In this document: positions 1-64,000 of the stretch, piece after piece | How the letters are laid out: every line of letters starts with the position of its first letter | Position numbering within the stretch: the stretch's first letter is position 1 | Origin: Candidatus Fermentibacteraceae bacterium | GTDB taxonomy: Bacteria; Fermentibacterota; Fermentibacteria; Fermentibacterales; JCC-6 | DNA: 64,000 bases | NCBI GenBank assembly: GCA_016744855.1 | Contig: JADGDO010000009.1 | Span: 3,871 to 67,870, forward strand | Reading direction: 5' to 3' | Program-made: the position numbers and the translations under genes | The notes under the pieces: generated by a model | Databases searched by the model: none | What the model was told of the DNA's origin: nothing | What the model saw: only the letters and a program-made list of their open reading frames with translations

Positions 1-877
1 TCGCTTTGAACACTTCTAAAGAGGTTGGATCCATGAGGTCTTTCCGAGACTGGCCCAGGAGTTCTTCAGGGGTATAGCCCAAAATTTCTGTAACCTTATC
101 TGAGCAGTATGTATACTTCCCCTCAGGGTTTATCTCCCAAATCCAGTCAGCCATATTGTCAGCAACATCACGGAATCTAGAGTTACTTGCAGTTAGCTTC
201 TTTCTGGATGCCTCTTCCTCGAGTTGCAGAGCACGGAGATCATCTTTAACAAGTTTTAAAAGATCTACCAGCTCCATCAGTGGATTCTCACTTGAAACCG
301 GTAACTCATTTGCGTCATCACCGAAGAGTAGATCTCCTGTAAACTTGCAAATCTCATCGATTTGCTCTCTGGAAACTGTTATTCCATCATCCTCTGATGT
401 TACGTGGCCTTTTGAATTTATTAACTCGAATGCACTGTCAACAGAATCGGTATAAATAAACTTCTGGTTTACGAAGAAGGCGAAGAGCTTAAGTGCTGAT
501 TTAGTAAAATTTGAGGCCCCGCAGATATATGTTACCTCGGCGTGGCAGTTATATTTATTATTCAATCGGTTTAAAATATCTGCATAGGTTTTTCGGAGAG
601 ATACAGGTGTTTTATTCAAGTCTTTGTAATCAGCAATTCTGATATATGAGGTATCTGCCAGTTGGCCATCTCTGAAAACACTTTCGATAGCAGGTTCACA
701 TATAGTGATATCTTCAGCAGTCAGATCGCCACCCAGCGATGACAAGAAGAGCAATCCCGGGATCACACCGCTTCGGTAGTAAGAACCAGTTTCACTGTTA
801 CTGAAAGCCCACTCATCTCGGAACTCAACTTTGCTCTGAATAAACCGGGTACTATTTCTCGAAACAGATTTTACCAT
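1..877 (-). CDS. PAS-domain sensor protein, 3' part missing
   Basis: Reading leftwards from an ATG at 877 the frame stays open to the window edge (292 codons), so the C-terminus is missing. The start is preceded by an AGGGAGC ribosome site. The first ~130 residues form a compact alpha/beta region (YIRIADYKDLNK, TYICGASNFTKS) that I do not recognise by name. A charged helix follows (EDDLRAL-type heptads around residue 210), then a PAS domain begins near residue 235 (DNMADWIWEINPEGKYTYCS, EILGYTPEELLG). PAS domains of this kind usually sit in front of a histidine kinase or diguanylate cyclase, but the output domain is outside the window. The only nearby gene is the divergent operon starting at 1009. 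Confidence 0.75.
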   Translation of the reverse strand, partial: MVKSVSRNSTRFIQSKVEFRDEWAFSNSETGSYYRSGVIPGLLFLSSLGGDLTAEDITICEPAIESVFRDGQLADTSYIRIADYKDLNKTPVSLRKTYADILNRLNNKYNCHAEVTYICGASNFTKSALKLFAFFVNQKFIYTDSVDSAFELINSKGHVTSEDDGITVSREQIDEICKFTGDLLFGDDANELPVSSENPLMELVDLLKLVKDDLRALQLEEEASRKKLTASNSRFRDVADNMADWIWEINPEGKYTYCSDKVTEILGYTPEELLGQSRKDLMDPTSLEVFKA

Positions 878-1008
878 GTTCTGCTCCCTGCTTTTGCGTG
901 ACAGCTAAGAATACGAAATGATTATATTTTGTGCAAGCAAAGTTCAGAGCAATGAACTTCCATATTCAGTATACATAAGCACAAGACTTTTACGGTCAGA
1001 GAGAAAAG

Positions 1009-1428
1009 ATGAGAAAGCAATACCATTTTCGCCCCTCAGAGCGAGGACTCCTCGCCTGGAATGTGGATCGGCTGGTCGAGCTGACTTCGGATCTTACTCC
1101 TGTCGATATCCCTCTCTCTGCCATACGTGAACTTGATGAGCCATTTTGGTACGGCCGAGATGGAGATATAGCAACATGCAGGAGTGTTGCACTGCACGCG
1201 AAACTGATTAGTGAGACAGATCTTAGTTACCCCATTATCCTATCGCGGGATGGAGGAGTGATGGACGGTATGCACAGGGTGTGCAAGGCCCTCACTCTTG
1301 GGAATAAAACGATCTCTGCAGTTCAGTTCAAGCAGGACCCTGAACCAGATCATGTTGGGATTGCCCCGGAAGATCTTTCATACGAGGAAGATGGGCAAAA
1401 AACCCATTCTGACAGTTTCGGAGAGTGA
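1009..1428 (+). CDS. ParB/sulfiredoxin-fold-like small protein
   Basis: 139-residue soluble protein. The stretch YPIILSRDGGVMDGMHRVCK resembles the ParB/Srx-fold core, in which a strand is followed by DGxHR and a helix. In ParB this segment binds CTP or nucleotide; related stand-alone proteins are mostly uncharacterised. It lacks a ParB helix-turn-helix, so a chromosome-partition role is unlikely. It is the first gene of the glycyl radical operon, and the activase start codon follows its TGA by one base, so the two are probably translationally coupled. The fold call rests on the motif only; the function is unknown. Confidence 0.6.
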   Translation: MRKQYHFRPSERGLLAWNVDRLVELTSDLTPVDIPLSAIRELDEPFWYGRDGDIATCRSVALHAKLISETDLSYPIILSRDGGVMDGMHRVCKALTLGNKTISAVQFKQDPEPDHVGIAPEDLSYEEDGQKTHSDSFGE

Positions 1429-1429
1429 C

Positions 1430-2299
1430 TTGAGCAAAGGAATTATTTTTGATGTAAAGAGATTTTCTATTCATGACGGCCCTGGAATTCGAACAACATT
1501 TTTCCTAAAGGGTTGCCCCTTGTCGTGTGTGTGGTGCCAGAACCCTGAAAGCATCTCAGAGGGGGCTCAGATAGTTTTTCACCCTTCCCGATGCATCGAC
1601 TGCGGGGCTTGTCTTGAGGCATGTCCAGGTGGCAAACTCGATACCACTGAATGCATAAGGTGCGGTGCGTGCGTAGATGTGTGCTGTACTACTGCCAGAG
1701 AAGTACTAGGGAAAATGCTTTCACCAGGACAGGTTATGAATTCCATTCTGCGCGATCGGGTGTTTTTTGAAGAATCCGGTGGAGGTGTTACTTTCTCCGG
1801 AGGTGAGCCCATGAAACAGATTGATTTCCTTAAGGATATCCTCCATCTTTGCAAAGAGAGTAAGATCAGGACTGCTGTGGATACGTGTGGTTATGCAAGT
1901 TGGGAGAGTTTTGATAAGACCTTAGAGAATACCGACCTTTTTCTGTATGATGTTAAGCATCTGGATAGTGACATTCATGAAAGGTTCACGGGTGTCGGTA
2001 ACAAACTCATACTGGAAAACCTGATCAAGCTTGCAGAATCCGGAGCAACCATTATTCTAAGAATTCCACTTGTCGGTGGATTTAACGATAACAGAGATTT
2101 TTTTCTGAGAGCAACAGAATTTGTAAATGAACTTCCTCGATATCAGGCTGTTGATATTCTTGCATGTCACGATTTTGCCAGGGGAAAGTACCGCATGCTT
2201 AATAGGGAGCTGTGCTGTACCATCCCTGAAGACGGTAAGCTTGAGGAATTCAAACAGATTTTATCCAGTGCCGGGATATATGGAAGTGAGGAAATATGA
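1430..2299 (+). CDS. Glycyl radical enzyme activating protein (radical SAM)
   Basis: Activase that uses S-adenosylmethionine and a 4Fe-4S cluster to put the glycyl radical on its partner enzyme encoded next door. From the TTG at 1430 the protein has 289 residues. Cys29-x3-Cys33-x2-Cys36 is the radical SAM cluster motif. Two ferredoxin-type CX2CX2CX3C motifs follow (Cys55-Cys65 and Cys75-Cys85), as in the activases of the HypD/diol-dehydratase/HPAD group but not of classical PflA. VTFSGGEP is the SAM-binding GGEP motif. I chose TTG 1430 because GGAG at 1420-1423 lies six bases upstream and the known N-terminus (GIIFDVKRFSIHDGPGIR) starts right after it; ATG 1391 is the alternative. Its stop overlaps the next start (ATGA). 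Confidence 0.9.
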   Translation: MSKGIIFDVKRFSIHDGPGIRTTFFLKGCPLSCVWCQNPESISEGAQIVFHPSRCIDCGACLEACPGGKLDTTECIRCGACVDVCCTTAREVLGKMLSPGQVMNSILRDRVFFEESGGGVTFSGGEPMKQIDFLKDILHLCKESKIRTAVDTCGYASWESFDKTLENTDLFLYDVKHLDSDIHERFTGVGNKLILENLIKLAESGATIILRIPLVGGFNDNRDFFLRATEFVNELPRYQAVDILACHDFARGKYRMLNRELCCTIPEDGKLEEFKQILSSAGIYGSEEI

Positions 2300-4650
2300 A
2301 TGATAGGGTGAGGATACTGAGGGAAGCCAGCCTCGCTGCAGTTCCTGAAATTTCTTCAGAACGGGCAGTCATATTGACTGAATTCTATTCCGGAATCGAC
2401 TTAGAGAATTTACCTATTCCCGTTCAGAGGGCAATGGCATTCAAATACCTTATGGGAAATCGATCTGTTTACATTGGAACCGGTGAATTGATTGTGGGCG
2501 AGAAAGGCCCTGTTCCCAAGGCTGTTCCAACTTACCCCGAGTTGTGTTGTCATACACTTGAGGATCTGAGGCTTCTTGATTCAAGAGAAAAAACTCCCTT
2601 CAGTGTATCAGAAGAAGTTATTGAAGTGTACCGGGACAAAATAATTCCTTTCTGGCAGGGAAAAACCATGAGGGATTTCATTTTTGATTCAATGGAAAAA
2701 CGCTGGTTGGATGCTTACGGAGCTGGTGTTTTTACCGAATTTATGGAGCAGCGTTCGCCCGGGCACACAGTTCTCGATGACAAAATCTATGGAAACGGTT
2801 TTATGAGCTTTATTTCCACAGCTGAAACTGGATTAGCTGGTGAAACAGATCCCAACAAACAGGCAGAACTCCGTGCAATGATAATTTCCATGAAAGCTCT
2901 TATCCGATTTGCAGAAAGACATGCAGAACAAGCTCAAGAGCTTTCTCTTACTGAAACTGATCCTGACCTGAAGAATGAACTTTTACAGATAGCAGAGATT
3001 TGCAGCAGAGTGCCCAGGCATGCTCCCTCAACATTCAGAGAAGCTTTGCAGTATTACTGGTTTGTTCATCTTGGGGTAACTACAGAGCTTAATCCCTGGG
3101 ATGCATTCTGCCCCGGTAAACTTGATCAGCATCTGTACCCATTTTACAGAAGAGAAATTGATTCAGGACAACTTACAAGAGAAGAAGCGGAGGAGCTGCT
3201 TCACTGCTTCTGGATAAAATTTAACAATCAACCCGCTCCGCCTAAAGTAGGGGTAACTGCTGCCGAAAGCAGTACATATACGGACTTTGCTCAGATTAAC
3301 CTGGGTGGTGTTAAACCCGACGGTACAGATGGTGTTAATGAACTCACATACCTGCTTCTGGATGTGATACAGGATATGCGCCTGCTTCAGCCCAGCTCAT
3401 CTGTTCAGGTAAGCAGAGAAAATCCCGATGAATACATTCTGCGAGCTGCTGAAATTATTAAAACTGGTTTTGGCCAACCCTCGGTGTTCAACACCGAGAT
3501 GATAATTAAGGAATTGCTTAGGCAGGGAAAAACACTTGCTGATGCGAGATGCGGTGGTACCAGTGGATGTGTTGAAACCGGCGCTTTCGGCAAGGAAAAT
3601 TACTGCCTTACCGGGTATTTCAACCTTACGAAAATACTTGAACTTACACTCGATAACGGATACGATTTCAGAACTGATAAACAACTTGGTCCTGTGAGCG
3701 GTAAGGCTGAGGACCTTGAAACTTTCAAAGGGCTATTCGAAGCGTTCAGAGAGCAGCTAGAATATTTTACAGACCTGAAGATAGAGGGCAATAGAAGAAT
3801 TGAGCGGTTGTACGCAGAGAAACTGCCCGTGCCATTTCTTTCCGTGTTGATAGATGACTGCATAGAGAAAGGTATTGATTACCACTCAGGTGGAGCACGA
3901 TACGATACCAGTTACATACAGGGAGTAGGGCTGGGTACTGTCACCGATTCCCTTTCTTCGATTAAGACCCATGTGTTTGATAAGAGTGCTCTTTCAATGA
4001 AAGAGCTGTCAATCATCCTTCACCGTAATTTCGATAATCCGGAGGATGAAAGAATCAGACAGTTGTTTATGAACAGAACACCTGCCTACGGAAATGATGA
4101 TGACTCGGCAGACTCGATAATGGTTGATGTTTTCAATTCATTCTTTAACGCGGTTGATGGTATAAAGAACACAAGAGGAGGGGAGTACCGTATAAACATG
4201 CTTCCCACTACCTGTCATGTGTATTTCGGCTCCGTTATCGGTGCCACGGCCGACGGAAGGTTCGCCGGGAAACCATTGTCGGAGGGAATTAGCCCTGTTC
4301 AGGGTAGAGACAGAAAAGGGCCTACAGCTGTTTTACTCTCTGCTGCAAAGATGGACCACTCCCTTACCGGGGGTACCCTGCTGAATCAGAGATTTACTCC
4401 TCAGATTCTTGCCGATAAGTCTGGACTGAAGAAACTGGTACATCTTATCAGAGGGTACTTCAGGCTTGGCGGACATCACATTCAGTTCAATGTTGTCGAT
4501 TCAGAAACTCTAAGAGAAGCACAGAAATTCCCTGAAAATCATAGAGACCTTATTGTAAGGGTCGCGGGTTACAGTGATTACTTCTGTGATTTAAGCCCCG
4601 ACCTTCAGGAGGAGATTATCTCCCGAACTGCTCACGCTAGCATGTTGTAA
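2296..4650 (+). CDS. hypD: Glycyl radical enzyme, probably trans-4-hydroxy-L-proline dehydratase (HypD-like)
   Basis: 784 residues, a full-length glycyl radical enzyme of the pyruvate formate-lyase superfamily. The catalytic Cys425 lies in GGTSGCVETGAFGKENY with the general base Glu427 (the CVE motif of the dehydratase/decarboxylase branch). The radical site is Gly758 in RVAGYSDYF. The wording around Cys425 and the C-terminus (VRVAGYSDYFCDLSPDLQ) look to me most like HypD, which dehydrates trans-4-hydroxyproline to pyrroline-5-carboxylate; other CVE enzymes (propanediol dehydratase, choline lyase, isethionate lyase) fit less well. No proC reductase, microcompartment gene or transporter is adjacent, so the substrate is not confirmed by context. 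Overlaps the activase by four bases, the usual arrangement. Confidence 0.85.
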   Translation: MNDRVRILREASLAAVPEISSERAVILTEFYSGIDLENLPIPVQRAMAFKYLMGNRSVYIGTGELIVGEKGPVPKAVPTYPELCCHTLEDLRLLDSREKTPFSVSEEVIEVYRDKIIPFWQGKTMRDFIFDSMEKRWLDAYGAGVFTEFMEQRSPGHTVLDDKIYGNGFMSFISTAETGLAGETDPNKQAELRAMIISMKALIRFAERHAEQAQELSLTETDPDLKNELLQIAEICSRVPRHAPSTFREALQYYWFVHLGVTTELNPWDAFCPGKLDQHLYPFYRREIDSGQLTREEAEELLHCFWIKFNNQPAPPKVGVTAAESSTYTDFAQINLGGVKPDGTDGVNELTYLLLDVIQDMRLLQPSSSVQVSRENPDEYILRAAEIIKTGFGQPSVFNTEMIIKELLRQGKTLADARCGGTSGCVETGAFGKENYCLTGYFNLTKILELTLDNGYDFRTDKQLGPVSGKAEDLETFKGLFEAFREQLEYFTDLKIEGNRRIERLYAEKLPVPFLSVLIDDCIEKGIDYHSGGARYDTSYIQGVGLGTVTDSLSSIKTHVFDKSALSMKELSIILHRNFDNPEDERIRQLFMNRTPAYGNDDDSADSIMVDVFNSFFNAVDGIKNTRGGEYRINMLPTTCHVYFGSVIGATADGRFAGKPLSEGISPVQGRDRKGPTAVLLSAAKMDHSLTGGTLLNQRFTPQILADKSGLKKLVHLIRGYFRLGGHHIQFNVVDSETLREAQKFPENHRDLIVRVAGYSDYFCDLSPDLQEEIISRTAHASML

Positions 4651-4666
4651 AGAAAAAGGTGAAACT

Positions 4667-5365
4667 GTGAAAACTGTTCAGTTCAGGTACGGTAAAGACA
4701 ATCTAGGGTATCTTATTCACGGTCAAGAATATGCCATGGCTGTTGATGGTGGGGCAGTTGGTGAGATCATTCATTATCTGAGAGACAATAGTCTGAAACT
4801 TGAGTTTGTTACCAACACCCATTCTCATGGGGACCACACCTGTGGTAACAGGGAACTGCTGGGAATCACCGGAGCTGAATTTCTTGATGTCGGAACTCTG
4901 CCTGAACTTGGAAGCATAGGGCTGGAAGGCTCTGAGATTAAAGTAATTCCCACACCCGGGCACACATCAGATTCTCTCTGCTTCCTTTTTGATGATGTTC
5001 TTCTTTCAGGAGATACGCTGTTTATGGGCAAAGTGGGAAGGTGCTTCACAGGGGATATTCACAGCTTCTATCTTTCAATAAAGAAGATACTGGCCCTTTC
5101 TGACGAGACTGTGGTATATGCCGGGCACGACTATGTTCTCGAGTATCTTAAAACGGCGAAGGAGCTGCAGCCTGCGAATTCATTCATTTCAGAATACCTT
5201 ATGGAATATAATCCTGACCTGGTAAAATCCACTTTGGGAGCGGAAAAAAAGATTGATCCCTTCATTAGCTTTAATGAACCGGAGATTATAGAGTTACTGA
5301 TAAGCAGGAAGCTTCCTGTCGACACCGAATTTGATAGGTTCAGTTCCATTATGTCGCTTATCTAG
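4667..5365 (+). CDS. Metallo-beta-lactamase-fold hydrolase (glyoxalase II-like)
   Basis: 232 residues starting at GTG 4667 behind an AAGGTG ribosome site. His52-x-His54-x-Asp56-His57 (THSHGDHTCG) is the dinuclear metal motif. The later metal ligands are seen in PTPGHTSDSL, LSGDTLF and YAGHDY. This is the layout of small glyoxalase II-like thioesterases, although the substrate cannot be read from the sequence. It lies 16 bases downstream of the glycyl radical enzyme and just before an HD hydrolase, so it is probably co-transcribed with them. It may process a product or a toxic by-product of that pathway, which is an inference from position only. Confidence 0.85.
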   Translation: MKTVQFRYGKDNLGYLIHGQEYAMAVDGGAVGEIIHYLRDNSLKLEFVTNTHSHGDHTCGNRELLGITGAEFLDVGTLPELGSIGLEGSEIKVIPTPGHTSDSLCFLFDDVLLSGDTLFMGKVGRCFTGDIHSFYLSIKKILALSDETVVYAGHDYVLEYLKTAKELQPANSFISEYLMEYNPDLVKSTLGAEKKIDPFISFNEPEIIELLISRKLPVDTEFDRFSSIMSLI

Positions 5366-5375
5366 AAGGAGAAAC

Positions 5376-5984
5376 ATGTCCACAAAATATCCATCACGCG
5401 AAGAAGCTTTCGCATTGCTTACCGAATACAATCAGAGTGAATCTCTGCTGAACCATGCACTTTCCGTTGAAGCTGTGATGCGCCACATAGCTTTGCTCAA
5501 CGGTGAGGACCCTGAAAAGTGGGGAGTCATCGGACTCGTTCATGATCTGGACTATGAAAAATACCCGGAGATTCATTGTCAGAAAACAGAGGAAATCCTC
5601 ATTGAGCGTGGCTGGCCTGAGGAATACATCCGTTCTGTTCTTTCGCATGCCTGGGAACTTTGCACCGATGTTAAACCTGAATCTCTCATGGAGAAATACC
5701 TCTACGCTATAGATGAGCTCACAGGTCTTGTTACTGCCTGTGTTCTGGTTCGCCCATCTAAAAGCCTCATGGATCTGAAGGTTAAATCTGTAAGAAAGAA
5801 GTGGAAGGCAAAACACTTCGCCGCCGGAGCCAGCAGAGAGGTTATGCAAAAGGGTGCCGATATGCTGGGTGTTGAAGTTAGTGACCTTATTCAGATGGTT
5901 ATTGATGGAATGCGAACCGTTGCATCTGACATTTCTCTCGACGGTTCTCTGGCTGTACCGAGTACGCCGATACTTGACAAATAG
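5376..5984 (+). CDS. HD-domain hydrolase
   Basis: 202 residues from ATG 5376, chosen because AGAAGGAG precedes it by a few bases; an upstream ATG at 5331 would lie inside the previous gene. The HD superfamily metal ligands are visible: His27 in NHALSVEAVMRHIA, the His56-Asp57 pair in GLVHDLDYEKYPEIH, and a later His in LSHAWEL. Proteins of this kind (GLxHDLDYE type) are common in anaerobes and are thought to be nucleotide or phosphate-ester hydrolases, without a known substrate. It is the last gene of the glycyl radical operon. The stop codon overlaps the predicted promoter of the lysine riboswitch. Confidence 0.8.
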   Translation: MSTKYPSREEAFALLTEYNQSESLLNHALSVEAVMRHIALLNGEDPEKWGVIGLVHDLDYEKYPEIHCQKTEEILIERGWPEEYIRSVLSHAWELCTDVKPESLMEKYLYAIDELTGLVTACVLVRPSKSLMDLKVKSVRKKWKAKHFAAGASREVMQKGADMLGVEVSDLIQMVIDGMRTVASDISLDGSLAVPSTPILDK

Positions 5985-6002
5985 CAGATTCATAGTTAGA
6001 AA
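5974..6002 (+). promoter_or_regulatory. Predicted sigma-70-type promoter of the lysA leader
   Basis: Perfect -35 TTGACA at 5974-5979, a 17-base spacer and a weak -10 TAGAAA at 5997-6002. It overlaps the stop codon of the HD gene. Transcription would start about 15 bases before the lysine aptamer. The weak -10 box keeps the confidence moderate. Confidence 0.45.
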
Positions 6003-6021
6003 CGGCCCTTGTTGTTAACAA

Positions 6022-6186
6022 AGAATAGAGGCGCCTGTCTTATCAGTAGACCGATGAATACACGGAGCGGATCCGTCAGCGGTTGAAAGGATTTCAGGCC
6101 GAAGCAGTCCGGTGCCGCAACCGGATTTCTGGTGCGACGAGTGAATAACCTTCGTACTGTCACGATCAACGTGGAGAGCTATTCGG
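6022..6186 (+). ncRNA. Lysine riboswitch (L box) aptamer
   Basis: The 5' side has GAATAGAGGCGCC followed by AGTAGACCGATG, the typical AGAGGxGC...AGTA opening. The middle holds AAAGGATTTCAGGCCGAAGC (the GCCGAAG core), then GGTGCGACGAGTGAATAA, CTGTCACG and GTGGAGAGCTATTC. The closing helix P1 pairs GAATAG (6023-6028) with CTATTC (6179-6184). The order and wording match my memory of the Bacillus subtilis lysC leader. Downstream is an intrinsic terminator and then lysA, so lysine binding should end transcription before the diaminopimelate decarboxylase gene. Confidence 0.9.
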
Positions 6187-6210
6187 TAAGACAGTACTGT
6201 AAGTGCTATC

Positions 6211-6239
6211 ACCGATGGTTTCATACCATCGGTTTTTTC
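6211..6239 (+). terminator. Riboswitch-controlled intrinsic terminator
   Basis: ACCGATGGT (6211-6219), loop TTCAT, ACCATCGGT (6225-6233): a perfect nine-base-pair stem followed by TTTTTCT. It lies 24 bases downstream of the aptamer and 40 bases upstream of lysA, as expected for the OFF state of a transcription-attenuating lysine riboswitch. Confidence 0.9.
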
Positions 6240-6278
6240 TTTCCGGGTGAAGCTCAGTGGTAACACTGGAGGCTGAAA

Positions 6279-7622
6279 ATGCGTTTTTTTAATGAAGGAT
6301 CTCTTTCCTCATCTACTGTACAGAGAGTTGTACATCGATACGGAACACCGGCTTATATCTATGATGAATCTGCTCTACGAAGCAGGTGCAGAGAGCTGGT
6401 TTTACTCAAACACACCCATTCCATCAATGTGCGATATGCAATGAAAGCAAATTCATCTGCAGCAATTTTGCAGATTGTAACCGATGAAGGACTAGATATC
6501 GATGCCAGTTCTCCTGAAGAGGTTGAAAGAGCGATTCTTGCCGGTATTGATCCTTCAAGGATTCTTCTTACCAGTCAGCAGGTTCCTACTGAAAGGACAC
6601 TTGCTTTTTTGGAAGAGAAACTTCAAGATGGTTTGCTTTTTAATGCATGTTCGCTTGGCCAGCTCAGGGCAGTAGCTCCTCTTGTACAGGGTGGGAGATT
6701 TCCTCTTTACATAAGGATTCATCCAGGTACTGGTAGCGGGGAATCCAGCACTAGGAATACCGGATCAAATTACAGCTGTTTCGGGGTCTGTACAAAAGAT
6801 CTTGAAGAAGTTACTGACATCGTTGAGAAGAACAGTATTCTGGTGCGTGGAGTTCACATACATATTGGTTCAGGAAGTGACTCTGCAGTCTGGCTTGATA
6901 CTGTCTCAAAAGGGGTGACTTTCGTTCAGAGGCATTTCCCGGAGGTTGAAGTGTTGAATCTCGGTGGTGGTTTTAAAACGGCTAGAATGCCCGATGAAAT
7001 CACTGCTGATGTTTCATCGATGGTAGCACATGCATGCGAAGTGCTCGATCAATTTGCTGTTGAAACCGGCAGGCATCTCAAACTGGAGATTGAACCCGGA
7101 ACCTTTGTTGCAGCTTCTGCAGGCTATCTTGCTACCAGGGTTATGGAGTTGAAATCGACCGGTGAGTCCGGATATGAATTTGTACTTCTTGATTCCGGAA
7201 TGGAGGCAAACACCAGACCTCTTCTCTACGGAGCCCGACACCCATTTTTTGTCTTCCGCGGCAAGGGAGAGATAGTCCACTCTGATTTCAATCCGGATCC
7301 TGAGAGAGGCAAGACCACTGAAGCAGTAGTTGTTGGGAAATGCTGTGAAACAGGGGACAGCCAAACTATTGACTCAGCTGGAGAAATAGCACCAAGAAAG
7401 TTTTCTCTTCCCCGTCCAGGTGACACATTCCTCATAGGCGGCTCTGGTGCTTACTGTTCGTCTATGGCTCCATCCGGTTATAATTCCAGTCTTCAGTTGA
7501 GGGAAGTTTTGGTGCGACCTGATGGGAGCAGTTTTGTTATCCGCAGACCGCAAACAATGAATCAGCTGATTGAGAACGAGGAACACCTTCCGGAATTTGT
7601 CTCTAATAAGGAGGTATTGTGA
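6279..7622 (+). CDS. lysA: Diaminopimelate decarboxylase
   Basis: 447 residues, fold type III PLP decarboxylase that makes L-lysine from meso-diaminopimelate. Lys56 in VRYAMKANS is the PLP lysine. Later motifs are HIHIGSGSD, LNLGGGFK, EIEPGTF, the active-site Cys/Glu stretch KCCETGDS and GAYCSSMAPSGYNS. The start has a TGGAGG ribosome site. The lysine riboswitch just upstream strongly supports the lysine pathway over the related ornithine or carboxynorspermidine decarboxylases. The stop overlaps the next gene's GTG start by four bases. Confidence 0.93.
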   Translation: MRFFNEGSLSSSTVQRVVHRYGTPAYIYDESALRSRCRELVLLKHTHSINVRYAMKANSSAAILQIVTDEGLDIDASSPEEVERAILAGIDPSRILLTSQQVPTERTLAFLEEKLQDGLLFNACSLGQLRAVAPLVQGGRFPLYIRIHPGTGSGESSTRNTGSNYSCFGVCTKDLEEVTDIVEKNSILVRGVHIHIGSGSDSAVWLDTVSKGVTFVQRHFPEVEVLNLGGGFKTARMPDEITADVSSMVAHACEVLDQFAVETGRHLKLEIEPGTFVAASAGYLATRVMELKSTGESGYEFVLLDSGMEANTRPLLYGARHPFFVFRGKGEIVHSDFNPDPERGKTTEAVVVGKCCETGDSQTIDSAGEIAPRKFSLPRPGDTFLIGGSGAYCSSMAPSGYNSSLQLREVLVRPDGSSFVIRRPQTMNQLIENEEHLPEFVSNKEVL

Positions 7623-8320
7623 CCGGTACACTTGTAAACACAGCTGCTGTTCTGGTCGGAGGCCTTGCGGGTACTTTGCTGGGATCAGGACTTTCTGAGA
7701 GAATCAGGGAGACTGTGATTACAGGCATGAGCTTGGTTGTTGTTGTGCTGGGAATGAAAATGGCACTTGAAACATCCAACATTCTAATTGTTCTGGGAAG
7801 TATCACCCTCGGAGGAATTACCGGTGAAATTATTCATCTCCAGAGACGTCTCGATTCACTGGGAAACTTTCTTGAAAGGAAGATCTCAAAGTATCCATTT
7901 CTTTCCAGGGGAAAGTTCAGTCAGGGGTTTGTAACAGCCAGTCTTTTATTTTGTGTCGGACCGATGACAATCCTCGGTTCAATACAGGATGGTCTTTCTG
8001 GAGACAGTTCACTTCTGATAGTGAAAAGCGTTCTTGATGGATTTGCCGCCCTAGCATTTGCAAGTGTTCTCGGAATGGGAGTGACCTTCTCAGCGGTTGT
8101 TGTTCTTGTGGTGCAGGGCTCACTAACACTCGGTTCTTCACTTTTCAGTGAAATACTGACAGAGGGAATGGTTTCTGAGCTCACCGCCACTGGAGGAGTA
8201 ATTATGTTGGGAATTGCTGTTCATATGCTGGAGCTCAAGAAATTAAGGTTGGCCAATTACCTTCCCGCATTGCTCTTTGCTCCCCTGATTGTCTGGATTT
8301 CATGTATAATTCAAGGGTAG
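7619..8320 (+). CDS. DUF554 family membrane protein
   Basis: 233 residues, about seven hydrophobic segments. The N-terminus (GTLVNTAAVLVGGLAGTLLG) and the central CVGPMTILGSIQDG are characteristic of the DUF554/YdfK family of inner-membrane proteins, whose function is not established. Starts with GTG overlapping the lysA stop (GTGA), so it is translationally coupled to lysA and under the same riboswitch. A link to amino-acid transport is possible from the context but is not shown by the sequence. Confidence 0.85.
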   Translation: MTGTLVNTAAVLVGGLAGTLLGSGLSERIRETVITGMSLVVVVLGMKMALETSNILIVLGSITLGGITGEIIHLQRRLDSLGNFLERKISKYPFLSRGKFSQGFVTASLLFCVGPMTILGSIQDGLSGDSSLLIVKSVLDGFAALAFASVLGMGVTFSAVVVLVVQGSLTLGSSLFSEILTEGMVSELTATGGVIMLGIAVHMLELKKLRLANYLPALLFAPLIVWISCIIQG

Positions 8321-8357
8321 TAGGGATAGAAGTGAAAAACAGAGAAAAGAGTTCCAC

Positions 8358-9125
8358 TTGAACAAAGTAGTTTTATTTGTAATACTGGTGCTTGCAGGGG
8401 CACTTCTGGGTTTTCTCTCCGGAACAATTTCTGCACCCATGGTCTTCGAGACTCCTGTTTTTATCTCTTCTATGGGTGCCACAGCAGCTCCGGTTACCGT
8501 TCCCGATGTTATGGGCTTGAGTAGATCTGAAGCACAGAGAACCATCGAAAGCGGGAATCTGGTTCTTGCCGGTCAGTGGACGGAATACGGTAGCTTTGAG
8601 ACCATGGGAATGGTAGTAAGGCAGGACCCGGTTCCCGGAACTCAGGTTCCTCGCGGGGCACCGATCAACATTTTCTGGAATGTAGGCCCTCTTTTTAGGC
8701 CATTTTACCCTGATTCCATTATTGGTCTTTCCGCCAGCAGGGCAGAGGAAAAAATTGCAGACTGGCAGCTCTACACAGCTGGTAGAACAAGAATTCCCCA
8801 CCCTTCCATTCCTGAAGGTGAGGTAATTGCGGTTGCGCCATGGTTTGCTGAAAGCATTTCTGTAAGACGGCCTGTAAGATTACTGGTCTCGTCAGGCTGG
8901 ACTGGAATCCCTGTTCTTGTGGGTCTTAGCGTAGCAGATGCCGAGAGCATTCTTATCGAAAGAAGGCTTGTGATGCAAATTATTGAGGAAAGAACGATTA
9001 ATGACATTCTTAAAGAGGGTACTGTCCTTGAACAATCCCCCTATTCGGGAGAAAACTATATTCAGGGAGATACTGTATCTGTTGTTACCGGCGCTGTTGG
9101 CGCTGGCGGGTGGGGAGAATGGTAA
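8358..9125 (+). CDS. Membrane-anchored PASTA-domain protein
   Basis: 255 residues starting at TTG 8358; no ATG or GTG is in frame between the upstream gene and this codon. One N-terminal transmembrane segment (VVLFVILVLAGALLGFLSG) is followed by about three PASTA repeats (VPDVMGLSRSEAQRTIESG; IIGLSASRAEEKIADWQ; IPVLVGLSVADAESILIERR). PASTA domains bind peptidoglycan fragments or beta-lactams and usually belong to Ser/Thr kinases or PBPs; here there is no kinase or transpeptidase domain. PASTA genes next to rpe are seen in several bacterial groups. It overlaps rpe by one base (TAATG). Confidence 0.85.
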   Translation: MNKVVLFVILVLAGALLGFLSGTISAPMVFETPVFISSMGATAAPVTVPDVMGLSRSEAQRTIESGNLVLAGQWTEYGSFETMGMVVRQDPVPGTQVPRGAPINIFWNVGPLFRPFYPDSIIGLSASRAEEKIADWQLYTAGRTRIPHPSIPEGEVIAVAPWFAESISVRRPVRLLVSSGWTGIPVLVGLSVADAESILIERRLVMQIIEERTINDILKEGTVLEQSPYSGENYIQGDTVSVVTGAVGAGGWGEW

Positions 9126-9781
9126 TGAGTAAGGCAATAATTGCTCCATCAATTCTGGGATGCAATCATGGAGAACTGGCTTCTGCATCGGCAGAGCTTG
9201 AAATAGATGGTGCTGACTGGATACACCTCGATGTTATGGATGGTGTTTTTGTTCCTGTTCTGACCTTTGGGGCAGGAGTTGCCAGTTCCATATGTGGTGC
9301 GGTTTCCATTCCGGTAGATGCGCATTTGATGGTTGATAAACCGGCAGACCTTATCGAAGGTTTTGCAAAGGCCGGCTGCAGATACATAACCATTCACCCT
9401 GAATCTTCAGAAAAACACATTCACCGGGTGCTCGGTGGAATTAGGGAACTTGGTTGTTCTCCGGGTCTGGCCCTCAACCCTGCAACTTCTCCTGAAATTA
9501 TTAGATGGGTAGCTCCGCTGGTTGATCTGGTTCTGATAATGACAGTGAATCCCGGATACGGTGGGCAGAAACATATATCAGCGATGCATGAAAAAATTCG
9601 TACCGTTCGGAAATTCCTTAATGAGGCCGGACGTAATGATGCTATTATTTCAGTAGACGGGGGAGTCGATTCTTCTAATGCAAAGAAGCTTGTTAAGGCT
9701 GGTGCATCGGTTCTTGTAAGTGGTTCATACATCACTTCGTCTCCGGACCGCACGGCTGCAATTGCTTCATTGAAGGTTTAG
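9125..9781 (+). CDS. rpe: Ribulose-phosphate 3-epimerase
   Basis: 218 residues, interconverts ribulose 5-phosphate and xylulose 5-phosphate in the pentose phosphate pathway. The TIM-barrel signatures are complete: IIAPSILGCN, WIHLDVMDGVFVP (metal-binding Asp), VDAHLMV, LALNPATSPE, VNPGYGGQK and SVDGGVDSSN. I chose ATG 9125 because GGGGAG at 9112-9117 is seven bases upstream and it overlaps the PASTA stop; an upstream GTG/ATG would extend back into that gene. Confidence 0.95.
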   Translation: MSKAIIAPSILGCNHGELASASAELEIDGADWIHLDVMDGVFVPVLTFGAGVASSICGAVSIPVDAHLMVDKPADLIEGFAKAGCRYITIHPESSEKHIHRVLGGIRELGCSPGLALNPATSPEIIRWVAPLVDLVLIMTVNPGYGGQKHISAMHEKIRTVRKFLNEAGRNDAIISVDGGVDSSNAKKLVKAGASVLVSGSYITSSPDRTAAIASLKV

Positions 9782-9784
9782 CCA

Positions 9785-10090
9785 ATGAAAAAAATACTTT
9801 TAATTGCACTTTCTCTCGTCCTTCTCTCCTGTGGAACCACAACCTCCAGCATAGATGAAATCAGGGAGAGACTGGAAGTAAACAAATGCAGACTGAACCG
9901 TGAGGAAGTGATCTTCCAGATGCGGGATCATGAATATCTTCAGGATACCACCTATACAGAGATTCCAGGTTTCCTGCTTGAAGATTCATTATACACATGC
10001 CCTTCCTCGGGCGAGTTTTACTCTCTTGTTATGGACGGAGACGACAGAAGTATCGAGTGCCCATCCGGTCACGGAGATTCTTCTTTCTAA
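9785..10090 (+). CDS. Small predicted lipoprotein
   Basis: 101 residues with a signal peptide and lipobox (IALSLVLLSCG; lipidated Cys near residue 16). The mature part is short and acidic, with two further Cys (YTCPSSGEFYSL and IECPSGHGD) in a CPS...CPSGH arrangement that resembles the cores of small zinc-ribbon-like or prepilin-associated proteins. Function unknown. It lies three bases after rpe and is the last gene of the lysA operon. Confidence 0.75.
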   Translation: MKKILLIALSLVLLSCGTTTSSIDEIRERLEVNKCRLNREEVIFQMRDHEYLQDTTYTEIPGFLLEDSLYTCPSSGEFYSLVMDGDDRSIECPSGHGDSSF

Positions 10091-10097
10091 CCGGTAT

Positions 10098-10125
10098 TTG
10101 ACAGTCGCATTAATTATATTATAAT
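10098..10125 (+). promoter_or_regulatory. Strong sigma-70-type promoter of the ffh-rplS operon
   Basis: TTGACA at 10098-10103, a 16-base spacer, then TATAAT at 10120-10125: both boxes perfect. It starts just after the preceding gene and should drive ffh and the following translation genes. Confidence 0.85.
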
Positions 10126-10136
10126 CGCTTGACTTT

Positions 10137-10159
10137 GCAGGGGCGTTCGTGCGCCCTGC
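10137..10159 (+). other. GC-rich hairpin in the ffh leader
   Basis: GCAGGG pairs with CCCTGC, extended by GC pairs past a single bulged G and closed by a TTCGTG-type loop. No T-run follows, so it is not an intrinsic terminator. It sits directly downstream of the strong promoter and about 55 bases before the ffh start, so it would lie at the 5' end of the mRNA, where it could stabilise the message or regulate it. Confidence 0.45.
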
Positions 10160-10213
10160 TGAGGTAGTGTAATCGAATGTAACTTCATTTTATTTTGGCA
10201 GGAGCAGTTTTAG

Positions 10214-11527
10214 TTGTTTGATAAACTTGCAGATCGACTAGGCCAGACTTTCAAGAATCTCTCAGGAAAGGGAGTTCTATCAGAGAGTAATATCAGCGAT
10301 GCTATGCGCGAGATCAGAAGAGCGCTGCTTGAAGCCGATGTGAATTTTAAAGTAGCAAAGAAATTTGTTGCAGAAGTTACAGAAAAGGCCACGGGGGAAA
10401 GGGTTCTAAAGAGCCTCTCACCCGGGCAGCAGGTTGTTAAAATTGTTAACGAACAGATCGTCGAGCTACTCGGGTCCAATGCGGAAAAACTTGAGCTGAC
10501 CGGTAAGCCTCCGCATGTTATTCTTCTGTTGGGCCTACAGGGATCGGGAAAAACAACAACTGCAGCAAGATTAGCCTACCTTCTTCAAAAGAAGCAGAAC
10601 CGCAGATGCATGGTTGTGGCAGCGGATCTTCAGAGACCGGCAGCTATTGATCAGCTTGAGGTTATGGCAAAGAAAGCCGGGGCTTCCTTCTACTGTGACA
10701 GAAATGAGAAGGATCCAGCTGAAGTAACTCGTGCTGCTATCCACAAAGCAGGATTGGCGTACAACGATGTTGTTATTGTTGATACTGCTGGTCGTCTTCA
10801 TGTAGACAGTGATCTTATGGAAGAGCTTGAACGGGTTAAGGCTGTTGCAAAACCCGATGAATCTCTCCTTGTTCTTGACGGGCTTTCCGGTCAGGATGCT
10901 GTGAATGTTGCTCTTGAATTCAACGAGCAGATCGGTTTTTCCGGAGCAGTCCTCACTAAAATGGACGGAGACTCAAGAGGTGGAGCTGCTTTATCTTTCA
11001 GGGCAGTTACGGGCAAGCCGATAAAGTTTGTCGGTATCGGTGAAAGCGTGACGGGTCTTGAAGAGTTCGATCCCTCCAGAATGGCTGGGCGAATTCTGGG
11101 TATGGGTGACATTGTCGGTCTTGCTGAGAAGGCTCAGGAGATGTTCGATGCTAAAGAAGCAACCAAACTTCAGAAGAAGATAAAGACCAATTCATTCAAT
11201 CTCGAAGATTTCAGAAAAGAACTTGTAAAAATAAAGAAAATGGGTTCGCTCAATGAGCTCATGGCAATGCTTCCCAAGGGCATGCGCCCCGCAGGTGCAG
11301 ACCTTGATTCTTCTCAATTTACACAGATGGAAGCACTGATTAATTCAATGACGACGAGGGAAAGGCTTCGCCCAGAGATTATTAATGGAAGCAGAAGAAA
11401 AAGGATAGCGAAGGGAAGCGGTAGAACTGTAAGTGATGTAAACCGTTTGCTTAAAGAATACAGAACCATGAAAAAGATGATGAAAAGAATGCGCAGCACC
11501 AGAGGAATGGCGTCAATGTTTCGCTAG
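10214..11527 (+). CDS. ffh: Signal recognition particle GTPase Ffh/SRP54
   Basis: 437 residues, starting at TTG 10214 behind AGGAG. The N-domain helices come first. The G domain has the P-loop around residues 107-115 (GLQGSGKTTTA), DTAGR at 190-194 and TKMDGD at 248-253. A methionine-rich M domain ends with the RNA-binding RRKRIAKGSGRTVSDVNRLLKEY region. It binds 4.5S RNA and signal sequences and targets nascent membrane and exported proteins to FtsY. First gene of the operon with rpsP, khpA, rimM, trmD and rplS, a widely conserved order. Confidence 0.97.
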   Translation: MFDKLADRLGQTFKNLSGKGVLSESNISDAMREIRRALLEADVNFKVAKKFVAEVTEKATGERVLKSLSPGQQVVKIVNEQIVELLGSNAEKLELTGKPPHVILLLGLQGSGKTTTAARLAYLLQKKQNRRCMVVAADLQRPAAIDQLEVMAKKAGASFYCDRNEKDPAEVTRAAIHKAGLAYNDVVIVDTAGRLHVDSDLMEELERVKAVAKPDESLLVLDGLSGQDAVNVALEFNEQIGFSGAVLTKMDGDSRGGAALSFRAVTGKPIKFVGIGESVTGLEEFDPSRMAGRILGMGDIVGLAEKAQEMFDAKEATKLQKKIKTNSFNLEDFRKELVKIKKMGSLNELMAMLPKGMRPAGADLDSSQFTQMEALINSMTTRERLRPEIINGSRRKRIAKGSGRTVSDVNRLLKEYRTMKKMMKRMRSTRGMASMFR

Positions 11528-11597
11528 TCACAGGCATATTGAGCTCATAGTAGCTCTCTAGTCTGTTCCAGTGTGTGTGCAAAACAGGAGGTGACGA

Positions 11598-11918
11598 TTG
11601 GTAAAGATCAGACTGAGAAGAATGGGAAGCGCCAAGACCCCGTTCTACAGAATAGTTGCTGCTGATTCCCGCAGAGCGGTAAGTGGCAGTTTCATTGAGA
11701 TCCTTGGTTACTATGATCCGCTTAGAAAACCACTCGAGATGAAAGTCGACGAGGGTAAGGTGTTCAAGTGGCTGGGCAACGGAGCGCAGCTTTCAGACAC
11801 TATGAGAAGTCTACTTCGTAAAAGCGGTACAATGGCAAAATGGAATCGTATACTGCAGGGCGAGGAAGGCATTGTGCCCGAGACAGTATTCATTAAAGGT
11901 GAGAGCAGAAACTCTTAA
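11598..11918 (+). CDS. rpsP: 30S ribosomal protein S16
   Basis: 106 residues. VKIRLRRMGSAKTPFYRIVAADSR is the typical S16 N-terminus. The start is TTG at 11598, preceded by a perfect AGGAGGTGA at 11586-11594, which fixes the start. S16 is an early 16S rRNA-binding protein. It is the second gene of the ffh operon. Confidence 0.97.
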   Translation: MVKIRLRRMGSAKTPFYRIVAADSRRAVSGSFIEILGYYDPLRKPLEMKVDEGKVFKWLGNGAQLSDTMRSLLRKSGTMAKWNRILQGEEGIVPETVFIKGESRNS

Positions 11919-11966
11919 TGAATTTATTGAGGCTGTTGCCCGCAACTTCTAAATCCGGAGGATGAA

Positions 11967-12197
11967 ATGAGAGAACTCGTTGAACACATGGCCCGCACCC
12001 TGGTTGAGAATCCAGATGGCGTCAGCGTTGAGGAAACTACCCAGGAAGACATGACAGTTTACGAGCTCAGGGTTGAGGAAGCCGATCTCGGTCGCGTTAT
12101 CGGTAAGGAAGGTAGAATTGCCAAAGCTATGCGGATGATTGTTCGTTCGGCTGCTGCAAGACATGGCCAGAAGGCCACAATAGAAATAATGGACTAG
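11967..12197 (+). CDS. khpA: KH-domain RNA-binding protein KhpA
   Basis: 76 residues, a single KH domain with the RNA-binding GxxG loop in RVIGKEGRIAKAMRMIVR. The position between rpsP and rimM is the standard place of khpA/ylqC. In Firmicutes KhpA pairs with KhpB/Jag and affects cell elongation; here only the domain and synteny are visible. Good ribosome site (CCGGAGG) in front of the ATG. Confidence 0.93.
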   Translation: MRELVEHMARTLVENPDGVSVEETTQEDMTVYELRVEEADLGRVIGKEGRIAKAMRMIVRSAAARHGQKATIEIMD

Positions 12198-12204
12198 ATC
12201 TGTT

Positions 12205-12699
12205 ATGGAAAAAAGAGTACCTTACGGCTTCATAGAGAGAACCCATGGTATGAATGGGCGAATGATACTGAAGATTTTTGTGTTTGGTCCTGCTGTTCCT
12301 CTTGAAGAGGGAACCAGACTGTATGCCGGAGATCGCATTCTTACGGTTACCAGATCAAGAAAAAGGGATAACGAGCGAGTTACCTTTGATTGTTCTGAGG
12401 TTTGGAAAAAAGATCAGGCATCGGAGCTTACGGGCGTGTCGGTAGAAGTTGAGGCAGATCAGGTATTGAAGCCAGGATTTCCTCTTCCTGTATATGGATT
12501 CGCAGAGTTCAGTATTATTTCCAGAGGGAAGAAATTCCCTATTGAGGAAGTTGAGTACAACAACTCAAATCCTCAGCTTATCGTCAGAGGAGAGGGTGGA
12601 TTGTTTCCTGTCCCTTTGGTACTTGCCCTTACCGGGGAAGTGGATTCGGCAGAAAGAACCATTCTGGTTGATTTGCCCGAAGGGCTGGAGGAAATATAG
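12205..12699 (+). CDS. rimM: Ribosome maturation factor RimM
   Basis: 164 residues. N-terminal RimM domain (PYGFIERTHGMNGRMILKIF corresponds to the family's GxIxxxHGxxGxxxV pattern) followed by a PRC-barrel-like half. It assists 30S 3' domain assembly and binds S19. It lies between khpA and trmD as expected. The sequence is more divergent than usual in the linker, and the C-terminal PRC barrel is weakly conserved. Confidence 0.88.
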   Translation: MEKRVPYGFIERTHGMNGRMILKIFVFGPAVPLEEGTRLYAGDRILTVTRSRKRDNERVTFDCSEVWKKDQASELTGVSVEVEADQVLKPGFPLPVYGFAEFSIISRGKKFPIEEVEYNNSNPQLIVRGEGGLFPVPLVLALTGEVDSAERTILVDLPEGLEEI

Positions 12700-12713
12700 A
12701 CACCACTCTGAAG

Positions 12714-13460
12714 GTGGCAGTTGCCACAGTGTTTCCCGACCTTTTCTCTACCTTTCTGGAAACAGGAGTAGTAGGAAGAGGGCTTGAAAAGGGAGTCGCC
12801 TCTGTACAGATGCATGATATACGCAAGCATCCTGTTGATAAACGAGGTTCTGTGGATGACTACCAGTTTGGCGGTGGAGCCGGGATGCTTATAAGACCTG
12901 AGCCACTTTTCGATACTCTCGAGGAAATTTCCTGGAGAGATGGTGCAAGAATAGCTTTGATGACCCCACAGGGCAGACAACTTGACACCGATTATGCGAA
13001 GGAACTGGCTGAATGCGGGAAGCTTGTTGTTTTCTGCGGCAGGTATGGAGGGGTTGATGAGAGGTTTCGCCGAGAGGTTGTAACCGATGAGATTTGTGTT
13101 GGTGATGCGGTAGTGTCCGGCGGTGAGATTCCTGCAATGTACCTTATTGAAGCTATTTTTAGATGGCTTCCCGGGGTACTTGGACGTTTGGAATCAGCAC
13201 AGAGTGACAGTTTCGCAACGGGTCTTCTTGATTACCCGAGATACACCCGTCCGGCAGAATACAGGGGACTTACAGTTCCTGAGGAACTTCTGTCCGGTAA
13301 CCATGCTTTGATAGCTGAATGGAGATTCAGGGCTGCTTTGAAGAAAACAAGAGAAGTTAGACCTGATTTGCTTTTAAATTGTAACGAAAAAGAGACAGAA
13401 ACACGATTTGCTTCTATAATGAAAGAAGCGGATCGCGCGAAGGAGCAGGACAATGGATGA
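12714..13460 (+). CDS. trmD: tRNA (guanine37-N1)-methyltransferase
   Basis: 248 residues from GTG 12714. Knot-fold SAM methyltransferase with [32 protein letters not shown] and the trefoil-knot region [18 protein letters not shown]. It methylates G37 next to the anticodon to prevent frameshifting. The start is uncertain: the family consensus begins two residues earlier, which would be a CTG at 12708, while the only strong ribosome site (GGAGG, 12687-12691) is placed for a start near 12696-12699. The end overlaps rplS by eight bases. Confidence 0.95.
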
Positions 13461-13809
13461 ACTGCTGAGAAGTGTAAGTCAGGATCAGATCAAAACTGAT
13501 CTTCCTGATTTCCGGACGGGTGATACCGTTCGTGTTCACTATCAGGTGATTGAGGGCGACAAGGTCAGAGTACAGATTTTTGAAGGTACTGTGATTGCCC
13601 GCAGAGGCGGCGGAATTGATGAAACTTTTATGGTGAGAAAGATTTCCGGTGGAGTTGGAGTGGAACGAGTTTTCCCTCTTAATTCACCTCGAATCGCCAA
13701 GATTGAAGTTTCCAGACACGGTAAAGTACGTAGAAGCAAGCTCTTCTACCTCAGAAAGAAAACCGGCCGTGCCGCAAGAATCAAGGAACGCAGAGTTTAT
13801 AAGAAGTAA
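13453..13809 (+). CDS. rplS: 50S ribosomal protein L19
   Basis: 118 residues, full length. [52 protein letters not shown] and [17 protein letters not shown] are typical of L19. It is at the 30S-50S interface. It overlaps the end of trmD and is followed one base after its stop by the rnhB-yraN fusion. Confidence 0.97.
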
Positions 13810-13810
13810 A

Positions 13811-14770
13811 GTGTCAAATCTTTACCTTTTCGACGAGCGTTACAGGTCCGAGTATGGCGTTATAGCCGGCTTGGATGAAGCAGGAAGAGGACCTTTAGCG
13901 GGTCCTCTTGTTGCTTGTGCTGTTATTTTACAGGGTTCTTTCAGAAATGAAATTCTTAATGACAGCAAGAAGCTGACTGATAAAACCAGAAGAATGCTGA
14001 AACCTCTTATTGAGGAATCCGCTGTCCGCATCTCTCTGGGAGTCGTTTCATCTTCCGAAATAGATAAAAACAGAATGGCATGGGCCGTTAGAACATCATT
14101 CAAACGGGCAATGAAGCCGCTTATAAAACAATCTGATGTCTTTCTTATCGATGGTAACAGCGTTTCCGGTCTTGAAGCCCCATCAAGGTTCATTGTGAAG
14201 GGTGACTCAAAGAGTCTTTCAATAGCTGCTGCAAGTGTTATCGCCAAAGTTACCAGAGATGACATCATGCTTGAAGCTCACAAGGAATACCCTGAATATG
14301 GGTTCAGCAGTCATAAAGGGTACGGTACTGCAGCACACCTTAAAGCTCTTAAAGCTATTGGGCCGAGCCCGATACACAGAATGTCTTTTGCACCTCTGTG
14401 TAACATCTATCAGACTGGGCAGATGTCACTTTTCCCGCTTGATATACCGAATCCGGGAAAGGCTGCTGAGATGCTCGCAGCCCGTTACTACGAAAAGCTC
14501 GGCTTTACTGTTATCGAGAGAAACTGGCGATCGCCTGAAGGAGAGATTGACCTCATTATCCGAAAGAACAATTCGGTTATTTTTATTGAGGTAAAATCGA
14601 CGCTAACGGGCCATTCCAGAGAAGCTCTGGAAAAAATAAACAAGGCAAAAATAGCCAGAATCAGAAATGCAGCTGAAGCATGGATTGCCACCACTTCATA
14701 CGGTGGCACATGCCTACTTGAAGGGGCATTGGTGGAAGCCGGAAGCGTCCAAAGAATACCCGTAAACTAA
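13811..14770 (+). CDS. rnhB: RNase HII fused to a YraN/UPF0102 endonuclease-like domain
   Basis: 319 residues from GTG 13811, one base after the rplS stop. Residues ~1-205 are RNase HII: the catalytic Asp22-Glu23 in GLDEAGRGPLAGPLV, DSKKLTDKTR, KGDSKSLSIAAASVIAKVTRD and GFSSHKGYGTAAH. It removes RNA from RNA/DNA hybrids and misincorporated ribonucleotides. Residues ~220-319 are a YraN (UPF0102) domain with a PD-(D/E)XK nuclease core: GEID with Asp247 and FIEVKS with Glu260 and Lys262. In most bacteria these are neighbouring separate genes; here one frame runs through with no internal stop or obvious ribosome site. The N-terminal assignment is certain, the fusion very likely. Confidence 0.93.
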   Translation: MSNLYLFDERYRSEYGVIAGLDEAGRGPLAGPLVACAVILQGSFRNEILNDSKKLTDKTRRMLKPLIEESAVRISLGVVSSSEIDKNRMAWAVRTSFKRAMKPLIKQSDVFLIDGNSVSGLEAPSRFIVKGDSKSLSIAAASVIAKVTRDDIMLEAHKEYPEYGFSSHKGYGTAAHLKALKAIGPSPIHRMSFAPLCNIYQTGQMSLFPLDIPNPGKAAEMLAARYYEKLGFTVIERNWRSPEGEIDLIIRKNNSVIFIEVKSTLTGHSREALEKINKAKIARIRNAAEAWIATTSYGGTCLLEGALVEAGSVQRIPVN

Positions 14771-14804
14771 TTAAATATGCTATAACATACCATTAAGGTG
14801 GGTA

Positions 14805-14833
14805 TTGCTTTTTGTCTATGCTCACGATATATT
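14805..14833 (+). promoter_or_regulatory. Promoter of the first selenoprotein gene
   Basis: -35 TTGCTT (14805-14810), 17-base spacer, -10 TATATT (14828-14833). The same layout with TTGTTC and TATATT lies upstream of the second copy, and the sequence after the -10 (TCATGAAACC) is identical in both, so the promoter was duplicated with the gene. A weak hairpin (ATACC...GGTAT, then T-run) just before the -35 box may end the upstream operon. Confidence 0.7.
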
Positions 14834-14865
14834 TCATGAAACCTACAAGCCGAAAGGAATGTTCA

Positions 14866-15858
14866 ATGAAATTGACAGTTTTTGCTTTAATCATTATTGC
14901 AGTTGCGGGTTTCGCAGCGGACAGAGTGGTTTCCTGGGAGTATGCAACTCAGACGGGTTGAGGATCTTGTATCAGCAGCTGGTCAGCTGTTAAAAATGCT
15001 ATTAATCCCTTTGTTACTTCAAATGAAGTTGCTCCTTTTTATCACTTCTACAATGGGCCCGGATCCAATTCTTTCTCGAGTGCGAGAATTGGTATTTTTG
15101 GTCTGGGATACACTCCATGCGTATCTATTGACGGTTACTCAGCCAGCAGTTCTGCTTCCAGCTATGCCGGTTCGATTAACGCAAGACTCGCCGTTCCGTC
15201 CTACGTTTCTATTGATGTAAACTGTGTTGGTGATGCCACCGGCGGAACTGCTTATTTCAGTATTACTGCCGAACAGGATCTTGATACCGGAGTAAAGCTT
15301 TATTCTGCAATTCTTGAAGACCATGAGATCGCCACCAGTTCATGGGGAGGATACAGCGGTAAGGAAATGATGTGGATTCCTGTAGTTGCTCCAACAGCAG
15401 TATCTGGAACTGTTTTGAATTTCACAGGCCCATATCCTCAGACTATTGAACTCCAGGGTAATTACACACTTAACCCAACAGCACACCCCTACGCCAACCT
15501 CAACGTGGCTGCCATTGTTCAGGGTTATCAGAGTAATTCCGAAAAGGAAGTTTTCAACGCTTACTTTGCCCCGCTTGCTACAACTGGAATCGAAGAAGAC
15601 GAATCAGCCATGGTAAATAGCACAGCTCTTTTGGGTGCATATCCCAACCCCTCAACTGGTGCATTTTCCATCTCAAGTATGATTCCTGAAGGAACAACTG
15701 GTACAATCGATGTTTTCGATGTTACCGGACGTACCATTGAGCAGTTCAATGCAGGCTCTCTTGAAAATATGTACATCGAAGAAGCCGGTGTTTACTTTGT
15801 CAGGCTTACAACAAGCACAGGTGAAACTCTCAGAAGTCAAGTTGCTGTAATTAGATAG
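14866..15858 (+). CDS. Exported thioredoxin-like selenoprotein, copy 1 (UGA = Sec at codon 32)
   Basis: 330 residues if the TGA at 14959-14961 is read as selenocysteine. The start ATG 14866 has AAAGGAA upstream. A signal peptide (LTVFALIIIAVAGFA) is followed by WEYATQTG-Sec-GSC, an exported thioredoxin-fold redox motif in which Sec32 replaces the first Cys of CxxC and Cys35 is kept; YTPCVSIDG (~82-90) is the cis-Pro loop. The region resembles Omp28-type thiol proteins (TGTWCGxC). Residues ~255-330 form a FlgD-like sorting-type domain (YPNPSTGAFSIS...VFDVTGRTIEQF...GVYFVRLTT). A SECIS-like hairpin follows the TGA, and the paralogue at 16001 has the same TGA and hairpin. Likely function: reductive or isomerase chemistry outside the inner membrane. 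A conventional annotation would see only a truncated C-terminal piece. Confidence 0.85.
14974..14991 (+). promoter_or_regulatory. SECIS-like hairpin of copy 1
   Basis: AGCAGCT (14974-14980), loop GGTC (14981-14984), AGCTGTT (14985-14991): seven base pairs including one G-U. The loop starts 19 bases after the TGA. In Escherichia coli fdhF the GGUC of the SECIS apical loop starts 18 bases after the UGA, so distance and loop agree with a SelB-binding element. GGAT directly after the TGA could also pair with ATCC at 15005-15008 as a lower helix. Confidence 0.8.
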
Positions 15859-15885
15859 CGCAACTTTTCTGATCAGATAGTATCG

Positions 15886-15919
15886 AAGGGGAGAGTCTAA
15901 ATGACTCTCCCCTTTATTT
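15886..15919 (+). terminator. Intrinsic terminator after copy 1
   Basis: AGGGGAGAGTC (15887-15897), loop TAAAT, GACTCTCCCCT (15903-15913): eleven perfect base pairs followed by TTATTTTT. It separates the two selenoprotein genes into two transcripts. Confidence 0.9.
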
Positions 15920-15940
15920 TTACACATGCATAGTATGGTA

Positions 15941-15969
15941 TTGTTCTCTTGCTATTTGAATACTATATT
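15941..15969 (+). promoter_or_regulatory. Promoter of the second selenoprotein gene
   Basis: -35 TTGTTC (15941-15946), 17-base spacer, -10 TATATT (15964-15969), followed by the same TCATGAAACC as copy 1. Position relative to the start codon is almost identical to copy 1, which supports both being real. Confidence 0.7.
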
Positions 15970-16000
15970 TCATGAAACCAACAAGGGAAGGGATATTGCT

Positions 16001-16990
16001 ATGAAATTGACCGTTTTTGCTATGCTTGTTCTCGCAGTTGCTGGATTTGCAGCTGACCGAGTAGTTACCTGGGAATACTATACACAGACTGGTTGAGGAT
16101 CCTGTATTAGTGGCTGGTCAGCCGCTAAAGCAGCTATCAATCCTATCGTTGCAGACGGAAATGTTGCACCCATCTACATGTTTCACAATGGTCCTGCAGG
16201 AATTGCATACAACTGGGCCAGACAGAGTCTTTATGGTATAACAGGAACTCCCACAGTTAAAATTGATGGTCTTACAGCCAGTTCCAGCGCTTCAGCTTAT
16301 GCCGCTGCAATCAACACAAGGCTTGCTGTACCCTCAATAATTGATATTGACGTCAACATGGTCGGAAACGAAACAGGCGGTACCGCTTACGTTTCTGTTA
16401 CTGCTGAAGAAGCTCCTCCAGCAGGTACAATAAAAGTTTCTACAGTAATTCTTGAGGACCACGAGACCGCTTCATCAGCATGGGGTGGCTACAATGGTAT
16501 GGAAATGATGTGGATTCCTATAACAGCTCCACTCGGTAACAGCGGAACTGTACTCAACTTCACAGGACCTTACCCACAGACTATCGAAGTTTCGGGTGCA
16601 TACACACTTACACCTGCTCAGCATCCCTATGACAACCTGAATGTTGCTACTTATGTTCAGCTTACAGGAACCAAGGAAATGCTTAACGCAAGCTTTATTG
16701 ATCTTCATGACACAACCAGTATCAATGATGCCGGTTGGGCACCAGTAGTATCAAGTTCTGTACTTAACGCATGGCCTAATCCATCAACAGGTGCATTCTC
16801 CGTTTCAAGTTTTGTACCTCAGGGAACAACAGGTACTGTTGAGATCTTTGATGTTTCCGGACGTTCTGTAGAGCAGTTCGGTGCAGGATCTCTTGAGACT
16901 GTATTCATCGAAGAAACCGGTGTTTACTTCATCCGCCTCACAACAAGTAACGGTGAAGTTTCAAGAAGACAGGTAGCTGTAATAAAGTAA
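16001..16990 (+). CDS. Exported thioredoxin-like selenoprotein, copy 2 (UGA = Sec at codon 32)
   Basis: 329 residues if the TGA at 16094-16096 is selenocysteine. The signal peptide (LTVFAMLVLAVAGFA) and WEYYTQTG-Sec-GSC match copy 1 position by position, and the cis-Pro loop is the more classical GTPTVKIDG. The sequences have diverged considerably outside the motif (for example FHNGPAGIAYNWARQS instead of FYNGPGSNSFSSARIG) yet both frames stay open on both sides of the TGA, so neither is a decaying pseudogene. The C-terminus repeats the sorting-type domain (WPNPSTGAFSVS, IFDVSGRSVEQF, GVYFIRLTT). Own promoter, own SECIS-like hairpin and own terminator. Likely an extracytoplasmic thiol/selenol oxidoreductase; the substrate is unknown. 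Confidence 0.85.
16109..16126 (+). promoter_or_regulatory. SECIS-like hairpin of copy 2
   Basis: AGTGGCT (16109-16115), loop GGTC (16116-16119), AGCCGCT (16120-16126): seven base pairs with one G-U. The loop again starts 19 bases after the TGA. Compared with copy 1 the fourth pair changed from A-U to G-C on both sides, and pairs two and three changed while keeping G-U or Watson-Crick pairing, so pairing and not only the amino acids is conserved. Confidence 0.8.
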
Positions 16991-17008
16991 TTCATTGTAG
17001 TGATTCAA

Positions 17009-17042
17009 GTGGGGGAGGATTCCTTGGAATCCTCCCCCTTCC
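17009..17042 (+). terminator. Intrinsic terminator after copy 2
   Basis: GGGGGAGGATTC (17011-17022), loop CTTG, GAATCCTCCCCC (17027-17038): twelve base pairs followed by TTCCT. The T-run is short, but the stem is very stable and directly follows the stop codon. Confidence 0.8.
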
Positions 17043-17044
17043 TA

Positions 17045-17073
17045 TTGACTTCCTGCCTGATTCCGGTTAATTT
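17045..17073 (+). promoter_or_regulatory. Possible promoter of the epimerase gene at 17116
   Basis: -35 TTGACT (17045-17050), 17-base spacer, -10-like TAATTT (17068-17073), 43 bases before the start codon and immediately after the terminator of the previous gene. Confidence 0.45.
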
Positions 17074-17115
17074 GCCAGCCATCACATTTAGTACCAATTT
17101 AAGAAGGGATTAATA

Positions 17116-18162
17116 ATGAGCAAATGGCTTGTTACCGGAGGCTCCGGTTTTCTTGGAATAAATCTTATCCGCTCTCTTGTTGCTGAGGGACATCAGGTTA
17201 TGTCTATTGATATTGCACCTTTTACCTATCCTGATATGGTAGATAAGATTGAGCATCGTATTGTGGACATCAGAAACAGAGAAGCTGTAGACAAGTGCAT
17301 GTCTCAGGGTATTGATGTCTTCATGCATGGAGCGGCAGCACTGCCACTCTATAAAAAAACAGATATTCTTTCAACCAATATTCAGGGTTCACGCAATGTC
17401 ATTGAGTCAGCTCATGAACATGGAGTCAATCGTGGAATCTACATTTCTTCAACTGCGGTATACGGCATTCCGGAGAAGCATCCTCTTTTCGAGGATGACC
17501 CTCTTGTTGGTGTTGGCCCATACGGACACACCAAGATAGAAGCGGAAAAAATAGTGGCTGAGTTTCGGGACAAAGGGATGACAATAACCACTGTTAGACC
17601 CAAATCATTCGTCGGGCCAGAGAGACTGGGTGTGTTTGCGATCTTTTACCAGTGGGCTTCAGAGGGAAGAAGTTTTCCTATGATCGGCCGGGGTGAAAAC
17701 CTTTACCAGCTTCTTCATGTGGAAGATCTCTGCAATTCAATTATCATGTCTGCCGAGCATAGCGACAAGAACGCAGTAAACACAGAGTTTAATATTGGAG
17801 CCAAAGAGTTTTCTACCATGCGTGAAGATTACCAGGTTGTTCTTGATAAGGCAGGTTTTGGTAAGAAAATAAAGGAATCTCCTGCACATCTTGTGATATT
17901 CGCCCTTGAGGTCCTTGATTTTTTCAATCTTTCTCCTCTTTATCCCTGGGTTTACAAAACAGCCACGAAAGATTCATTTGTGGCGATAGAAAAAGCTGAA
18001 AAACTTATTGGTTTTACACCGAAGTATTCCAATAAAGACGCGCTTCTCAGGAATTACCAGTGGTATCTTGATAATGAGAAGAATTTTCAGAAGAGCGATG
18101 GAGTAACGCACAGAGCCCCGTGGAGTCAGGGTGTTCTTGGTCTTGCAAGACACTTTTTCTAA
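17116..18162 (+). CDS. NAD-dependent epimerase/dehydratase (extended SDR)
   Basis: 348 residues. The N-terminus WLVTGGSGFLGINLIRSL is the Rossmann glycine motif GGxGFLG; the catalytic YxxxK is in YGHTKIEAEK, with an upstream Ser/Thr (ISSTAVYG). The pattern fits nucleotide-sugar epimerases or 3-beta-hydroxysteroid dehydrogenase-like reductases. The C-terminus is longer than in UDP-sugar epimerases, with a hydrophobic stretch near residues 255-280 (LVIFALEVLDFFNLSPLYPW) as in sterol-type members. The substrate cannot be decided. A second, related epimerase lies at 20990-21979 on the other strand. Confidence 0.85.
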   Translation: MSKWLVTGGSGFLGINLIRSLVAEGHQVMSIDIAPFTYPDMVDKIEHRIVDIRNREAVDKCMSQGIDVFMHGAAALPLYKKTDILSTNIQGSRNVIESAHEHGVNRGIYISSTAVYGIPEKHPLFEDDPLVGVGPYGHTKIEAEKIVAEFRDKGMTITTVRPKSFVGPERLGVFAIFYQWASEGRSFPMIGRGENLYQLLHVEDLCNSIIMSAEHSDKNAVNTEFNIGAKEFSTMREDYQVVLDKAGFGKKIKESPAHLVIFALEVLDFFNLSPLYPWVYKTATKDSFVAIEKAEKLIGFTPKYSNKDALLRNYQWYLDNEKNFQKSDGVTHRAPWSQGVLGLARHFF

Positions 18163-18233
18163 ACAGGCTGTTTCCACCCAGTAGATATGAAGGAAAGCAA
18201 CGTGGCTAAAACTCTTACAGAGGATTTAGAAAC

Positions 18234-19337
18234 ATGAATCGTCCAATTTCATTTCTCTCAATTCTTGGTGTTGCTGTTACACTTTCACAGATCGCCAGTG
18301 GCGCCATTTTCGAGGTGCTTCCAGTTCCAGGAGATGGTGTTTACTTCCTTTCAGCAGACAGCTCGGAATTCCTTGAATCGGAAATCAGCGTTGGTTGTAT
18401 TTCTGAAAGTGGAGAGCTACTCTGGAAAGAACCAATCGGTATACGGCGAAGTGATGCCGGTGGGGGTGTGTTATGCAGTTCACTGGATGACGGCATTCTT
18501 ACAGCTGTTTCTTGCGGTGGCGGGTACACAGATATTCTTATCTTAAAGTGCAGTAATTCGGGTGAAATTCTGAACAGAGATACAATAGCTTTTGTTTGCT
18601 ACGATACCCCATCCGATCTCTTTGCTTTCAATAACGGCTACATTCTTCTCTGGGATTCATGGTCAACAGAGAGAGGATTGCATCTTGCTTCAATAGATAG
18701 CTCCGGCAATGTGATTGAAACTGTTTTTGCAACAGGAACTATCCAGCCGGCTGCGAGTTCCGTTAGCTCGAACTCTACTTCCTTTGTCGTTGCCGTAGCT
18801 CCTCTTCTTATGGAGGGCAATACTCCTTTAAAAGCTTACACCGGAATAGGCGACAACATCTGGTCACATCGGTTGCCTCGTACTGAAGAGGGTTATGCTG
18901 ACTTCGTTGTTGACATTTCTTACCTCGACTCAGGAGAGCAGGTCGCTCTCTGGAGTACGCTTGCAACATGTAATGATGTTAACTTATCAGATCTTACTGT
19001 TCTTTCGCCTGATGGGGAAATGATTGAGCTTATTCGTGCCCCACTTCAAGATTATTCGGACGCTTCCTTTGTCTCCCTGCTGGGCGGTCAGGAAATCATT
19101 TTAACAGGAAGATCATCTGAAGAATCCAGCTACTGGATAGCCCGAACGGATATACATGGGAATCCACTGCAACAACTTTCTGTGAATAGTGACTTACTGC
19201 CGATTGAACTAAGCCTTGCCCGGGATCAGGGTTTTGTTGTTTCCTGTTCGAGATCTGACAGCACAGAGAGAACAGTTCTGCAACGGGTTAACCAATCAGG
19301 TGAGATCATGTGGGAGTATTCGACTGATACTCCCTAA
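18234..19337 (+). CDS. Secreted beta-propeller-like protein of unknown function
   Basis: 367 residues with a signal peptide (PISFLSILGVAVTLSQIASG). The mature part is built of repeated short beta-rich units with patterns such as GGQEIILTGRSSEESSYWIA and DQGFVVSCSRSDSTERTVLQ, reminiscent of the repeat units of PQQ/Kelch-like propeller proteins (each describing a value and a message-like segment). No catalytic motif and no sorting-type C-terminal domain. ATG 18234 has AGAGGATT upstream. Periplasmic or surface location is inferred. Confidence 0.6.
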   Translation: MNRPISFLSILGVAVTLSQIASGAIFEVLPVPGDGVYFLSADSSEFLESEISVGCISESGELLWKEPIGIRRSDAGGGVLCSSLDDGILTAVSCGGGYTDILILKCSNSGEILNRDTIAFVCYDTPSDLFAFNNGYILLWDSWSTERGLHLASIDSSGNVIETVFATGTIQPAASSVSSNSTSFVVAVAPLLMEGNTPLKAYTGIGDNIWSHRLPRTEEGYADFVVDISYLDSGEQVALWSTLATCNDVNLSDLTVLSPDGEMIELIRAPLQDYSDASFVSLLGGQEIILTGRSSEESSYWIARTDIHGNPLQQLSVNSDLLPIELSLARDQGFVVSCSRSDSTERTVLQRVNQSGEIMWEYSTDTP

Positions 19338-19454
19338 TTTTCCAGCAAGTTCTGAAGCATCTTTATTCCACTTATGTTGATCAACAGCAGTGCTTTTTTC
19401 TGAATGAGAAAGTACTGTCCTGTAGTCACTTGAAAAACATACTAAATCGGTAGA

Positions 19455-19483
19455 TTGACACGTTGTTTTAAGAAAAATATATA
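19455..19483 (+). promoter_or_regulatory. Promoter of the lipoprotein gene at 19515
   Basis: TTGACA (19455-19460), 17-base spacer, TATATA (19478-19483), 31 bases before the start codon. Together with the strong AAAGGAGG ribosome site and a good terminator it defines a single-gene transcript. The preceding stretch 19338-19454 holds nothing else that I can identify. Confidence 0.75.
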
Positions 19484-19514
19484 CGCTTTCAATTCCAACC
19501 CCAAAGGAGGCTAT

Positions 19515-20015
19515 ATGAAGTTATTAATGTTGTCTATGCTCTTGCTTGCGGTGCTGCTTTCCGGATGTGGTGCATCTGAAGAACCCGCCGATACTACAGA
19601 GACTTCGGAAGTTGCCGAGGTTACCGAAACTGAAGTTGTTGAAGAAGAAGTTGTTGAAGTTGTTGAAGAAGCTCCAGCAGTTGTTTTGCTTCCGGAGCCC
19701 TGGCCTCAGGATTTTGTTCTTCCTGCTAACCTTGTTGTTGTTGAGCAGAGCGAAGACGAGAATGGTAATTCTGTAATTGTTGCAAATTTCCCTGATGGTG
19801 TTGAAAGACCCAGCATTTCTGAATTTTATCACTACCTGAGTGATGGTGTTGAACTTGAAAACTGGTCAATACTTGAAGTTGAAGGTTTTAACAGTTATGC
19901 CTCCGACATGGATTTCCATGTTCCCCTGACTTCTGAAGCCGGTATCATTACATGTGATGGTTTCTGGGGTGCAGGTAATCTTCTCAGTGTTACATTGGTC
20001 TGGGAAAGACCATAA
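19515..20015 (+). CDS. Acidic lipoprotein
   Basis: 166 residues from ATG 19515 (AAAGGAGG seven bases upstream). Signal peptide with lipobox LLSGCG (Cys19). A low-complexity Glu/Val/Thr stretch follows (~25-55, repeats of VVEE and EVTE encoded by GTTGAAGAA-type repeats), then a globular domain of ~110 residues beginning PWPQDFVLPANLVV. The acidic linker probably spaces the domain from the membrane. No known family recognised. Monocistronic with its own promoter and terminator, suggesting high expression. Confidence 0.75.
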   Translation: MKLLMLSMLLLAVLLSGCGASEEPADTTETSEVAEVTETEVVEEEVVEVVEEAPAVVLLPEPWPQDFVLPANLVVVEQSEDENGNSVIVANFPDGVERPSISEFYHYLSDGVELENWSILEVEGFNSYASDMDFHVPLTSEAGIITCDGFWGAGNLLSVTLVWERP

Positions 20016-20034
20016 TTAGCTGTTTTAAGATTAT

Positions 20035-20066
20035 GGCGGGCAGCATTGCTGTCCGCCTTTTTTTTG
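20035..20066 (+). terminator. Intrinsic terminator of the lipoprotein gene
   Basis: GGCGGGCAG (20035-20043), loop CATTG, CTGTCCGCC (20049-20057): nine pairs with one G-U, followed by eight T. It lies between converging genes, but the T-run serves only the plus strand. Confidence 0.9.
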
Positions 20067-20978
20067 TCAGATAATACTCTCGTACTTCACCATGTATTTG
20101 TTAAGTGCAGTTTTTCTTAGGATAACTCGAACTGCAAAAAAAGCAACCAGTGCAGTCAATCCACCGCTAAGAACATCAATAAGGTAATGATGGTTCCCGT
20201 AGATTGCTCCGAACCACATTCCGCAGCTCACCAGAAAAAACACAGCAGTAAGAATTCTATTTTTCAGTTGGAAGCTCGCAAGAAGGCAAGTCACAGGGTT
20301 CGCGGCATGCAGTGAAGGAACGGCCGCAAAAACATTGGCATTGCCACTGTAGAATTTTGCGAAAACCGGCCATCCGACGAGATCATCAAAATTGCTTAGC
20401 CGTGCGGCAATGCATGCAGTATCGGGGTGGAATTCAAACCCGCAGGTATCGATATACCAGGGAGGAGCAGCCGGATAGAAGTAGTAGATAACAAATCCAA
20501 AAAGGTTCGTAAGAACAAAGAGGAAAACCATGTTTAGGTAGATTTCCTTACGGTTCGTAAAGTAGAGATACATGGCAAACCCTATAGGCATCGGAACCCA
20601 GCTCATGTAGGAAATGCCTGAAATCAGATCGAAAACTCTATTCTGGTGGTGTGCAAAAAACTCGTTGAGAGTAACTATGCTGCCATCAAGGAAGACACCG
20701 AAGAATTGCTTTTCAAGCTGGTATAGGTCTTCAATATGTATTGTGTTGTACATATAGTTCGGAAAGGATCTTAGAGAATCATATACAGTTATGTAGACTA
20801 TGAACGGGCACATCGCAAAGAAAAACTTGCGAGTTCGCTCGTTGTAGAAGTAAAGAGTAGCGAAAAAGGCATAACTGATGAGGTGATCGAGTCTAATCTC
20901 GACTTTCAGGTACATCCATGAAAAATAGAGAAGACTTATAACTAGGGCACTGATGTATTGCTTTTTTGATGTAGTCAT
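20067..20978 (-). CDS. PAP2-superfamily membrane phosphotransferase (AUR1/inositolphosphotransferase-like)
   Basis: 303 residues from ATG 20978 (a longer start at 21011 would overlap the upstream gene further; neither has a clear ribosome site). About six transmembrane segments. The PAP2 signature is present as AAVPSLHAANP (motif 2) and GNHHYLIDVLSGG (motif 3, catalytic His), spaced as in AUR1-type inositol-phosphorylceramide synthases and bacterial inositol-phospholipid transferases rather than undecaprenyl-pyrophosphate phosphatases. It probably transfers or removes a phospho-head group on a membrane lipid. It shares an operon with a sterol-type epimerase and a CPBP protein. Confidence 0.75.
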   Translation of the reverse strand: MTTSKKQYISALVISLLYFSWMYLKVEIRLDHLISYAFFATLYFYNERTRKFFFAMCPFIVYITVYDSLRSFPNYMYNTIHIEDLYQLEKQFFGVFLDGSIVTLNEFFAHHQNRVFDLISGISYMSWVPMPIGFAMYLYFTNRKEIYLNMVFLFVLTNLFGFVIYYFYPAAPPWYIDTCGFEFHPDTACIAARLSNFDDLVGWPVFAKFYSGNANVFAAVPSLHAANPVTCLLASFQLKNRILTAVFFLVSCGMWFGAIYGNHHYLIDVLSGGLTALVAFFAVRVILRKTALNKYMVKYESII

Positions 20979-20989
20979 ATTTGTCTGAG

Positions 20990-21979
20990 TTATTTTCCTT
21001 CCCGGAACCATGCAGCAGTTTGTTTAACTGCTTGTTCCAGATTGTCAGCTGGTTTAAAACCCAGGATTTCTACTGCCTTTTGTATTGAGAAGTGGTAATT
21101 GGTACCCGCATTGTATAAGCGATATCTCGTTAACAGTGGAGGGTTATCAGCTTTGAAAAAACTATACAATCCTTCCGCAATTGTTGCCATGGATAAACTC
21201 AGTCCAAGAGGGAAACTAAGCCGTGGTCTGGGAATCTGCATAGTATCTGCAATTGCTTCGGTGAACTGCTTCCAGTTAATGCTTAATCCGTCTGTGATAA
21301 TGAAAGCTTCTCCTGAGGCTTTGGGATGGAAAGAAGCCAGGTATACACCATGAACAAGATTACCTACAAATGTAGGACAGGTAAGACTTTGCCCTTTGTT
21401 GATGTAAGCAATTTTACCGGAGATCATTGCATTTATGTATTTTTCTATGAACGTGTGGTCACGGGGACCGAATACATTTCCAGGCCTTATCACGGTGACT
21501 TCTATGTCAGTCTTTTTCCCGAAGTCGAATATCCATTTTTCTGCCTCAAGTTTTGATATCCCATAGTTGAAGACAGGGTTCTTGGGATCATCCTCTGATG
21601 CCGGGTTATCAAAATCATGGTTGAACCCGTGAATGGCAGTACTACTCATGTGAACAATGCGTTTGACACCATTTTTTGCTGCAGCTCTTGCTACATTCTT
21701 TGTGCCTTCCAGATTTACTCTTCTGAACAACGCCAAAGAGCCCCAGTCAGAGGCGAGTCCAGCATTGTGCACAAGAATATCAATACCCTTGAGGGATTCT
21801 TCCAGAGAGTTATAATCTGTTATATCACCGTACTTCAGAGACAGATTCATACCCTCTATAAGGCTGAGATCGGATGTGGTTCGCACCAGGCCATAAACCT
21901 CATGCCCCTCATTGAGAAATTTTTCTACAAGATGTGATCCGATAAAGCCGTTTGCACCTGTTACTAGAACTTTTGACAT
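20990..21979 (-). CDS. NAD-dependent epimerase/3-beta-hydroxysteroid dehydrogenase-like protein
   Basis: 329 residues. VLVTGANGFIGSHLVEKFL is the NAD-binding motif, VHNAGLASDWG follows the fourth strand, and YGISKLEAEKW is the catalytic YxxxK helix; MSSTAIHG contributes the Ser/Thr. The closest types I recognise are the bacterial sterol-4-carboxylate/3-beta-HSD-like reductases and dihydroflavonol reductase-like proteins. It is the middle gene of a minus-strand group (22735-20067) with a lipid phosphotransferase downstream, which suggests work on a lipid or polyprenyl substrate. Confidence 0.83.
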   Translation of the reverse strand: MSKVLVTGANGFIGSHLVEKFLNEGHEVYGLVRTTSDLSLIEGMNLSLKYGDITDYNSLEESLKGIDILVHNAGLASDWGSLALFRRVNLEGTKNVARAAAKNGVKRIVHMSSTAIHGFNHDFDNPASEDDPKNPVFNYGISKLEAEKWIFDFGKKTDIEVTVIRPGNVFGPRDHTFIEKYINAMISGKIAYINKGQSLTCPTFVGNLVHGVYLASFHPKASGEAFIITDGLSINWKQFTEAIADTMQIPRPRLSFPLGLSLSMATIAEGLYSFFKADNPPLLTRYRLYNAGTNYHFSIQKAVEILGFKPADNLEQAVKQTAAWFREGK

Positions 21980-21982
21980 TTC

Positions 21983-22732
21983 TTACCCTTGATAGATTAT
22001 GAAAAGATCTGTGAATATACCAAGGGCAGCATGCATCAGTACAACAATCCACAAGTTTTTTGTACGGATTGCTATGATTCCAAAGATGATTCCAAAGGGG
22101 ATAGAACCGATCATTTCAGGGGCAGGTTTGCCAATATGAACGAGAGCAGAGGAAACTGTCTGAATCAATATTGCAGGCACCGTACCGTACTTATCCTTGA
22201 GACCGAAGAGCAGAAAACCTCTGAAGAAGAATTCCCATGGAAGGTAATAGAGAAAGAACAATCCCAGAAAATATACAGGTAGTAACCCCTGATTCTGCAT
22301 TAGAGCTCTCGGAAGAGGGTATTCTGCCACAACAGACGGCAGGGAAGATGCATGGTAAGCAGATGGTAATACGAAAACTACAATTGCAAGAAGCGCCCAT
22401 AAGAGGTGCTTTTTTAGGACGGGAAAAGCCAGAAGAGAGCTGAATATCTTTGATCTTCCGTATATCTTAGAAGTTGAAAATGGAATCACCAGCATTAGAA
22501 GAAAAAAGGATAAGTATTCCAGCAGATAGGAAAAAACGTCGCCATTTACAGAGCTTAAGAGGCGAGGAAAATAACTCATGAAATTGTCTGCTTCAAAGAA
22601 ATACCTGTATACAGTTAGAAGAACTGGTGCTGAAAGCAACACCAAGTAGTAGAAGTTATCCTGTTTTTTGTACTCTATGTCTCTGTAGATCACGTTCAGC
22701 CAGTTGCTGATTCTAGTTTTTTCTGCTACCAT
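21983..22732 (-). CDS. CPBP-family intramembrane metalloprotease (Abi/CAAX type)
   Basis: 249 residues from ATG 22732 (GAGG eight bases upstream; GTG 22735 also possible). About seven hydrophobic segments. The C-terminal half carries YLPWEFFFRGFLLFGL, which corresponds to motif 1 (usually EExxxR; here the first Glu is Trp, so only one acidic residue remains), then VHIGKPAPEMIGSIPFGIIFG (motif 2 His) and LMHAALG (motif 3 His). Members are CAAX-protease-like or bacteriocin-immunity proteins. The missing Glu may affect activity. The stop lies three bases before the epimerase start. Confidence 0.78.
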   Translation of the reverse strand: MVAEKTRISNWLNVIYRDIEYKKQDNFYYLVLLSAPVLLTVYRYFFEADNFMSYFPRLLSSVNGDVFSYLLEYLSFFLLMLVIPFSTSKIYGRSKIFSSLLAFPVLKKHLLWALLAIVVFVLPSAYHASSLPSVVAEYPLPRALMQNQGLLPVYFLGLFFLYYLPWEFFFRGFLLFGLKDKYGTVPAILIQTVSSALVHIGKPAPEMIGSIPFGIIFGIIAIRTKNLWIVVLMHAALGIFTDLFIIYQG

Positions 22733-22750
22733 CACTTCATCCTCTGGATG

Positions 22751-24352
22751 CTAGAGCCGGTGTAATTTAAGTGATTCTGATCCCGACTCCCATTTGTAAT
22801 TTACGAAGAATACACCTCTGGGAACTCTATTTGTATTCCACTCAAAGCTATGCACTCCACTCGTAAGTGTACCGGTAAACAAGGTCTCTAATTTTCTTCC
22901 TGCTAAATCAAACAGTGCAATATCAGCCTGTCCCCCTGCATGGTTTACTGAAATTGAGTATTCACCGTTTGAGAATAGCGTTGGATGTGAATTCTCTTCT
23001 TCTTCAATACCGGTCAAACTGGTGGAGATATATACCTCAACCGTATCGGCCGAGAGAGGAATTGAACTAACCCATATGTCTGTACCGGTACCAGTGTATG
23101 ATTTGCTGTCCGGAATCGTCCAGTATGTGAATTCAGTATTGTCTGAGCTTCCGGGGTAGGGATCACCTGCATCACCACCGTTGGTGTTTTTCTCAAGATC
23201 CCATTCAGAGTCGGCCTGCTCCAGTGCTACAAGATAGTGCCCTTGAGTGGTATAACCCGGGTACCACTGATTGTCATTACCACTTTGCATTTCATCTACA
23301 TGCCAGATCATCAAACCTTCCGAGGGCAGAGCCTCATCCCAGCGGATTTGTCTTCTGTTTTCCAGAATGAAATACTCTGTGCTGGATGAACCATTTGTCC
23401 AGAGCCTGTAGGCTACATTGGATAGCTCATAGGCCGGCACTTCGTAAAGACCGGGTTCCGTAACATCAATGTACTCTGTTACTCCAAGTTCATGTCTGCA
23501 ATAGGGTGAGAATTCAGCGGGACTCCACCCTCCTCCATTGTATACTCCACCGGCCATGATGCCCCAGTTTCCTATACCTCTTGAATCGTAATCGTAGTCA
23601 TACAAGTCCGGCAAACCTAGCACATGGCCAAACTCATGACAGAAAACACCAGCTGATTTGTCTCCCGGGTCGCTGTTGTACTCATTCTGAACACTGAAAG
23701 AGTTTACCAGAACACCATCAACAGAGAGAGGGGAGGGGAGACTCCAAGCGTGAGGCCAGATGGTCTCAGGGGTTCCTGTAAACTGACCGGCGTACATCAG
23801 GTTTACTCCGTCAACATAACCATCTCCATCGTTATCATATTGTGAGAAATCCACATCAGGATCGACCATTGTGCAGATTGTTTCTACTAGGCCTTGACTG
23901 TTTTGTGGGTATGCTCCCCAGCCATAATTGTTGTTCACGTAGTAGGGGTAGCTTTCAGGAGCCCTGTTCCACAGAGTGGCGCTGGGCCAATCAACTGTTA
24001 CTATATCTATCTGCCCGAATGAGATGTCATTGTAATAGCTGGTGAGAGAAAAAGTATCGCTGGCGAATCCCATTGAGTCAAAGTAAACAGCCGGTGTCTG
24101 TGCCTGGTTGTCGTTGAAATCGACAAGAAGAATGAGAACATTCATCTGGCCATCAGCCAACGCTGATGCTACAGGGTTGTGTGATCCGTATATACTGTTT
24201 GGCGAATCTAATCCTCTTGATGTGGCATCACTGTAAGATCTAATCCATGAGAGATGATCTGCTGAAGGGATGTCAAACATGTCCGGGGATGGTGGGATTG
24301 CAATTGTAGATGTCACCAGCAGAAACAGCACATAGATTGTTAAGTATCTCAT
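22751..24352 (-). CDS. Secreted M6-family metalloprotease with sorting-type C-terminal domain
   Basis: 533 residues. Signal peptide (LTIYVLFLLVTSTIAIP). The zinc motif is His239-Glu240-x2-His243 in CHEFGHVLGLPDLYD, the M6 (immune inhibitor A-like) signature with an Asp as the third ligand region, preceded by YDNDGDGYVDG, a calcium-binding-like loop. The last ~75 residues (YSISVNHAGGQADIALFDLAGRKLETLF...RGVFFVNYK) form a FlgD-like domain similar to that in other exported proteins in this window. It probably degrades extracellular protein. It lies just upstream of the CPBP/epimerase/PAP2 group on the same strand. Confidence 0.9.
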   Translation of the reverse strand: MRYLTIYVLFLLVTSTIAIPPSPDMFDIPSADHLSWIRSYSDATSRGLDSPNSIYGSHNPVASALADGQMNVLILLVDFNDNQAQTPAVYFDSMGFASDTFSLTSYYNDISFGQIDIVTVDWPSATLWNRAPESYPYYVNNNYGWGAYPQNSQGLVETICTMVDPDVDFSQYDNDGDGYVDGVNLMYAGQFTGTPETIWPHAWSLPSPLSVDGVLVNSFSVQNEYNSDPGDKSAGVFCHEFGHVLGLPDLYDYDYDSRGIGNWGIMAGGVYNGGGWSPAEFSPYCRHELGVTEYIDVTEPGLYEVPAYELSNVAYRLWTNGSSSTEYFILENRRQIRWDEALPSEGLMIWHVDEMQSGNDNQWYPGYTTQGHYLVALEQADSEWDLEKNTNGGDAGDPYPGSSDNTEFTYWTIPDSKSYTGTGTDIWVSSIPLSADTVEVYISTSLTGIEEEENSHPTLFSNGEYSISVNHAGGQADIALFDLAGRKLETLFTGTLTSGVHSFEWNTNRVPRGVFFVNYKWESGSESLKLHRL

Positions 24353-24438
24353 TATAAATATCCTCTGTTAGAGTAGCCCCTTTTTGGAATTATAATACTG
24401 TTTTCAGCAGGAAGGCATTTCCCAATCTGGAGGGTTTA

Positions 24439-25137
24439 ATGGCAAGTCTAATTGAAAGAGTAAGAGAGAATATCGATTCAGCCAGATCTCAAATCACTGA
24501 AGCTGCAATAAGAGCCGGAAGGCAGCCGGAGGATGTTTCAATCATGGCTGTTACAAAAACGCATCCGGTAGAATACATATCGGCAGCTTTGGAATGTGGG
24601 ATAATACACATAGGGGAAAACAGAATTTCTGAAGGTGGTAGAAAGATCAAACAGCTGGGTGAATCGAGAGCTACGTTTCACGCCATCGGTGTTTTGCACC
24701 GGAAGGAGGTCCGTCAGGCCATTAGAGACTTCCAGTGGCTTGATGCTGTTCACAAAACAGAGATCATAGAAGAAATTGCCCGTAGAAATGCCAGCCCCAA
24801 TATCCTTCTTGAAGTTAATACATCAGGGGAGGCTGCGAAGAAGGGCTTTCCTCCTGATATTGATCTTCTGGAAAATGAAATCGGTAGAGCTCTTGAATTA
24901 GAGTTGCCGGTGAAGGGATTTCTTACAATTGGTCCTCTCTCTTCTGACAGTGTAAAACAGAGAAGTTCTTTTGCACTTCTGCGAAGTATCCGTGATTCGC
25001 TGGAATGTCGATTGGGCGTCTCTCTTCCTGAGCTGTCAATGGGTATGAGCGATGATTTTGCACTCGCTGTGGAGGAGGGCTCAACTATGGTTCGTCTGGG
25101 GAGACGACTATTTGGTGAAAGAATGGGATTAGTTTAA
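24439..25137 (+). CDS. YggS/PLPBP family pyridoxal-phosphate homeostasis protein
   Basis: 232 residues, full length. Lys40 in MAVTKTHP binds PLP; GENRISEG, FHAIGVLHRKEV, LEVNTSGEAAKKGF, LSMGMSDDF and MVRLGRRLFG are the family motifs. The protein has no known catalytic activity and helps control the free PLP level. The usual HFIGxLQ motif reads HAIGVLHR here, a mild variation. It precedes divIVA, a neighbourhood often seen (yggS - ... - divIVA). Confidence 0.92.
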   Translation: MASLIERVRENIDSARSQITEAAIRAGRQPEDVSIMAVTKTHPVEYISAALECGIIHIGENRISEGGRKIKQLGESRATFHAIGVLHRKEVRQAIRDFQWLDAVHKTEIIEEIARRNASPNILLEVNTSGEAAKKGFPPDIDLLENEIGRALELELPVKGFLTIGPLSSDSVKQRSSFALLRSIRDSLECRLGVSLPELSMGMSDDFALAVEEGSTMVRLGRRLFGERMGLV

Positions 25138-25244
25138 CTTTCCCGTCACCCTAGGAGTTTGCATACGGGGAATAATATGCGATATTCAAGGCAACATTCG
25201 ATGTATTACGTTTCCGGTATTTACCAATTGAATTGGAGGGGCCT

Positions 25245-25778
25245 GTGCACGTTACGCCGCTTGATATAAGAAGGCAGAGATTTCGCAAGGGTATGAGAGG
25301 GTATGATCCGGGTGAGGTTGATGCTTTTCTTGAAATGCTTGCTGATGCCTGGGAAGATGTCGCAGAAAAAACCACAATCGAGATAAAGGAACTGGAAGTA
25401 CTCAGAGCAAGAGCCAGCGATTTTGATCGTATGGAGGGTGCTGTACGCGAAGTGCTTGTTACTCAGCAAAGAAGTGCAGCTGTTGCCCGCGAAGAAGCAA
25501 ATCGCGAGGCTGATCTGATCATCAGAGATGCTGAACTTAAGGCCCAGAAAATGCTTGATGAGGCGAGAAAAAGAGTTCAAATTCTTACTGAAGCCATTCG
25601 TGAACTTCAAGACCGAAGAATGGAAATACTGCTTAAAATGAATTCTTTCATTGATACCCAGAAGGGTATGGTAGCTATGGAAGAAACAAGAATAAGGGCT
25701 GAGATAATACCTGCAGAAGAGCGTCTTCCTGGAGAAGAGGATGGCGACATGCCACTTCTTCAGCTGTCTGAGCTCTAG
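25245..25778 (+). CDS. DivIVA-domain coiled-coil protein
   Basis: 177 residues from GTG 25245, chosen because GGAGGGG precedes it by a few bases and the result (M)HVTPLDIRRQRFRKGMRGYD matches the DivIVA N-terminus. That crossed-loop domain (residues ~1-35) binds curved membranes. A long coiled coil follows (~35-150, ARASDFDRMEGAVREVL and NREADLIIRDAELKAQKML). A short acidic tail ends the protein. It lies eleven bases before the PorU-like gene and may be co-transcribed with it. DivIVA is typical of Gram-positives; it also occurs in some Gram-negative lineages. Confidence 0.88.
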   Translation: MHVTPLDIRRQRFRKGMRGYDPGEVDAFLEMLADAWEDVAEKTTIEIKELEVLRARASDFDRMEGAVREVLVTQQRSAAVAREEANREADLIIRDAELKAQKMLDEARKRVQILTEAIRELQDRRMEILLKMNSFIDTQKGMVAMEETRIRAEIIPAEERLPGEEDGDMPLLQLSEL

Positions 25779-25789
25779 CGGAAGTACGT

Positions 25790-28700
25790 ATGTTTTTTCC
25801 TGCCCTCGTTTTGATTGCTGCTCTCCTTGCTCAGTCGGTTTCACTGGATGTTCATGATGATCTTGTGTATCCAGTCGGTGATGTGTCGGTCGATTTTGTT
25901 GATCAGATACATTGTGAAGTAAGTGCATCCGGCTTTTCGAATGATGGTACTGTTCTTCTACCGGTGAAAACCGTAATGATTCCAATTCCTCCCGGTGAGT
26001 CTTTCTCTGTTAATGTTGTTCCGTCAGGGGTTAGGTCCCTTGGAGCAGTTCCAGCGATTGCAGCTGTCGAGCTTGATGAACACGGGATCGAAAGAATAAT
26101 AGCTGCAGACCTTTCGCAGCTCCCGTGTGGCTGGGGAGGGGTTGTCAGCAGTGGCACCTTCAGACGTGCTGGTTATGTTGCCGTTCAGCTCCGTCCGGTT
26201 GCCTTCGATGGTGGAGAGCTGTTAGCTGCATCAACTCTTCGAATAGAGCTTGTTTGTGACCAGTCCAACCGCCCTGAAACTGTGCGGGGGCACGAGGGTG
26301 AAATATTCCAGTCTCTGTTCGGCACGGATGAAGTTTGGCGAACACCACTTTCCCCAAGGCAAGAAAGCCCTTTCTGGGGCAGCCCCTGGGCGAAGATTCA
26401 GGTAGACACAGCAGGTGTATTTGCAGTTACAGGCGATCTGATTCCTGAAGCTGTCGGTATGCCTTCAGCAAGTTTTTCCATGATGACCGGTCGTGGTAGA
26501 ATGATGAGTGAAGACAATCCAGTTGAGGATGCATTCATCCCAAGGGATGTTCCGATCCTTGTTGATGACGGTGGTGATGGCACTTTCGATTCTTCTGACA
26601 GGATAATTTTCTACGGTAGAGGGCTTTCCTGGTGGGGAGAATTCCAGTCTGATCATTTTAACAGCCGTTACGACAGCTTGAATGTTTACTGGTTAACCTG
26701 GGGCGGTTCGGGTGGTCCTTTTATGGAAGTGCTTGACGGCTCTCTTACCGGAGCCCCTTCGGCCGGGTCCAGCTATGTAAACAGATTGCATTTCGAAGAG
26801 AATCAAACCCTCTCCCACGATATCAATGTTCTTGGAGACATGTATGCATGGAATCGAATCCCCGCTTCCAGCACTACCACTGCCTACTACAGTTTAGCAT
26901 CTCCCGGAACCACAGGCGATGGAACCATAAGAATAAATTTGAGTATTCAACCACCTTACCCCCCTAGCTCATTCAATCTTCTTTTTACAGCATCACTAAA
27001 CGGCTCTATTATGGCTGATACGGTCAAAAAAACCTCTGGCCCCATGCTATGGGAATTCCCTGTAACTGGCCTTGAAAACATCAACTCATTTGCGCTCAAG
27101 ATTGAGAATACGTTACCCTTAAGAGGATGTGTTACTGTTTACACCGACTGGTTTGAAGTTTTCCCAGAGACCGGTTTCAGAAGCTGGGCCACTCAGTGTC
27201 AGGTGCCTCTTGATCATTCCTATCTGGCAGGAGAGAGAAGAGCTGTTTCCTGGGCACAGAACTTAAGCAGTGAGTCTTTTGTCTGCATGGCACTCAGTGA
27301 CACGGCAGTTGTTGCTATTGCTCTGCCGGGTGGAAAAGATTTTGAGATTGCTATGCCTGATGGCTGGCGTGAACCTGTTATGTGGGTTGTTCCCGGTGGG
27401 GCTTTCAAGGAGCCCGTAAGTGTAACTTCGAGCAGCCCCGGAAGGATTATTGAAACCCTCTCTTCGGGGAACACCGTTTATGTTTATCCCGATGAATACG
27501 CTGCTGATATGCCTCTTTTCTCTCGCGGGCGTTCTGACATTCAATTTGTAAGTTTGAGTGAACTGTATGATGAATTCAATGGCGGAGTACGCGACACCGG
27601 TGCAGTTAGAGCTTTCTTCAGTTACACCTTAAACAATTGGAATGCTGCTCCTTCGCAGTTGGTGCTTGTCGGTACGGGTAACTACGATCCCAGAGGTTTC
27701 ACCACTGAACGACCTTCCCCAATGGATATCATTGTGTATGATTTTTACTATGCTCTGCCTATTTGCAGTGATTTTATCTATTCTATAACAGAGAATGGAA
27801 CATATCCACAGGCAGCGGTCAGCAGAATCGCAGTTGACGACAGAGCAGAATTACAGCTCGTAGCCCAGCGATCCATGGAATACAGTGACCCCTCAGAGGA
27901 AAGCGGAACATGGCAGTCTGTTATTCTCGGTGCTGCAGATGATGAAAGATCACCCAAATACCCGGAGCACGATCAAGAAGAGCACACAGAGGACACAGAG
28001 CATATTATGGCAAGCGTCATTCCCGACAGGTTTACACCCATGAGACACTATCTGATAAACTATAACTGGAACAGTAACTGGAAGAAGCCTGCAGCAAGAG
28101 TTGCGTATATAGAAGCTTGGAGCAAAGGAGCTCTTGTTTCATTCTACCTAGGGCATGGAGGTTTTGACCAGATAGCTGATGAAGGCCTTCTTTTTGTTGA
28201 GGATGTTGATCTTCTAGCCTGCGGCTCAAGGCTTCCATACTCATTCTTCGGTTCCTGTGATGTTGGAGTATTCCAGAGTCCTTCACACTCATGTTTAGGT
28301 CAGAAGGTAACTGTTACCTCCGGAGGTGGGGCTATAGTGTCGAGTGCGGCGAGTTGCTCAAGCACTGCAGGTGGTAACTCTTCTTATCTCACTAGAATTC
28401 TCAACTATCTTCTTTCAGAGAGGAAGTTTTCAATAGGAGAGTGTCAGTGGCTCGGTCTTCTTGAAGGGACTTTCAACGCCAATGACAAAAAGTACATCAT
28501 ATTCGGAGACGGTTCTCTTTACCTTGCACTGCCTGATTCGGGGTTTTCGATTACTGCGCCTGAAATGTATACCTCAGAACTCTGTGAAGTCGGTGGAACC
28601 CTTAACAGAGACGGTCTTGTAATGCTTACAGCCTGGGAGTCCGCTGTTCCGGATTCATATTACACTCACAACAGCAACATACTAATCGAGTATCTCTCGA

Positions 28701-29503
28701 CACCCGGAGTCTTCTATAGGGGCCTTTCGGAGGCATCTCCCGATTTTGATGCAGAGATGTTTGTACCCTCTTTTGCTACAACTGGAGAGCGTGGACGGGT
28801 TAGGTATTTCTCTCCAGGAACCGGAGGAGGCAGCCTTGCATGTTCATATCCGAGCCTGATTGAACCAGGCATCACTTCCGGAGATGATGCCGGTCCTGAT
28901 ATGGAGCTCTGGCTCACCGGTTTCCGTGGTATTGAACACCCTTCAGTTTCAGGTAATGTTGTTTTTGAAGCGGCACTTGAAGACAGTTCGGGCATAAATC
29001 TGCTTCCTTATCCCGGAGCTCAACTTGCTTTGTATATAGATGATACGCCTGTTGATGTTGCCGATTACTTTACCTATGAACTCGGTTCTGCGACGTCAGG
29101 CCGGATAGATTATCCTCTGCCGGAACTTCAGCCCGGTGATCACACTCTTAGATTGCGTGCTTCAGACAATGTAACCAACATCAGCTGGGAAGAAATGACA
29201 TTCCATCTGACCGGTGATGCTTCACCTGATATAGATCAATTCTTTGTCTATCCAACACCCGCTTCAACAGTACTTTCCTTCAACTGGAATCAGAGTATGG
29301 ACGGACCTGTCAGCCTCAATATCTACTCTGTATCCGGCCACCGGGTAGCTTCGTTCGGGAACCTCACGGGAAGAACCGGGTACAATCAACATAACTGGAA
29401 TCTGCTGGATGAAGATGGCGACATGGTTGCATCAGGTACTTACATCTATGTAGTATCTTCGGGCGATTCAGAGGAGACCGGTCTGGCAACTATATTACGA
29501 TGA
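25790..29503 (+). CDS. porU: PorU-like gingipain-family (C25) protease of a type IX-like secretion system
   Basis: 1237 residues, signal peptide at the start (FPALVLIAALLAQSVS). The N-terminal ~500 residues are beta-rich. The C25 catalytic core lies around 640-900: QLVLVGTGNYDP, His789 in LGHGGFD and Cys823 in FGSCDVGVFQ, 34 residues apart as in gingipains. The ~85-residue C-terminus (YPTPASTVLSFNW...LNIYSVSGHRVASF...GTYIYVVSS) is FlgD-like. PorU is the sortase that removes the C-terminal signal of T9SS cargo and attaches it to the surface; the length and domain order fit it better than a secreted gingipain. First of a run of coupled outer-membrane genes. Whether it acts as a sortase or a free protease is unproven. 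Confidence 0.8.
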   Translation: MFFPALVLIAALLAQSVSLDVHDDLVYPVGDVSVDFVDQIHCEVSASGFSNDGTVLLPVKTVMIPIPPGESFSVNVVPSGVRSLGAVPAIAAVELDEHGIERIIAADLSQLPCGWGGVVSSGTFRRAGYVAVQLRPVAFDGGELLAASTLRIELVCDQSNRPETVRGHEGEIFQSLFGTDEVWRTPLSPRQESPFWGSPWAKIQVDTAGVFAVTGDLIPEAVGMPSASFSMMTGRGRMMSEDNPVEDAFIPRDVPILVDDGGDGTFDSSDRIIFYGRGLSWWGEFQSDHFNSRYDSLNVYWLTWGGSGGPFMEVLDGSLTGAPSAGSSYVNRLHFEENQTLSHDINVLGDMYAWNRIPASSTTTAYYSLASPGTTGDGTIRINLSIQPPYPPSSFNLLFTASLNGSIMADTVKKTSGPMLWEFPVTGLENINSFALKIENTLPLRGCVTVYTDWFEVFPETGFRSWATQCQVPLDHSYLAGERRAVSWAQNLSSESFVCMALSDTAVVAIALPGGKDFEIAMPDGWREPVMWVVPGGAFKEPVSVTSSSPGRIIETLSSGNTVYVYPDEYAADMPLFSRGRSDIQFVSLSELYDEFNGGVRDTGAVRAFFSYTLNNWNAAPSQLVLVGTGNYDPRGFTTERPSPMDIIVYDFYYALPICSDFIYSITENGTYPQAAVSRIAVDDRAELQLVAQRSMEYSDPSEESGTWQSVILGAADDERSPKYPEHDQEEHTEDTEHIMASVIPDRFTPMRHYLINYNWNSNWKKPAARVAYIEAWSKGALVSFYLGHGGFDQIADEGLLFVEDVDLLACGSRLPYSFFGSCDVGVFQSPSHSCLGQKVTVTSGGGAIVSSAASCSSTAGGNSSYLTRILNYLLSERKFSIGECQWLGLLEGTFNANDKKYIIFGDGSLYLALPDSGFSITAPEMYTSELCEVGGTLNRDGLVMLTAWESAVPDSYYTHNSNILIEYLSTPGVFYRGLSEASPDFDAEMFVPSFATTGERGRVRYFSPGTGGGSLACSYPSLIEPGITSGDDAGPDMELWLTGFRGIEHPSVSGNVVFEAALEDSSGINLLPYPGAQLALYIDDTPVDVADYFTYELGSATSGRIDYPLPELQPGDHTLRLRASDNVTNISWEEMTFHLTGDASPDIDQFFVYPTPASTVLSFNWNQSMDGPVSLNIYSVSGHRVASFGNLTGRTGYNQHNWNLLDEDGDMVASGTYIYVVSSGDSEETGLATILR

Positions 29504-29545
29504 TTTTTGACTGTTTGATAAATAATGCTTAACCTGGAGGATTTC

Positions 29546-30550
29546 ATGAAATCGAAGATTGCTTTTTTCGTTACAATTTTGCTTTCTGCAACACTTTTTG
29601 CACAGGGTGCATTTGCGGTAACAACGAGTGTTATATGGATGGATATTACTCCGGGGGCACGGGCCAACGGAATGGGAGAATCTTTCACTGCTGTTGCTGA
29701 TGATGCTACAGCCTCCTACTGGAACCCAGCCGGCCTTGCTTTTATGGAAGAGGGAGAGAGAGAAATTACTCTTCAGCACTCACAGTGGCTCCCTCAGCTT
29801 GCAGACGATCTCTACTATGAATTCCTTGGTTATGCTCAGCATCTTGAGGGATGGGGTGGTGTTGGCGGTAACATCACATTCATGTCTATGGGCGAACAGC
29901 AGGAGATTGAAGAGGGAAGTTCTGAAGCTATAGGCACATTCTACTCTTATGGAGTTTCTACGGATGCTGCATTTGGTACAGAAGTTGCTCCCGGGCTTGC
30001 AGTAGGGCTTGGTCTGAAATTTATTTATGATCATCTCTACTATGCAGATAACGGTAAGGGATCATCTTTCGCTGCCGATCTCGGTGTACTTTACCATGTT
30101 CCAGAACAGTCCTTCGGGGATGTATCTTTGGGTGTAGCTGTGAGCAATATTGGACCCAATATGAGCTACGGTGGTAACAGCGAAAACAATAGCCTTCCCA
30201 GAAAATTTAAGCTTGGTCTTGCTTACGTACCATTTGAAGATGAACTGACATCACTGCTTATTGCTGCAGACTACACAAAGCTTCTTGTTGAAATTGATGA
30301 CGGAATTGCTGAGGAGCTCAAGGGTAACAAATGGGGAACTGGAGCTGAGTTCTGGTACTACAGTCTTCTTGCACTCCGCGCAGGATACATTCATGACACA
30401 GAGGGCGAGACAACTATTTCGGGTGTTTCCTTCGGAGCTGGTCTCCAGTGGAACGACTTCCAACTTGATATGGCTTTCATTCCGGTTGAGGAGTCCCTTC
30501 AGGGTTCCGGCAAATACAATCAGAAGTACAGCCTTACTCTCCAGTTCTAA
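29546..30550 (+). CDS. porV: PorV/PorQ-family outer-membrane beta-barrel protein
   Basis: 334 residues from ATG 29546 (GGAGG upstream). A signal peptide (FFVTILLSATLFAQGAFA) is followed by ITPGARANGMGESFTAVADDATASYWNPAGLAF, the typical opening of the PorV/UPF0164 family, and amphipathic strands up to a terminal Phe (YSLTLQF), the C-terminal outer-membrane signature. PorV forms the barrel/shuttle that brings cargo from the translocon to PorU in T9SS. It lies directly after the PorU-like gene, as expected for partners. Confidence 0.85.
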   Translation: MKSKIAFFVTILLSATLFAQGAFAVTTSVIWMDITPGARANGMGESFTAVADDATASYWNPAGLAFMEEGEREITLQHSQWLPQLADDLYYEFLGYAQHLEGWGGVGGNITFMSMGEQQEIEEGSSEAIGTFYSYGVSTDAAFGTEVAPGLAVGLGLKFIYDHLYYADNGKGSSFAADLGVLYHVPEQSFGDVSLGVAVSNIGPNMSYGGNSENNSLPRKFKLGLAYVPFEDELTSLLIAADYTKLLVEIDDGIAEELKGNKWGTGAEFWYYSLLALRAGYIHDTEGETTISGVSFGAGLQWNDFQLDMAFIPVEESLQGSGKYNQKYSLTLQF

Positions 30551-30555
30551 TTCCT

Positions 30556-33345
30556 ATGAATAGATATATCAACTTTATTTTGCTGATTTGTGGAGTTGCC
30601 TTGGCAGCTCCACCCTTTCCTGGAAGCGCAGTCTTGGATGTTCCAGAAGGCGTTTCCGATGGTTTTCCTGTGGTATCCTACCAGGGAATGCCCCTTTCTC
30701 TCGATGCAGACACCACGATAAGAGTTTGTGTTCTTAAAGTGGAATTTCTTCCCGATTACACAGACTCAACTACCGGTGACGGTTCTTTTGAGAGTACAGC
30801 AGATGAAGTAGCAAACCTGATGTCACAAGTTGAAAGCTACTATACTGATGTCAGTAACGGTAGCATGGAACTTGTTCTCTCACAGTTCCCTGCTGGTAAT
30901 TCTGTTTTCAGAGTTGAACATCAGATGGGATATTATGGAGTCGATTCCAAAAATGGTCTGGGGCAGTGCCAGCTTTTTCGCGATGCTGTACAGGCAGCTG
31001 ATGATGATGTAAACTTTGCAGAGTTCGATGCAGTGATTGTTCTTCATGCCGGCTCAGGTAATGAAGCCGACATTCTCGGCAACAGCCCTAACGACATTCA
31101 TTCAATGTTCCTCGATTCCCCTTTCCTCGAGAACTATCTCGGTGTTGGATATGTAAACACTGATGATGGTGTTAAGGTCAGAGAGGGTTGCATTGATCCA
31201 GAGCGTGAAGCTCAGGATAATTACGGCCTCGGTGTACTCGGTACCATTGTTCACGAGTTCGGGCACCAGCTCGGTCTCCCGGATCTGTATAACACATATA
31301 CCGGTACTGTCGGTGTCGGAGGCTGGGATGTTATGGGCTACGGTCAGTGGCTCATGAACGGTTACTGGCCCTCTGCTCCCGGTGCTTGGTCCAGAGCAGC
31401 TATGGGATGGCTGAGACCAGAGGAAATTACACCCGGTGATTTCACAGCTGAACAGATGGGTACTGTGTACAAAATACCTCTGAACTCTTCTGAATATCTA
31501 CTTATAGAAAACAGACAGCGTGATCCTGACGGTAATGGGCAGTGCGGACCTCACGAGAGAGATTTCGGTCTTCCCGGTTCCGGGCTAATCATCTGGCACA
31601 TCGATGAAACTCGTCTGGGTGCTTACAGAACGGCTAACATTGTTAATGTCGATCCTCTTCACAAAGGAGTCGATGTTGAGGAAGCAGACGGTATACAGGA
31701 TCTCGACTATGGAATGGCAAACTGGTTCAGTATAGAAGGTAGCCAGTATGATCCATGGAAGCGCGATGGATATGCCTGGGAGTTTTCTCCTACGAGCACA
31801 CCTTCCACAGATGCTTCCTGGGGTGGTTTTACCGGTGTTACTGTTGAGGTTTCTGATAATTCGGCAAATTCCATGGATTTTGTATACAGCTTATCCGGCC
31901 TCGTTCCCGGATGGCCCGTTCAACTCGGTGGTGCAAGATTTGGTGCTGTCGCTTGGAACTCCGCTCAAAACGAATACATCGCAGCAGTTGTCGGCAACAA
32001 GCAGGCTATTGCACTTTCAGCCGATGGAAGCAGCACTATTCCGATTGGAATAGATGTTGTAGCTCCTCTGGTGGTCTTTGCAATTGAGGAAACAGAGTAC
32101 TTGGTTGTACCAGAGGGTGACGGAGAAATCCATATGCGACTTCCGGACTGGTCAGAGGCTCCCGGCTGGCCGGTGACACTCCCTTCTCCAGCAATTCAGG
32201 TAATCGCCTCTCAGTCGATGAATTGTGTTTTCGCTGTTCTGGAAAATAAAAAGGTGTACAGAATTCAACCGGATGGAAATATTGCCAGCGGTTGGCCTGA
32301 GTCAACTGCTACCGAAATAATTGGAGCATGTTTGTTCCCACACGAAGCTTATCCAGGACTTATTCTTGTTACAGCAGACGGTTCTCTTATAAGAATAGGA
32401 CCAGAAGGTTCCTCTATAAGCGGTTGGCCCGTTCATCCCGGCAACGAGAATGCCACATTACCAGTCGCTGCTGATTTTGACAGAGACGGAACAGTTGAAA
32501 CCGCTGTCGTTTGTGGGGGAAAACTCTGGGTCTACAATGAGGACAGTGCAGGTGAAATAGGTTTCCCCGTATCACTACAGGGAGAGGTTTTGTCAGACCC
32601 ATTCATGGCCGATCTTGATGGCAATGGAAACATTGAGCTTCTTGTTGAAACAACTTTTGGTATTGAAGCATTTACATCTTCAGGAACAATAGTTACTAAC
32701 TGGCCATTTGTCACAGAAACAGATTCTCTGACATACGAGTATTCAAAATTTACCTCGGGTATCGGTGGTCGGGGATTTGCCTGTTCATCACTCAGAGACG
32801 GTAAATTGTTTGTCTGGGATGAATCTGGAACTATCTCCTCTGGAGGCGGCCCCTTTTCATTCGGTGACAATCCTCGAGGATACCCTATTCTTCGGGAGTT
32901 TGCAGGAGATGATCAGACAAGAATAATGTCAGTTGCTAACGATGGATTAATCAGCGCTTATTCCACTTCTTTCGAACCTTCAGGATGGCATACAGGTATG
33001 GACCGCGGGGGAGAACGATGCTGGCCTACAGAGCAGCTTCCTTCAGTTGCCTCTTCAGGGGATCTTTTGAATGAGGAGCAATTCTTTGTCTGGCCAAATC
33101 CTGTTACCTCTGGAACCGGGCAGATCAGATTTGTACCGGGGCATGATTCGCAATACAACATTCGTGTGTTCAACATTGCAGGAGAGCTTGTAGCTGATTT
33201 CAGCGGTGACGCTCCCGCGAGAGTTCCGTGGGAGGTAAGCTGGAACACCGGTAACCTCGCTCCCGGTGTTTATTATGTATGTCTTGAACTCAGCTCCTCG
33301 GGAGAGACTGCAGAGGCTCTTTTCCAGGCTGCGGTGGTGAATTAA
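30556..33345 (+). CDS. Large secreted M6-family metalloprotease with sorting-type C-terminal domain
   Basis: 929 residues, six bases after the PorV gene. Signal peptide (YINFILLICGVALAAPP). Zinc motif His233-Glu234-x2-His237 in VHEFGHQLGLPDLYN, then LIIWHIDE as in immune inhibitor A. Residues ~500-830 form a repeat region with FG-GAP/propeller-like units (DFDRDGTVETAVVCGG, DLDGNGNIELLVE). The C-terminal domain (WPNPVTSGTGQIRF...YNIRVFNIAGELVADF...GVYYVCLE) is of the sorting type. A probable cargo of the export system, encoded inside the same operon. Confidence 0.88.
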   Translation: MNRYINFILLICGVALAAPPFPGSAVLDVPEGVSDGFPVVSYQGMPLSLDADTTIRVCVLKVEFLPDYTDSTTGDGSFESTADEVANLMSQVESYYTDVSNGSMELVLSQFPAGNSVFRVEHQMGYYGVDSKNGLGQCQLFRDAVQAADDDVNFAEFDAVIVLHAGSGNEADILGNSPNDIHSMFLDSPFLENYLGVGYVNTDDGVKVREGCIDPEREAQDNYGLGVLGTIVHEFGHQLGLPDLYNTYTGTVGVGGWDVMGYGQWLMNGYWPSAPGAWSRAAMGWLRPEEITPGDFTAEQMGTVYKIPLNSSEYLLIENRQRDPDGNGQCGPHERDFGLPGSGLIIWHIDETRLGAYRTANIVNVDPLHKGVDVEEADGIQDLDYGMANWFSIEGSQYDPWKRDGYAWEFSPTSTPSTDASWGGFTGVTVEVSDNSANSMDFVYSLSGLVPGWPVQLGGARFGAVAWNSAQNEYIAAVVGNKQAIALSADGSSTIPIGIDVVAPLVVFAIEETEYLVVPEGDGEIHMRLPDWSEAPGWPVTLPSPAIQVIASQSMNCVFAVLENKKVYRIQPDGNIASGWPESTATEIIGACLFPHEAYPGLILVTADGSLIRIGPEGSSISGWPVHPGNENATLPVAADFDRDGTVETAVVCGGKLWVYNEDSAGEIGFPVSLQGEVLSDPFMADLDGNGNIELLVETTFGIEAFTSSGTIVTNWPFVTETDSLTYEYSKFTSGIGGRGFACSSLRDGKLFVWDESGTISSGGGPFSFGDNPRGYPILREFAGDDQTRIMSVANDGLISAYSTSFEPSGWHTGMDRGGERCWPTEQLPSVASSGDLLNEEQFFVWPNPVTSGTGQIRFVPGHDSQYNIRVFNIAGELVADFSGDAPARVPWEVSWNTGNLAPGVYYVCLELSSSGETAEALFQAAVVN

Positions 33346-33346
33346 T

Positions 33347-33988
33347 ATGAAAAAGACTTTTATGATTCTCTTCTTGCTCTCAACTGTTCTCTTGGGAGCA
33401 GACAAGGGAACTGTTCTGCGTTCCATTGTTTTCCCCGGATGGGGGCAACAGCATGCAGGGCACTCTACCCGTGGAGCAATTTTCATGGGTTTGGAAGCAT
33501 CCATCTGGACCGGTGTAGGTATCTCTTACCTTCAGGCTGTTTTCAACCGTGATGATTACAGAAACCTGGCCATGGAACGGGCAGGTATTGATGTTTCTTT
33601 CCGCAACAGAGACTTTCAGGATGATGTAGGTAATTTTTCAAGTAGTGGTGAATACAATGATTACATCAGAAGTCTTGCAAGATATTACTATCCTGATGAT
33701 CCAGAGGAACAGCAGAACTACTTTGCCACCCACAGCCGATATGGTTCAGATGGCTGGAGCTGGACAAACACAGGAGCCCGTAGCGACTACGATGACGCTC
33801 TTCGGGTCAGCCGCGAGTGGTTCAGGCGAACAGTCTATGTTGCTGCATTTGCCTTAGTTAACCGTGCCGTGAGTGCAATTGACGCCTCGTTGCTAGACCC
33901 GGCGGAGCCCGGTGTTTACACGGAAATAGGTTTTCCTGAAAGCGCTGATTTTTCATCAGTAAGATTTACAGTGGGGGCGAGATTCTAA
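33347..33988 (+). CDS. DUF5683-like outer-membrane-associated protein
   Basis: 213 residues, one base after the preceding gene. Signal peptide (KTFMILFLLSTVLLG) then LRSIVFPGWGQQHAGHSTRGAIF, the conserved opening of the DUF5683 family that is common in Bacteroidetes. Two hydrophobic stretches (~40-60 and ~165-180). The middle is rich in Arg/Tyr/Asp (SLARYYYPDDPEEQQNYF). Function unknown. The stop overlaps the next ATG by one base, so translation is coupled. Confidence 0.65.
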   Translation: MKKTFMILFLLSTVLLGADKGTVLRSIVFPGWGQQHAGHSTRGAIFMGLEASIWTGVGISYLQAVFNRDDYRNLAMERAGIDVSFRNRDFQDDVGNFSSSGEYNDYIRSLARYYYPDDPEEQQNYFATHSRYGSDGWSWTNTGARSDYDDALRVSREWFRRTVYVAAFALVNRAVSAIDASLLDPAEPGVYTEIGFPESADFSSVRFTVGARF

Positions 33989-35613
33989 TGACAACTTTTA
34001 TACTTCTCTCTATGATTCTCGGTATGGGCAGATATGCGGTGGATGGTACCTTCCACTTTCCTGAAATCCAGCAGATGGATCTGAGACATGATCCGGCTAA
34101 TCAGCCCACCGGTCCGCTTGCAGGCAAAGACGGTTCTCATCAGGTCGGTGACGTGGTTAATTTTTGGGCACTGGATGAGAGAGGCACTATTCCCATGTTT
34201 TATCTCACAAGTGCTACCTGCAGATTTGCCGGTGATCTCTCCTATATCTTTGTCGAAGATACCCAGTGGGATGAAACTTTTGATCAGGATGACGTTGACG
34301 ATCTCGCGGCAGGTATGGAAGGCTCTGAGGGAATTATCGCAACAGATGCAGAGTATTTCGGAGACATTCCTGATCTGATTGATAATGACCCGAATGTGTA
34401 CTTTCTGGTACTCGATATTAAAGACAATTGGGGCGTAGCGGGTCAGGAGTGGTATATCGCAGGGTACTTCAGTCCCTACAATATGTTCACAGAGTATGAA
34501 GCTCGAAACTACTACGGTGGTCATTCCAACGAAGTTGAGATGCTCTATATTGACTGCTTCCCGGGCGACCCTTCAGAGGCAATGCTGACCGCCAGTCACG
34601 AGCTGGTTCACCTGATTCAGTATGGAATCAAGCCTTTCAGTGGTGAGGAACTCTGGGTGATTGAAAATCAGGCACAGTCCGGTACATTCCTCTGCGGTTA
34701 TCCAGCCCCTCAGGTTCAGACATTCGTGGATTTCGGTGGAGTAACACCAATTAAATGGACTGATCTTCCCGACCCCAACCTGCAGGTCGCAGGATATGGT
34801 GCAGGATACCTCTTCTTCTCATACCTCTACGAGAATTACGGCGGGAAGGATTTCATCTGGAACAGCACTCACGGAACAGTAAAGGGGATTGAGGGCGTTA
34901 TTGACGCAATAGAATCTGCCACAGGCCAGACGGTAAACATGGAAGACATTCTATCAGACTGGATGATATCCTGTTTTGTAGATGATGTTTCTCTGGGATA
35001 CGGCTGGGAAAGTTTTAGAATTGCCGATTACGATACTGCTGACCCGGGAAACAGACCCGGTCTCGATTATACAGGAGTTGTTACCGATACTCCCTGGAGT
35101 GACCCATGGCACAGTGTTTCCGGTTACCAGGGTAACTACTACAACATAGAAGATGGTTTAACCGGCAGCCTGAGGGCCGAAGGAACCGGAATAGGCAACT
35201 TAAACGCCTGTTTTTTTGATGGAAACTCAGTTCAAAAACTTGACTCTGGCAGTGCTTACGATGTTGCTGTAAGCCTTGAGACTCCCGGTACTCTTATGCT
35301 GATGTGCAACAGCTTTGCCGGACTTGATATGAACCTCGCAGCAGGTGGTATTGGTAGTAGCAGCAATTTTGCTGTATTCCCTAATCCATGCCTCGGTGAT
35401 TTGTATTTCCAGTTCACTTCAAACGGTACACCGGTAGTTCTCTCAATCTTCGACCAGGCAGGTGTACATGTAGAGACCGTGACGCTTTCTGCGTCCTCGG
35501 GTGAAACTGTAGTCACCTATACCGGGGCTTCAGAGCTTGCTTCGGGAATCTACTTCTACCGTTTCCAGCAGGGCTCGAGAACGGAAACCGGCCGTGTTGC
35601 TGTGGTTCGTTAG
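33988..35613 (+). CDS. Secreted zinc metallopeptidase-like protein with sorting-type C-terminal domain
   Basis: 541 residues. A short hydrophobic N-terminus (TFILLSMILGMG) is probably the signal. His204-Glu205-x2-His208 in ASHELVHLIQYG, followed by a conserved Glu in IENQAQSG (~230), fits a gluzincin such as the M30/hyicolysin type. A cysteine-poor beta-rich part follows. The C-terminal ~80 residues (FPNPCLGDLYFQF...LSIFDQAGVHVETV...GIYFYRFQQG) are the sorting-type domain. Probably a third protease cargo in this operon. Overlaps the upstream gene by one base and the next by about 20. Confidence 0.75.
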   Translation: MTTFILLSMILGMGRYAVDGTFHFPEIQQMDLRHDPANQPTGPLAGKDGSHQVGDVVNFWALDERGTIPMFYLTSATCRFAGDLSYIFVEDTQWDETFDQDDVDDLAAGMEGSEGIIATDAEYFGDIPDLIDNDPNVYFLVLDIKDNWGVAGQEWYIAGYFSPYNMFTEYEARNYYGGHSNEVEMLYIDCFPGDPSEAMLTASHELVHLIQYGIKPFSGEELWVIENQAQSGTFLCGYPAPQVQTFVDFGGVTPIKWTDLPDPNLQVAGYGAGYLFFSYLYENYGGKDFIWNSTHGTVKGIEGVIDAIESATGQTVNMEDILSDWMISCFVDDVSLGYGWESFRIADYDTADPGNRPGLDYTGVVTDTPWSDPWHSVSGYQGNYYNIEDGLTGSLRAEGTGIGNLNACFFDGNSVQKLDSGSAYDVAVSLETPGTLMLMCNSFAGLDMNLAAGGIGSSSNFAVFPNPCLGDLYFQFTSNGTPVVLSIFDQAGVHVETVTLSASSGETVVTYTGASELASGIYFYRFQQGSRTETGRVAVVR

Positions 35614-36274
35614 CACTCTATTTCTAGCATATGATTTTCCTGATATTGTTCTCTGCGATCTTGAAATAGATGTTTCCGGTACGATTTGGCTTCTGCCGGA
35701 ATCAGAATCTGTTGTAATAAGATTGGAACAAAATGGTCAGCAAAGCCGGTTTGACACCGGCTTTGTTGGTATTCCAGCCGGATTGGCTCTCTCTCCAACC
35801 GGCAAATGGATAGTTTCATATCAGAATCCCGGTGTTATACGCGTTTTTGATCAGAACGATATTCTTTCAGAAGAAATATTTTTGCCTAGTCCAGGTGACA
35901 TTCTCTTTTCCGGTTTAGCTTTGTGGGCAATAGATACAATCAAGAACAATGTGATTACTTCAAACAGCGAAATTGTCGCTATGAATTGCTGTAACAGTCG
36001 CTCCAGAATTTGTTTGGAAAGAACAGGCAGTGGTATTTCAAGCGGTCCTTACGGAGTCTTCCTGCTGGAATCAGGAGAAACAAGAGTACAGATTGCCGAC
36101 TCTGGTTCAGCCTGCTTCTCAGAGGATGGGATTTTAATTCTCAGAGATGGGAACCTTGTGATCCATGGTGGCGACACTCTTCTAACAGATTTGCCCTATA
36201 GCAGGATCTCTGCATCACCAGACGGAGAAACTGTTGTTCTCTGGGGAAATTCTCATCCTATGGTTCTTGAATGA
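35594..36274 (+). CDS. Predicted exported beta-propeller-like protein
   Basis: 226 residues. The start is uncertain: GTG 35594 gives a hydrophobic leader (VLLWFVSTLFLAYDFPD) and overlaps the upstream gene by 20 bases; ribosome binding is weak, as in coupled genes. The rest has repeated strands such as GTIWLLPESESVVIRLEQNG and GIPAGLALSPTGKWIVSY, like NHL or WD-type propellers. It ends with the overlap ATGA to the next gene. Function unknown; location and operon suggest a periplasmic accessory protein of the outer-membrane machinery. Confidence 0.6.
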   Translation: MLLWFVSTLFLAYDFPDIVLCDLEIDVSGTIWLLPESESVVIRLEQNGQQSRFDTGFVGIPAGLALSPTGKWIVSYQNPGVIRVFDQNDILSEEIFLPSPGDILFSGLALWAIDTIKNNVITSNSEIVAMNCCNSRSRICLERTGSGISSGPYGVFLLESGETRVQIADSGSACFSEDGILILRDGNLVIHGGDTLLTDLPYSRISASPDGETVVLWGNSHPMVLE

Positions 36275-39200
36275 TATCTATTTCATTGCTACTCACTCTT
36301 ATCGGTTTTACATTTACTGTAGTCGGAACCGGAAACGAATACCTTCCAATCCCTGCTTCCCCCTGGCTTGCTCCGGAATCAATTGTTGCAACATCCGGTG
36401 GAGATACTCTTTCAGCTGTTCCTGCTTCACGTGGCCCTTCAGTAGGCCTTCTCCTGAATCCTATACTGGGGGAGGGCGATACTGTTTTTATTACGGCTGA
36501 TACACTGGATATCTCATTTCCCTCGGTGTCCGGGCTTGATCTCCAGCCATTGGAAAGAGGGCAGATTCTTCCCTTGCAATCTTTTTACGCAGGGCATGAT
36601 CCGGTGCCTGAAGGGCTCTATATATCCGGATCCAAACGGTTGGGAGTTTCAGTTGGGTCCGGTGGTGGTATTTCACAAGGGACAGAGCTTTCTATTCAGG
36701 GAATTCTTGCACAGGGCATAACAATTAACGGCAAAATTACCGACAGGGATCTTCCCCTGGGAACTTCTTCTTCAGAAGCTCTTTCAGATCTTGATAAAGT
36801 TTACATTGGCCTCGATGGTGGTTCTTGGGACGCTGAAATGGGTGACCTGGACTGGGAAAGCAGAGGGGCAGTTCCATGGCGAAGTGAGGTTACAGGTTTC
36901 AACGCAGGGGTCAGACCAGGAGAATACTTAGACCTCAGCGGAGGATACGGCACTACAGGCAGTGAGCGTCAGAAAATAGTGTTATTGACGGAAGAGGGCC
37001 TTCAGGGACCCTATACTTTCGCTACCGGAGGAGGAGTAACTCCCGGCAGCGAACAGGTTTTTCTCGACGGCAGCAGACTGCAGCGCGGTGCAGGTGCGGA
37101 TTATGAAATAGATTATGCAGGAGGGCTTATCACCTTTACAACACAACGACTAATTCGACGAGATCAGAGGGTTGATGTCTCCTGGTATCGCGAGGGGGAC
37201 GGGTTCAGAAAAGACCTTACGAGGCTTGAAACCATACTCGATCCATTTGAAGGATTTTCGGTTGGCTTTTCCGGTTTTTCAAGGGGAGACAATGTCGATG
37301 TACCACTCGGTTTTGTAATGACCGATGAAGTGCAGGAAGCACTGGAAAATGCAGGAGAAAATCTCTCGGATGCATGGGTTGACGGTGGGACTTTTGTTGG
37401 AGAAAACAACGGTAGTTATACACTGGACAGTCTTTCGCACTACTCGTGGACCGGTCTTCTGCAGGGGGATTGGAGCGTTGAATTTTCTAGACCACCGGAA
37501 GGTCAGGGAGATTACATATATGATTCTGCAACGGGAGGCTATTCCTGGGTCGGTGTAGGGCAGGGAACACATTTTGCTCGGAAATATATATCCATTCCCA
37601 GTTCTATAGATCTCCTCGGAGCAACAATAACAGGAGACACCAGTGCTGGTGATTATCTTTTGTATACAAATTTTTCCAGAAAGAGGGGAAACTTGTTCAA
37701 TACAGATGCAACTACTAGCGAGGGTTCTCTTTCCGGTGGTAACTTTACTGTGCTTCCCTGGGAGTCGGGACCTGAGATTAATCTCAGTGGAAGATTTGTC
37801 TCTGATGCCTTCAATACTCCCGATGATATGGATACCGATGCCGATTTGACCAGCTGGGGACTTCCAGCCGGCTGGAAGGGGAGGGATAGTTTTATTCTCG
37901 GTGATCTTGGAGGCGAGTCACTTAGATTCACCGCTGGTGAGAGGTTTCTCGAAGGGGGGGGAACTAGTACAATTTCCAACCTAGAATTTACCCCTTTTGA
38001 TGGAGCACTCAGAGCGTCATTTGCCTTAAAAGGATTGTCCAGAACGGGTACATCCCTTCTCTCGGGAGGAAGACGTGGACTTATCAGCTCTGATGCAACA
38101 ATTCAGATGAATGCATTTACTCCATTTCTGAAAGCATCTTACTTGGGAGAAAGCTGGGTTGACAGCTTATCGGGTGGTCTCCTTGTTTCTGATATGGGAG
38201 TTCTTCTGGAAACAGGCAGTTGGACATCTACTGTATCAGCTGGTGGAGAAATTGATCGTAGAAATGGGATAAATCATCCTGACCGAACTCTACGATTGGG
38301 TCTTGTAACCAGGGCTGCAGGAGTGTCTTGGAATTCAAATGCCAGTATACAGCATTCTACCGGGTGGTTTGAAGGCGGAGGGGCAACCAGTTCAGACGCC
38401 GTCAAAGCCGGTTATTCAGGCAGAACCGGGAATGTCTGGATTTACAGCCAGTATACAGCGGGAGGTTATTTTTCGAAACTCATGGATATTGTTTATACCT
38501 GGGTTGGTGGTGGTAACGGTGATTACAGTTACGACCCCGAGACTGGAGAGTATTATCCTGATCCATCCGGAGATTACAGGCAGGTATACATACCTGGCCA
38601 AGGGGAAACAAGAGTTCTGGAAGCTTCTTTTGATGGAGGGTTTGCATGGTCAGACTCTTCGAACTCTGCTGGAATAGATGGAACAATTAAGTTATCCGCT
38701 TCCGACCCTGAAGACAGGTTGAGGACATACACCCTTGCAGGTGCCTTTGATGTAGCATCCCCTGGGGGATGGGAGGCGAGCCTTGCCCCATACCTTTCAT
38801 GGGAAGAGAGTCTTCTCACCCGATTCACAGTTAGGGCTTCTGGGTTTGACAGAATTGATGAATACAGTGGTGTTGGCAATACAAGGGAGACTTTCAGAAA
38901 ACTTGAGGTTACACCGATTCTTCAGCCGGAGGATTGGTTTGAGGTTGAAATATCAGCAATGGCAGCTTTTCGCAGAAGGGCACTTTACGGCCGCAGAGAG
39001 GTAGATGAAGTTGGAGGCAGCCTAACTCCCACATTCGTTACAGAATTCGGCCTGAGCACCGGCATAAAGGTCTCCGGGGAGAATCGAAAAGAGAGGGAAG
39101 GAGATCTCGAAGCATTTAACTGGGGATTTGAGCCCAGGATATCCATTAATGGCGGAGGGTGGGTTGCTTCAGGCAGCTTCACCAGTTGGTATATGCCCGG

Positions 39201-39384
39201 TGAGGAAATCGTACCCTCATGGTTTTTTGACGGTAGACAGACAGGTTGGACACTGGAACCGAGGTTATCCCTGGGAAGAAACATCAACAGATGGTTCCAT
39301 GTTTCCCTTTTCTATTGGGGCAGGAAGCCAGCAGACAGTGAATGGACACAACGGGGTGGGCTTGAAAGCACGGTGAATTTCTAA
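36271..39384 (+). CDS. Large predicted outer-membrane beta-barrel protein (possible translocon-like)
   Basis: 1037 residues with a signal peptide (SISLLLTLIGFTFTVVG). Residues ~240-310 contain VFLDGSRLQRGAGADYEIDY followed by AGGLITFTTQRLIRRDQRVDV, a plug-like beta module that I recognise from large outer-membrane proteins of FCB and candidate phyla, including SprA-like ones. Two copies of a GDYxYDxxTGxY motif occur (GQGDYIYDSATGGYSWVG and GNGDYSYDPETGEYYPDP). The rest is strand-rich and ends in Phe (ESTVNF), consistent with a barrel. It is less than half the length of SprA. With PorU/PorV and Omp85 genes around it, it could be the pore of the export route, but this is inference. Confidence 0.65.
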   Translation: MISISLLLTLIGFTFTVVGTGNEYLPIPASPWLAPESIVATSGGDTLSAVPASRGPSVGLLLNPILGEGDTVFITADTLDISFPSVSGLDLQPLERGQILPLQSFYAGHDPVPEGLYISGSKRLGVSVGSGGGISQGTELSIQGILAQGITINGKITDRDLPLGTSSSEALSDLDKVYIGLDGGSWDAEMGDLDWESRGAVPWRSEVTGFNAGVRPGEYLDLSGGYGTTGSERQKIVLLTEEGLQGPYTFATGGGVTPGSEQVFLDGSRLQRGAGADYEIDYAGGLITFTTQRLIRRDQRVDVSWYREGDGFRKDLTRLETILDPFEGFSVGFSGFSRGDNVDVPLGFVMTDEVQEALENAGENLSDAWVDGGTFVGENNGSYTLDSLSHYSWTGLLQGDWSVEFSRPPEGQGDYIYDSATGGYSWVGVGQGTHFARKYISIPSSIDLLGATITGDTSAGDYLLYTNFSRKRGNLFNTDATTSEGSLSGGNFTVLPWESGPEINLSGRFVSDAFNTPDDMDTDADLTSWGLPAGWKGRDSFILGDLGGESLRFTAGERFLEGGGTSTISNLEFTPFDGALRASFALKGLSRTGTSLLSGGRRGLISSDATIQMNAFTPFLKASYLGESWVDSLSGGLLVSDMGVLLETGSWTSTVSAGGEIDRRNGINHPDRTLRLGLVTRAAGVSWNSNASIQHSTGWFEGGGATSSDAVKAGYSGRTGNVWIYSQYTAGGYFSKLMDIVYTWVGGGNGDYSYDPETGEYYPDPSGDYRQVYIPGQGETRVLEASFDGGFAWSDSSNSAGIDGTIKLSASDPEDRLRTYTLAGAFDVASPGGWEASLAPYLSWEESLLTRFTVRASGFDRIDEYSGVGNTRETFRKLEVTPILQPEDWFEVEISAMAAFRRRALYGRREVDEVGGSLTPTFVTEFGLSTGIKVSGENRKEREGDLEAFNWGFEPRISINGGGWVASGSFTSWYMPGEEIVPSWFFDGRQTGWTLEPRLSLGRNINRWFHVSLFYWGRKPADSEWTQRGGLESTVNF

Positions 39385-40715
39385 TGTATATACTGCTGCT
39401 ATCCTTGGTGTTCTCATCAGTTTCAATAAGAGTCACAGGGGCTCCTCCCTTTCCACCTGTTCCGGATTCCGTTGCAGTAAGTACTGTACAGTTGGAGGAA
39501 CTCAGAGATGAAATACTCAACTGGTATCTTCAGGAAGGTTATCCGTTTTCTTCCGTTGCCATGTACTTGTCAGACACAGATACTCTGACTGTTAATACTG
39601 TACCGGGAAGGCATGCACTGCTGGAAGAAATAAGATTTCCCGATTCTGTAAAAACTACCCGTACTATTCTTCTCCGGGAGATGGCCCTGCGGCCGGGAGA
39701 TACCTACAACCAAGAGCTGATAGGGGAATGGTTGAATGCAGTTCAGAGATATCCCTTCATAGAATCAGCCGGTCCGGTTGTTGTGGCTTTGGGACCGGGT
39801 GGTAATATCGTTCTACTTGTTCCTGTTGATGAGGCTCCTGTAGGATGGTTTTCCGGTGATGTCGATTTTTCGAGTTCCGGTGGATCCACAGGTGGTGGTG
39901 AAGTCATTTTCACAAGTATTTTCGGCACAGGACGCAGGCTTGAACTTTCCGCGTCAGCTGTTGAATGGGGAGGGGTAGATGCCGCGGGATTGTACAGAGA
40001 GCCATGGATTCTGGGCTCGCCGGTCTCTGTTCAGCTTGAAATTGATCAGCAGGTTCCCGACAGCGGTAGCGTGCTCCGAGAGTGGTCTGGTTCAGTAATA
40101 CTAAGTCTTGGCAATGTTGATGTTGCAGGAGGTGGTGGGACCTGGCAGAGTTGGCCTATGAATCAATCGGAAGAGAGTTACAGATATGGCTCAGCAGGTA
40201 TTTCTGTAGATTTTACTTCTGCTGTTCCTCAGGGAAGGGAGGGGTTCACCGGAGTTCTCAGTACAGAAGCTGGAAGCGCTTCCGGGGTCGACTCAACCTA
40301 CTTTATGACCAGGGCTGAAACCAATCTAAACCTAACATCCTACAAAGGTATGTTCGGCGTTTCTATTACTGCCATGGGAGGGGGCATAGTCAGCGGAGAC
40401 TGGTTACCTTCGATGGTAACTCGTCTCGGAGGATACGGAACCATCAGAGGTTATCCAAAGGACTCATGGAGAGCCGGTGAATGGGGCATTGCAGCAGCAG
40501 AGGTGTCACTTGGAGAAACTGCTACACAGTTATACATATTCACCGATACTGGTGTCCTTAACACTTCTCACAATGGAATACAGTATCCTCTCTCAGCCGG
40601 AATCGGGCTAAGGGGAACAACAGGAAGTCTTCATTTTGATGCGGGAAGTGGCTTTCCGGTCAACAGCGGACCGTCAAGCGCAAGATTCTATCTATCGGCT
40701 ATGATAGGTCTTTAG
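39384..40715 (+). CDS. Omp85/BamA-TamA-like outer-membrane protein
   Basis: 443 residues with a short signal (ILLLSLVFSSVSIRVTG). One or two POTRA-like modules (~30-125; LQEGYPFSSVAMYLSD and RPGDTYNQELIGEWLNAVQRYPFI) precede a 16-strand-type barrel. The Omp85 loop signature is GGYGTIRGYPKDSWR with Arg355-Gly-Tyr357. Fewer POTRAs than BamA, so more like a TamA or patatin-associated type. It overlaps the preceding gene by one base (TAATG) and ends the operon. It may insert or dock the barrel proteins encoded upstream. Confidence 0.8.
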   Translation: MYILLLSLVFSSVSIRVTGAPPFPPVPDSVAVSTVQLEELRDEILNWYLQEGYPFSSVAMYLSDTDTLTVNTVPGRHALLEEIRFPDSVKTTRTILLREMALRPGDTYNQELIGEWLNAVQRYPFIESAGPVVVALGPGGNIVLLVPVDEAPVGWFSGDVDFSSSGGSTGGGEVIFTSIFGTGRRLELSASAVEWGGVDAAGLYREPWILGSPVSVQLEIDQQVPDSGSVLREWSGSVILSLGNVDVAGGGGTWQSWPMNQSEESYRYGSAGISVDFTSAVPQGREGFTGVLSTEAGSASGVDSTYFMTRAETNLNLTSYKGMFGVSITAMGGGIVSGDWLPSMVTRLGGYGTIRGYPKDSWRAGEWGIAAAEVSLGETATQLYIFTDTGVLNTSHNGIQYPLSAGIGLRGTTGSLHFDAGSGFPVNSGPSSARFYLSAMIGL

Positions 40716-40742
40716 CAAAGAACCGCTGAATTACGGGAGAGG

Positions 40743-41225
40743 TTATTCCCCCGCTTGTACCTCTTCAATGTTCCAGAAGGGAGGAAGAGTGTTTTCCTCA
40801 ATTCTGTCAGCCATTTTTTCTATTTTGTCTTTCTGCACTCCATGAATGTTTCTGGAATATGCAGTATCTGTGTTTGCTACAATACGCACAATTTTCACAG
40901 GAACTCCGAATGCCTGTGCTAGCGAATAGTATGGAGCAATTTCCCACGCTGAAGTGTTTGTGTTGTCTACAACAAGGGTGATTTTACATGAATCCTCAGT
41001 GCTGTTCATGAAATGAAGAAGCCTTTCGGTGAAGTTTTTAAGACAGGAGGAATGAGCCTCTGAAAGCCTGGCGGGGTCAAAATGGTATTGCCCGTCTTGA
41101 TTGCAAAAGAAACTATCTGCACTGAATACTTCTGTCATGTAAGGATTAGTATTTGTTCTTACCCATGTTGATTTCCCAGATCCTGGGATCCCGCTGGTTA
41201 TTATTACCTGCTTCACCCTACTCAT
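40743..41225 (-). CDS. Small P-loop kinase (polynucleotide kinase/zeta-toxin-like fold)
   Basis: 160 residues. Walker A is in SGIPGSGKSTW (residues ~11-20), a second-strand Asp is in VFSADSFF, and LVVDNTNTSAWEI is the Walker B/DNTN motif of the AAA_33/polynucleotide-kinase group (NEDD4BP2-like). The lid Arg is in YSRNIHGV. The substrate is unknown (nucleic acid end, nucleotide or small molecule). It overlaps the end of the upstream ATPase-TPR gene by eight bases and is probably co-expressed with it. Confidence 0.8.
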   Translation of the reverse strand: MSRVKQVIITSGIPGSGKSTWVRTNTNPYMTEVFSADSFFCNQDGQYHFDPARLSEAHSSCLKNFTERLLHFMNSTEDSCKITLVVDNTNTSAWEIAPYYSLAQAFGVPVKIVRIVANTDTAYSRNIHGVQKDKIEKMADRIEENTLPPFWNIEEVQAGE

Positions 41226-44200
41226 GGAGGATTCCCAGTAATTTTTCCAGCTCTTTCAAGTCATTCTCGCCCTCAATATCCATTCCGAAAGCCTCCTTCA
41301 GCTTCTTCACTTCACTGTATTTTTTCATGGCGTTTGCATGCTGCCCAAGCTCAAACAAACATGTACTTTCTCCTATGGCATGTCCAACAAGAGAAGAGTG
41401 GTCTTCAGCAGCAGAGCATCTTTTTGCGGCCTCTTTATAAAAATTGTAAGCCATCTGTACTCTATCTGTTTTCAGCATAAGAGATCCCAGGGATCCAAGA
41501 GCTCTGGCTTGGGTTGTTAAAGCATTCACGGTGCAGGCAAATCTAAGAGATCTTCTTGCTGCACCGATTGCTTCCTGAATTCTCCATTTTTTTGAGAGAA
41601 CTCCGGAGAGATTAAGATTTGAAACTGCAAGCGCACGCTTGTCTCCTGTCTCTTTTATCATTTCCATTGCTTCTCTGATATGCTGCTCAGCTTTATCGTA
41701 TTGTCCGTCAAGCTTGTACGCAAGGCCAATGTTAGAATGGAAAGTCATGACACCCCTTGTGTGTCCGATCTCTTCACCCAGCCGAATGGCCCGTTCAAGC
41801 GCGCTTATTGCATTTTCTGCTTCGCCGAATCTGGCGAGTGATCCACCCAGATTTCCCAGAATGATACATTCGCCTCGTTTATTGCCTGATTTGCGGTGGA
41901 TAGCCAGTGCTTCACGGTACTTACTGAAACCCTCATCTTTTCTACCCATATTGATCTCGATCTGGCCCATGTAAGCAAGTGCATTCGCCTCAATGGTTGA
42001 ATTGACGCATTCTCTGGCCAGTTGATAGGTTTTTGAATAGTGGTTAAGAGCTTCTTTCAAGCTTCCTGTTCGCTGCATAAGAATTCCCATGTTACCGTGA
42101 AGCTTAGCCAAAGGTATTTTCTCGAGAGAATTCTCATATTCAAGGGCTTTATTCAAAACGGAAAGAGCCTCTTCAATTCTCCCCAGAGAAACGCACACTG
42201 CTCCTGCAGAACTGTAGTTGTTTGCTGCAACGTTCTTGTCTCCTGTAGATTCGGCTGTTTTTGCCGCAATCAGATAGTCCTTCCGCACTTCGTTCAGGGG
42301 TCTTCCCATATTCTCTTTCGCCTGAGCCATTGTAGAATAAATTAAGGCAAGCTCTCTGCCGGAAAAAGATGATTTAAGCGTTTCTGCAGCGTCGAGTGCC
42401 AATTGAAACTTTCCCATCATCAGATACAACTGCATGTCATAGTAATCTGCTCTGGATGAATAGCAGCTGTTTTTTGGAATTCTTCTCTGAATTTCTCCTG
42501 CAAGGGTTTCGGCTCTGTTAGCGTCAGCCGCTTCAAGGCAGTACTCGAGGGCGTTAAGGAGGAATGGAACGGCTTCCTCCCCGGATTCAGATTCGATCCA
42601 GTGTCTTGAAATTGTTATAGATAATGTCTTGTCTTCTAGCGGATTCAGGTTTTCTGATAAGATCTCCGCGGCCTTCTGATGTATTAAAATCCGGTTTCCC
42701 TTGAGTATTGTATTGTATACACTTTCTGCCATAAGGGAATTGAGGAAATGGTAGGAATCATTTTCTTTTGTTGTTAAGAAACCCATGTTGATTAGTCTTG
42801 AAAGGAGAAGTCTCGGTAGTTTCATCCCAAGGCTGGAAAAAAGATCACAGAAAAGGTTTTCATCGAAGCCGCTTCCAAGAACTGATGCGACCTGGAGAGC
42901 AAACCTTTCAGTAGGGTTAAGGTTGGATATTCTTGCAATAAGGAATGACTCTGCTGTGTCTGAAACAACATGCTCGAGTTTTTTGTCAAGAAACCAGTCT
43001 CCATTGCGATTTCTTGCAATTATTCCTGTTTCGAATGCATGGACAATAAGCTCTGTGAGAAGAAGAGGATTGCCTCCAGTGGACTCAATAAGAAAATCTA
43101 CAAATCTATAGTCTTCAACCCCCTCGGCAGAACCAAGAAGACTCTTCAGCATCTTGTTTACCGATTCCTTATTTAGACCCTCAATAACAAACTTTTCAGA
43201 TGATTGAAGCAGATAGTCAGTTGGTGTGTTTCTCGATGAAACTATAAGAAAAACACCAGCATCGGTGAGTGTTCTACTCAATTGATCCAGCAAATTAAGC
43301 GAGGCAGCATCTGCCCAGTGAAGGTCTTCAATAACAAGTATCAGGTTGCCATCCAGACGGAGTTCTCGGATTTTAGCCATTATTGTTCCGTATGGATCGA
43401 AAGTACCTTTTTCCATGAGAGGCAGCCATGTTCCCAGGGGCGGCTGATCCCATAATTTGTTGCTTAAACGAATAATTCTTGCATCGTCTTGCTTGATCCC
43501 TGAAAGAAAGTTTTCAACGAAACTGGTTTTCCCCGAACCGGGCTTCCCGGAAACAAAAACTGCCGGGTGATTGAACCACTTTAGATATGAGTTGAACGCC
43601 GCTTCCAAGCGAGCGGTTTCTCTTTCTCTTCCTATCAGAGAACTGTTGTGGAGAAGGGGATGAATTAGCTGTGAATCTCTTTTTCTGAGAGGGATCCATG
43701 TTTGTTTGAAGCCTTCGAATTCTTCCCAGGTAAAAAAGTCGCTGGAGGCTTTCATGACCTTTTCTGATACGAGAATTGTATCTGCAGGGGCAAGTTTTCT
43801 CAGTTGATTTGCAAGGTCCATGCATCTGCCGTGAATGAATAGTTTTTTCTCTGAATCGGGAGTGACAGAAGCCAGACCCCAGGCAATACCCGCAGATGCT
43901 GTAAGATTTATGTTGTTCTTTGCATTTTCACTGTTTACACTCTTCCCAATCATGCCAAGGCTTTTGAACATCCTGAAACAACAGTCTATTGCCCGTCTGC
44001 ATGAGTGTTCATTGGTATTTGAAGCTCCAAATGTTCCGACAATCACATTGGAATGTGGTGTCGTGTATTGACCTCCGAAAGTTGTAATACAAGCACAAAG
44101 TTCCTCTGTTATCAAAGCCAGTATTCTGTTGCTGGAATCACCGAAGGGAAAAGCAGTCAGTCTTTCAACTCCTCCCACATCCATGGAAAGAACCGCCACT

Positions 44201-44244
44201 CTTCGCTTTTCTCCGGGAACAACAGTTGTATGTTCCTTGCTCAT
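41218..44244 (-). CDS. Degenerate class III cyclase domain, AAA ATPase and TPR regulator
   Basis: 1008 residues from ATG 44244; a TTG six bases upstream is an alternative and no strong ribosome site is seen. Residues ~15-180 resemble a class III nucleotide cyclase (VAVLSMDVGGVERL, ASAGIAWG) but the GDG metal loop is replaced by SNVIVGTFG, so cyclase activity is doubtful. Residues ~205-560 are a STAND/AAA ATPase with Walker A in SGKPGSGKTS (~232-240) and Walker B in LILVIEDLHWADAASLNLL. The C-terminal ~450 residues hold at least eight TPR repeats (NYSSAGAVCVSLGRIEEALSVLNKALEYEN, etc.). It is the design of large signal-integrating regulators; no DNA-binding domain is seen. Confidence 0.85.
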   Translation of the reverse strand: MSKEHTTVVPGEKRRVAVLSMDVGGVERLTAFPFGDSSNRILALITEELCACITTFGGQYTTPHSNVIVGTFGASNTNEHSCRRAIDCCFRMFKSLGMIGKSVNSENAKNNINLTASAGIAWGLASVTPDSEKKLFIHGRCMDLANQLRKLAPADTILVSEKVMKASSDFFTWEEFEGFKQTWIPLRKRDSQLIHPLLHNSSLIGRERETARLEAAFNSYLKWFNHPAVFVSGKPGSGKTSFVENFLSGIKQDDARIIRLSNKLWDQPPLGTWLPLMEKGTFDPYGTIMAKIRELRLDGNLILVIEDLHWADAASLNLLDQLSRTLTDAGVFLIVSSRNTPTDYLLQSSEKFVIEGLNKESVNKMLKSLLGSAEGVEDYRFVDFLIESTGGNPLLLTELIVHAFETGIIARNRNGDWFLDKKLEHVVSDTAESFLIARISNLNPTERFALQVASVLGSGFDENLFCDLFSSLGMKLPRLLLSRLINMGFLTTKENDSYHFLNSLMAESVYNTILKGNRILIHQKAAEILSENLNPLEDKTLSITISRHWIESESGEEAVPFLLNALEYCLEAADANRAETLAGEIQRRIPKNSCYSSRADYYDMQLYLMMGKFQLALDAAETLKSSFSGRELALIYSTMAQAKENMGRPLNEVRKDYLIAAKTAESTGDKNVAANNYSSAGAVCVSLGRIEEALSVLNKALEYENSLEKIPLAKLHGNMGILMQRTGSLKEALNHYSKTYQLARECVNSTIEANALAYMGQIEINMGRKDEGFSKYREALAIHRKSGNKRGECIILGNLGGSLARFGEAENAISALERAIRLGEEIGHTRGVMTFHSNIGLAYKLDGQYDKAEQHIREAMEMIKETGDKRALAVSNLNLSGVLSKKWRIQEAIGAARRSLRFACTVNALTTQARALGSLGSLMLKTDRVQMAYNFYKEAAKRCSAAEDHSSLVGHAIGESTCLFELGQHANAMKKYSEVKKLKEAFGMDIEGENDLKELEKLLGILHE

Positions 44245-44358
44245 AGTCAAATATGGATTTGCTTCAAATAGCTGTTATGGTTCAAGATTACCCCCAGTAT
44301 TTCATGATATCCTGAAACTAAAGGAAATTAAGAATGAAGCCAATGGTAATGCCTCTTC

Positions 44359-44387
44359 TTGACTATATCAACATCTGTTCATATAGT
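44359..44387 (+). promoter_or_regulatory. Promoter with overlapping ArsR-type operator
   Basis: TTGACT (44359-44364), 17-base spacer, TATAGT (44382-44387). The region 44362-44387 is a palindrome: left half ACTATATCAACA, centre TC, right half TGTTCATATAGT, matching at 11 of 12 positions. This 12-2-12 layout with ...AACA-N2-TGTT... is like known ArsR/SmtB operators, and it covers both promoter boxes. The start codon of the gene lies only six bases after the -10 box, so the mRNA may be leaderless. It is probably the autoregulatory site of the gene it drives. Confidence 0.8.
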
Positions 44388-44393
44388 AATATC

Positions 44394-45320
44394 ATGGAAA
44401 TGGAAAAAGTATTCAGAGCACTCGCAGAGAGAAACAGAATTCGAATTGCACTTCTTCTTGAGATGGGCCCTTTGAATGTTAGCGAGATTGTTTCGGTCCT
44501 GGGTCTTTCGCAGTCAAACGTAAGTCATCATCTCAAACTACTGCTTGAAGCAGGGGTAGTTCTGCGATCAGGCAGAGCAAACTGGGTGTTCTATTCGAGA
44601 AGTACACTCAGCCCACTCGTTGAGGGGCTGGTCAAAACAGCTTTTCAGAATAGATCCAAGTTATCAGGTTTTCATGAAGACATGAATCGACTTGCTCATT
44701 GCATTGCTCACAGAAGGAATAGATCAATGGAGTTTTTTGACTCTGTCGACGAAAAGGGTTGGAATTCACTGGTTGAGCTTCTGCCCCAAAGCGATGAATA
44801 TTTGCCCTTTATAAGAAAAAATATTGGGAATCGGGAGCTTACTATCGAGGTAGGTGCAGGTTCAGGGAACATGATTCCTTTCCTCCTTGAGAGCACCGAT
44901 AAAATTCTTGCAATTGATAACTCCAGAGAAATGCTTGGAAGGGCTCACAAGTTTTTAACTGCACATAAAATTACGGATCGTGTTGAGTTGCGACTCGGAG
45001 ACGCAGAGCACCTTCCAGCAGCTGATTCCATGGCTGACGCAGCTTTTGTCCATATGCTCCTTCATCATTCCGGGAATCCCCGTCAAACTGTGGTGGAAGC
45101 TTTCCGTGTACTGAAACCCGGTGGAATTCTGGTTCTTATAGATCTTCTGGAGCACTCAGACTCAAGCTTTAAGGAAGAACAGGGAGATCTCTGGCCGGGT
45201 TTTACCAGGGAGAGAGTAAAAAACTTCATAACTGAATCAGGTCTTTCTATTGTAGAGGAAAGCACATTTAACAAAGGAACTGTAATCGCAATTGCGGCAA
45301 TGAAAGGAAACAACCAATGA
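44394..45320 (+). CDS. ArsR-family regulator fused to a SAM-dependent methyltransferase
   Basis: 308 residues from ATG 44394; an upstream ATG (44334) would precede the promoter, so 44394 is more likely. Residues ~5-90 form a winged helix ([38 protein letters not shown]). Residues ~150-300 are a class I methyltransferase: [15 protein letters not shown] (motif I), [20 protein letters not shown] and [11 protein letters not shown]. Genes with this domain order often precede ahcY, and the functionally similar SahR repressor in other groups responds to S-adenosylhomocysteine. A role in SAM-cycle control is an inference from context. The stop overlaps ahcY by four bases. Confidence 0.85.
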
Positions 45321-46723
45321 ACTACAAAGTACGGGATATCTCTCTTGCTGAGTACGGTAGAAGAGAGATCCAGATAGCAGAGCATGAAATGCCCGGTCTT
45401 GTTTCGGTGAGAACCAAGTATGGTTCCACAAAACCTCTCGAGGGTCTAAGGGTAATGGGATCACTCCATATGACTATTCAAACAGCTGTTTTGATAGAGT
45501 CTTTGAAGGCTATCGGCGCAGATGTGAGATGGGCTAGCTGCAACATTTTCAGCACACAGGATCATGCAGCAGCGGCAATAGCCAAAAGTGGATACCCGGT
45601 TTTTGCATGGAAGGGCGAGACGCTTGCTGAATACTGGTGGTGCACCAGACAAGCTCTTACGTTCCCGGGTGGCAAGGGACCCAACCTGATAGTTGATGAT
45701 GGCGGCGATGCTACAATGATGATTCATGTTGGAGCCGAACTCGAGAAGGAATTCAAGGAAACAGGTACTCTTCCTGAAGTGGGAGAAGGTCCTGAGGATC
45801 TCGTAAGACTTCGTGAAAATCTGATAGAAGGCCTTGAGGAAGCACCTGAATTCTGGCAGGGAGTTGCCGATGAAATGATAGGTGTCAGTGAAGAAACTAC
45901 TACCGGAGTTCACCGCCTCTACCAGATGTTGAAAGAAGGGAAACTTCTCTTCCCGGCTTACAACGTTAATGACTCGGTAACAAAGAGCAAGTTCGATAAT
46001 CTTTACGGATGCAGAGAGTCATTAGCTGACGGTATTAAAAGAGCGACAGATGTAATGATTGCCGGAAAAACCGTTGTCGTGGCCGGTTATGGTGATGTTG
46101 GTAAAGGTTGCTGTCAGTCCATGCGCGGTCTTGGTGCAAGAGTAATTGTTACTGAGATTGACCCGATATGTGCCTTACAGGCTGCAATGGAAGGTTACGA
46201 AGTAACTACAATGGAAGAAGCACTTTCTGACGCGGATATTTTTGTTACAACAACTGGTAATTGCCGTGTGATTACAGCGGAGCATATCAGTCGGATGAAG
46301 GATCAGGCGATTGTCTGTAACATCGGTCACTTTGATAACGAGATTGAGGTTGAAGAGCTCGAGAAATGGCCTGGTGTTGAAAAAATAGAGATCAAACCAC
46401 AGGTTCACAGATTCCTTTTCCCCGATGGACACTCCATCTACCTTCTTGCCGAAGGTCGTCTGGTAAATCTTGGCTGCGCTACCGGTCACCCGAGCTTCGT
46501 AATGAGCAGCAGTTTTACAAACCAGTGTCTCGCTCAGGTTGCACTGGCTGAGGAAAGACCTGGAATCGGTGTCTACATGTTGCCGAAAATTCTCGACGAA
46601 GAGGTAGCAAGACTGCATCTTGACAGACTCGGAGTGAAGCTCTCTACTCTTTCGGAAATGCAGGCCGATTACATCGGTGTACCTGTTGACGGTCCTTACA
46701 AGCCGGAGCATTACAGGTATTAG
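45317..46723 (+). CDS. ahcY: Adenosylhomocysteinase
   Basis: 468 residues, slightly longer than the usual ~430 form. It hydrolyses S-adenosylhomocysteine to adenosine and homocysteine with bound NAD. Motifs: [53 protein letters not shown] (NAD/substrate lysine), [37 protein letters not shown] and the C-terminal [28 protein letters not shown]. It is translationally coupled (ATGA) to the ArsR-methyltransferase gene, which presumably regulates it. Confidence 0.97.
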
Positions 46724-46751
46724 TCTCTCGGTTTGATTGTTTCACAGTATG

Positions 46752-46787
46752 AATGCCGCCTCTTCTATTCAAGAGGCGGCATTTCTA
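46752..46787 (+). terminator. Terminator between ahcY and the converging regulator gene
   Basis: AATGCCGCCTCTT (46752-46764), loop CTATTC, AAGAGGCGGCATT (46771-46783): a 13-base-pair perfect stem followed by TCTAT. The T-run is short on both strands but the stem is very stable and may serve both converging genes. Confidence 0.8.
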
Positions 46788-46795
46788 TATGGGAG

Positions 46796-47119
46796 TTACA
46801 AGCTGTTCAAAAATTCCTGTATCTGCTTCTGATAGCCTAGAAACTCAGTTCTACCCGAGTTTGTTAGCGCAAGTATTGTGTGTGGGCGTTTTCCGGTAAA
46901 TTCCTTTTTAACAGTGATGTAACCTGCATTTTCAAGTTTTTTGATATGAGAGGAAAGGTTTCCCTGAGTCAGGGCAGTTTGGCGCATGAGGAAGAGAAAA
47001 TCAGCACTTTCAAGTGTGCTGAGTAATGCGAAGATCATTAGTCTGGCAGGTTCATGGATCAGTTTGTTTATCTTCGATAAATCCCGTATAGACCCATTTA
47101 GAGCTGTTTCACTGGACAT
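46796..47119 (-). CDS. Winged-helix transcriptional regulator
   Basis: 107 residues, a single winged-helix domain: NKLIHEPARLMIFALLSTL (helix 1-2), TALTQGNLSSHIKKLENAGYI (recognition helix) and KRPHTILALTNSGRTEF (wing). This is the PF13601-like type that typically represses its own operon with a membrane protein. The start overlaps the end of the upstream membrane-protein gene by eleven bases. The palindromes at 47748-47779 are its likely binding site. Confidence 0.85.
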   Translation of the reverse strand: MSSETALNGSIRDLSKINKLIHEPARLMIFALLSTLESADFLFLMRQTALTQGNLSSHIKKLENAGYITVKKEFTGKRPHTILALTNSGRTEFLGYQKQIQEFLNSL

Positions 47120-47711
47120 TCATATCCTCCGGAGCTACAAGAGGATTCTCTCTTATGAAATTGATAAAAACAATACTGCCAGTTAGGAATGCTGCGCTTC
47201 CAACCGCAATGAATATCCAATAAAAACTAAAAAGCTGAATTCTGGACAATACACTGAGTATCATCATTGCTGATCCATAGAAAATGTAGCGATATGTTCG
47301 CGTTATAAACCCAGCGATCAAAACAAGAACAGCAAGAAAACTTCCGATAATAAATTCTAGATTCAGGTAGAGAAAAGCATCCACAGAGGGATGCCCATCT
47401 TGAAAAACAATTAGAAAAAGAAGCGCTGTAATCATAAAAATAACAACGGTCTTGGCAACATTTTTGACTACCCTAACAGGCCGACTGGGTCTGAATTTTA
47501 TCTGACCCATTCTGGATGAAGTGAGGCGTTTCTTTATCCAGGGATACATTGCAGCAGGGATCCAGGCCGCAATCATTGCATGGCTGATTCCCAGGAGCAT
47601 AAGGATTCCTGCGAGTGCAAGGCCAAAACCTATCAGTATATCAGCCAGCCCATCACCGTTCCATAGAGTCATGGATTCGCGCTCAATCCGATTCGGTAGT
47701 AATTTTCTCAT
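47109..47711 (-). CDS. Six-pass membrane protein of unknown function
   Basis: 200 residues from ATG 47711 (GAGGGA upstream). About six hydrophobic segments (GLADILIGFGLALAGILMLL, FMITALLFLIVFQ, IGSFLAVLVLIAGFI, FIAVGSAAFLTGSIVF). No catalytic motif. It forms a two-gene operon with the winged-helix regulator; pairs of this type are common in FCB genomes and are usually of unknown function. Confidence 0.75.
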   Translation of the reverse strand: MRKLLPNRIERESMTLWNGDGLADILIGFGLALAGILMLLGISHAMIAAWIPAAMYPWIKKRLTSSRMGQIKFRPSRPVRVVKNVAKTVVIFMITALLFLIVFQDGHPSVDAFLYLNLEFIIGSFLAVLVLIAGFITRTYRYIFYGSAMMILSVLSRIQLFSFYWIFIAVGSAAFLTGSIVFINFIRENPLVAPEDMNVQ

Positions 47712-47747
47712 AATGCTCAGCTCCCTCTTTCGAAAACTAAAAAAAAA

Positions 47748-47788
47748 GTTTGTACTACAAACCATACTGCAATGCAGTACTATGTCAA
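47748..47788 (-). promoter_or_regulatory. Promoter and inverted repeats of the winged-helix/membrane-protein operon
   Basis: On the minus strand -35 TTGACA (47788-47783), 16-base spacer, -10 TATGGT (47766-47761). Two inverted repeats overlap it: GTTTGT-ACT-ACAAAC (47748-47762), just downstream of the -10, and TACTGC-AAT-GCAGTA (47765-47779), between the boxes. Both are suitable operators for the winged-helix repressor of the operon. Confidence 0.7.
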
Positions 47789-47880
47789 GATGAGTGGAAC
47801 ATCTGAGGAGACAGAAGAAAAGTTAACAACGCCTTTCGGTAATTCCTATTAATACAGTATCTATTAGGGCTGTAGCACTT

Positions 47881-47908
47881 TTGACAATCTGATCGGCTTT
47901 GATATATT
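47881..47908 (+). promoter_or_regulatory. Promoter of the osmC-like gene
   Basis: TTGACA (47881-47886), 16-base spacer, TATATT (47903-47908), 42 bases before the start codon. A good match on both boxes. Confidence 0.75.
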
Positions 47909-47950
47909 GCCGGCTCACCCCCTTCGGGGAATAAAATAAAGGAGTGCCTC

Positions 47951-48388
47951 ATGGCAAAGAAAATAGTCAAAGTAGATGCAGTTCAGGATTGCAGTTTCAA
48001 GATGCTGGCAACAGCAGGAGATCATGTTGTAACAATCGATCAGCCTACTCAGATGGGTGGAACAAACGAAGGCCCCAACCCTCTAGAGATCTCTCTCATT
48101 GCTATTGCCGCCTGCATCGGTGCAATCGGCAGGATAATTTCCAATCAGAGAAAACTTGCTGTTCGCGAGATGAAAGTTTCAGTTGTTGGTGAAATGAACA
48201 CCGATAGTCTTCTCGGAATTAGCAGGGATGAAAGAGCGGGTTTTCAAACCATCACTGTAAATGTAGAGTTTGATGCAGATATGACCCACGAGGAAAAAGT
48301 TTCCTTCCTGAAGGAAATCGACTCCCGTTGTCCCGTATCAGACAATATGGCTAACGAATCTTCACTTGTTTTCAACGTAGTGGAGTAA
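47951..48388 (+). CDS. OsmC/Ohr-family thiol peroxidase-like protein
   Basis: 145 residues. PNPLEISLIAIAACIGAIGR contains the first conserved Cys and EIDSRCPVSDNM the second; together they form the peroxidatic pair of OsmC/Ohr proteins that reduce organic hydroperoxides. Of the two, YhfA/OsmC-like stand-alone proteins are the closer type. Own promoter and terminator. It fits an anaerobe's oxidative-stress defence. Confidence 0.88.
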   Translation: MAKKIVKVDAVQDCSFKMLATAGDHVVTIDQPTQMGGTNEGPNPLEISLIAIAACIGAIGRIISNQRKLAVREMKVSVVGEMNTDSLLGISRDERAGFQTITVNVEFDADMTHEEKVSFLKEIDSRCPVSDNMANESSLVFNVVE

Positions 48389-48403
48389 TAGCCAATTTCA
48401 TAA

Positions 48404-48437
48404 CAGCCTCTCACTTGCTGTGGGAGGCTTTTTTTTT
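48404..48437 (+). terminator. Intrinsic terminator after the osmC-like gene
   Basis: AGCCTCTCAC (48404-48413), loop TTGCT, GTGGGAGGCT (48420-48429) with one G-U pair, followed by eight T. Confidence 0.9.
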
Positions 48438-48458
48438 AGGTAGAAAAACAAGACTCAC

Positions 48459-48487
48459 TTGACAAGTCTCTTTGTTTTTTGTCTTAT
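48459..48487 (+). promoter_or_regulatory. Possible promoter of the response-regulator gene
   Basis: TTGACA (48459-48464), 17-base spacer, weak -10 TCTTAT (48482-48487). The -35 box lies inside the palindrome ACTTG-A-CAAGT (48457-48467), which could be an operator. Confidence 0.4.
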
Positions 48488-48536
48488 CCATATCACTTGT
48501 TAGCCGGCTCTGGTCGGTTTGAAGAAAGGATAGGTA

Positions 48537-48935
48537 ATGGCAGGCAAAATCAAAATTCTGCTTATTGATGATGATCCAGATTTTGTAGAAGCTAACACTA
48601 TTATTCTAGACTCGAACTGCTTCGAGGTTCTTGCTGCTTCAAGCATCGCTGAGGGCTTCCGAAAGGTTAAGGAAAACAATCCTGACATTATTGTGATCGA
48701 TCTTCTTGTGGAAAAAACCGATGAAGGTTTTACTTCTTTAAGAAAAATAAGACAAGAACTTAGAAGCAGCGCTCCTTTTATTATGCTTTCATCGTTTAGG
48801 CAGCAGACCGGATACTCATTCGTACCTGATGAACATCCTGACTATTTTCCTGTTGATTGTTTTCTCGAGAAACCTCTTTCTCCCGATGTTCTTGTTCAGA
48901 AAATCAGAAGCTCTCTAAGTGCTCAAGAAAAGTGA
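48537..48935 (+). CDS. Single-domain response regulator (REC)
   Basis: 132 residues, only a receiver domain. The acidic pocket is Asp11-Asp12-Asp13, the phosphoacceptor Asp55 in IVIDLLVEK, the switch Ser85/Ser86 in IMLSSF and Lys112 in LEKPLSP. Without an output domain it must act on a partner protein or as a phosphate relay. The hybrid kinase at 51572 is the nearest possible partner but is separated by other genes. Confidence 0.92.
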   Translation: MAGKIKILLIDDDPDFVEANTIILDSNCFEVLAASSIAEGFRKVKENNPDIIVIDLLVEKTDEGFTSLRKIRQELRSSAPFIMLSSFRQQTGYSFVPDEHPDYFPVDCFLEKPLSPDVLVQKIRSSLSAQEK

Positions 48936-49016
48936 CGTAAAGAATCTTACTGACTCGCCTTTGCACTACTTCTGCAGTTCATTATTTATATCTTTGATAA
49001 ATGAAAGGGGGAGGAA

Positions 49017-50525
49017 ATGAATATTGTTTCGCTGTTTTTTGCTGTGTTTCTAGTTCTTGTAGAGCCCGAGGTTGTCTGGTCAGCTGTTACAAGCGGGGGT
49101 GTATACAGTTCCATAGATATGCAAGACCTTGATGGAGATGGCACGTCAGATGTTGCTTGCGGTGTTAATTTCTGGGATGAGGAACCTACTCTCTGGGCGG
49201 TTTCCGGAGCTGATGGCTCTGTAATCTGGACAAGCAGTGCCCATAATGGGATTTATTCTGATGAGGGTTTCAAAAGCTTCCCAGATGTGAACGGTGATGG
49301 CAGAAGAGAAATTCTTATGGCGACACCGGGAGGGTATGCACCACCCGGACGCTGCCTCTATCTGATATCCGGTGCAGATGGAACTACTATCTGGGAATGG
49401 GCAGCCTGCGAAGAGATGCCTTCTTATACTGGATGGGGCTACTCCTGTGCGATTCTCTCTGATATGAACGGAGACGATGTACCTGAATGTGCTGCGGGTT
49501 TCGGGACCACAGGATCTTCAAATTCCGGACTTCTGGTTTGCATCGATGGAGCTTCAGGTGACAGTCTCTGGACGACTTCACTTCCCGATGCAGGCGAAGA
49601 TGTTGAAGCTTACACAGATGTGAACTCAGATGGTTTTGATGAGGTGCTTTTAGCAATAGGCGGGAACGGTTATACGGGTGATACTGCGAGACTTATCGAC
49701 GGGGCAACTGGAAACCTTATTTGGCAGAATAATCCGGGGGGAGATTGCATGGCTATCGCCCTCGTTGATCAGCCTGATACATGGCCTCTCACGGTATTTT
49801 GCACATATAACGGAATTGTAGAAAGCTATGACGGTGGTGGCACTCTCAGCTGGACATTCACCGGTAGCGGTAGCTACATGGATATTGAGGGCGGACCCGA
49901 CGTAAATGGTGATGGAATCGGAGACCTTGCGCTGGCCGCTGATAACAGTGGAGTAATATGTCTTTCCGGTTCAGATGGTTCTGTTTTATGGACTTACCCT
50001 TCAGGATCTAATACGTGGTCAGCTGTCTGGGTCAACCCTGTACTGCTCGACGGTGAATCGGTGCCTTGTATTGCTGCTGGTTCAGTGAATGGGCGCTCTG
50101 TCTCTCTAGTTAACGCCTTAACCGGTGAGCTTGTATGGGAAATGCCCTTTACTGAGCGTGTTTACAATGTTGATACAGTTCTCTTGGATTACATCTCTCC
50201 GGTTGTTATTGCCGGTCTTCAAAACCAGGAACCATTGCCATTCCATGCCTGGGCTCTTGCAAGTTCGACAGAGACAGGGATACACTCTCTTCCTTCGCCA
50301 GGTATGTTGGAATTGACTAATCCTTCGATGGGCGCAGTTTCTTTCAATGTTATTGGAGAGACTGAGTTGAGTTTGTCCTGTTTTGATTTATCCGGAAGGC
50401 TTGTGTTTGAGGGAGACTATAGCGGTGATAATACCACCTCGGGTGTTCCAATGAGCCGCGGAGTTTACATCCTTCGGGCAAGCAGAGGTACTGATACAGA
50501 GGTTTTTAAAGTTACAGTACTATAG
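49017..50525 (+). CDS. Secreted FG-GAP/VCBS-repeat protein with sorting-type C-terminal domain
   Basis: 502 residues, good ribosome site (GGGGGAGG). Signal peptide (VSLFFAVFLVLVEPEVVWS). Five calcium-binding-type repeats are visible (DLDGDGTSDVACG, DVNGDGRREILMA, DMNGDDVPECAAG, DVNSDGFDEVLLA, DVNGDGIGDLALA), alternating with propeller strands ('LWAVSGADGSVIW' type), so it is a beta-propeller. The C-terminus (LELTNPSMGAVSFNV...LSCFDLSGRLVFEG...GVYILRASRG) is the sorting-type domain. Probably a surface adhesin or binding protein exported by the same route as the proteases. Confidence 0.83.
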   Translation: MNIVSLFFAVFLVLVEPEVVWSAVTSGGVYSSIDMQDLDGDGTSDVACGVNFWDEEPTLWAVSGADGSVIWTSSAHNGIYSDEGFKSFPDVNGDGRREILMATPGGYAPPGRCLYLISGADGTTIWEWAACEEMPSYTGWGYSCAILSDMNGDDVPECAAGFGTTGSSNSGLLVCIDGASGDSLWTTSLPDAGEDVEAYTDVNSDGFDEVLLAIGGNGYTGDTARLIDGATGNLIWQNNPGGDCMAIALVDQPDTWPLTVFCTYNGIVESYDGGGTLSWTFTGSGSYMDIEGGPDVNGDGIGDLALAADNSGVICLSGSDGSVLWTYPSGSNTWSAVWVNPVLLDGESVPCIAAGSVNGRSVSLVNALTGELVWEMPFTERVYNVDTVLLDYISPVVIAGLQNQEPLPFHAWALASSTETGIHSLPSPGMLELTNPSMGAVSFNVIGETELSLSCFDLSGRLVFEGDYSGDNTTSGVPMSRGVYILRASRGTDTEVFKVTVL

Positions 50526-50536
50526 AGACAAAAAAA

Positions 50537-50567
50537 GGGGAGGACTTCATAGTCCTCCCCACTTTTT
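50537..50567. terminator. Bidirectional terminator between the propeller gene and the recombinase gene
   Basis: GGGGAGGACT (50537-50546), loop TCAT, AGTCCTCCCC (50551-50560). The plus strand continues ACTTTTTTG and the minus strand ends with a TTTTTTTG run, so both converging transcripts can stop here. Confidence 0.9.
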
Positions 50568-50574
50568 TGTTTAC

Positions 50575-51405
50575 TTAGAATCTGTCCAAGGGACTGAGCA
50601 CTCTGAGATGAGTACGATTCTTGGCAAGCTTGAGATAAGGTGTTATCATTGATGGAGTTGAGATACCGAGAAGTTTCTGTACCATTTTTCTATCAACACC
50701 GTCTTCAAGAAGGTGAACTGCAAAACTGTGTCTCAGCCAACCGAGTGTTGCCTTTTTGTCAATTCCCGCTTCAGTCAGAGCATCTGTGAATGCACGCTGA
50801 ATTGTTCTGGCGGAAACAAAGCTCGTTCTTCCTCTGCCTGGGAATACGTAGGGAGAAGGATCTGTTCTGAGGTCTAAATACTGAGCAAGAATTCTTGCAG
50901 TTGTTTTTGCGAGAATTGTGTCTCTGAGGAAGCCACCTTCGGGGCTGTAAACGTGAATGATGTTGTTGTCGAAATCAACATGTTCGCGTCTGATGATTGC
51001 AGTTTCACTTACACGGAGACCGCTGGAGTAGATAAACATGAGAGAAAGACGATACTTGAGATCGTGCACATGCTGGAAAACCTCTGCAATTTCATCACGG
51101 GTGAATACACCGTGCAGAGGAACTTTCTTCGCAATAACACCTGGGCCAGGAAGTGGATTATCCTTTTTAAGAACCTGAGAGTAAAGATATCTGATGGCAC
51201 TCTGAGCCTGATTAATATAGGAAAGAGATTTGCCTTCACTTACAAGTTCTTCAAGATAATCTCTGAGGTCATTCTTGGTAAGATCGCCTGTTGCATCTCC
51301 GAAATGATTAACGAGTCGGCGAAGATGAGAAACATAGCTATTCGCAGTTTTCGGACTTCTGCCGGATATTTCCAGCTGTTTTCTGGTGTCTTCAACAAAA
51401 TTCAT
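50575..51405 (-). CDS. Tyrosine recombinase/integrase-like protein with altered catalytic residues
   Basis: 276 residues: N-terminal SAM-like core-binding domain (residues ~1-90) and a C-terminal recombinase domain. Arg131 (SGLRVSE), Arg225 (LGWLRHSFAVHLL) and Tyr257 (TPYLKL) are the catalytic Arg-I, Arg-II and nucleophile. The usual first His (HxxR) is Gly222, the second His/Trp is Ile248 (LLGIST), and the beta-hairpin Lys is not evident (SPEGGFLRDT). It may be a Xer-like enzyme with relaxed residues or a catalytically weak relative. No att-type repeats or cargo genes are seen next to it. Confidence 0.88.
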   Translation of the reverse strand: MNFVEDTRKQLEISGRSPKTANSYVSHLRRLVNHFGDATGDLTKNDLRDYLEELVSEGKSLSYINQAQSAIRYLYSQVLKKDNPLPGPGVIAKKVPLHGVFTRDEIAEVFQHVHDLKYRLSLMFIYSSGLRVSETAIIRREHVDFDNNIIHVYSPEGGFLRDTILAKTTARILAQYLDLRTDPSPYVFPGRGRTSFVSARTIQRAFTDALTEAGIDKKATLGWLRHSFAVHLLEDGVDRKMVQKLLGISTPSMITPYLKLAKNRTHLRVLSPLDRF

Positions 51406-51453
51406 TTAATTCCCCATTCGTTAGTGTGCCTTATTCATGAACCAACTTCTGTA

Positions 51454-51482
51454 ATAATAAAATGTCTGTAGGTATTTGTCAA
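51454..51482 (-). promoter_or_regulatory. Promoter of the recombinase gene
   Basis: On the minus strand TTGACA (51482-51477), 17-base spacer, TATTAT (51459-51454), about 50 bases before the start codon. A near-consensus promoter, so the recombinase is probably well expressed. Confidence 0.8.
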
Positions 51483-51571
51483 GCGCTATTAGCCATTGTG
51501 CATGAATAAAGAAGGTGTTATCCTTTTAAGAGGGTAAGAAAGCCAATTCAGCAATATCAAGGGAGAGGTCA

Positions 51572-53689
51572 TTGAAAGGAAAGAGCAAATTCGCTGGAAG
51601 AGCAAGGTTGTATGCCCCATCCATTCTTGCAATTTTTGTATTTATCGCTGTTATTGTCGCAGAATACCTCATTGTTCAGTCCATGATAAAGGAATCCAGG
51701 GAAGAGGAAACTCAGCTGTATCATGGTGCTATAAGTCAAATTATAGATAATATAGACAGGTATGAGCTGGAGACAGCCAGTTCTATTTACCCAGATTCTC
51801 TTGGATTGCTTGCATTTATGAAACCAGTGGGTTTTGATAACTCATTTGTTCAAATTATACATGATTCTGTTGGTTACAGAGAGCTTATGCGTCTAAAACT
51901 TGCCGGGGGAATATTTCCTGATTTGCATGATCTTGAAAATACAATTATTGAAACATCAGTTGGTAAAACAGATAACAATGAGCTTGTTTTGATGATGACG
52001 CAAGAAAGCACAAATCAAACCAATAAAAAACTGGAGAAGATTGCCGTCGGTCTAATTATAGCCTTGATAGCAATGATAATAATAACATTGGTACCCGGTG
52101 CGCTTCTGATAGAGTCACTTGGCAGGAGATCCTCCATGATGAATGCCCTCGCTCCCGATTCTTCAGAAAGTGATTTTGATTTTCTTCATGAAGGTATCCT
52201 GAATTCCTCTTCTGTCTCGTTTCTTATTGCATCAACAGATGGAAGTTTACTTTCTGCCAATTCTTCATGTGTTGAACTACTCGAGATAGGGGGTAACCTT
52301 CAGGGACTTTCTATTGCATCGATTACAGCTCTGCCTTCGGAGATAAGAAAAAAGAAGTCATCAACATTTCTGGTTCATTCCCATAGAAGTATTACAATTC
52401 AATCAATGGACGGGTCAACACGAGAATGTTCGATGGAGGTTCATCCATATAGAAGAGATGACTCCGTCATTGCAGTTCTTTTTCTCTTTGTACCCTCTGA
52501 AATAGATGAGTTTATACCTGTTTCCGACATTGCCTCATCTGATCAAATTCTCACAAGCATGTATAGCAGAACAAAATCACATCTTGTAAAGTCATTAATT
52601 CACGACATGAACAATTACATTTTCGGGATTATGGGTGCTGCTTCCATTGAAGCTGAAACTGCAGTTCCATCGGAGAAGAAGAAGCCTTTTAAGATAATTC
52701 TAGAGTCTGCGGAAAAGCTGGCTGCCCTCTGTACAGATCTTCAAACAACATTATCAGGGACTAACAATAAGAAACTTAGAGATCTTTCAAGTGAAATGGT
52801 ATTGATAGTAGAGGTATTAAGAAATGTACTTCCCGAAAGGGTTGAAGTTGAGGTCGTCGGTAATTCAACTTCCTTGATAAAGGCAGACCGGGAATTGCTG
52901 AGAGAGTTCTTTTATGGACTTGTTCTCAACTCAACAGCAATAATGAATGGTGAGGGCCGGATTCGAATTGATATTTCAGAGAGAATTCCCAGATCCGGAA
53001 ACTCATTTGATGCGATTGCTCCCGGTGAGAAGGTGTGCTTGAGATATTCCGACGGTTTTATTATGCCCGTAGCTCTTCGTGATGTGCTTTCCAATTGCAA
53101 CTATTCTGTTTCCGACGTTGAGAGACAGTATGGCGCTACTATCGGTAATGCATACAAAGCTCTCAGCAAGCTAACCGGAAGTATTGTGTTTGAGAGAGGC
53201 TCAGGTGAGACGGTTCTCTGTTTGCTTCTTGATGGATACGAACAACTAAAACCGGAAAGCGATACAGATTCCAGGTCTCCCGGAAACTCTCATACACCCG
53301 GTCTTTCTGTCCTGATCGCGGATGAAGTAGAAATTGTACTGAATTCAATGTCAGAGTATCTTGAGTTGAACAAGATAAGTGTAACAAGAGCCCATAACGG
53401 TGATCAGGCGATGCAACTGCTTAGAAGTGAAGATTTTGATGCTGCCGTTCTCGATTTGAATATGCCCGGAGTACCAACACCCGGAATTGTAAGATTCTGT
53501 CAAACAAGCAAACCGGAGATGGCTGTTATTGTAACATCCGGGTTTGAAGCATCTCAGGAAGTTCAGGATCTGATAGTAGCACCCTCTACAGAATATCTCC
53601 ACAAGCCGCACAAACCTGATGTTCTTATTGATATGATATATTCACTTATAAGTAAATCTAAAGAGGGAAGTACTAATGCCGATTACTGA
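51572..53689 (+). CDS. Membrane-bound hybrid sensor histidine kinase-like protein
   Basis: 705 residues from TTG 51572 (GGGAGAGG upstream). Two transmembrane segments (~12-35 and ~157-180) enclose a ~120-residue extracytoplasmic sensor domain. A PAS-like domain follows (~200-310, ASTDGSLLSANSSCVELLEIG). His344 in LIHDMNNYIFGIMG is the phosphoacceptor in an HDxNN box. The ATPase domain keeps the N-box Asn (GLVLNSTAIM), but the usual DxGxG reads YSDG, so ATP binding may be weak. A C-terminal receiver has Asp628 (AVLDLNMPG). Overlaps mgtC by 14 bases. Confidence 0.83.
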   Translation: MKGKSKFAGRARLYAPSILAIFVFIAVIVAEYLIVQSMIKESREEETQLYHGAISQIIDNIDRYELETASSIYPDSLGLLAFMKPVGFDNSFVQIIHDSVGYRELMRLKLAGGIFPDLHDLENTIIETSVGKTDNNELVLMMTQESTNQTNKKLEKIAVGLIIALIAMIIITLVPGALLIESLGRRSSMMNALAPDSSESDFDFLHEGILNSSSVSFLIASTDGSLLSANSSCVELLEIGGNLQGLSIASITALPSEIRKKKSSTFLVHSHRSITIQSMDGSTRECSMEVHPYRRDDSVIAVLFLFVPSEIDEFIPVSDIASSDQILTSMYSRTKSHLVKSLIHDMNNYIFGIMGAASIEAETAVPSEKKKPFKIILESAEKLAALCTDLQTTLSGTNNKKLRDLSSEMVLIVEVLRNVLPERVEVEVVGNSTSLIKADRELLREFFYGLVLNSTAIMNGEGRIRIDISERIPRSGNSFDAIAPGEKVCLRYSDGFIMPVALRDVLSNCNYSVSDVERQYGATIGNAYKALSKLTGSIVFERGSGETVLCLLLDGYEQLKPESDTDSRSPGNSHTPGLSVLIADEVEIVLNSMSEYLELNKISVTRAHNGDQAMQLLRSEDFDAAVLDLNMPGVPTPGIVRFCQTSKPEMAVIVTSGFEASQEVQDLIVAPSTEYLHKPHKPDVLIDMIYSLISKSKEGSTNADY

Positions 53690-54350
53690 TTCACTACTAA
53701 GACTGCTTGCCGCATTTATTCTTGGCGGAATTGTTGGACTTGAAAGACAGATACATGGTAGACCTGCTGGATTGAGAACACATATCCTGGTTTCACTAGG
53801 AGCAGCTGTGGCTGTGATTGCCGGGGTTCAGGCAGAACTGTCTTTTCCGTCACTCACCATTGATACAGGACGAATTATAGCCGGTGTTATTACCGGTATA
53901 GGGTTTCTTGGTGCTGGTACCATTGTAAGATACAGAGAGGGCATTGGCGGTCTTACAACGGCAGCCTGCATATGGTTTGTTTCAATGATTGGAATTCTCT
54001 GCGGGTTCGCTTTCTACGCTCTTGCCGGGATTGCATCGGTTGCGGCTCTTCTTGTTCTTCTTATTCTGGATACTCTGGAGGGAAAACTCCCTGTGGCAAG
54101 TTACTGGACGCTTACAGTTAAGTCAAACGAAAGACCGCTTATAGAATTTCAGAAACAGTGTCGGGTGATTTTGGCAAAACGAGGACTCGATGTTAAAAGC
54201 ACTACTTTTAAGATTTCCGAGGATGGAATTGAACTCAACCTTGTACTAAGGGCCAGGAAGAGAAAAACTGATTTTTCCGCAGCAGAAATTGTTATGGAAC
54301 TTGAGGGAGTCACTAGCGTGAAGTGGGCTCACAGGTCCGGTCAGTGGTAA
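53676..54350 (+). CDS. MgtC/SapB-family membrane protein
   Basis: 224 residues. The N-terminal ~130 residues form the conserved membrane domain (FILGGIVGLERQIHGRPAGLRTHILVSLGAA, GIGFLGAGTIVRYREGIGGLTTAACIW) with four transmembrane segments, and a soluble ACT-like C-terminal domain follows. MgtC affects magnesium and membrane-potential homeostasis and inhibits F-type ATPase in Salmonella; here only the family is known. It overlaps the kinase gene and the patatin gene. Confidence 0.9.
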   Translation: MPITDSLLRLLAAFILGGIVGLERQIHGRPAGLRTHILVSLGAAVAVIAGVQAELSFPSLTIDTGRIIAGVITGIGFLGAGTIVRYREGIGGLTTAACIWFVSMIGILCGFAFYALAGIASVAALLVLLILDTLEGKLPVASYWTLTVKSNERPLIEFQKQCRVILAKRGLDVKSTTFKISEDGIELNLVLRARKRKTDFSAAEIVMELEGVTSVKWAHRSGQW

Positions 54351-55249
54351 AGATAGGGATTGCTCTCGGAGGCGGCGGAGCGAGGGGTTATGCCCATTTC
54401 GGAGCCCTATTCGCACTTCAGAAGAGCGGTATCCCCATTCATTGCATTTCCGGTACGAGTATCGGTGCTGCAGTAGGTGCATTGTGGGCTACAAATCAGC
54501 ATATCGAGTGCTACAAATCTCTTAAGAAACTTGATAGAGCAGGAGTTCGCCAGGTACTTGATCCCGAATTACCAATGATCTCCGGTTTTCTACACGGACG
54601 AAAATTATATAATGTTCTTGAGAGTTGGTTCAAGGGAGAGAGAATAGAGAATCTGGCACGGCCCTTTAGTGCGAACGCAGTAAAGCTTGACACTGGTGAA
54701 GAAGTGACTTTCAACTCAGGTCGACTATCAGATATTATTCGGGCCAGTGTTTCTGTACCAGTAATTCTTGCTCCATGGCAGATTGGGGATTCTACATATG
54801 TAGATGGGGGTGTTGTTAATCCACTGCCCGTGAAACAGTGCAGGGAAATGGGAGCAGACGTTGTTATTGCTGTCAATCTGCTGGGTATTGTTCCGAAGGT
54901 GGAAACCTATATGCCTGAAGAAGCAGAGATAGAAAAAATTGCTCAACGTTTGCATATTCCGGAAGGAATCGTTGAAGCGGTTTCAGATATTCCGCTGATC
55001 AACAAGTTAAAAAATCCCAAAGTCCCGGAAACCGCTTTTGCTGCACTTCTGATGAGCCAGAGAGCTTTGGTAAATGCCAACCTGAAGGATTGGGCACCTG
55101 ACTATCTGATTGAACCCGATTTGAGCAGCTTTAATGGTTCTGAATTTCATCTTGTGAAAGAAATAAGCGAAGTAGGTCTCGTTGCAGCTGAGACAATGAT
55201 ACCTGATATCCTAAGAGGATTAAGCCTTTCTGTTACCGGTGAAAATTAG
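54344..55249 (+). CDS. Patatin-like phospholipase
   Basis: 301 residues from GTG 54344, which overlaps the mgtC stop; an upstream GTG would add seven residues. KIGIALGGGGARGYAHFG is the oxyanion-hole motif, Ser39 in GTSIGA is the nucleophile, and Asp154 in YVDGGVVNP completes the Ser-Asp dyad. The protein is soluble, without a signal or transmembrane domain, like the RssA/YchK type. It would release fatty acids from phospholipids. Confidence 0.9.
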   Translation: MVKIGIALGGGGARGYAHFGALFALQKSGIPIHCISGTSIGAAVGALWATNQHIECYKSLKKLDRAGVRQVLDPELPMISGFLHGRKLYNVLESWFKGERIENLARPFSANAVKLDTGEEVTFNSGRLSDIIRASVSVPVILAPWQIGDSTYVDGGVVNPLPVKQCREMGADVVIAVNLLGIVPKVETYMPEEAEIEKIAQRLHIPEGIVEAVSDIPLINKLKNPKVPETAFAALLMSQRALVNANLKDWAPDYLIEPDLSSFNGSEFHLVKEISEVGLVAAETMIPDILRGLSLSVTGEN

Positions 55250-55302
55250 CATAATCGCTCTGTTGGTAATACGAAATGAATACGACCGATTGGGGAGGGA
55301 CC

Positions 55303-56112
55303 ATGGCACTGTTCTCCGGTAATCTTAAGAAAATGCAGACTGAGTTGTCCAACAGTAATGTTGACTGGTCTAAACTGGAGTCTCTTTCCTCCGGAAGATG
55401 TGACTTATCCGGAAAAAACTCAGCAGATGGCAGACTTCTCATTAACACTTTTATAAAAAGGGCAGCCGAGTCATCAGGGAAAGACAGAAATTTTTCTCAT
55501 ATTATCAGAAACATTGAATCAAAAGGAGGGGATTTCAATAGATCAATGAACCCCACCGGAGTAACTCCTATTCATTTTGCTTCTGAACTCTCAGACTCTA
55601 CTCTGCTTAAAGCCCTGTTGCAGGCTGGTATTCAACCCGCTTCAACTACTGTTGCAGGCTCCACAGCTCTTCACACTGCTGTTCAGTCCGGGCGACTGGA
55701 GAATGTAAAGCTTTTACTTGCAGCCGGTTCCGACCCGGGGGCTGAAGACGCCAAGAGTAATGCACCTCTTCATTTCTCAGTACTTCTGGATGATCCAGTC
55801 GAAATTGTTAAAGTGCTTCTGGAGGCAGGAGCCAAAGCGTACCACAGAAATGCAGAGCAGAAGACTTCTATTAACATTGCTGAAGAGCAGCAGCAGTTTG
55901 AGACAGTCAAGCTCCTCCGTGACAGTCTGAGAAAATTCAGGAGAAACTTCAGCAGGCCGTGGAATTGTCCTCAGTGCGGCTCTTCAATAAACAGACCCCC
56001 ATCACACAAAGTCGAGTGGTATCTCTCGCTCGATATGTGGGACCATCTGCAATTTACCTGTGGCGAATGCGGTACTGTAACACCGGCAACAGTCCTCGAC
56101 GGAGAAGTTTAG
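55303..56112 (+). CDS. Ankyrin-repeat protein with a C-terminal zinc ribbon
   Basis: 269 residues from ATG 55303, fixed by the strong GGGGAGGGA site just upstream (an ATG at 55276 is without one). Residues ~75-205 contain four ankyrin repeats (GVTPIHFASELSDSTLLKALLQAG; GSTALHTAVQSGRLENVKLLLAAG; NAPLHFSVLLDDPVEIVKVLLEAG). The last 50 residues hold CPQC and CGEC pairs (a zinc ribbon) with conserved aromatic residues in between. It is cytosolic by sequence. Ankyrin repeats bind partner proteins; no partner is known. Confidence 0.85.
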   Translation: MALFSGNLKKMQTELSNSNVDWSKLESLSSGRCDLSGKNSADGRLLINTFIKRAAESSGKDRNFSHIIRNIESKGGDFNRSMNPTGVTPIHFASELSDSTLLKALLQAGIQPASTTVAGSTALHTAVQSGRLENVKLLLAAGSDPGAEDAKSNAPLHFSVLLDDPVEIVKVLLEAGAKAYHRNAEQKTSINIAEEQQQFETVKLLRDSLRKFRRNFSRPWNCPQCGSSINRPPSHKVEWYLSLDMWDHLQFTCGECGTVTPATVLDGEV

Positions 56113-56123
56113 CAGCAGGACTG

Positions 56124-57452
56124 TTATTCATGACTGAACAGAGGTGCCGCTGCATTTTCAAAAATTGCTTTGCAAGCTGCCTGAACCTTATCTCTGTATT
56201 CCGGAGCTGAAGCTACGGTCAGTAGACTTCTGTTGGGTCTTGCGTTACTGAGGTATTTAGCGAAGGGTGGGTCGATTTCTTCAAGAGGTACAAGGTGCCC
56301 TCTTTCATTCAGGAAATTGATGTCGAGTTTCTCGAATCGCTCTTCTGATACTTTCACAGCTTCAATCGGAAGATCTACCAGTATGTATCCAGGATCTACT
56401 CCAGCTTTTTTCGAAAGCTGCTCTGTGAGCAGTTCTGCAGCTCTTTTGGGTGTGCTATTCTGGTTTCTGAGAGTGTTGAGGAAGTGGTTATCATTCTCCG
56501 AAGTTGTAACCGCATCGATTCTGAATACCTGGGTGAAAAGACCCTGGCGGTACTTTACTCTCCATGCCATCTCCCGGACCCACGAGTCGCCTGAGTCCTT
56601 TTCCAAAAAGCTGAGTACCTCATCGTCAGTCATAAACATGAAGTCCTGTATTTCATTCATCTCGATCACACTTTTTCTTGTAGCACTGAGAAGCATCTTG
56701 TCAACAATTCTAGTTTTTTTGTGAAGATAGACAGATGAATACATCTGGAGCCTTGCAAGAAGAAAGTCTCTTATTGCATTCAACCCCTTTTCCAGAAATA
56801 CAAGTTTGCCTTCCTTCACAGCCATTGTGGAAACAATTCTGTCCACTTCAATGTGACCGAACGCAACTCCTGTAAAATGAAAGTCTCTCTGGAGGTAGTC
56901 CAGCATATCCGCATCAACTTCTCCAAAGATCATCTGCTGAGCAAATTCCTTCTTCTTGTAGCGGCTTGTAATAAGGTCAGCTACATCCCCTGGAAGAATT
57001 CCGTGGTTAGTCAATATTTCGGATATCTTACCCGCTCCGCGAACAGGCATAACTTTTCTGCCCGTAATCATATCTGCGACAAGATCCATGTGATCTCCAC
57101 CAGTCAGCTCTAGATAGAGTGGTTCGAGTGTGTGTGACCATGGGGTATGACCTATGTCGTGAAGGAGCCCAGCCGCTTCAACCAGGTCTCTTGTCTCTCG
57201 AGTCGAGTCGTTGTATTCTTCTGGGCATCTGTCGCTGAGATGCTCGGCTATGCGACCCGCAAGATGAGATACACCGAGAGCATGGGCAAGTCTCATGCAG
57301 TGAGCCCCGGGGTAGCTCTGAAATGTGGTGCCCAGCTGATGAATAAAACTGAGTCTTTGAACCTCAACCGTTTTCAGCAGTTCTTCCTGTAGAGGAGATA
57401 GACGAATAGTACCCAGAACAGGCTCTCTTATATACATGACCTTATGACTCAT
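56124..57452 (-). CDS. HD-domain phosphohydrolase (dNTPase/SAMHD1-like)
   Basis: 442 residues from ATG 57452 (AAGGAGA in front; an upstream ATG at 57491 has no such site). The HD site is formed by His51 (PGAHCMRLAHALGV), His98-Asp99 (AAGLLHDIGHTPWSH) and Asp in GEVDADMLDYLQRD (the SAMHD1-like DxDMxDY motif). These enzymes hydrolyse dNTPs to nucleosides and triphosphate or act on other nucleotides. A 7-bp inverted repeat (AAAAGTT-TGGC-AACTTTT at 57471-57488) lies immediately upstream. Confidence 0.87.
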   Translation of the reverse strand: MSHKVMYIREPVLGTIRLSPLQEELLKTVEVQRLSFIHQLGTTFQSYPGAHCMRLAHALGVSHLAGRIAEHLSDRCPEEYNDSTRETRDLVEAAGLLHDIGHTPWSHTLEPLYLELTGGDHMDLVADMITGRKVMPVRGAGKISEILTNHGILPGDVADLITSRYKKKEFAQQMIFGEVDADMLDYLQRDFHFTGVAFGHIEVDRIVSTMAVKEGKLVFLEKGLNAIRDFLLARLQMYSSVYLHKKTRIVDKMLLSATRKSVIEMNEIQDFMFMTDDEVLSFLEKDSGDSWVREMAWRVKYRQGLFTQVFRIDAVTTSENDNHFLNTLRNQNSTPKRAAELLTEQLSKKAGVDPGYILVDLPIEAVKVSEERFEKLDINFLNERGHLVPLEEIDPPFAKYLSNARPNRSLLTVASAPEYRDKVQAACKAIFENAAAPLFSHE

Positions 57453-57553
57453 TGCATTCTCCTTTTCTAAAAAAGTTTGGCAACTTTTCAATGCACTGTG
57501 TTGTTACTTGACACTACTATGATAATATTCATTTACTATAGAGAGGAGAAACA

Positions 57554-58450
57554 ATGGGATTGTGTGATTTTCATACGCACAGCACTGCTTCAGACGGCAG
57601 GTTGACACCTACACAATTGGTTGATGAGGCCGCTAGGTGTGGTCTTGACGGTTTCGCGCTGAGCGATCACGATACCCTTGCTGGTGTTAAAGAAGCTGCA
57701 GCAAGATCTGATGAACTCGGTCTGTTTTGCATTCCTGCACTGGAATTTAGTGTTGATTTGCACTCCGGTGGATCTGCACATTTACTGGGTTATTTTCCGG
57801 GTGCTGATCTCTCAGTTCTCTGTGATCCCAGTTCAGAAATCCAGAAGGCTCTTGATTATGTTGTTGAAGGCAGAAACACCCGAAATCCAGCTATTGTATC
57901 TAAGCTTAGAGGACTCGGGTTTGATATAACGATGGATGATGTTCTGGCTGAGGCAGGCGATGCCATTGTCGGGAGACCTCACATTGCAGCAGTTCTTTTG
58001 AAAAAAGGGTTTGTGAGTTCCTCTGAAGAGGTATTTAACAGGTATCTTGGTTCAGGAAAACCAGCCTATGTTGAGAGAAAACGACTTGGAGATTACCGAG
58101 CTATTGAAATAATCAGGCAGTCCGGGGGGCTGCCCGTGCTTGCCCATCCGAAGTATATTCAAGTCGAGAATTTGCGTGGACTTGGAGCCTTGGTGTCTTC
58201 ACTGGTCGATTCAGGACTTGCTGGTCTCGAAGCATACTATCCCGATCAGGATAGCACTATGATTTCTTTTCTGGAGCAAGCATCTAAAAAACACAAGCTT
58301 CTCCTTACAGGAGGAAGCGATTTTCACGGGATCAGGCACCCTCTTCCTGGATGGTGCGATGGTTCTTTTGGGGTTAATACAGATAAGGTCTTGAATTTCA
58401 TGACTGAATGCCTTTCGAGGGGGAGTGTTTCTTATGGCAAAACTGAGTGA
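57554..58450 (+). CDS. PHP-domain phosphoesterase
   Basis: 298 residues. HTHSTASDG (His7, His9), SDHDTLAG, PALEFSVDLHSG and the later GSDFHG are the metal-binding motifs of PHP phosphoesterases of the YciV/RNase AM and nucleoside-3',5'-bisphosphate phosphatase type. Function in nucleic acid end processing or nucleotide recycling is likely, but the substrate cannot be fixed. It is divergent to the HD gene and starts the run toward mreB. Confidence 0.9.
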   Translation: MGLCDFHTHSTASDGRLTPTQLVDEAARCGLDGFALSDHDTLAGVKEAAARSDELGLFCIPALEFSVDLHSGGSAHLLGYFPGADLSVLCDPSSEIQKALDYVVEGRNTRNPAIVSKLRGLGFDITMDDVLAEAGDAIVGRPHIAAVLLKKGFVSSSEEVFNRYLGSGKPAYVERKRLGDYRAIEIIRQSGGLPVLAHPKYIQVENLRGLGALVSSLVDSGLAGLEAYYPDQDSTMISFLEQASKKHKLLLTGGSDFHGIRHPLPGWCDGSFGVNTDKVLNFMTECLSRGSVSYGKTE

Positions 58451-58640
58451 CATTGTTAAACAGATTGATCAGACAGCTAAAGAGGGTAACAGAGTAAAAG
58501 CACTCAAGATGCTTGAGGGGCTATTGAAAAAGGTACCTGAAGCAAAGGCGCAGCCACTTCTTAAAAGAAGAAAACTCTACAGGGGTGAGCTCGCGACTGA
58601 AAACAGAATTATTGCACTGGAGAAACAGTACAGCGTCTAA
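58434..58640 (+). CDS. Small basic helical protein
   Basis: 68 residues from ATG 58434, inside the end of the PHP gene, preceded by GAGGGGGAG. It is rich in Lys and Leu (KALKMLEGLLKKVPEAKAQPLLKRRKLYRGEL), predicted to be two or three helices, perhaps a TPR-like hairpin. No family recognised. It overlaps the next lipoprotein gene by one base (TAATG), so it looks like a true small gene of the operon. Confidence 0.65.
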   Translation: MAKLSDIVKQIDQTAKEGNRVKALKMLEGLLKKVPEAKAQPLLKRRKLYRGELATENRIIALEKQYSV

Positions 58641-59419
58641 TGAGGAGACTCTCTTTACTTCTCTCTCTGCTTTCTCTGTTTCTGGGTTGCAGCACCGGTG
58701 TGCTATCCGGTTCTTCCCGGCTTTCCTCCTATGCCGCCAGGGCTTCCTGGCAATGGGAGAATGCTGAACACTTTCTCATCAGAGGCAGAGCTAGACTTGA
58801 GGGCGAAAATCAGGTTTTCTCTGGGCCATTTCTACTATGGGCTTCGAAAAGTATTCCAGCCGTCAGGGCCGATTTCTGCGGTCCTGACGGCTCTCCACTT
58901 ATTTCGCTCCTACTTAATTCTGAAGGCTGTCTTTTCTATCAACCGGCTGAGGGACACGCAGAATTTTTTGCTGGAGGTTTGCCTGCGGGTGGAGGGCTTC
59001 TTGATGTTTACGCAGTGATTTCTCTTATAAGAACAGGTTTCCCTCAGATACCCGTTCAATGGGAGATGGTTTCCTCATGTGATACGTCATCAAATGATTG
59101 TAATCAATGGTTGTTCACTCCACTATCTCCTGACACTGCTGTGGTTTGTTTAAAGAATACAGATCTGTTTCCATCCTTCACAACAGATGATTTTTCTCTC
59201 GAAGTTACCGTCTCATCATGGCATGATGAGTTCAATGCATGGCCGATGGAATGGAGACTTCGCTCTTCCGTTTCCAGTGCACTTATCCGTATTCGAAGTT
59301 ATGATGTGGAGACTGAACCGCAGAGTTCTGCCTGGAGCCTCGTGGTACCGGTCCCGATTGATACGCTCAGCTTTAGCAATGGGGTATGGGAGTCAGCTGC
59401 TGATCTTCCAATCCGTTAA
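58640..59419 (+). CDS. LolB/DUF4292-like outer-membrane lipoprotein
   Basis: 259 residues with signal peptide and lipobox LFLGC (Cys17). The mature part (FLIRGRARLEGENQVFSGPFLLW, RADFCGPDGSPLISLLL) matches the pattern of LolB and the DUF4292 family, which place lipoproteins in the outer membrane or act as lipid-binding shuttles. Overall similarity is low, so LolB function is only suggested. It sits between a PHP gene and the cell-shape operon. Confidence 0.68.
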   Translation: MRRLSLLLSLLSLFLGCSTGVLSGSSRLSSYAARASWQWENAEHFLIRGRARLEGENQVFSGPFLLWASKSIPAVRADFCGPDGSPLISLLLNSEGCLFYQPAEGHAEFFAGGLPAGGGLLDVYAVISLIRTGFPQIPVQWEMVSSCDTSSNDCNQWLFTPLSPDTAVVCLKNTDLFPSFTTDDFSLEVTVSSWHDEFNAWPMEWRLRSSVSSALIRIRSYDVETEPQSSAWSLVVPVPIDTLSFSNGVWESAADLPIR

Positions 59420-59471
59420 CTCTCTCCAGTTAACACGCCCTGAAAATTGCGTACCCTTATAGGGTAACCCC

Positions 59472-59500
59472 TTTTCATCTGATTAAATAAGTTGTATATA
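59472..59500 (+). promoter_or_regulatory. Possible promoter of the mre operon
   Basis: TTTTCA (59472-59477), 17-base spacer, TATATA (59495-59500), 51 bases before the mreB start. Partial matches to both boxes. The region 59420-59471 contains a weak inverted repeat (TACCCT-TAT-AGGGTA at 59452-59466) and GTTAAC twice, which could end the upstream transcript. Confidence 0.4.
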
Positions 59501-59550
59501 GCCTGCGTTACGTAGAGTAAACACACTGATTTTGCATCAGGAGAATGAAA

Positions 59551-60609
59551 ATGGGTATAAGGGATTTTTTCGCTAGGTTTGTCGGCTCGGAGAATTCCAA
59601 TGGAGCCGGTGTTTTTTCTTCGGCGATGGCAATAGATCTTGGAACTGCCAACACAATTATTCACCAGTTGGGCAGAGGTATAGTTCTCGAGGAACCAAGT
59701 GTTATTGCTATCGAACGCGACACTGCAAATGTTGTTGCTGTTGGTAGTGAAGCAAAAGCTATGCTCGGTCGAACAGGTGGGGATATTTCAGTAATTAGAC
59801 CTCTTAAAGATGGTGTTATCAAAGAAGCAACTGCAACAATGGCAATGCTTAGAAGGTTTTTCGAGCAAGCTCAGACAAAACGATTCTCTATGCGCCCCAG
59901 AGTTCTTGTCTGTGTTCCCAGTGGTATTACTGAAGTGGAAGTTAACGCTGTCAGGACATCACTGGAAAGAGCTGGTGCCAGGGAGGTTCTGCTTGTACCT
60001 GAACCACTTGCTGCTGCCGTCGGAGTCGGGCTTCCAGTAGAGTCAGCAGTTGGTAATATGGTTGTTGATATCGGTGGAGGAACTACAGAAGTTGCAGTCA
60101 TCAGTTTGAATTCTATTGCAGCCGACAGCTCCATTAGAGTCGGTGGCGACGAAATGAATGACGCAATCATAAATTACATGAAGAAAACTGCCTATCTGCT
60201 TATTGGTGAACGCACAGCAGAAATGGTAAAGATCAATCTAGGTTCAATGCTGGAGGAGGATATCAGAGAAGAAGAGGTTAGCGGCATGGATGCAACCTAT
60301 GGTATCCCCAAAACGACTACAGTAAAGGCCAGCCAGATACGTTCTGCTTTACAGCAACCAGTTAACGCAATCATTCAGGCCGTGCAACAGGGTCTTGAAA
60401 GAACTCCCCCCGAACTTGGTCGTGATATTGTGAACAGGGGAATTGTTCTTACCGGGGGTGGTGCTCTTCTACGTGGACTGGACATTCTTCTTACAAGAGA
60501 AACAGGCCTGCCTATTAGAATCGCCGATAACCCTCTTTCCTGTACTGTGCTCGGAGCCGGTATTATTCTTTCCGATCTCTACAGGTATCGCAAGCTGCTG
60601 ATTAACTGA
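59551..60609 (+). CDS. mreB: Rod shape-determining protein MreB
   Basis: 352 residues from ATG 59551; the alternative ATG at 59545 is too close to the AGGAG ribosome site. Actin fold: AIDLGTANTIIH (phosphate 1), VVDIGGGTTEVAVIS (phosphate 2), GGGALLRGLD (adenosine), and PEPLAAAVGVGL. MreB filaments guide cell-wall elongation in rod-shaped cells. First gene of mreB-mreC-mreD-mrdA-rodA. Confidence 0.97.
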   Translation: MGIRDFFARFVGSENSNGAGVFSSAMAIDLGTANTIIHQLGRGIVLEEPSVIAIERDTANVVAVGSEAKAMLGRTGGDISVIRPLKDGVIKEATATMAMLRRFFEQAQTKRFSMRPRVLVCVPSGITEVEVNAVRTSLERAGAREVLLVPEPLAAAVGVGLPVESAVGNMVVDIGGGTTEVAVISLNSIAADSSIRVGGDEMNDAIINYMKKTAYLLIGERTAEMVKINLGSMLEEDIREEEVSGMDATYGIPKTTTVKASQIRSALQQPVNAIIQAVQQGLERTPPELGRDIVNRGIVLTGGGALLRGLDILLTRETGLPIRIADNPLSCTVLGAGIILSDLYRYRKLLIN

Positions 60610-60611
60610 TT

Positions 60612-61355
60612 ATGAGAAATCCAAATGTCAGGCTAGCCTGGAATGTATTGGCAGCATTGGCTCTTCTTCTCTTCGGTCCAACAGTTCTTGGAGTCGGAGG
60701 CTCTATTCTCGGGGCAAGGTTTGCCTCTCTCTTCTTTTCTGAAGAGTACTCTGAAGATTCGGACTATCTGTCATTATCTGTCAAACTGATGCTGGAAAAT
60801 GCGGAGCTGCGAGAAATGGCGGCAAAAAGCAGCCTCTACCGTGCCATGCTTCACTACACAAGAATGCCTGATGTTACAGCGCTGGTCGGAAGAGTTCTAT
60901 ACCGATCTGAGGGTCTAATCCGAGGTGATCTCGTTATTGACAGAGGATCAGACCATGGAGTTTATAATGGAGCAGTCTGTACCAGCAGCAGAGGTTTAGT
61001 GGGAATTGTCACTTCTGTCGAGGCTTCAACATCCATTGTTGTTCCCATTACAAGTCCAGCAATCCATGTTAGTTGCATTACAGCATCTACCGGCTCACTC
61101 GGAATTCTTGGTTCTGATTCCGGTACCAGACTAAGGCTTGACTTTGTTGACAGCTCTTCAGAACCTGAAATAGGAGAACTGGTTCTCACCAGTAGATTTG
61201 GGGGAGTCTACCCTGAAGGAATTGTTGTGGGAGAAGTAGATGATATTGCCGAAGGGGAGAGAGGATTGGATATTTCTCTTTCAGTTACTCCTGCGGTGGA
61301 TTTTGAAAGAGTTAACGAGGTGCTGATTCTTCTCTCAGAGGATAGTGTAGAATAA
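60612..61355 (+). CDS. mreC: Rod shape-determining protein MreC
   Basis: 247 residues. N-terminal transmembrane anchor (VLAALALLLFGPTVLGVG), a coiled-coil region (~50-75) and the two-beta-barrel MreC domain with GRVLYRS, LVIDRGSDHGVYNGAVCTS and LTSRFGGVYPEGIVVGEV. It bridges MreB to the PBP2/RodA complex. Starts two bases after mreB and overlaps mreD by one base. Confidence 0.93.
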   Translation: MRNPNVRLAWNVLAALALLLFGPTVLGVGGSILGARFASLFFSEEYSEDSDYLSLSVKLMLENAELREMAAKSSLYRAMLHYTRMPDVTALVGRVLYRSEGLIRGDLVIDRGSDHGVYNGAVCTSSRGLVGIVTSVEASTSIVVPITSPAIHVSCITASTGSLGILGSDSGTRLRLDFVDSSSEPEIGELVLTSRFGGVYPEGIVVGEVDDIAEGERGLDISLSVTPAVDFERVNEVLILLSEDSVE

Positions 61356-61834
61356 TGAAGAGTCACCTTTTGGGTTGGTTGATTGTATTTCTGGCAATTG
61401 TTGCTCAATTCCTTTTGGAAGTTACGTTTGGGCGAGTTTTTGTCGCACCTGCTATTCTCGTCCCTGTCCTTGTCTATCTATCTCTTTCTGATTCTGATTT
61501 TTGGTCCATTGAGGGTGCTTTCTGGAGTGGTTTTGTTATCGATCTGCTTCTTCACCAGCCTCTGGGTGTTAGCTCTATCTCCATGCTTGCAGGAATTGCA
61601 CTTGCTGAAAGAATGCTGAAAGTAGCAACTGGAATTCTTGAAATGACTTTTGTTATCAAAGCGATTCTAGCTTCTCTTCTTTCGGACTTGTTTTTCGTTT
61701 TTCTTGCTGCGAGACCCATAGGAAGTGGTTTTAATTTAGATACATTACTTATTTTCCCCAGGATAGTTATACCGTTGCTACTCTACCTGGGCTTACCACT
61801 TCTCGCCGGTAAGAGAAACAGGTACACTACATGA
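61355..61834 (+). CDS. mreD: Rod shape-determining protein MreD
   Basis: 159 residues, small integral membrane protein with about five transmembrane segments (LLGWLIVFLAIVAQFLLEV, FWSGFVIDLLLHQPLGVSS). MreD proteins diverge strongly in sequence; the position between mreC and mrdA carries the assignment. Overlaps mrdA by four bases (ATGA). Confidence 0.88.
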   Translation: MKSHLLGWLIVFLAIVAQFLLEVTFGRVFVAPAILVPVLVYLSLSDSDFWSIEGAFWSGFVIDLLLHQPLGVSSISMLAGIALAERMLKVATGILEMTFVIKAILASLLSDLFFVFLAARPIGSGFNLDTLLIFPRIVIPLLLYLGLPLLAGKRNRYTT

Positions 61835-63555
61835 GATCGACCTCCTCTTCATTCGGTCAGAAACCATACCGCTCACTGATGGTGATAACTGTTTTTCTCT
61901 TTCTGATTCTCTTCGGAAAACTTGTTGATCTTCAGATATTGAAAGGTGACTATTACCGAGAACTCTCATCGAGAAATCACATTCGATCTGTAATTCGCCC
62001 TGCTCCACGCGGAGTTATCAGAGACAGAAACGGAATTGTTCTAGCAGATAATGTACCAACATTCACTGTTTCACTTGTAAGTGTTGAGTTTGATTCTACA
62101 AATACAGAGCTTCTCGGTCATCTGCTTCAGATAAGCGAGGAAGAACTACAGGAGCGATTGGGACCGGCACAGGAAAATCCTTTCAGATCTACTCAGATTG
62201 TTAGCGGATTAAGTGTTGAGGATGCGGGTAGAGTTGCAGACAATCTGTACCGTCTGGGTGGTGTCTCAGTTGATGTACTTCCAAGGAGGCGATACGCTTT
62301 CAGCAGTTCGTTTTGCCATTTAATCGGATATGTAGGCCTTGCTGACAGTGCAAGAGTTTTCCAGGGAGAATTGATTGGCAGAACAGGGCTGGAAAGAATT
62401 CTAAATCAGAGCCTAGTAGGTAAGCATGGTGTAATTCGAGAAGTAGTAGATGCGCACGGAAGGGTTGTGGAGAGGTTTCAAGGGGGGGATATTGAACCAT
62501 CGCCGGGAGAAAATGTTAATCTGACTCTAGACTCCAGACTGCAACTGACAGCAGATTCTCTTATTATGTCCACCGGTCATCAGGGTGCTGCGGTTGTTCT
62601 AAATTATGAAACCGGAGAAATCCTGGTTCTTTCTTCCGTTCCCGGCTTTGACACGAATTTGATGATCGGAGGAGTTTCTTCCGAAAATTGGAATGGAATT
62701 CTAAATGATCCTGGAAAACCCCTTCTTAACCGGGCTTGGGCTACAGCTTACCCACCCGGATCAACCTACAAAATTGTCTCTGCCGCATGGCTTCTTGAAT
62801 CAGGCATTGTCAACGAAAACACCATGCCTGATCCGTGCTACGGTACATTCCACTTTGCTGGTAGCGACTTCAAGTGCTGGAGTACCCACGGAAGGTTGAA
62901 TGTTGTTGGGGCACTGACTCAGTCATGTGATACCTATTTCTACAGAACCAGTATGCTTGGTGACATGGATGAAATGGCAGAGTTCTCCCGTGGATTCGGA
63001 ATGGGAGCTCGTGTTACAGATATTTTACCCGGTGAATCATCAGGAGCCCTTCCCACCAGAGACTACTTGAACCAGCTTTTCGGCCAGGGAGGCTGGGGTC
63101 TTGGTAATCTAATGATTGCCTCGATCGGTCAGGGGGAGGTGCTTGCCACTCCTCTTCAGATAGCAGTTGCTGCAGGTTTGGTTGCCTCGGGAGGGCATCT
63201 TCCTGTACTTTCCATTCTGAAAGACGAATCAGTTAACCAACCCGGTTGGGAAACAAATACATCCCTTGAGACCTTCGGCATAGTGAGAGAAGGAATGAGG
63301 CTAGCAGTAGAATCTACCCGTGGAACTCTTCACAGTACAATGAATTACCTGCCTGTTCAGGTTTTCGGTAAATCAGGTACTGCAGAAAGTGGACTGAATG
63401 ATGATCACGCCTGGGTAAACGGATTTATTGAAGAACCATACCCTATTGCTTTCTGTGTAATTATAGAAAACGGAGGGCATGGAGGTGCGGTTGCTGGACC
63501 TGTTGCTGCAGGAATAATAGAGGAAATATTGGAGATCTCTGATGAAACACAATGA
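61831..63555 (+). CDS. mrdA: Penicillin-binding protein 2 (peptidoglycan transpeptidase)
   Basis: 574 residues. N-terminal transmembrane helix (VITVFLFLILFGKLVDLQ), the dimerisation domain with RGVIRDRNGIVLADN, and the transpeptidase with Ser311 in GSTYK (S311xxK314), Ser365 in SCD (SxN type; Asp in third place as in other PBP2) and KSGT at 514-517. It cross-links peptidoglycan during elongation with RodA. It overlaps rodA by 14 bases. Confidence 0.96.
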   Translation: MRSTSSSFGQKPYRSLMVITVFLFLILFGKLVDLQILKGDYYRELSSRNHIRSVIRPAPRGVIRDRNGIVLADNVPTFTVSLVSVEFDSTNTELLGHLLQISEEELQERLGPAQENPFRSTQIVSGLSVEDAGRVADNLYRLGGVSVDVLPRRRYAFSSSFCHLIGYVGLADSARVFQGELIGRTGLERILNQSLVGKHGVIREVVDAHGRVVERFQGGDIEPSPGENVNLTLDSRLQLTADSLIMSTGHQGAAVVLNYETGEILVLSSVPGFDTNLMIGGVSSENWNGILNDPGKPLLNRAWATAYPPGSTYKIVSAAWLLESGIVNENTMPDPCYGTFHFAGSDFKCWSTHGRLNVVGALTQSCDTYFYRTSMLGDMDEMAEFSRGFGMGARVTDILPGESSGALPTRDYLNQLFGQGGWGLGNLMIASIGQGEVLATPLQIAVAAGLVASGGHLPVLSILKDESVNQPGWETNTSLETFGIVREGMRLAVESTRGTLHSTMNYLPVQVFGKSGTAESGLNDDHAWVNGFIEEPYPIAFCVIIENGGHGGAVAGPVAAGIIEEILEISDETQ

Positions 63556-64000
63556 GAAAACCGACTGGATATTTGTTCTCTCTTTGGCTTTGCTTCTGCT
63601 GCTGGGTCTGGTCAATGTTTATTCTGCATCGGGTTCTCAGAAGAGTCTGTTCACCCATCAGGTATTTTTTGTTCTAGCTGGAGTGGGCGTTTTTCTTGGA
63701 GCTTCAGTTTTCCCATTACGCTTTCTCGATGAATCGGTTCCCTTCCTTTACGGTTTTTCTCTGATTCTACTGCTGCTAACTATTTTCTTCGGTGGAGGAC
63801 CAGCTGGAAGGTGGCTTCAGATCGGCCCTCTGAATATCCAGGCATCTGAGATTGCAAAATTGTGTGTGATTATTCTTACCGCCAGATGGCTTCCTGCACT
63901 TCGAAGGGAATCTGTTGCCGGTGGAGTTCCTCTTTACCTTTTTACTGTTGGAATTCTTACAGTTCTGACTCTGTTACAACCAGATCTGGGCACTGCTGCA
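63542..64000 (+). CDS. rodA: Rod-shape glycosyltransferase RodA, 3' part outside the window
   Basis: Open from ATG 63542 to the window end (153 codons, no stop). Several transmembrane segments (WIFVLSLALLLLLGLVNVYSASG, VFFVLAGVGVFLGASVF) and the signature GRWLQIGPLNIQASEIAKL (SEDS family, RodA/FtsW). RodA polymerises lipid II together with PBP2. The typical family position is right behind mrdA. Confidence 0.93.
   Translation, partial: MKHNEKTDWIFVLSLALLLLLGLVNVYSASGSQKSLFTHQVFFVLAGVGVFLGASVFPLRFLDESVPFLYGFSLILLLLTIFFGGGPAGRWLQIGPLNIQASEIAKLCVIILTARWLPALRRESVAGGVPLYLFTVGILTVLTLLQPDLGTAA

Follow-up and report, generated by a model that had tools for sequence, protein, structure and literature searches.

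Tandem genes for predicted exported, thioredoxin-like selenoproteins with T9SS-type C-terminal domains in a Candidatus Fermentibacterota genome

Two tandem genes in a stretch of 64,000 nucleotides (the window) from the metagenome-assembled genome of an uncultured anaerobic bacterium, a Candidatus Fermentibacterota, carry an in-frame TGA at codon 32, the first position of a U-x-x-C redox motif. Taking their sequence, their homologues and the genes of the host together, it is very likely that they encode exported, thioredoxin-like selenoproteins, which probably act at the cell surface. Within this reading the insertion of selenocysteine (Sec) at codon 32, as judged from the sequence, is nearly certain. 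The coordinates of the genes and of their in-frame TGA codons in the window are the following:

14866 to 15858, + strand: selenoprotein gene 1, 330 amino acids with Sec32 (translation with TGA read as U)
14959 to 14961, + strand: in-frame TGA, Sec32 of gene 1, forming U-x-x-C with Cys35 (translation; homologue column)
16001 to 16990, + strand: selenoprotein gene 2, 329 amino acids with Sec32 (translation with TGA read as U)
16094 to 16096, + strand: in-frame TGA, Sec32 of gene 2 (translation; homologue column)

Gene 1 consists of 330 codons followed by TAG and gene 2 of 329 codons followed by TAA, and in each of them the TGA at codon 32 is the only one in frame. The two products share 63% identity, and their sites read WEYATQTG-U-GSC and WEYYTQTG-U-GSC, with the second Cys three residues after U. 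A preliminary description of this DNA had reported two paralogues with a TGA at codon 32, a UxxC motif and intact frames on either side, and both the coordinates and the translations agree with it; the second Cys, which it had noted as kept, turned out to be invariant in 87 copies from the phylum. Of the two, gene 2 is the one whose close orthologues occur elsewhere in the genus. Both strands of the window together contain 2674 TGA triplets; seven of these are preceded by an open frame of 25 codons or more, counted from a start, and followed by one of 100 codons or more. A SECIS-like hairpin of -7 kcal/mol or lower followed the TGA in two of these seven, genes 1 and 2, and no strong SECIS was found in the scan of the five other read-through candidates with open frames. 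The frame that follows the TGA showed pN values of 0.15-0.28 against pS values of 0.62-0.74, which indicates a purifying selection comparable to that on the part preceding it.

A profile search of 42 genomes of the phylum found members of the family in 37 of them. Six are present in the window genome; the site codon is TGA in four of these six and TGC in the other two, and up to four Sec paralogues occur in one genome. The preliminary description had proposed homologues as a check on codon 32. In 87 non-identical phylum copies the site codon was TGA (51), TGC (23) or TGT (13) and nothing else, so that all 87 have either Cys or TGA. Both redox columns, the Sec/Cys site and the second Cys, were invariant in the 74 members that were aligned. 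The Sec copies from the phylum fell into two groups in the tree. One Cys copy (L091) likely represents a Sec-to-Cys exchange, as it branches within the Sec copies and has no hairpin. Apparent tandem copies in another genome (G027:C12:32200-35600, L097) are broken over several frames, reflecting either a low-quality assembly or decay.

The hairpin that follows the TGA is a bacterial SECIS element. In the window it occupies these positions:

14974 to 14991, + strand: SECIS hairpin of gene 1, 7-bp stem AGCAGCU/AGCUGUU, loop GGUC, 19 nt from TGA to loop (folding, covariation)
16107 to 16128, + strand: SECIS hairpin of gene 2, 9-bp stem UUAGUGGCU/AGCCGCUAA, loop GGUC (folding)

In the published bSECIS model (PMC13188914 Fig 2) the apical loop has 3-9 nt with a G within its first two positions, the stem has 4-16 bp, the spacing is 16-37 nt and the energy does not exceed -7.5 kcal/mol. 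We counted a hairpin as present when it followed the loop, stem and spacing rules of this model and its energy reached -5 kcal/mol. Counted in this way, 49 of 51 TGA copies versus none of 35 Cys copies had a hairpin whose apical loop contains G and lies about 19 nt downstream of the site codon; the mean energies were -7.4 and +0.3 kcal/mol, respectively. Synonymous recodings that preserved the protein gave a mean hairpin energy of -1.9, and the lowest mean among 200 sets was -3.0. Under the strict limit of -7.5 kcal/mol the hairpin core passes in 41% of the TGA copies and fails in about 59%; the core of gene 2 passes and that of gene 1 (-7.0) does not. The gene 2 hairpin has an energy of -11.2 kcal/mol, which none of 200 synonymous recodings equalled, and its 42-nt MFE is -17.2 (z -2.6). 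The 42-nt fold of gene 1 (-8.1) showed no excess over shuffles. Compensatory changes were observed at four of the seven hairpin pairs, 96% of the cells pair, and neither any of 500 shuffles nor any slid structure reached the covariation score. RNAalifold independently recovered the same seven pairs. The hairpin shares nucleotides with conserved codons (WSAV), so that its conservation is in part that of the protein. Several copies have alternative loops (CGGU, CGGG, AGGU) and different stems at the same place.

The genome that contains the window (3.24 Mb, 94.85% complete), whose nearest named relatives are Candidatus Sabulitectum and other Candidatus Fermentibacteria, possesses all of the Sec genes that the preliminary description had listed for a search, selA, selB, selC and selD. 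A selA gene (437 bits) is directly followed by selB (316.6 bits, cut-off 242), and the tRNA-Sec gene, selC, with a TCA anticodon scored 68.1 bits (cut-off 47), with ARAGORN in agreement. There are two selD genes (G000:C85:30587-31507 and G000:C10:33589-34512; L038, L039). In both, the redox site (CAGUAGK) contains an in-frame TGA, and SelD itself is therefore a predicted selenoprotein, twice over. In seven genomes of the phylum, four of them with TGA copies, selB was undetected; all seven are at most 86% complete, so that a loss of selB is not demonstrated. In one genome of the phylum (G031, contig C253) a Sec paralogue lies beside selD, selA and selB, a linkage by position only:

347 to 1069: family copy (L171)
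about 1395 to 2645: selD
3055 to 4143: selA
4206 to 5282: selB

Also by position only, a Sec copy and a selA fragment share a 5.3-kb contig in a second genome (G034:C99, L172), and a broken family copy precedes selA in a third (G032:C186, L173).

A search of 385 genomes found relatives of the family in many families beyond the phylum. Among 45 outside copies read at their loci, the site codon is TGA in 21 and, after correction of the alignment, in a 22nd, L135. The classification of L135 as a Cys copy was rejected: the alignment had shifted, and by eye the sequence around position 703 reads CGUAAC, that is, UxxC. This protein has an extra Cys two residues before Sec, and its motif may therefore be CxUxxC. 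The outside genomes with a TGA copy number 12 and come from ten families, and selB was above the cut-off in all 12. Four other genomes (G192, G318, G331 and G044) are without selB, and there is no TGA in their listed copies.

The domain order of the proteins is signal peptide, thioredoxin-like domain, beta domain and T9SS sorting domain. The features beyond the redox site that were located in the window pair are these:

14866 to 14919, + strand: predicted signal peptide of gene 1, MKLTVFALIIIAVAGFAA (by eye; helix 2-15 in the model of the paralogue)
15640 to 15831, + strand: T9SS type A sorting domain of gene 1 (TIGR04183, residues 259-321; PF18962, residues 259-322)
16772 to 16969, + strand: T9SS type A sorting domain of gene 2 (TIGR04183, residues 258-323, 38.4 bits)

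The signal peptide claimed in the preliminary description is plausible by eye, and the resemblance to Omp28-type proteins that it had noticed was borne out by profile matches in the family and by a fold match to the Omp28 domain 2r2c (TMt 0.72, rmsd 2.6 against the gene 2 model). In this model, which has a mean pLDDT of 90.1, Sec32 lies between strand 1 (22-28) and helix 1 (33-51), at the position where thioredoxins carry their first Cys. Pro84, in a TPTV motif, is nearly invariant in the 74-member alignment and, from the model, we infer that it occupies the cis-Pro place. The thioredoxin domain would thus carry its U-x-x-C active site where helix 1 begins, together with a cis-Pro loop. The best PDB match of the gene 2 model was HBP35 (5y1a, E 4e-15), and the T9SS sorting domain 8glk was also among the fold matches. 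Matches to transglutaminase, fibronectin and similar folds were set aside, as they arise from beta domains.

The C-terminal sorting domain that had been suggested from the sequence holds for both proteins, whose tails exceed the curated cut-offs of both PF18962 and TIGR04183; for gene 1 the TIGR04183 score was 36.8 bits (cut-off 23, E 2.9e-9). Such a tail is present in 73 of the 74 family members. The window genome also encodes SprA (416.7 bits, cut-off 200) and PorU-like proteins that scored 405.9 and 293.6 bits on NF033707 T9SS_sortase, below the cut-off of 420. One of the PorU-like genes is in the same window as the selenoprotein pair, in a non-adjacent position:

25790 to 29503, + strand: PorU-like C25-peptidase, a candidate processor of T9SS cargo (PF01364, E 3e-47; NF033707, 293.6 bits)

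Further PorU-like paralogues were seen elsewhere in the genome, two in contig C30 and one in C40. At 36271-39384 of the window there is a 1037-amino-acid protein with no Pfam match at E 1e-5 and a weak SprA-like stretch (27.8 bits).

We propose that UGA at codon 32 is read as Sec by means of the SelA, SelB, SelD and tRNA-Sec of the host and of the adjacent SECIS hairpin. The product, with its signal peptide followed by an HBP35/Omp28-like thioredoxin domain and a beta domain and with a T9SS sorting domain at its C-terminus, would leave the cytoplasm through the general secretory pathway, its Sec-Cys redox pair would form outside the cytoplasm, and the protein would cross the outer membrane through the T9SS, acting as a cell-surface thiol/disulfide-type oxidoreductase in the manner of HBP35 with its two Cys. 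That the proteins are exported redox proteins is, from their predicted domains, highly probable, and a role as thiol or selenol oxidoreductases outside the cell is likely by homology. A location at the surface by way of the T9SS is probable. As the place where these proteins might otherwise act, the periplasm or the outer membrane, as in an Omp28-like protein, is rather unlikely; the C-terminal domain would then be structural and no working T9SS signal. This would agree with the PorU-like scores under the curated cut-off, with the lipoprotein nature of the Omp28 family (NF033782) and with the T9SS having been described in Bacteroidota (PMC10202324). However, the tails score above both domain cut-offs in the window pair and are nearly universal in the family, SprA scores about twice its cut-off, other proteins with such tails are encoded in the window genome, and no lipobox was seen by eye in the window pair.

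Three other readings of the TGA itself were considered. Since a single base separates TGA from TGC and from TGT, and since the genomes were assembled from metagenomes, the TGA might be a nonsense mutation or an assembly or sequencing error in a Cys gene, the genes being then pseudogenes or artefacts. We give this practically no probability: the TGA is found in 51 distinct phylum copies from many assemblies and in about 20 outside the phylum, the frame is conserved after it, and the hairpin is tied to the TGA state. Sequencing error in particular, which the preliminary description had named as a possible refutation, is excluded because the 51 distinct TGA copies share the conserved SECIS-like hairpin. 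That a frame stays open when TGA is translated as U does not alone tell which residue is inserted, and UGA could be read as another amino acid through a change of code or a suppressor tRNA giving Trp or Cys. This is extremely unlikely, as TGA terminates ordinary genes of this host such as selB, in agreement with the earlier view that a general code change does not apply; moreover, only the redox Cys column alternates with TGA, and the genome has complete Sec machinery and SECIS hairpins. Sec insertion is generally selenium-dependent, and the codon might therefore serve as a regulated stop in a selenium sensor whose full protein is made only when selenium is plentiful; the Sec paralogue bordering selD-selA-selB in G031 would fit such a role. 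Yet the conserved active-site UxxC and the Cys homologues point to catalysis, and the 31-residue signal peptide fragment left by termination has no apparent use, which makes a sensor very unlikely.

The preliminary description had named no described family of this composition. A described relative does exist in GOS_C (NF045500), although the window pair is too divergent to match it. GOS_C was found in 2008 (74 sequences, Trx-like fold; PMC2398784), and a selenoprotein inventory of 2026 with 119 families and subfamilies (PMC13188914) gives it in its Table 1 as 'Hypothetical protein GOS_C', NF045500, UxxC; the present NCBIfam name is Omp28-related selenoprotein. Both groups have a Trx-like fold, UxxC with Sec first, Sec and Cys forms, and a SECIS downstream. 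NF045500 gave weak matches to 46 of the 74 phylum family members at E 0.01 (best E 4e-11) and, at E values up to 1 with a best of 4e-22, to 15 of the 20 Sec forms from outside the phylum, whereas the window pair did not match it even at E 10. The relatives whose scores were seen reach 16-62 bits, far below the 200-bit cut-off, and the T9SS tail of the present family falls outside the matched part. At E 1e-25 no NF045500 match was found in the 385 genomes; the control genomes gave none either, and its absence from the 385 is therefore not established.

HBP35 (hemin-binding protein 35, 5y1a) of Porphyromonas gingivalis resembles the window proteins in its exported Trx domain, beta domain and T9SS C-terminal domain, with a full-length sequence-profile match (E 1.9e-5) besides the fold match given above. 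It has a cell-surface form, and its thioredoxin (insulin-reduction) activity, which requires its two Cys, has been shown along with hemin binding (PMC2907840); PMC3120885 describes its dependence on the Por secretion system. It differs in having two active-site Cys (PMC2907840) and no Sec, and the identity is about 15%. The Omp28 profile PF11551 matched 43 of the 74 members (best E 6e-12), but its gathering score is 34.9 bits, gene 2 reached 22.2 bits and gene 1 had no match. Unlike the Omp28 lipoproteins of NF033782, the window pair has Sec at the first redox position and is non-lipoprotein by eye.

Sec in an Omp28-type protein is not new, because NF045500/GOS_C is on record and 46 of the 74 members match it. 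Our literature search found no account of Omp28 with selenocysteine, of T9SS-linked selenoproteins or of Fermentibacter selenoproteins. What is new, as far as the searched literature shows, is the divergent, T9SS-tailed, multi-copy subfamily across one phylum and its spread. We regard it as reasonably likely that these represent lineage-wide, T9SS-displayed surface selenoproteins, in which Fermentibacterota and several other phyla spend selenium on extracellular redox and which models have missed. If so, Sec enzymes can cross both membranes to the cell surface and would depend there on electrons supplied from outside, and a whole group of genes is cut short at the Sec codon by ordinary annotation. 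The window subfamily goes unrecognised by the NCBIfam model of the Omp28-related selenoprotein, and ten further bacterial families, all outside the phylum, have Sec forms of Omp28-like proteins.

The window pair is flanked by an rnhB-yraN fusion upstream and an epimerase gene downstream. The same order is found, with a single copy of the gene between the two, in Candidatus Sabulitectum RS_8_35 (L035). The fusion, at 13649-14770 of the window, joins RNase HII to a UPF0102/YraN domain in one frame and is repeated in L035 (3877-4965).
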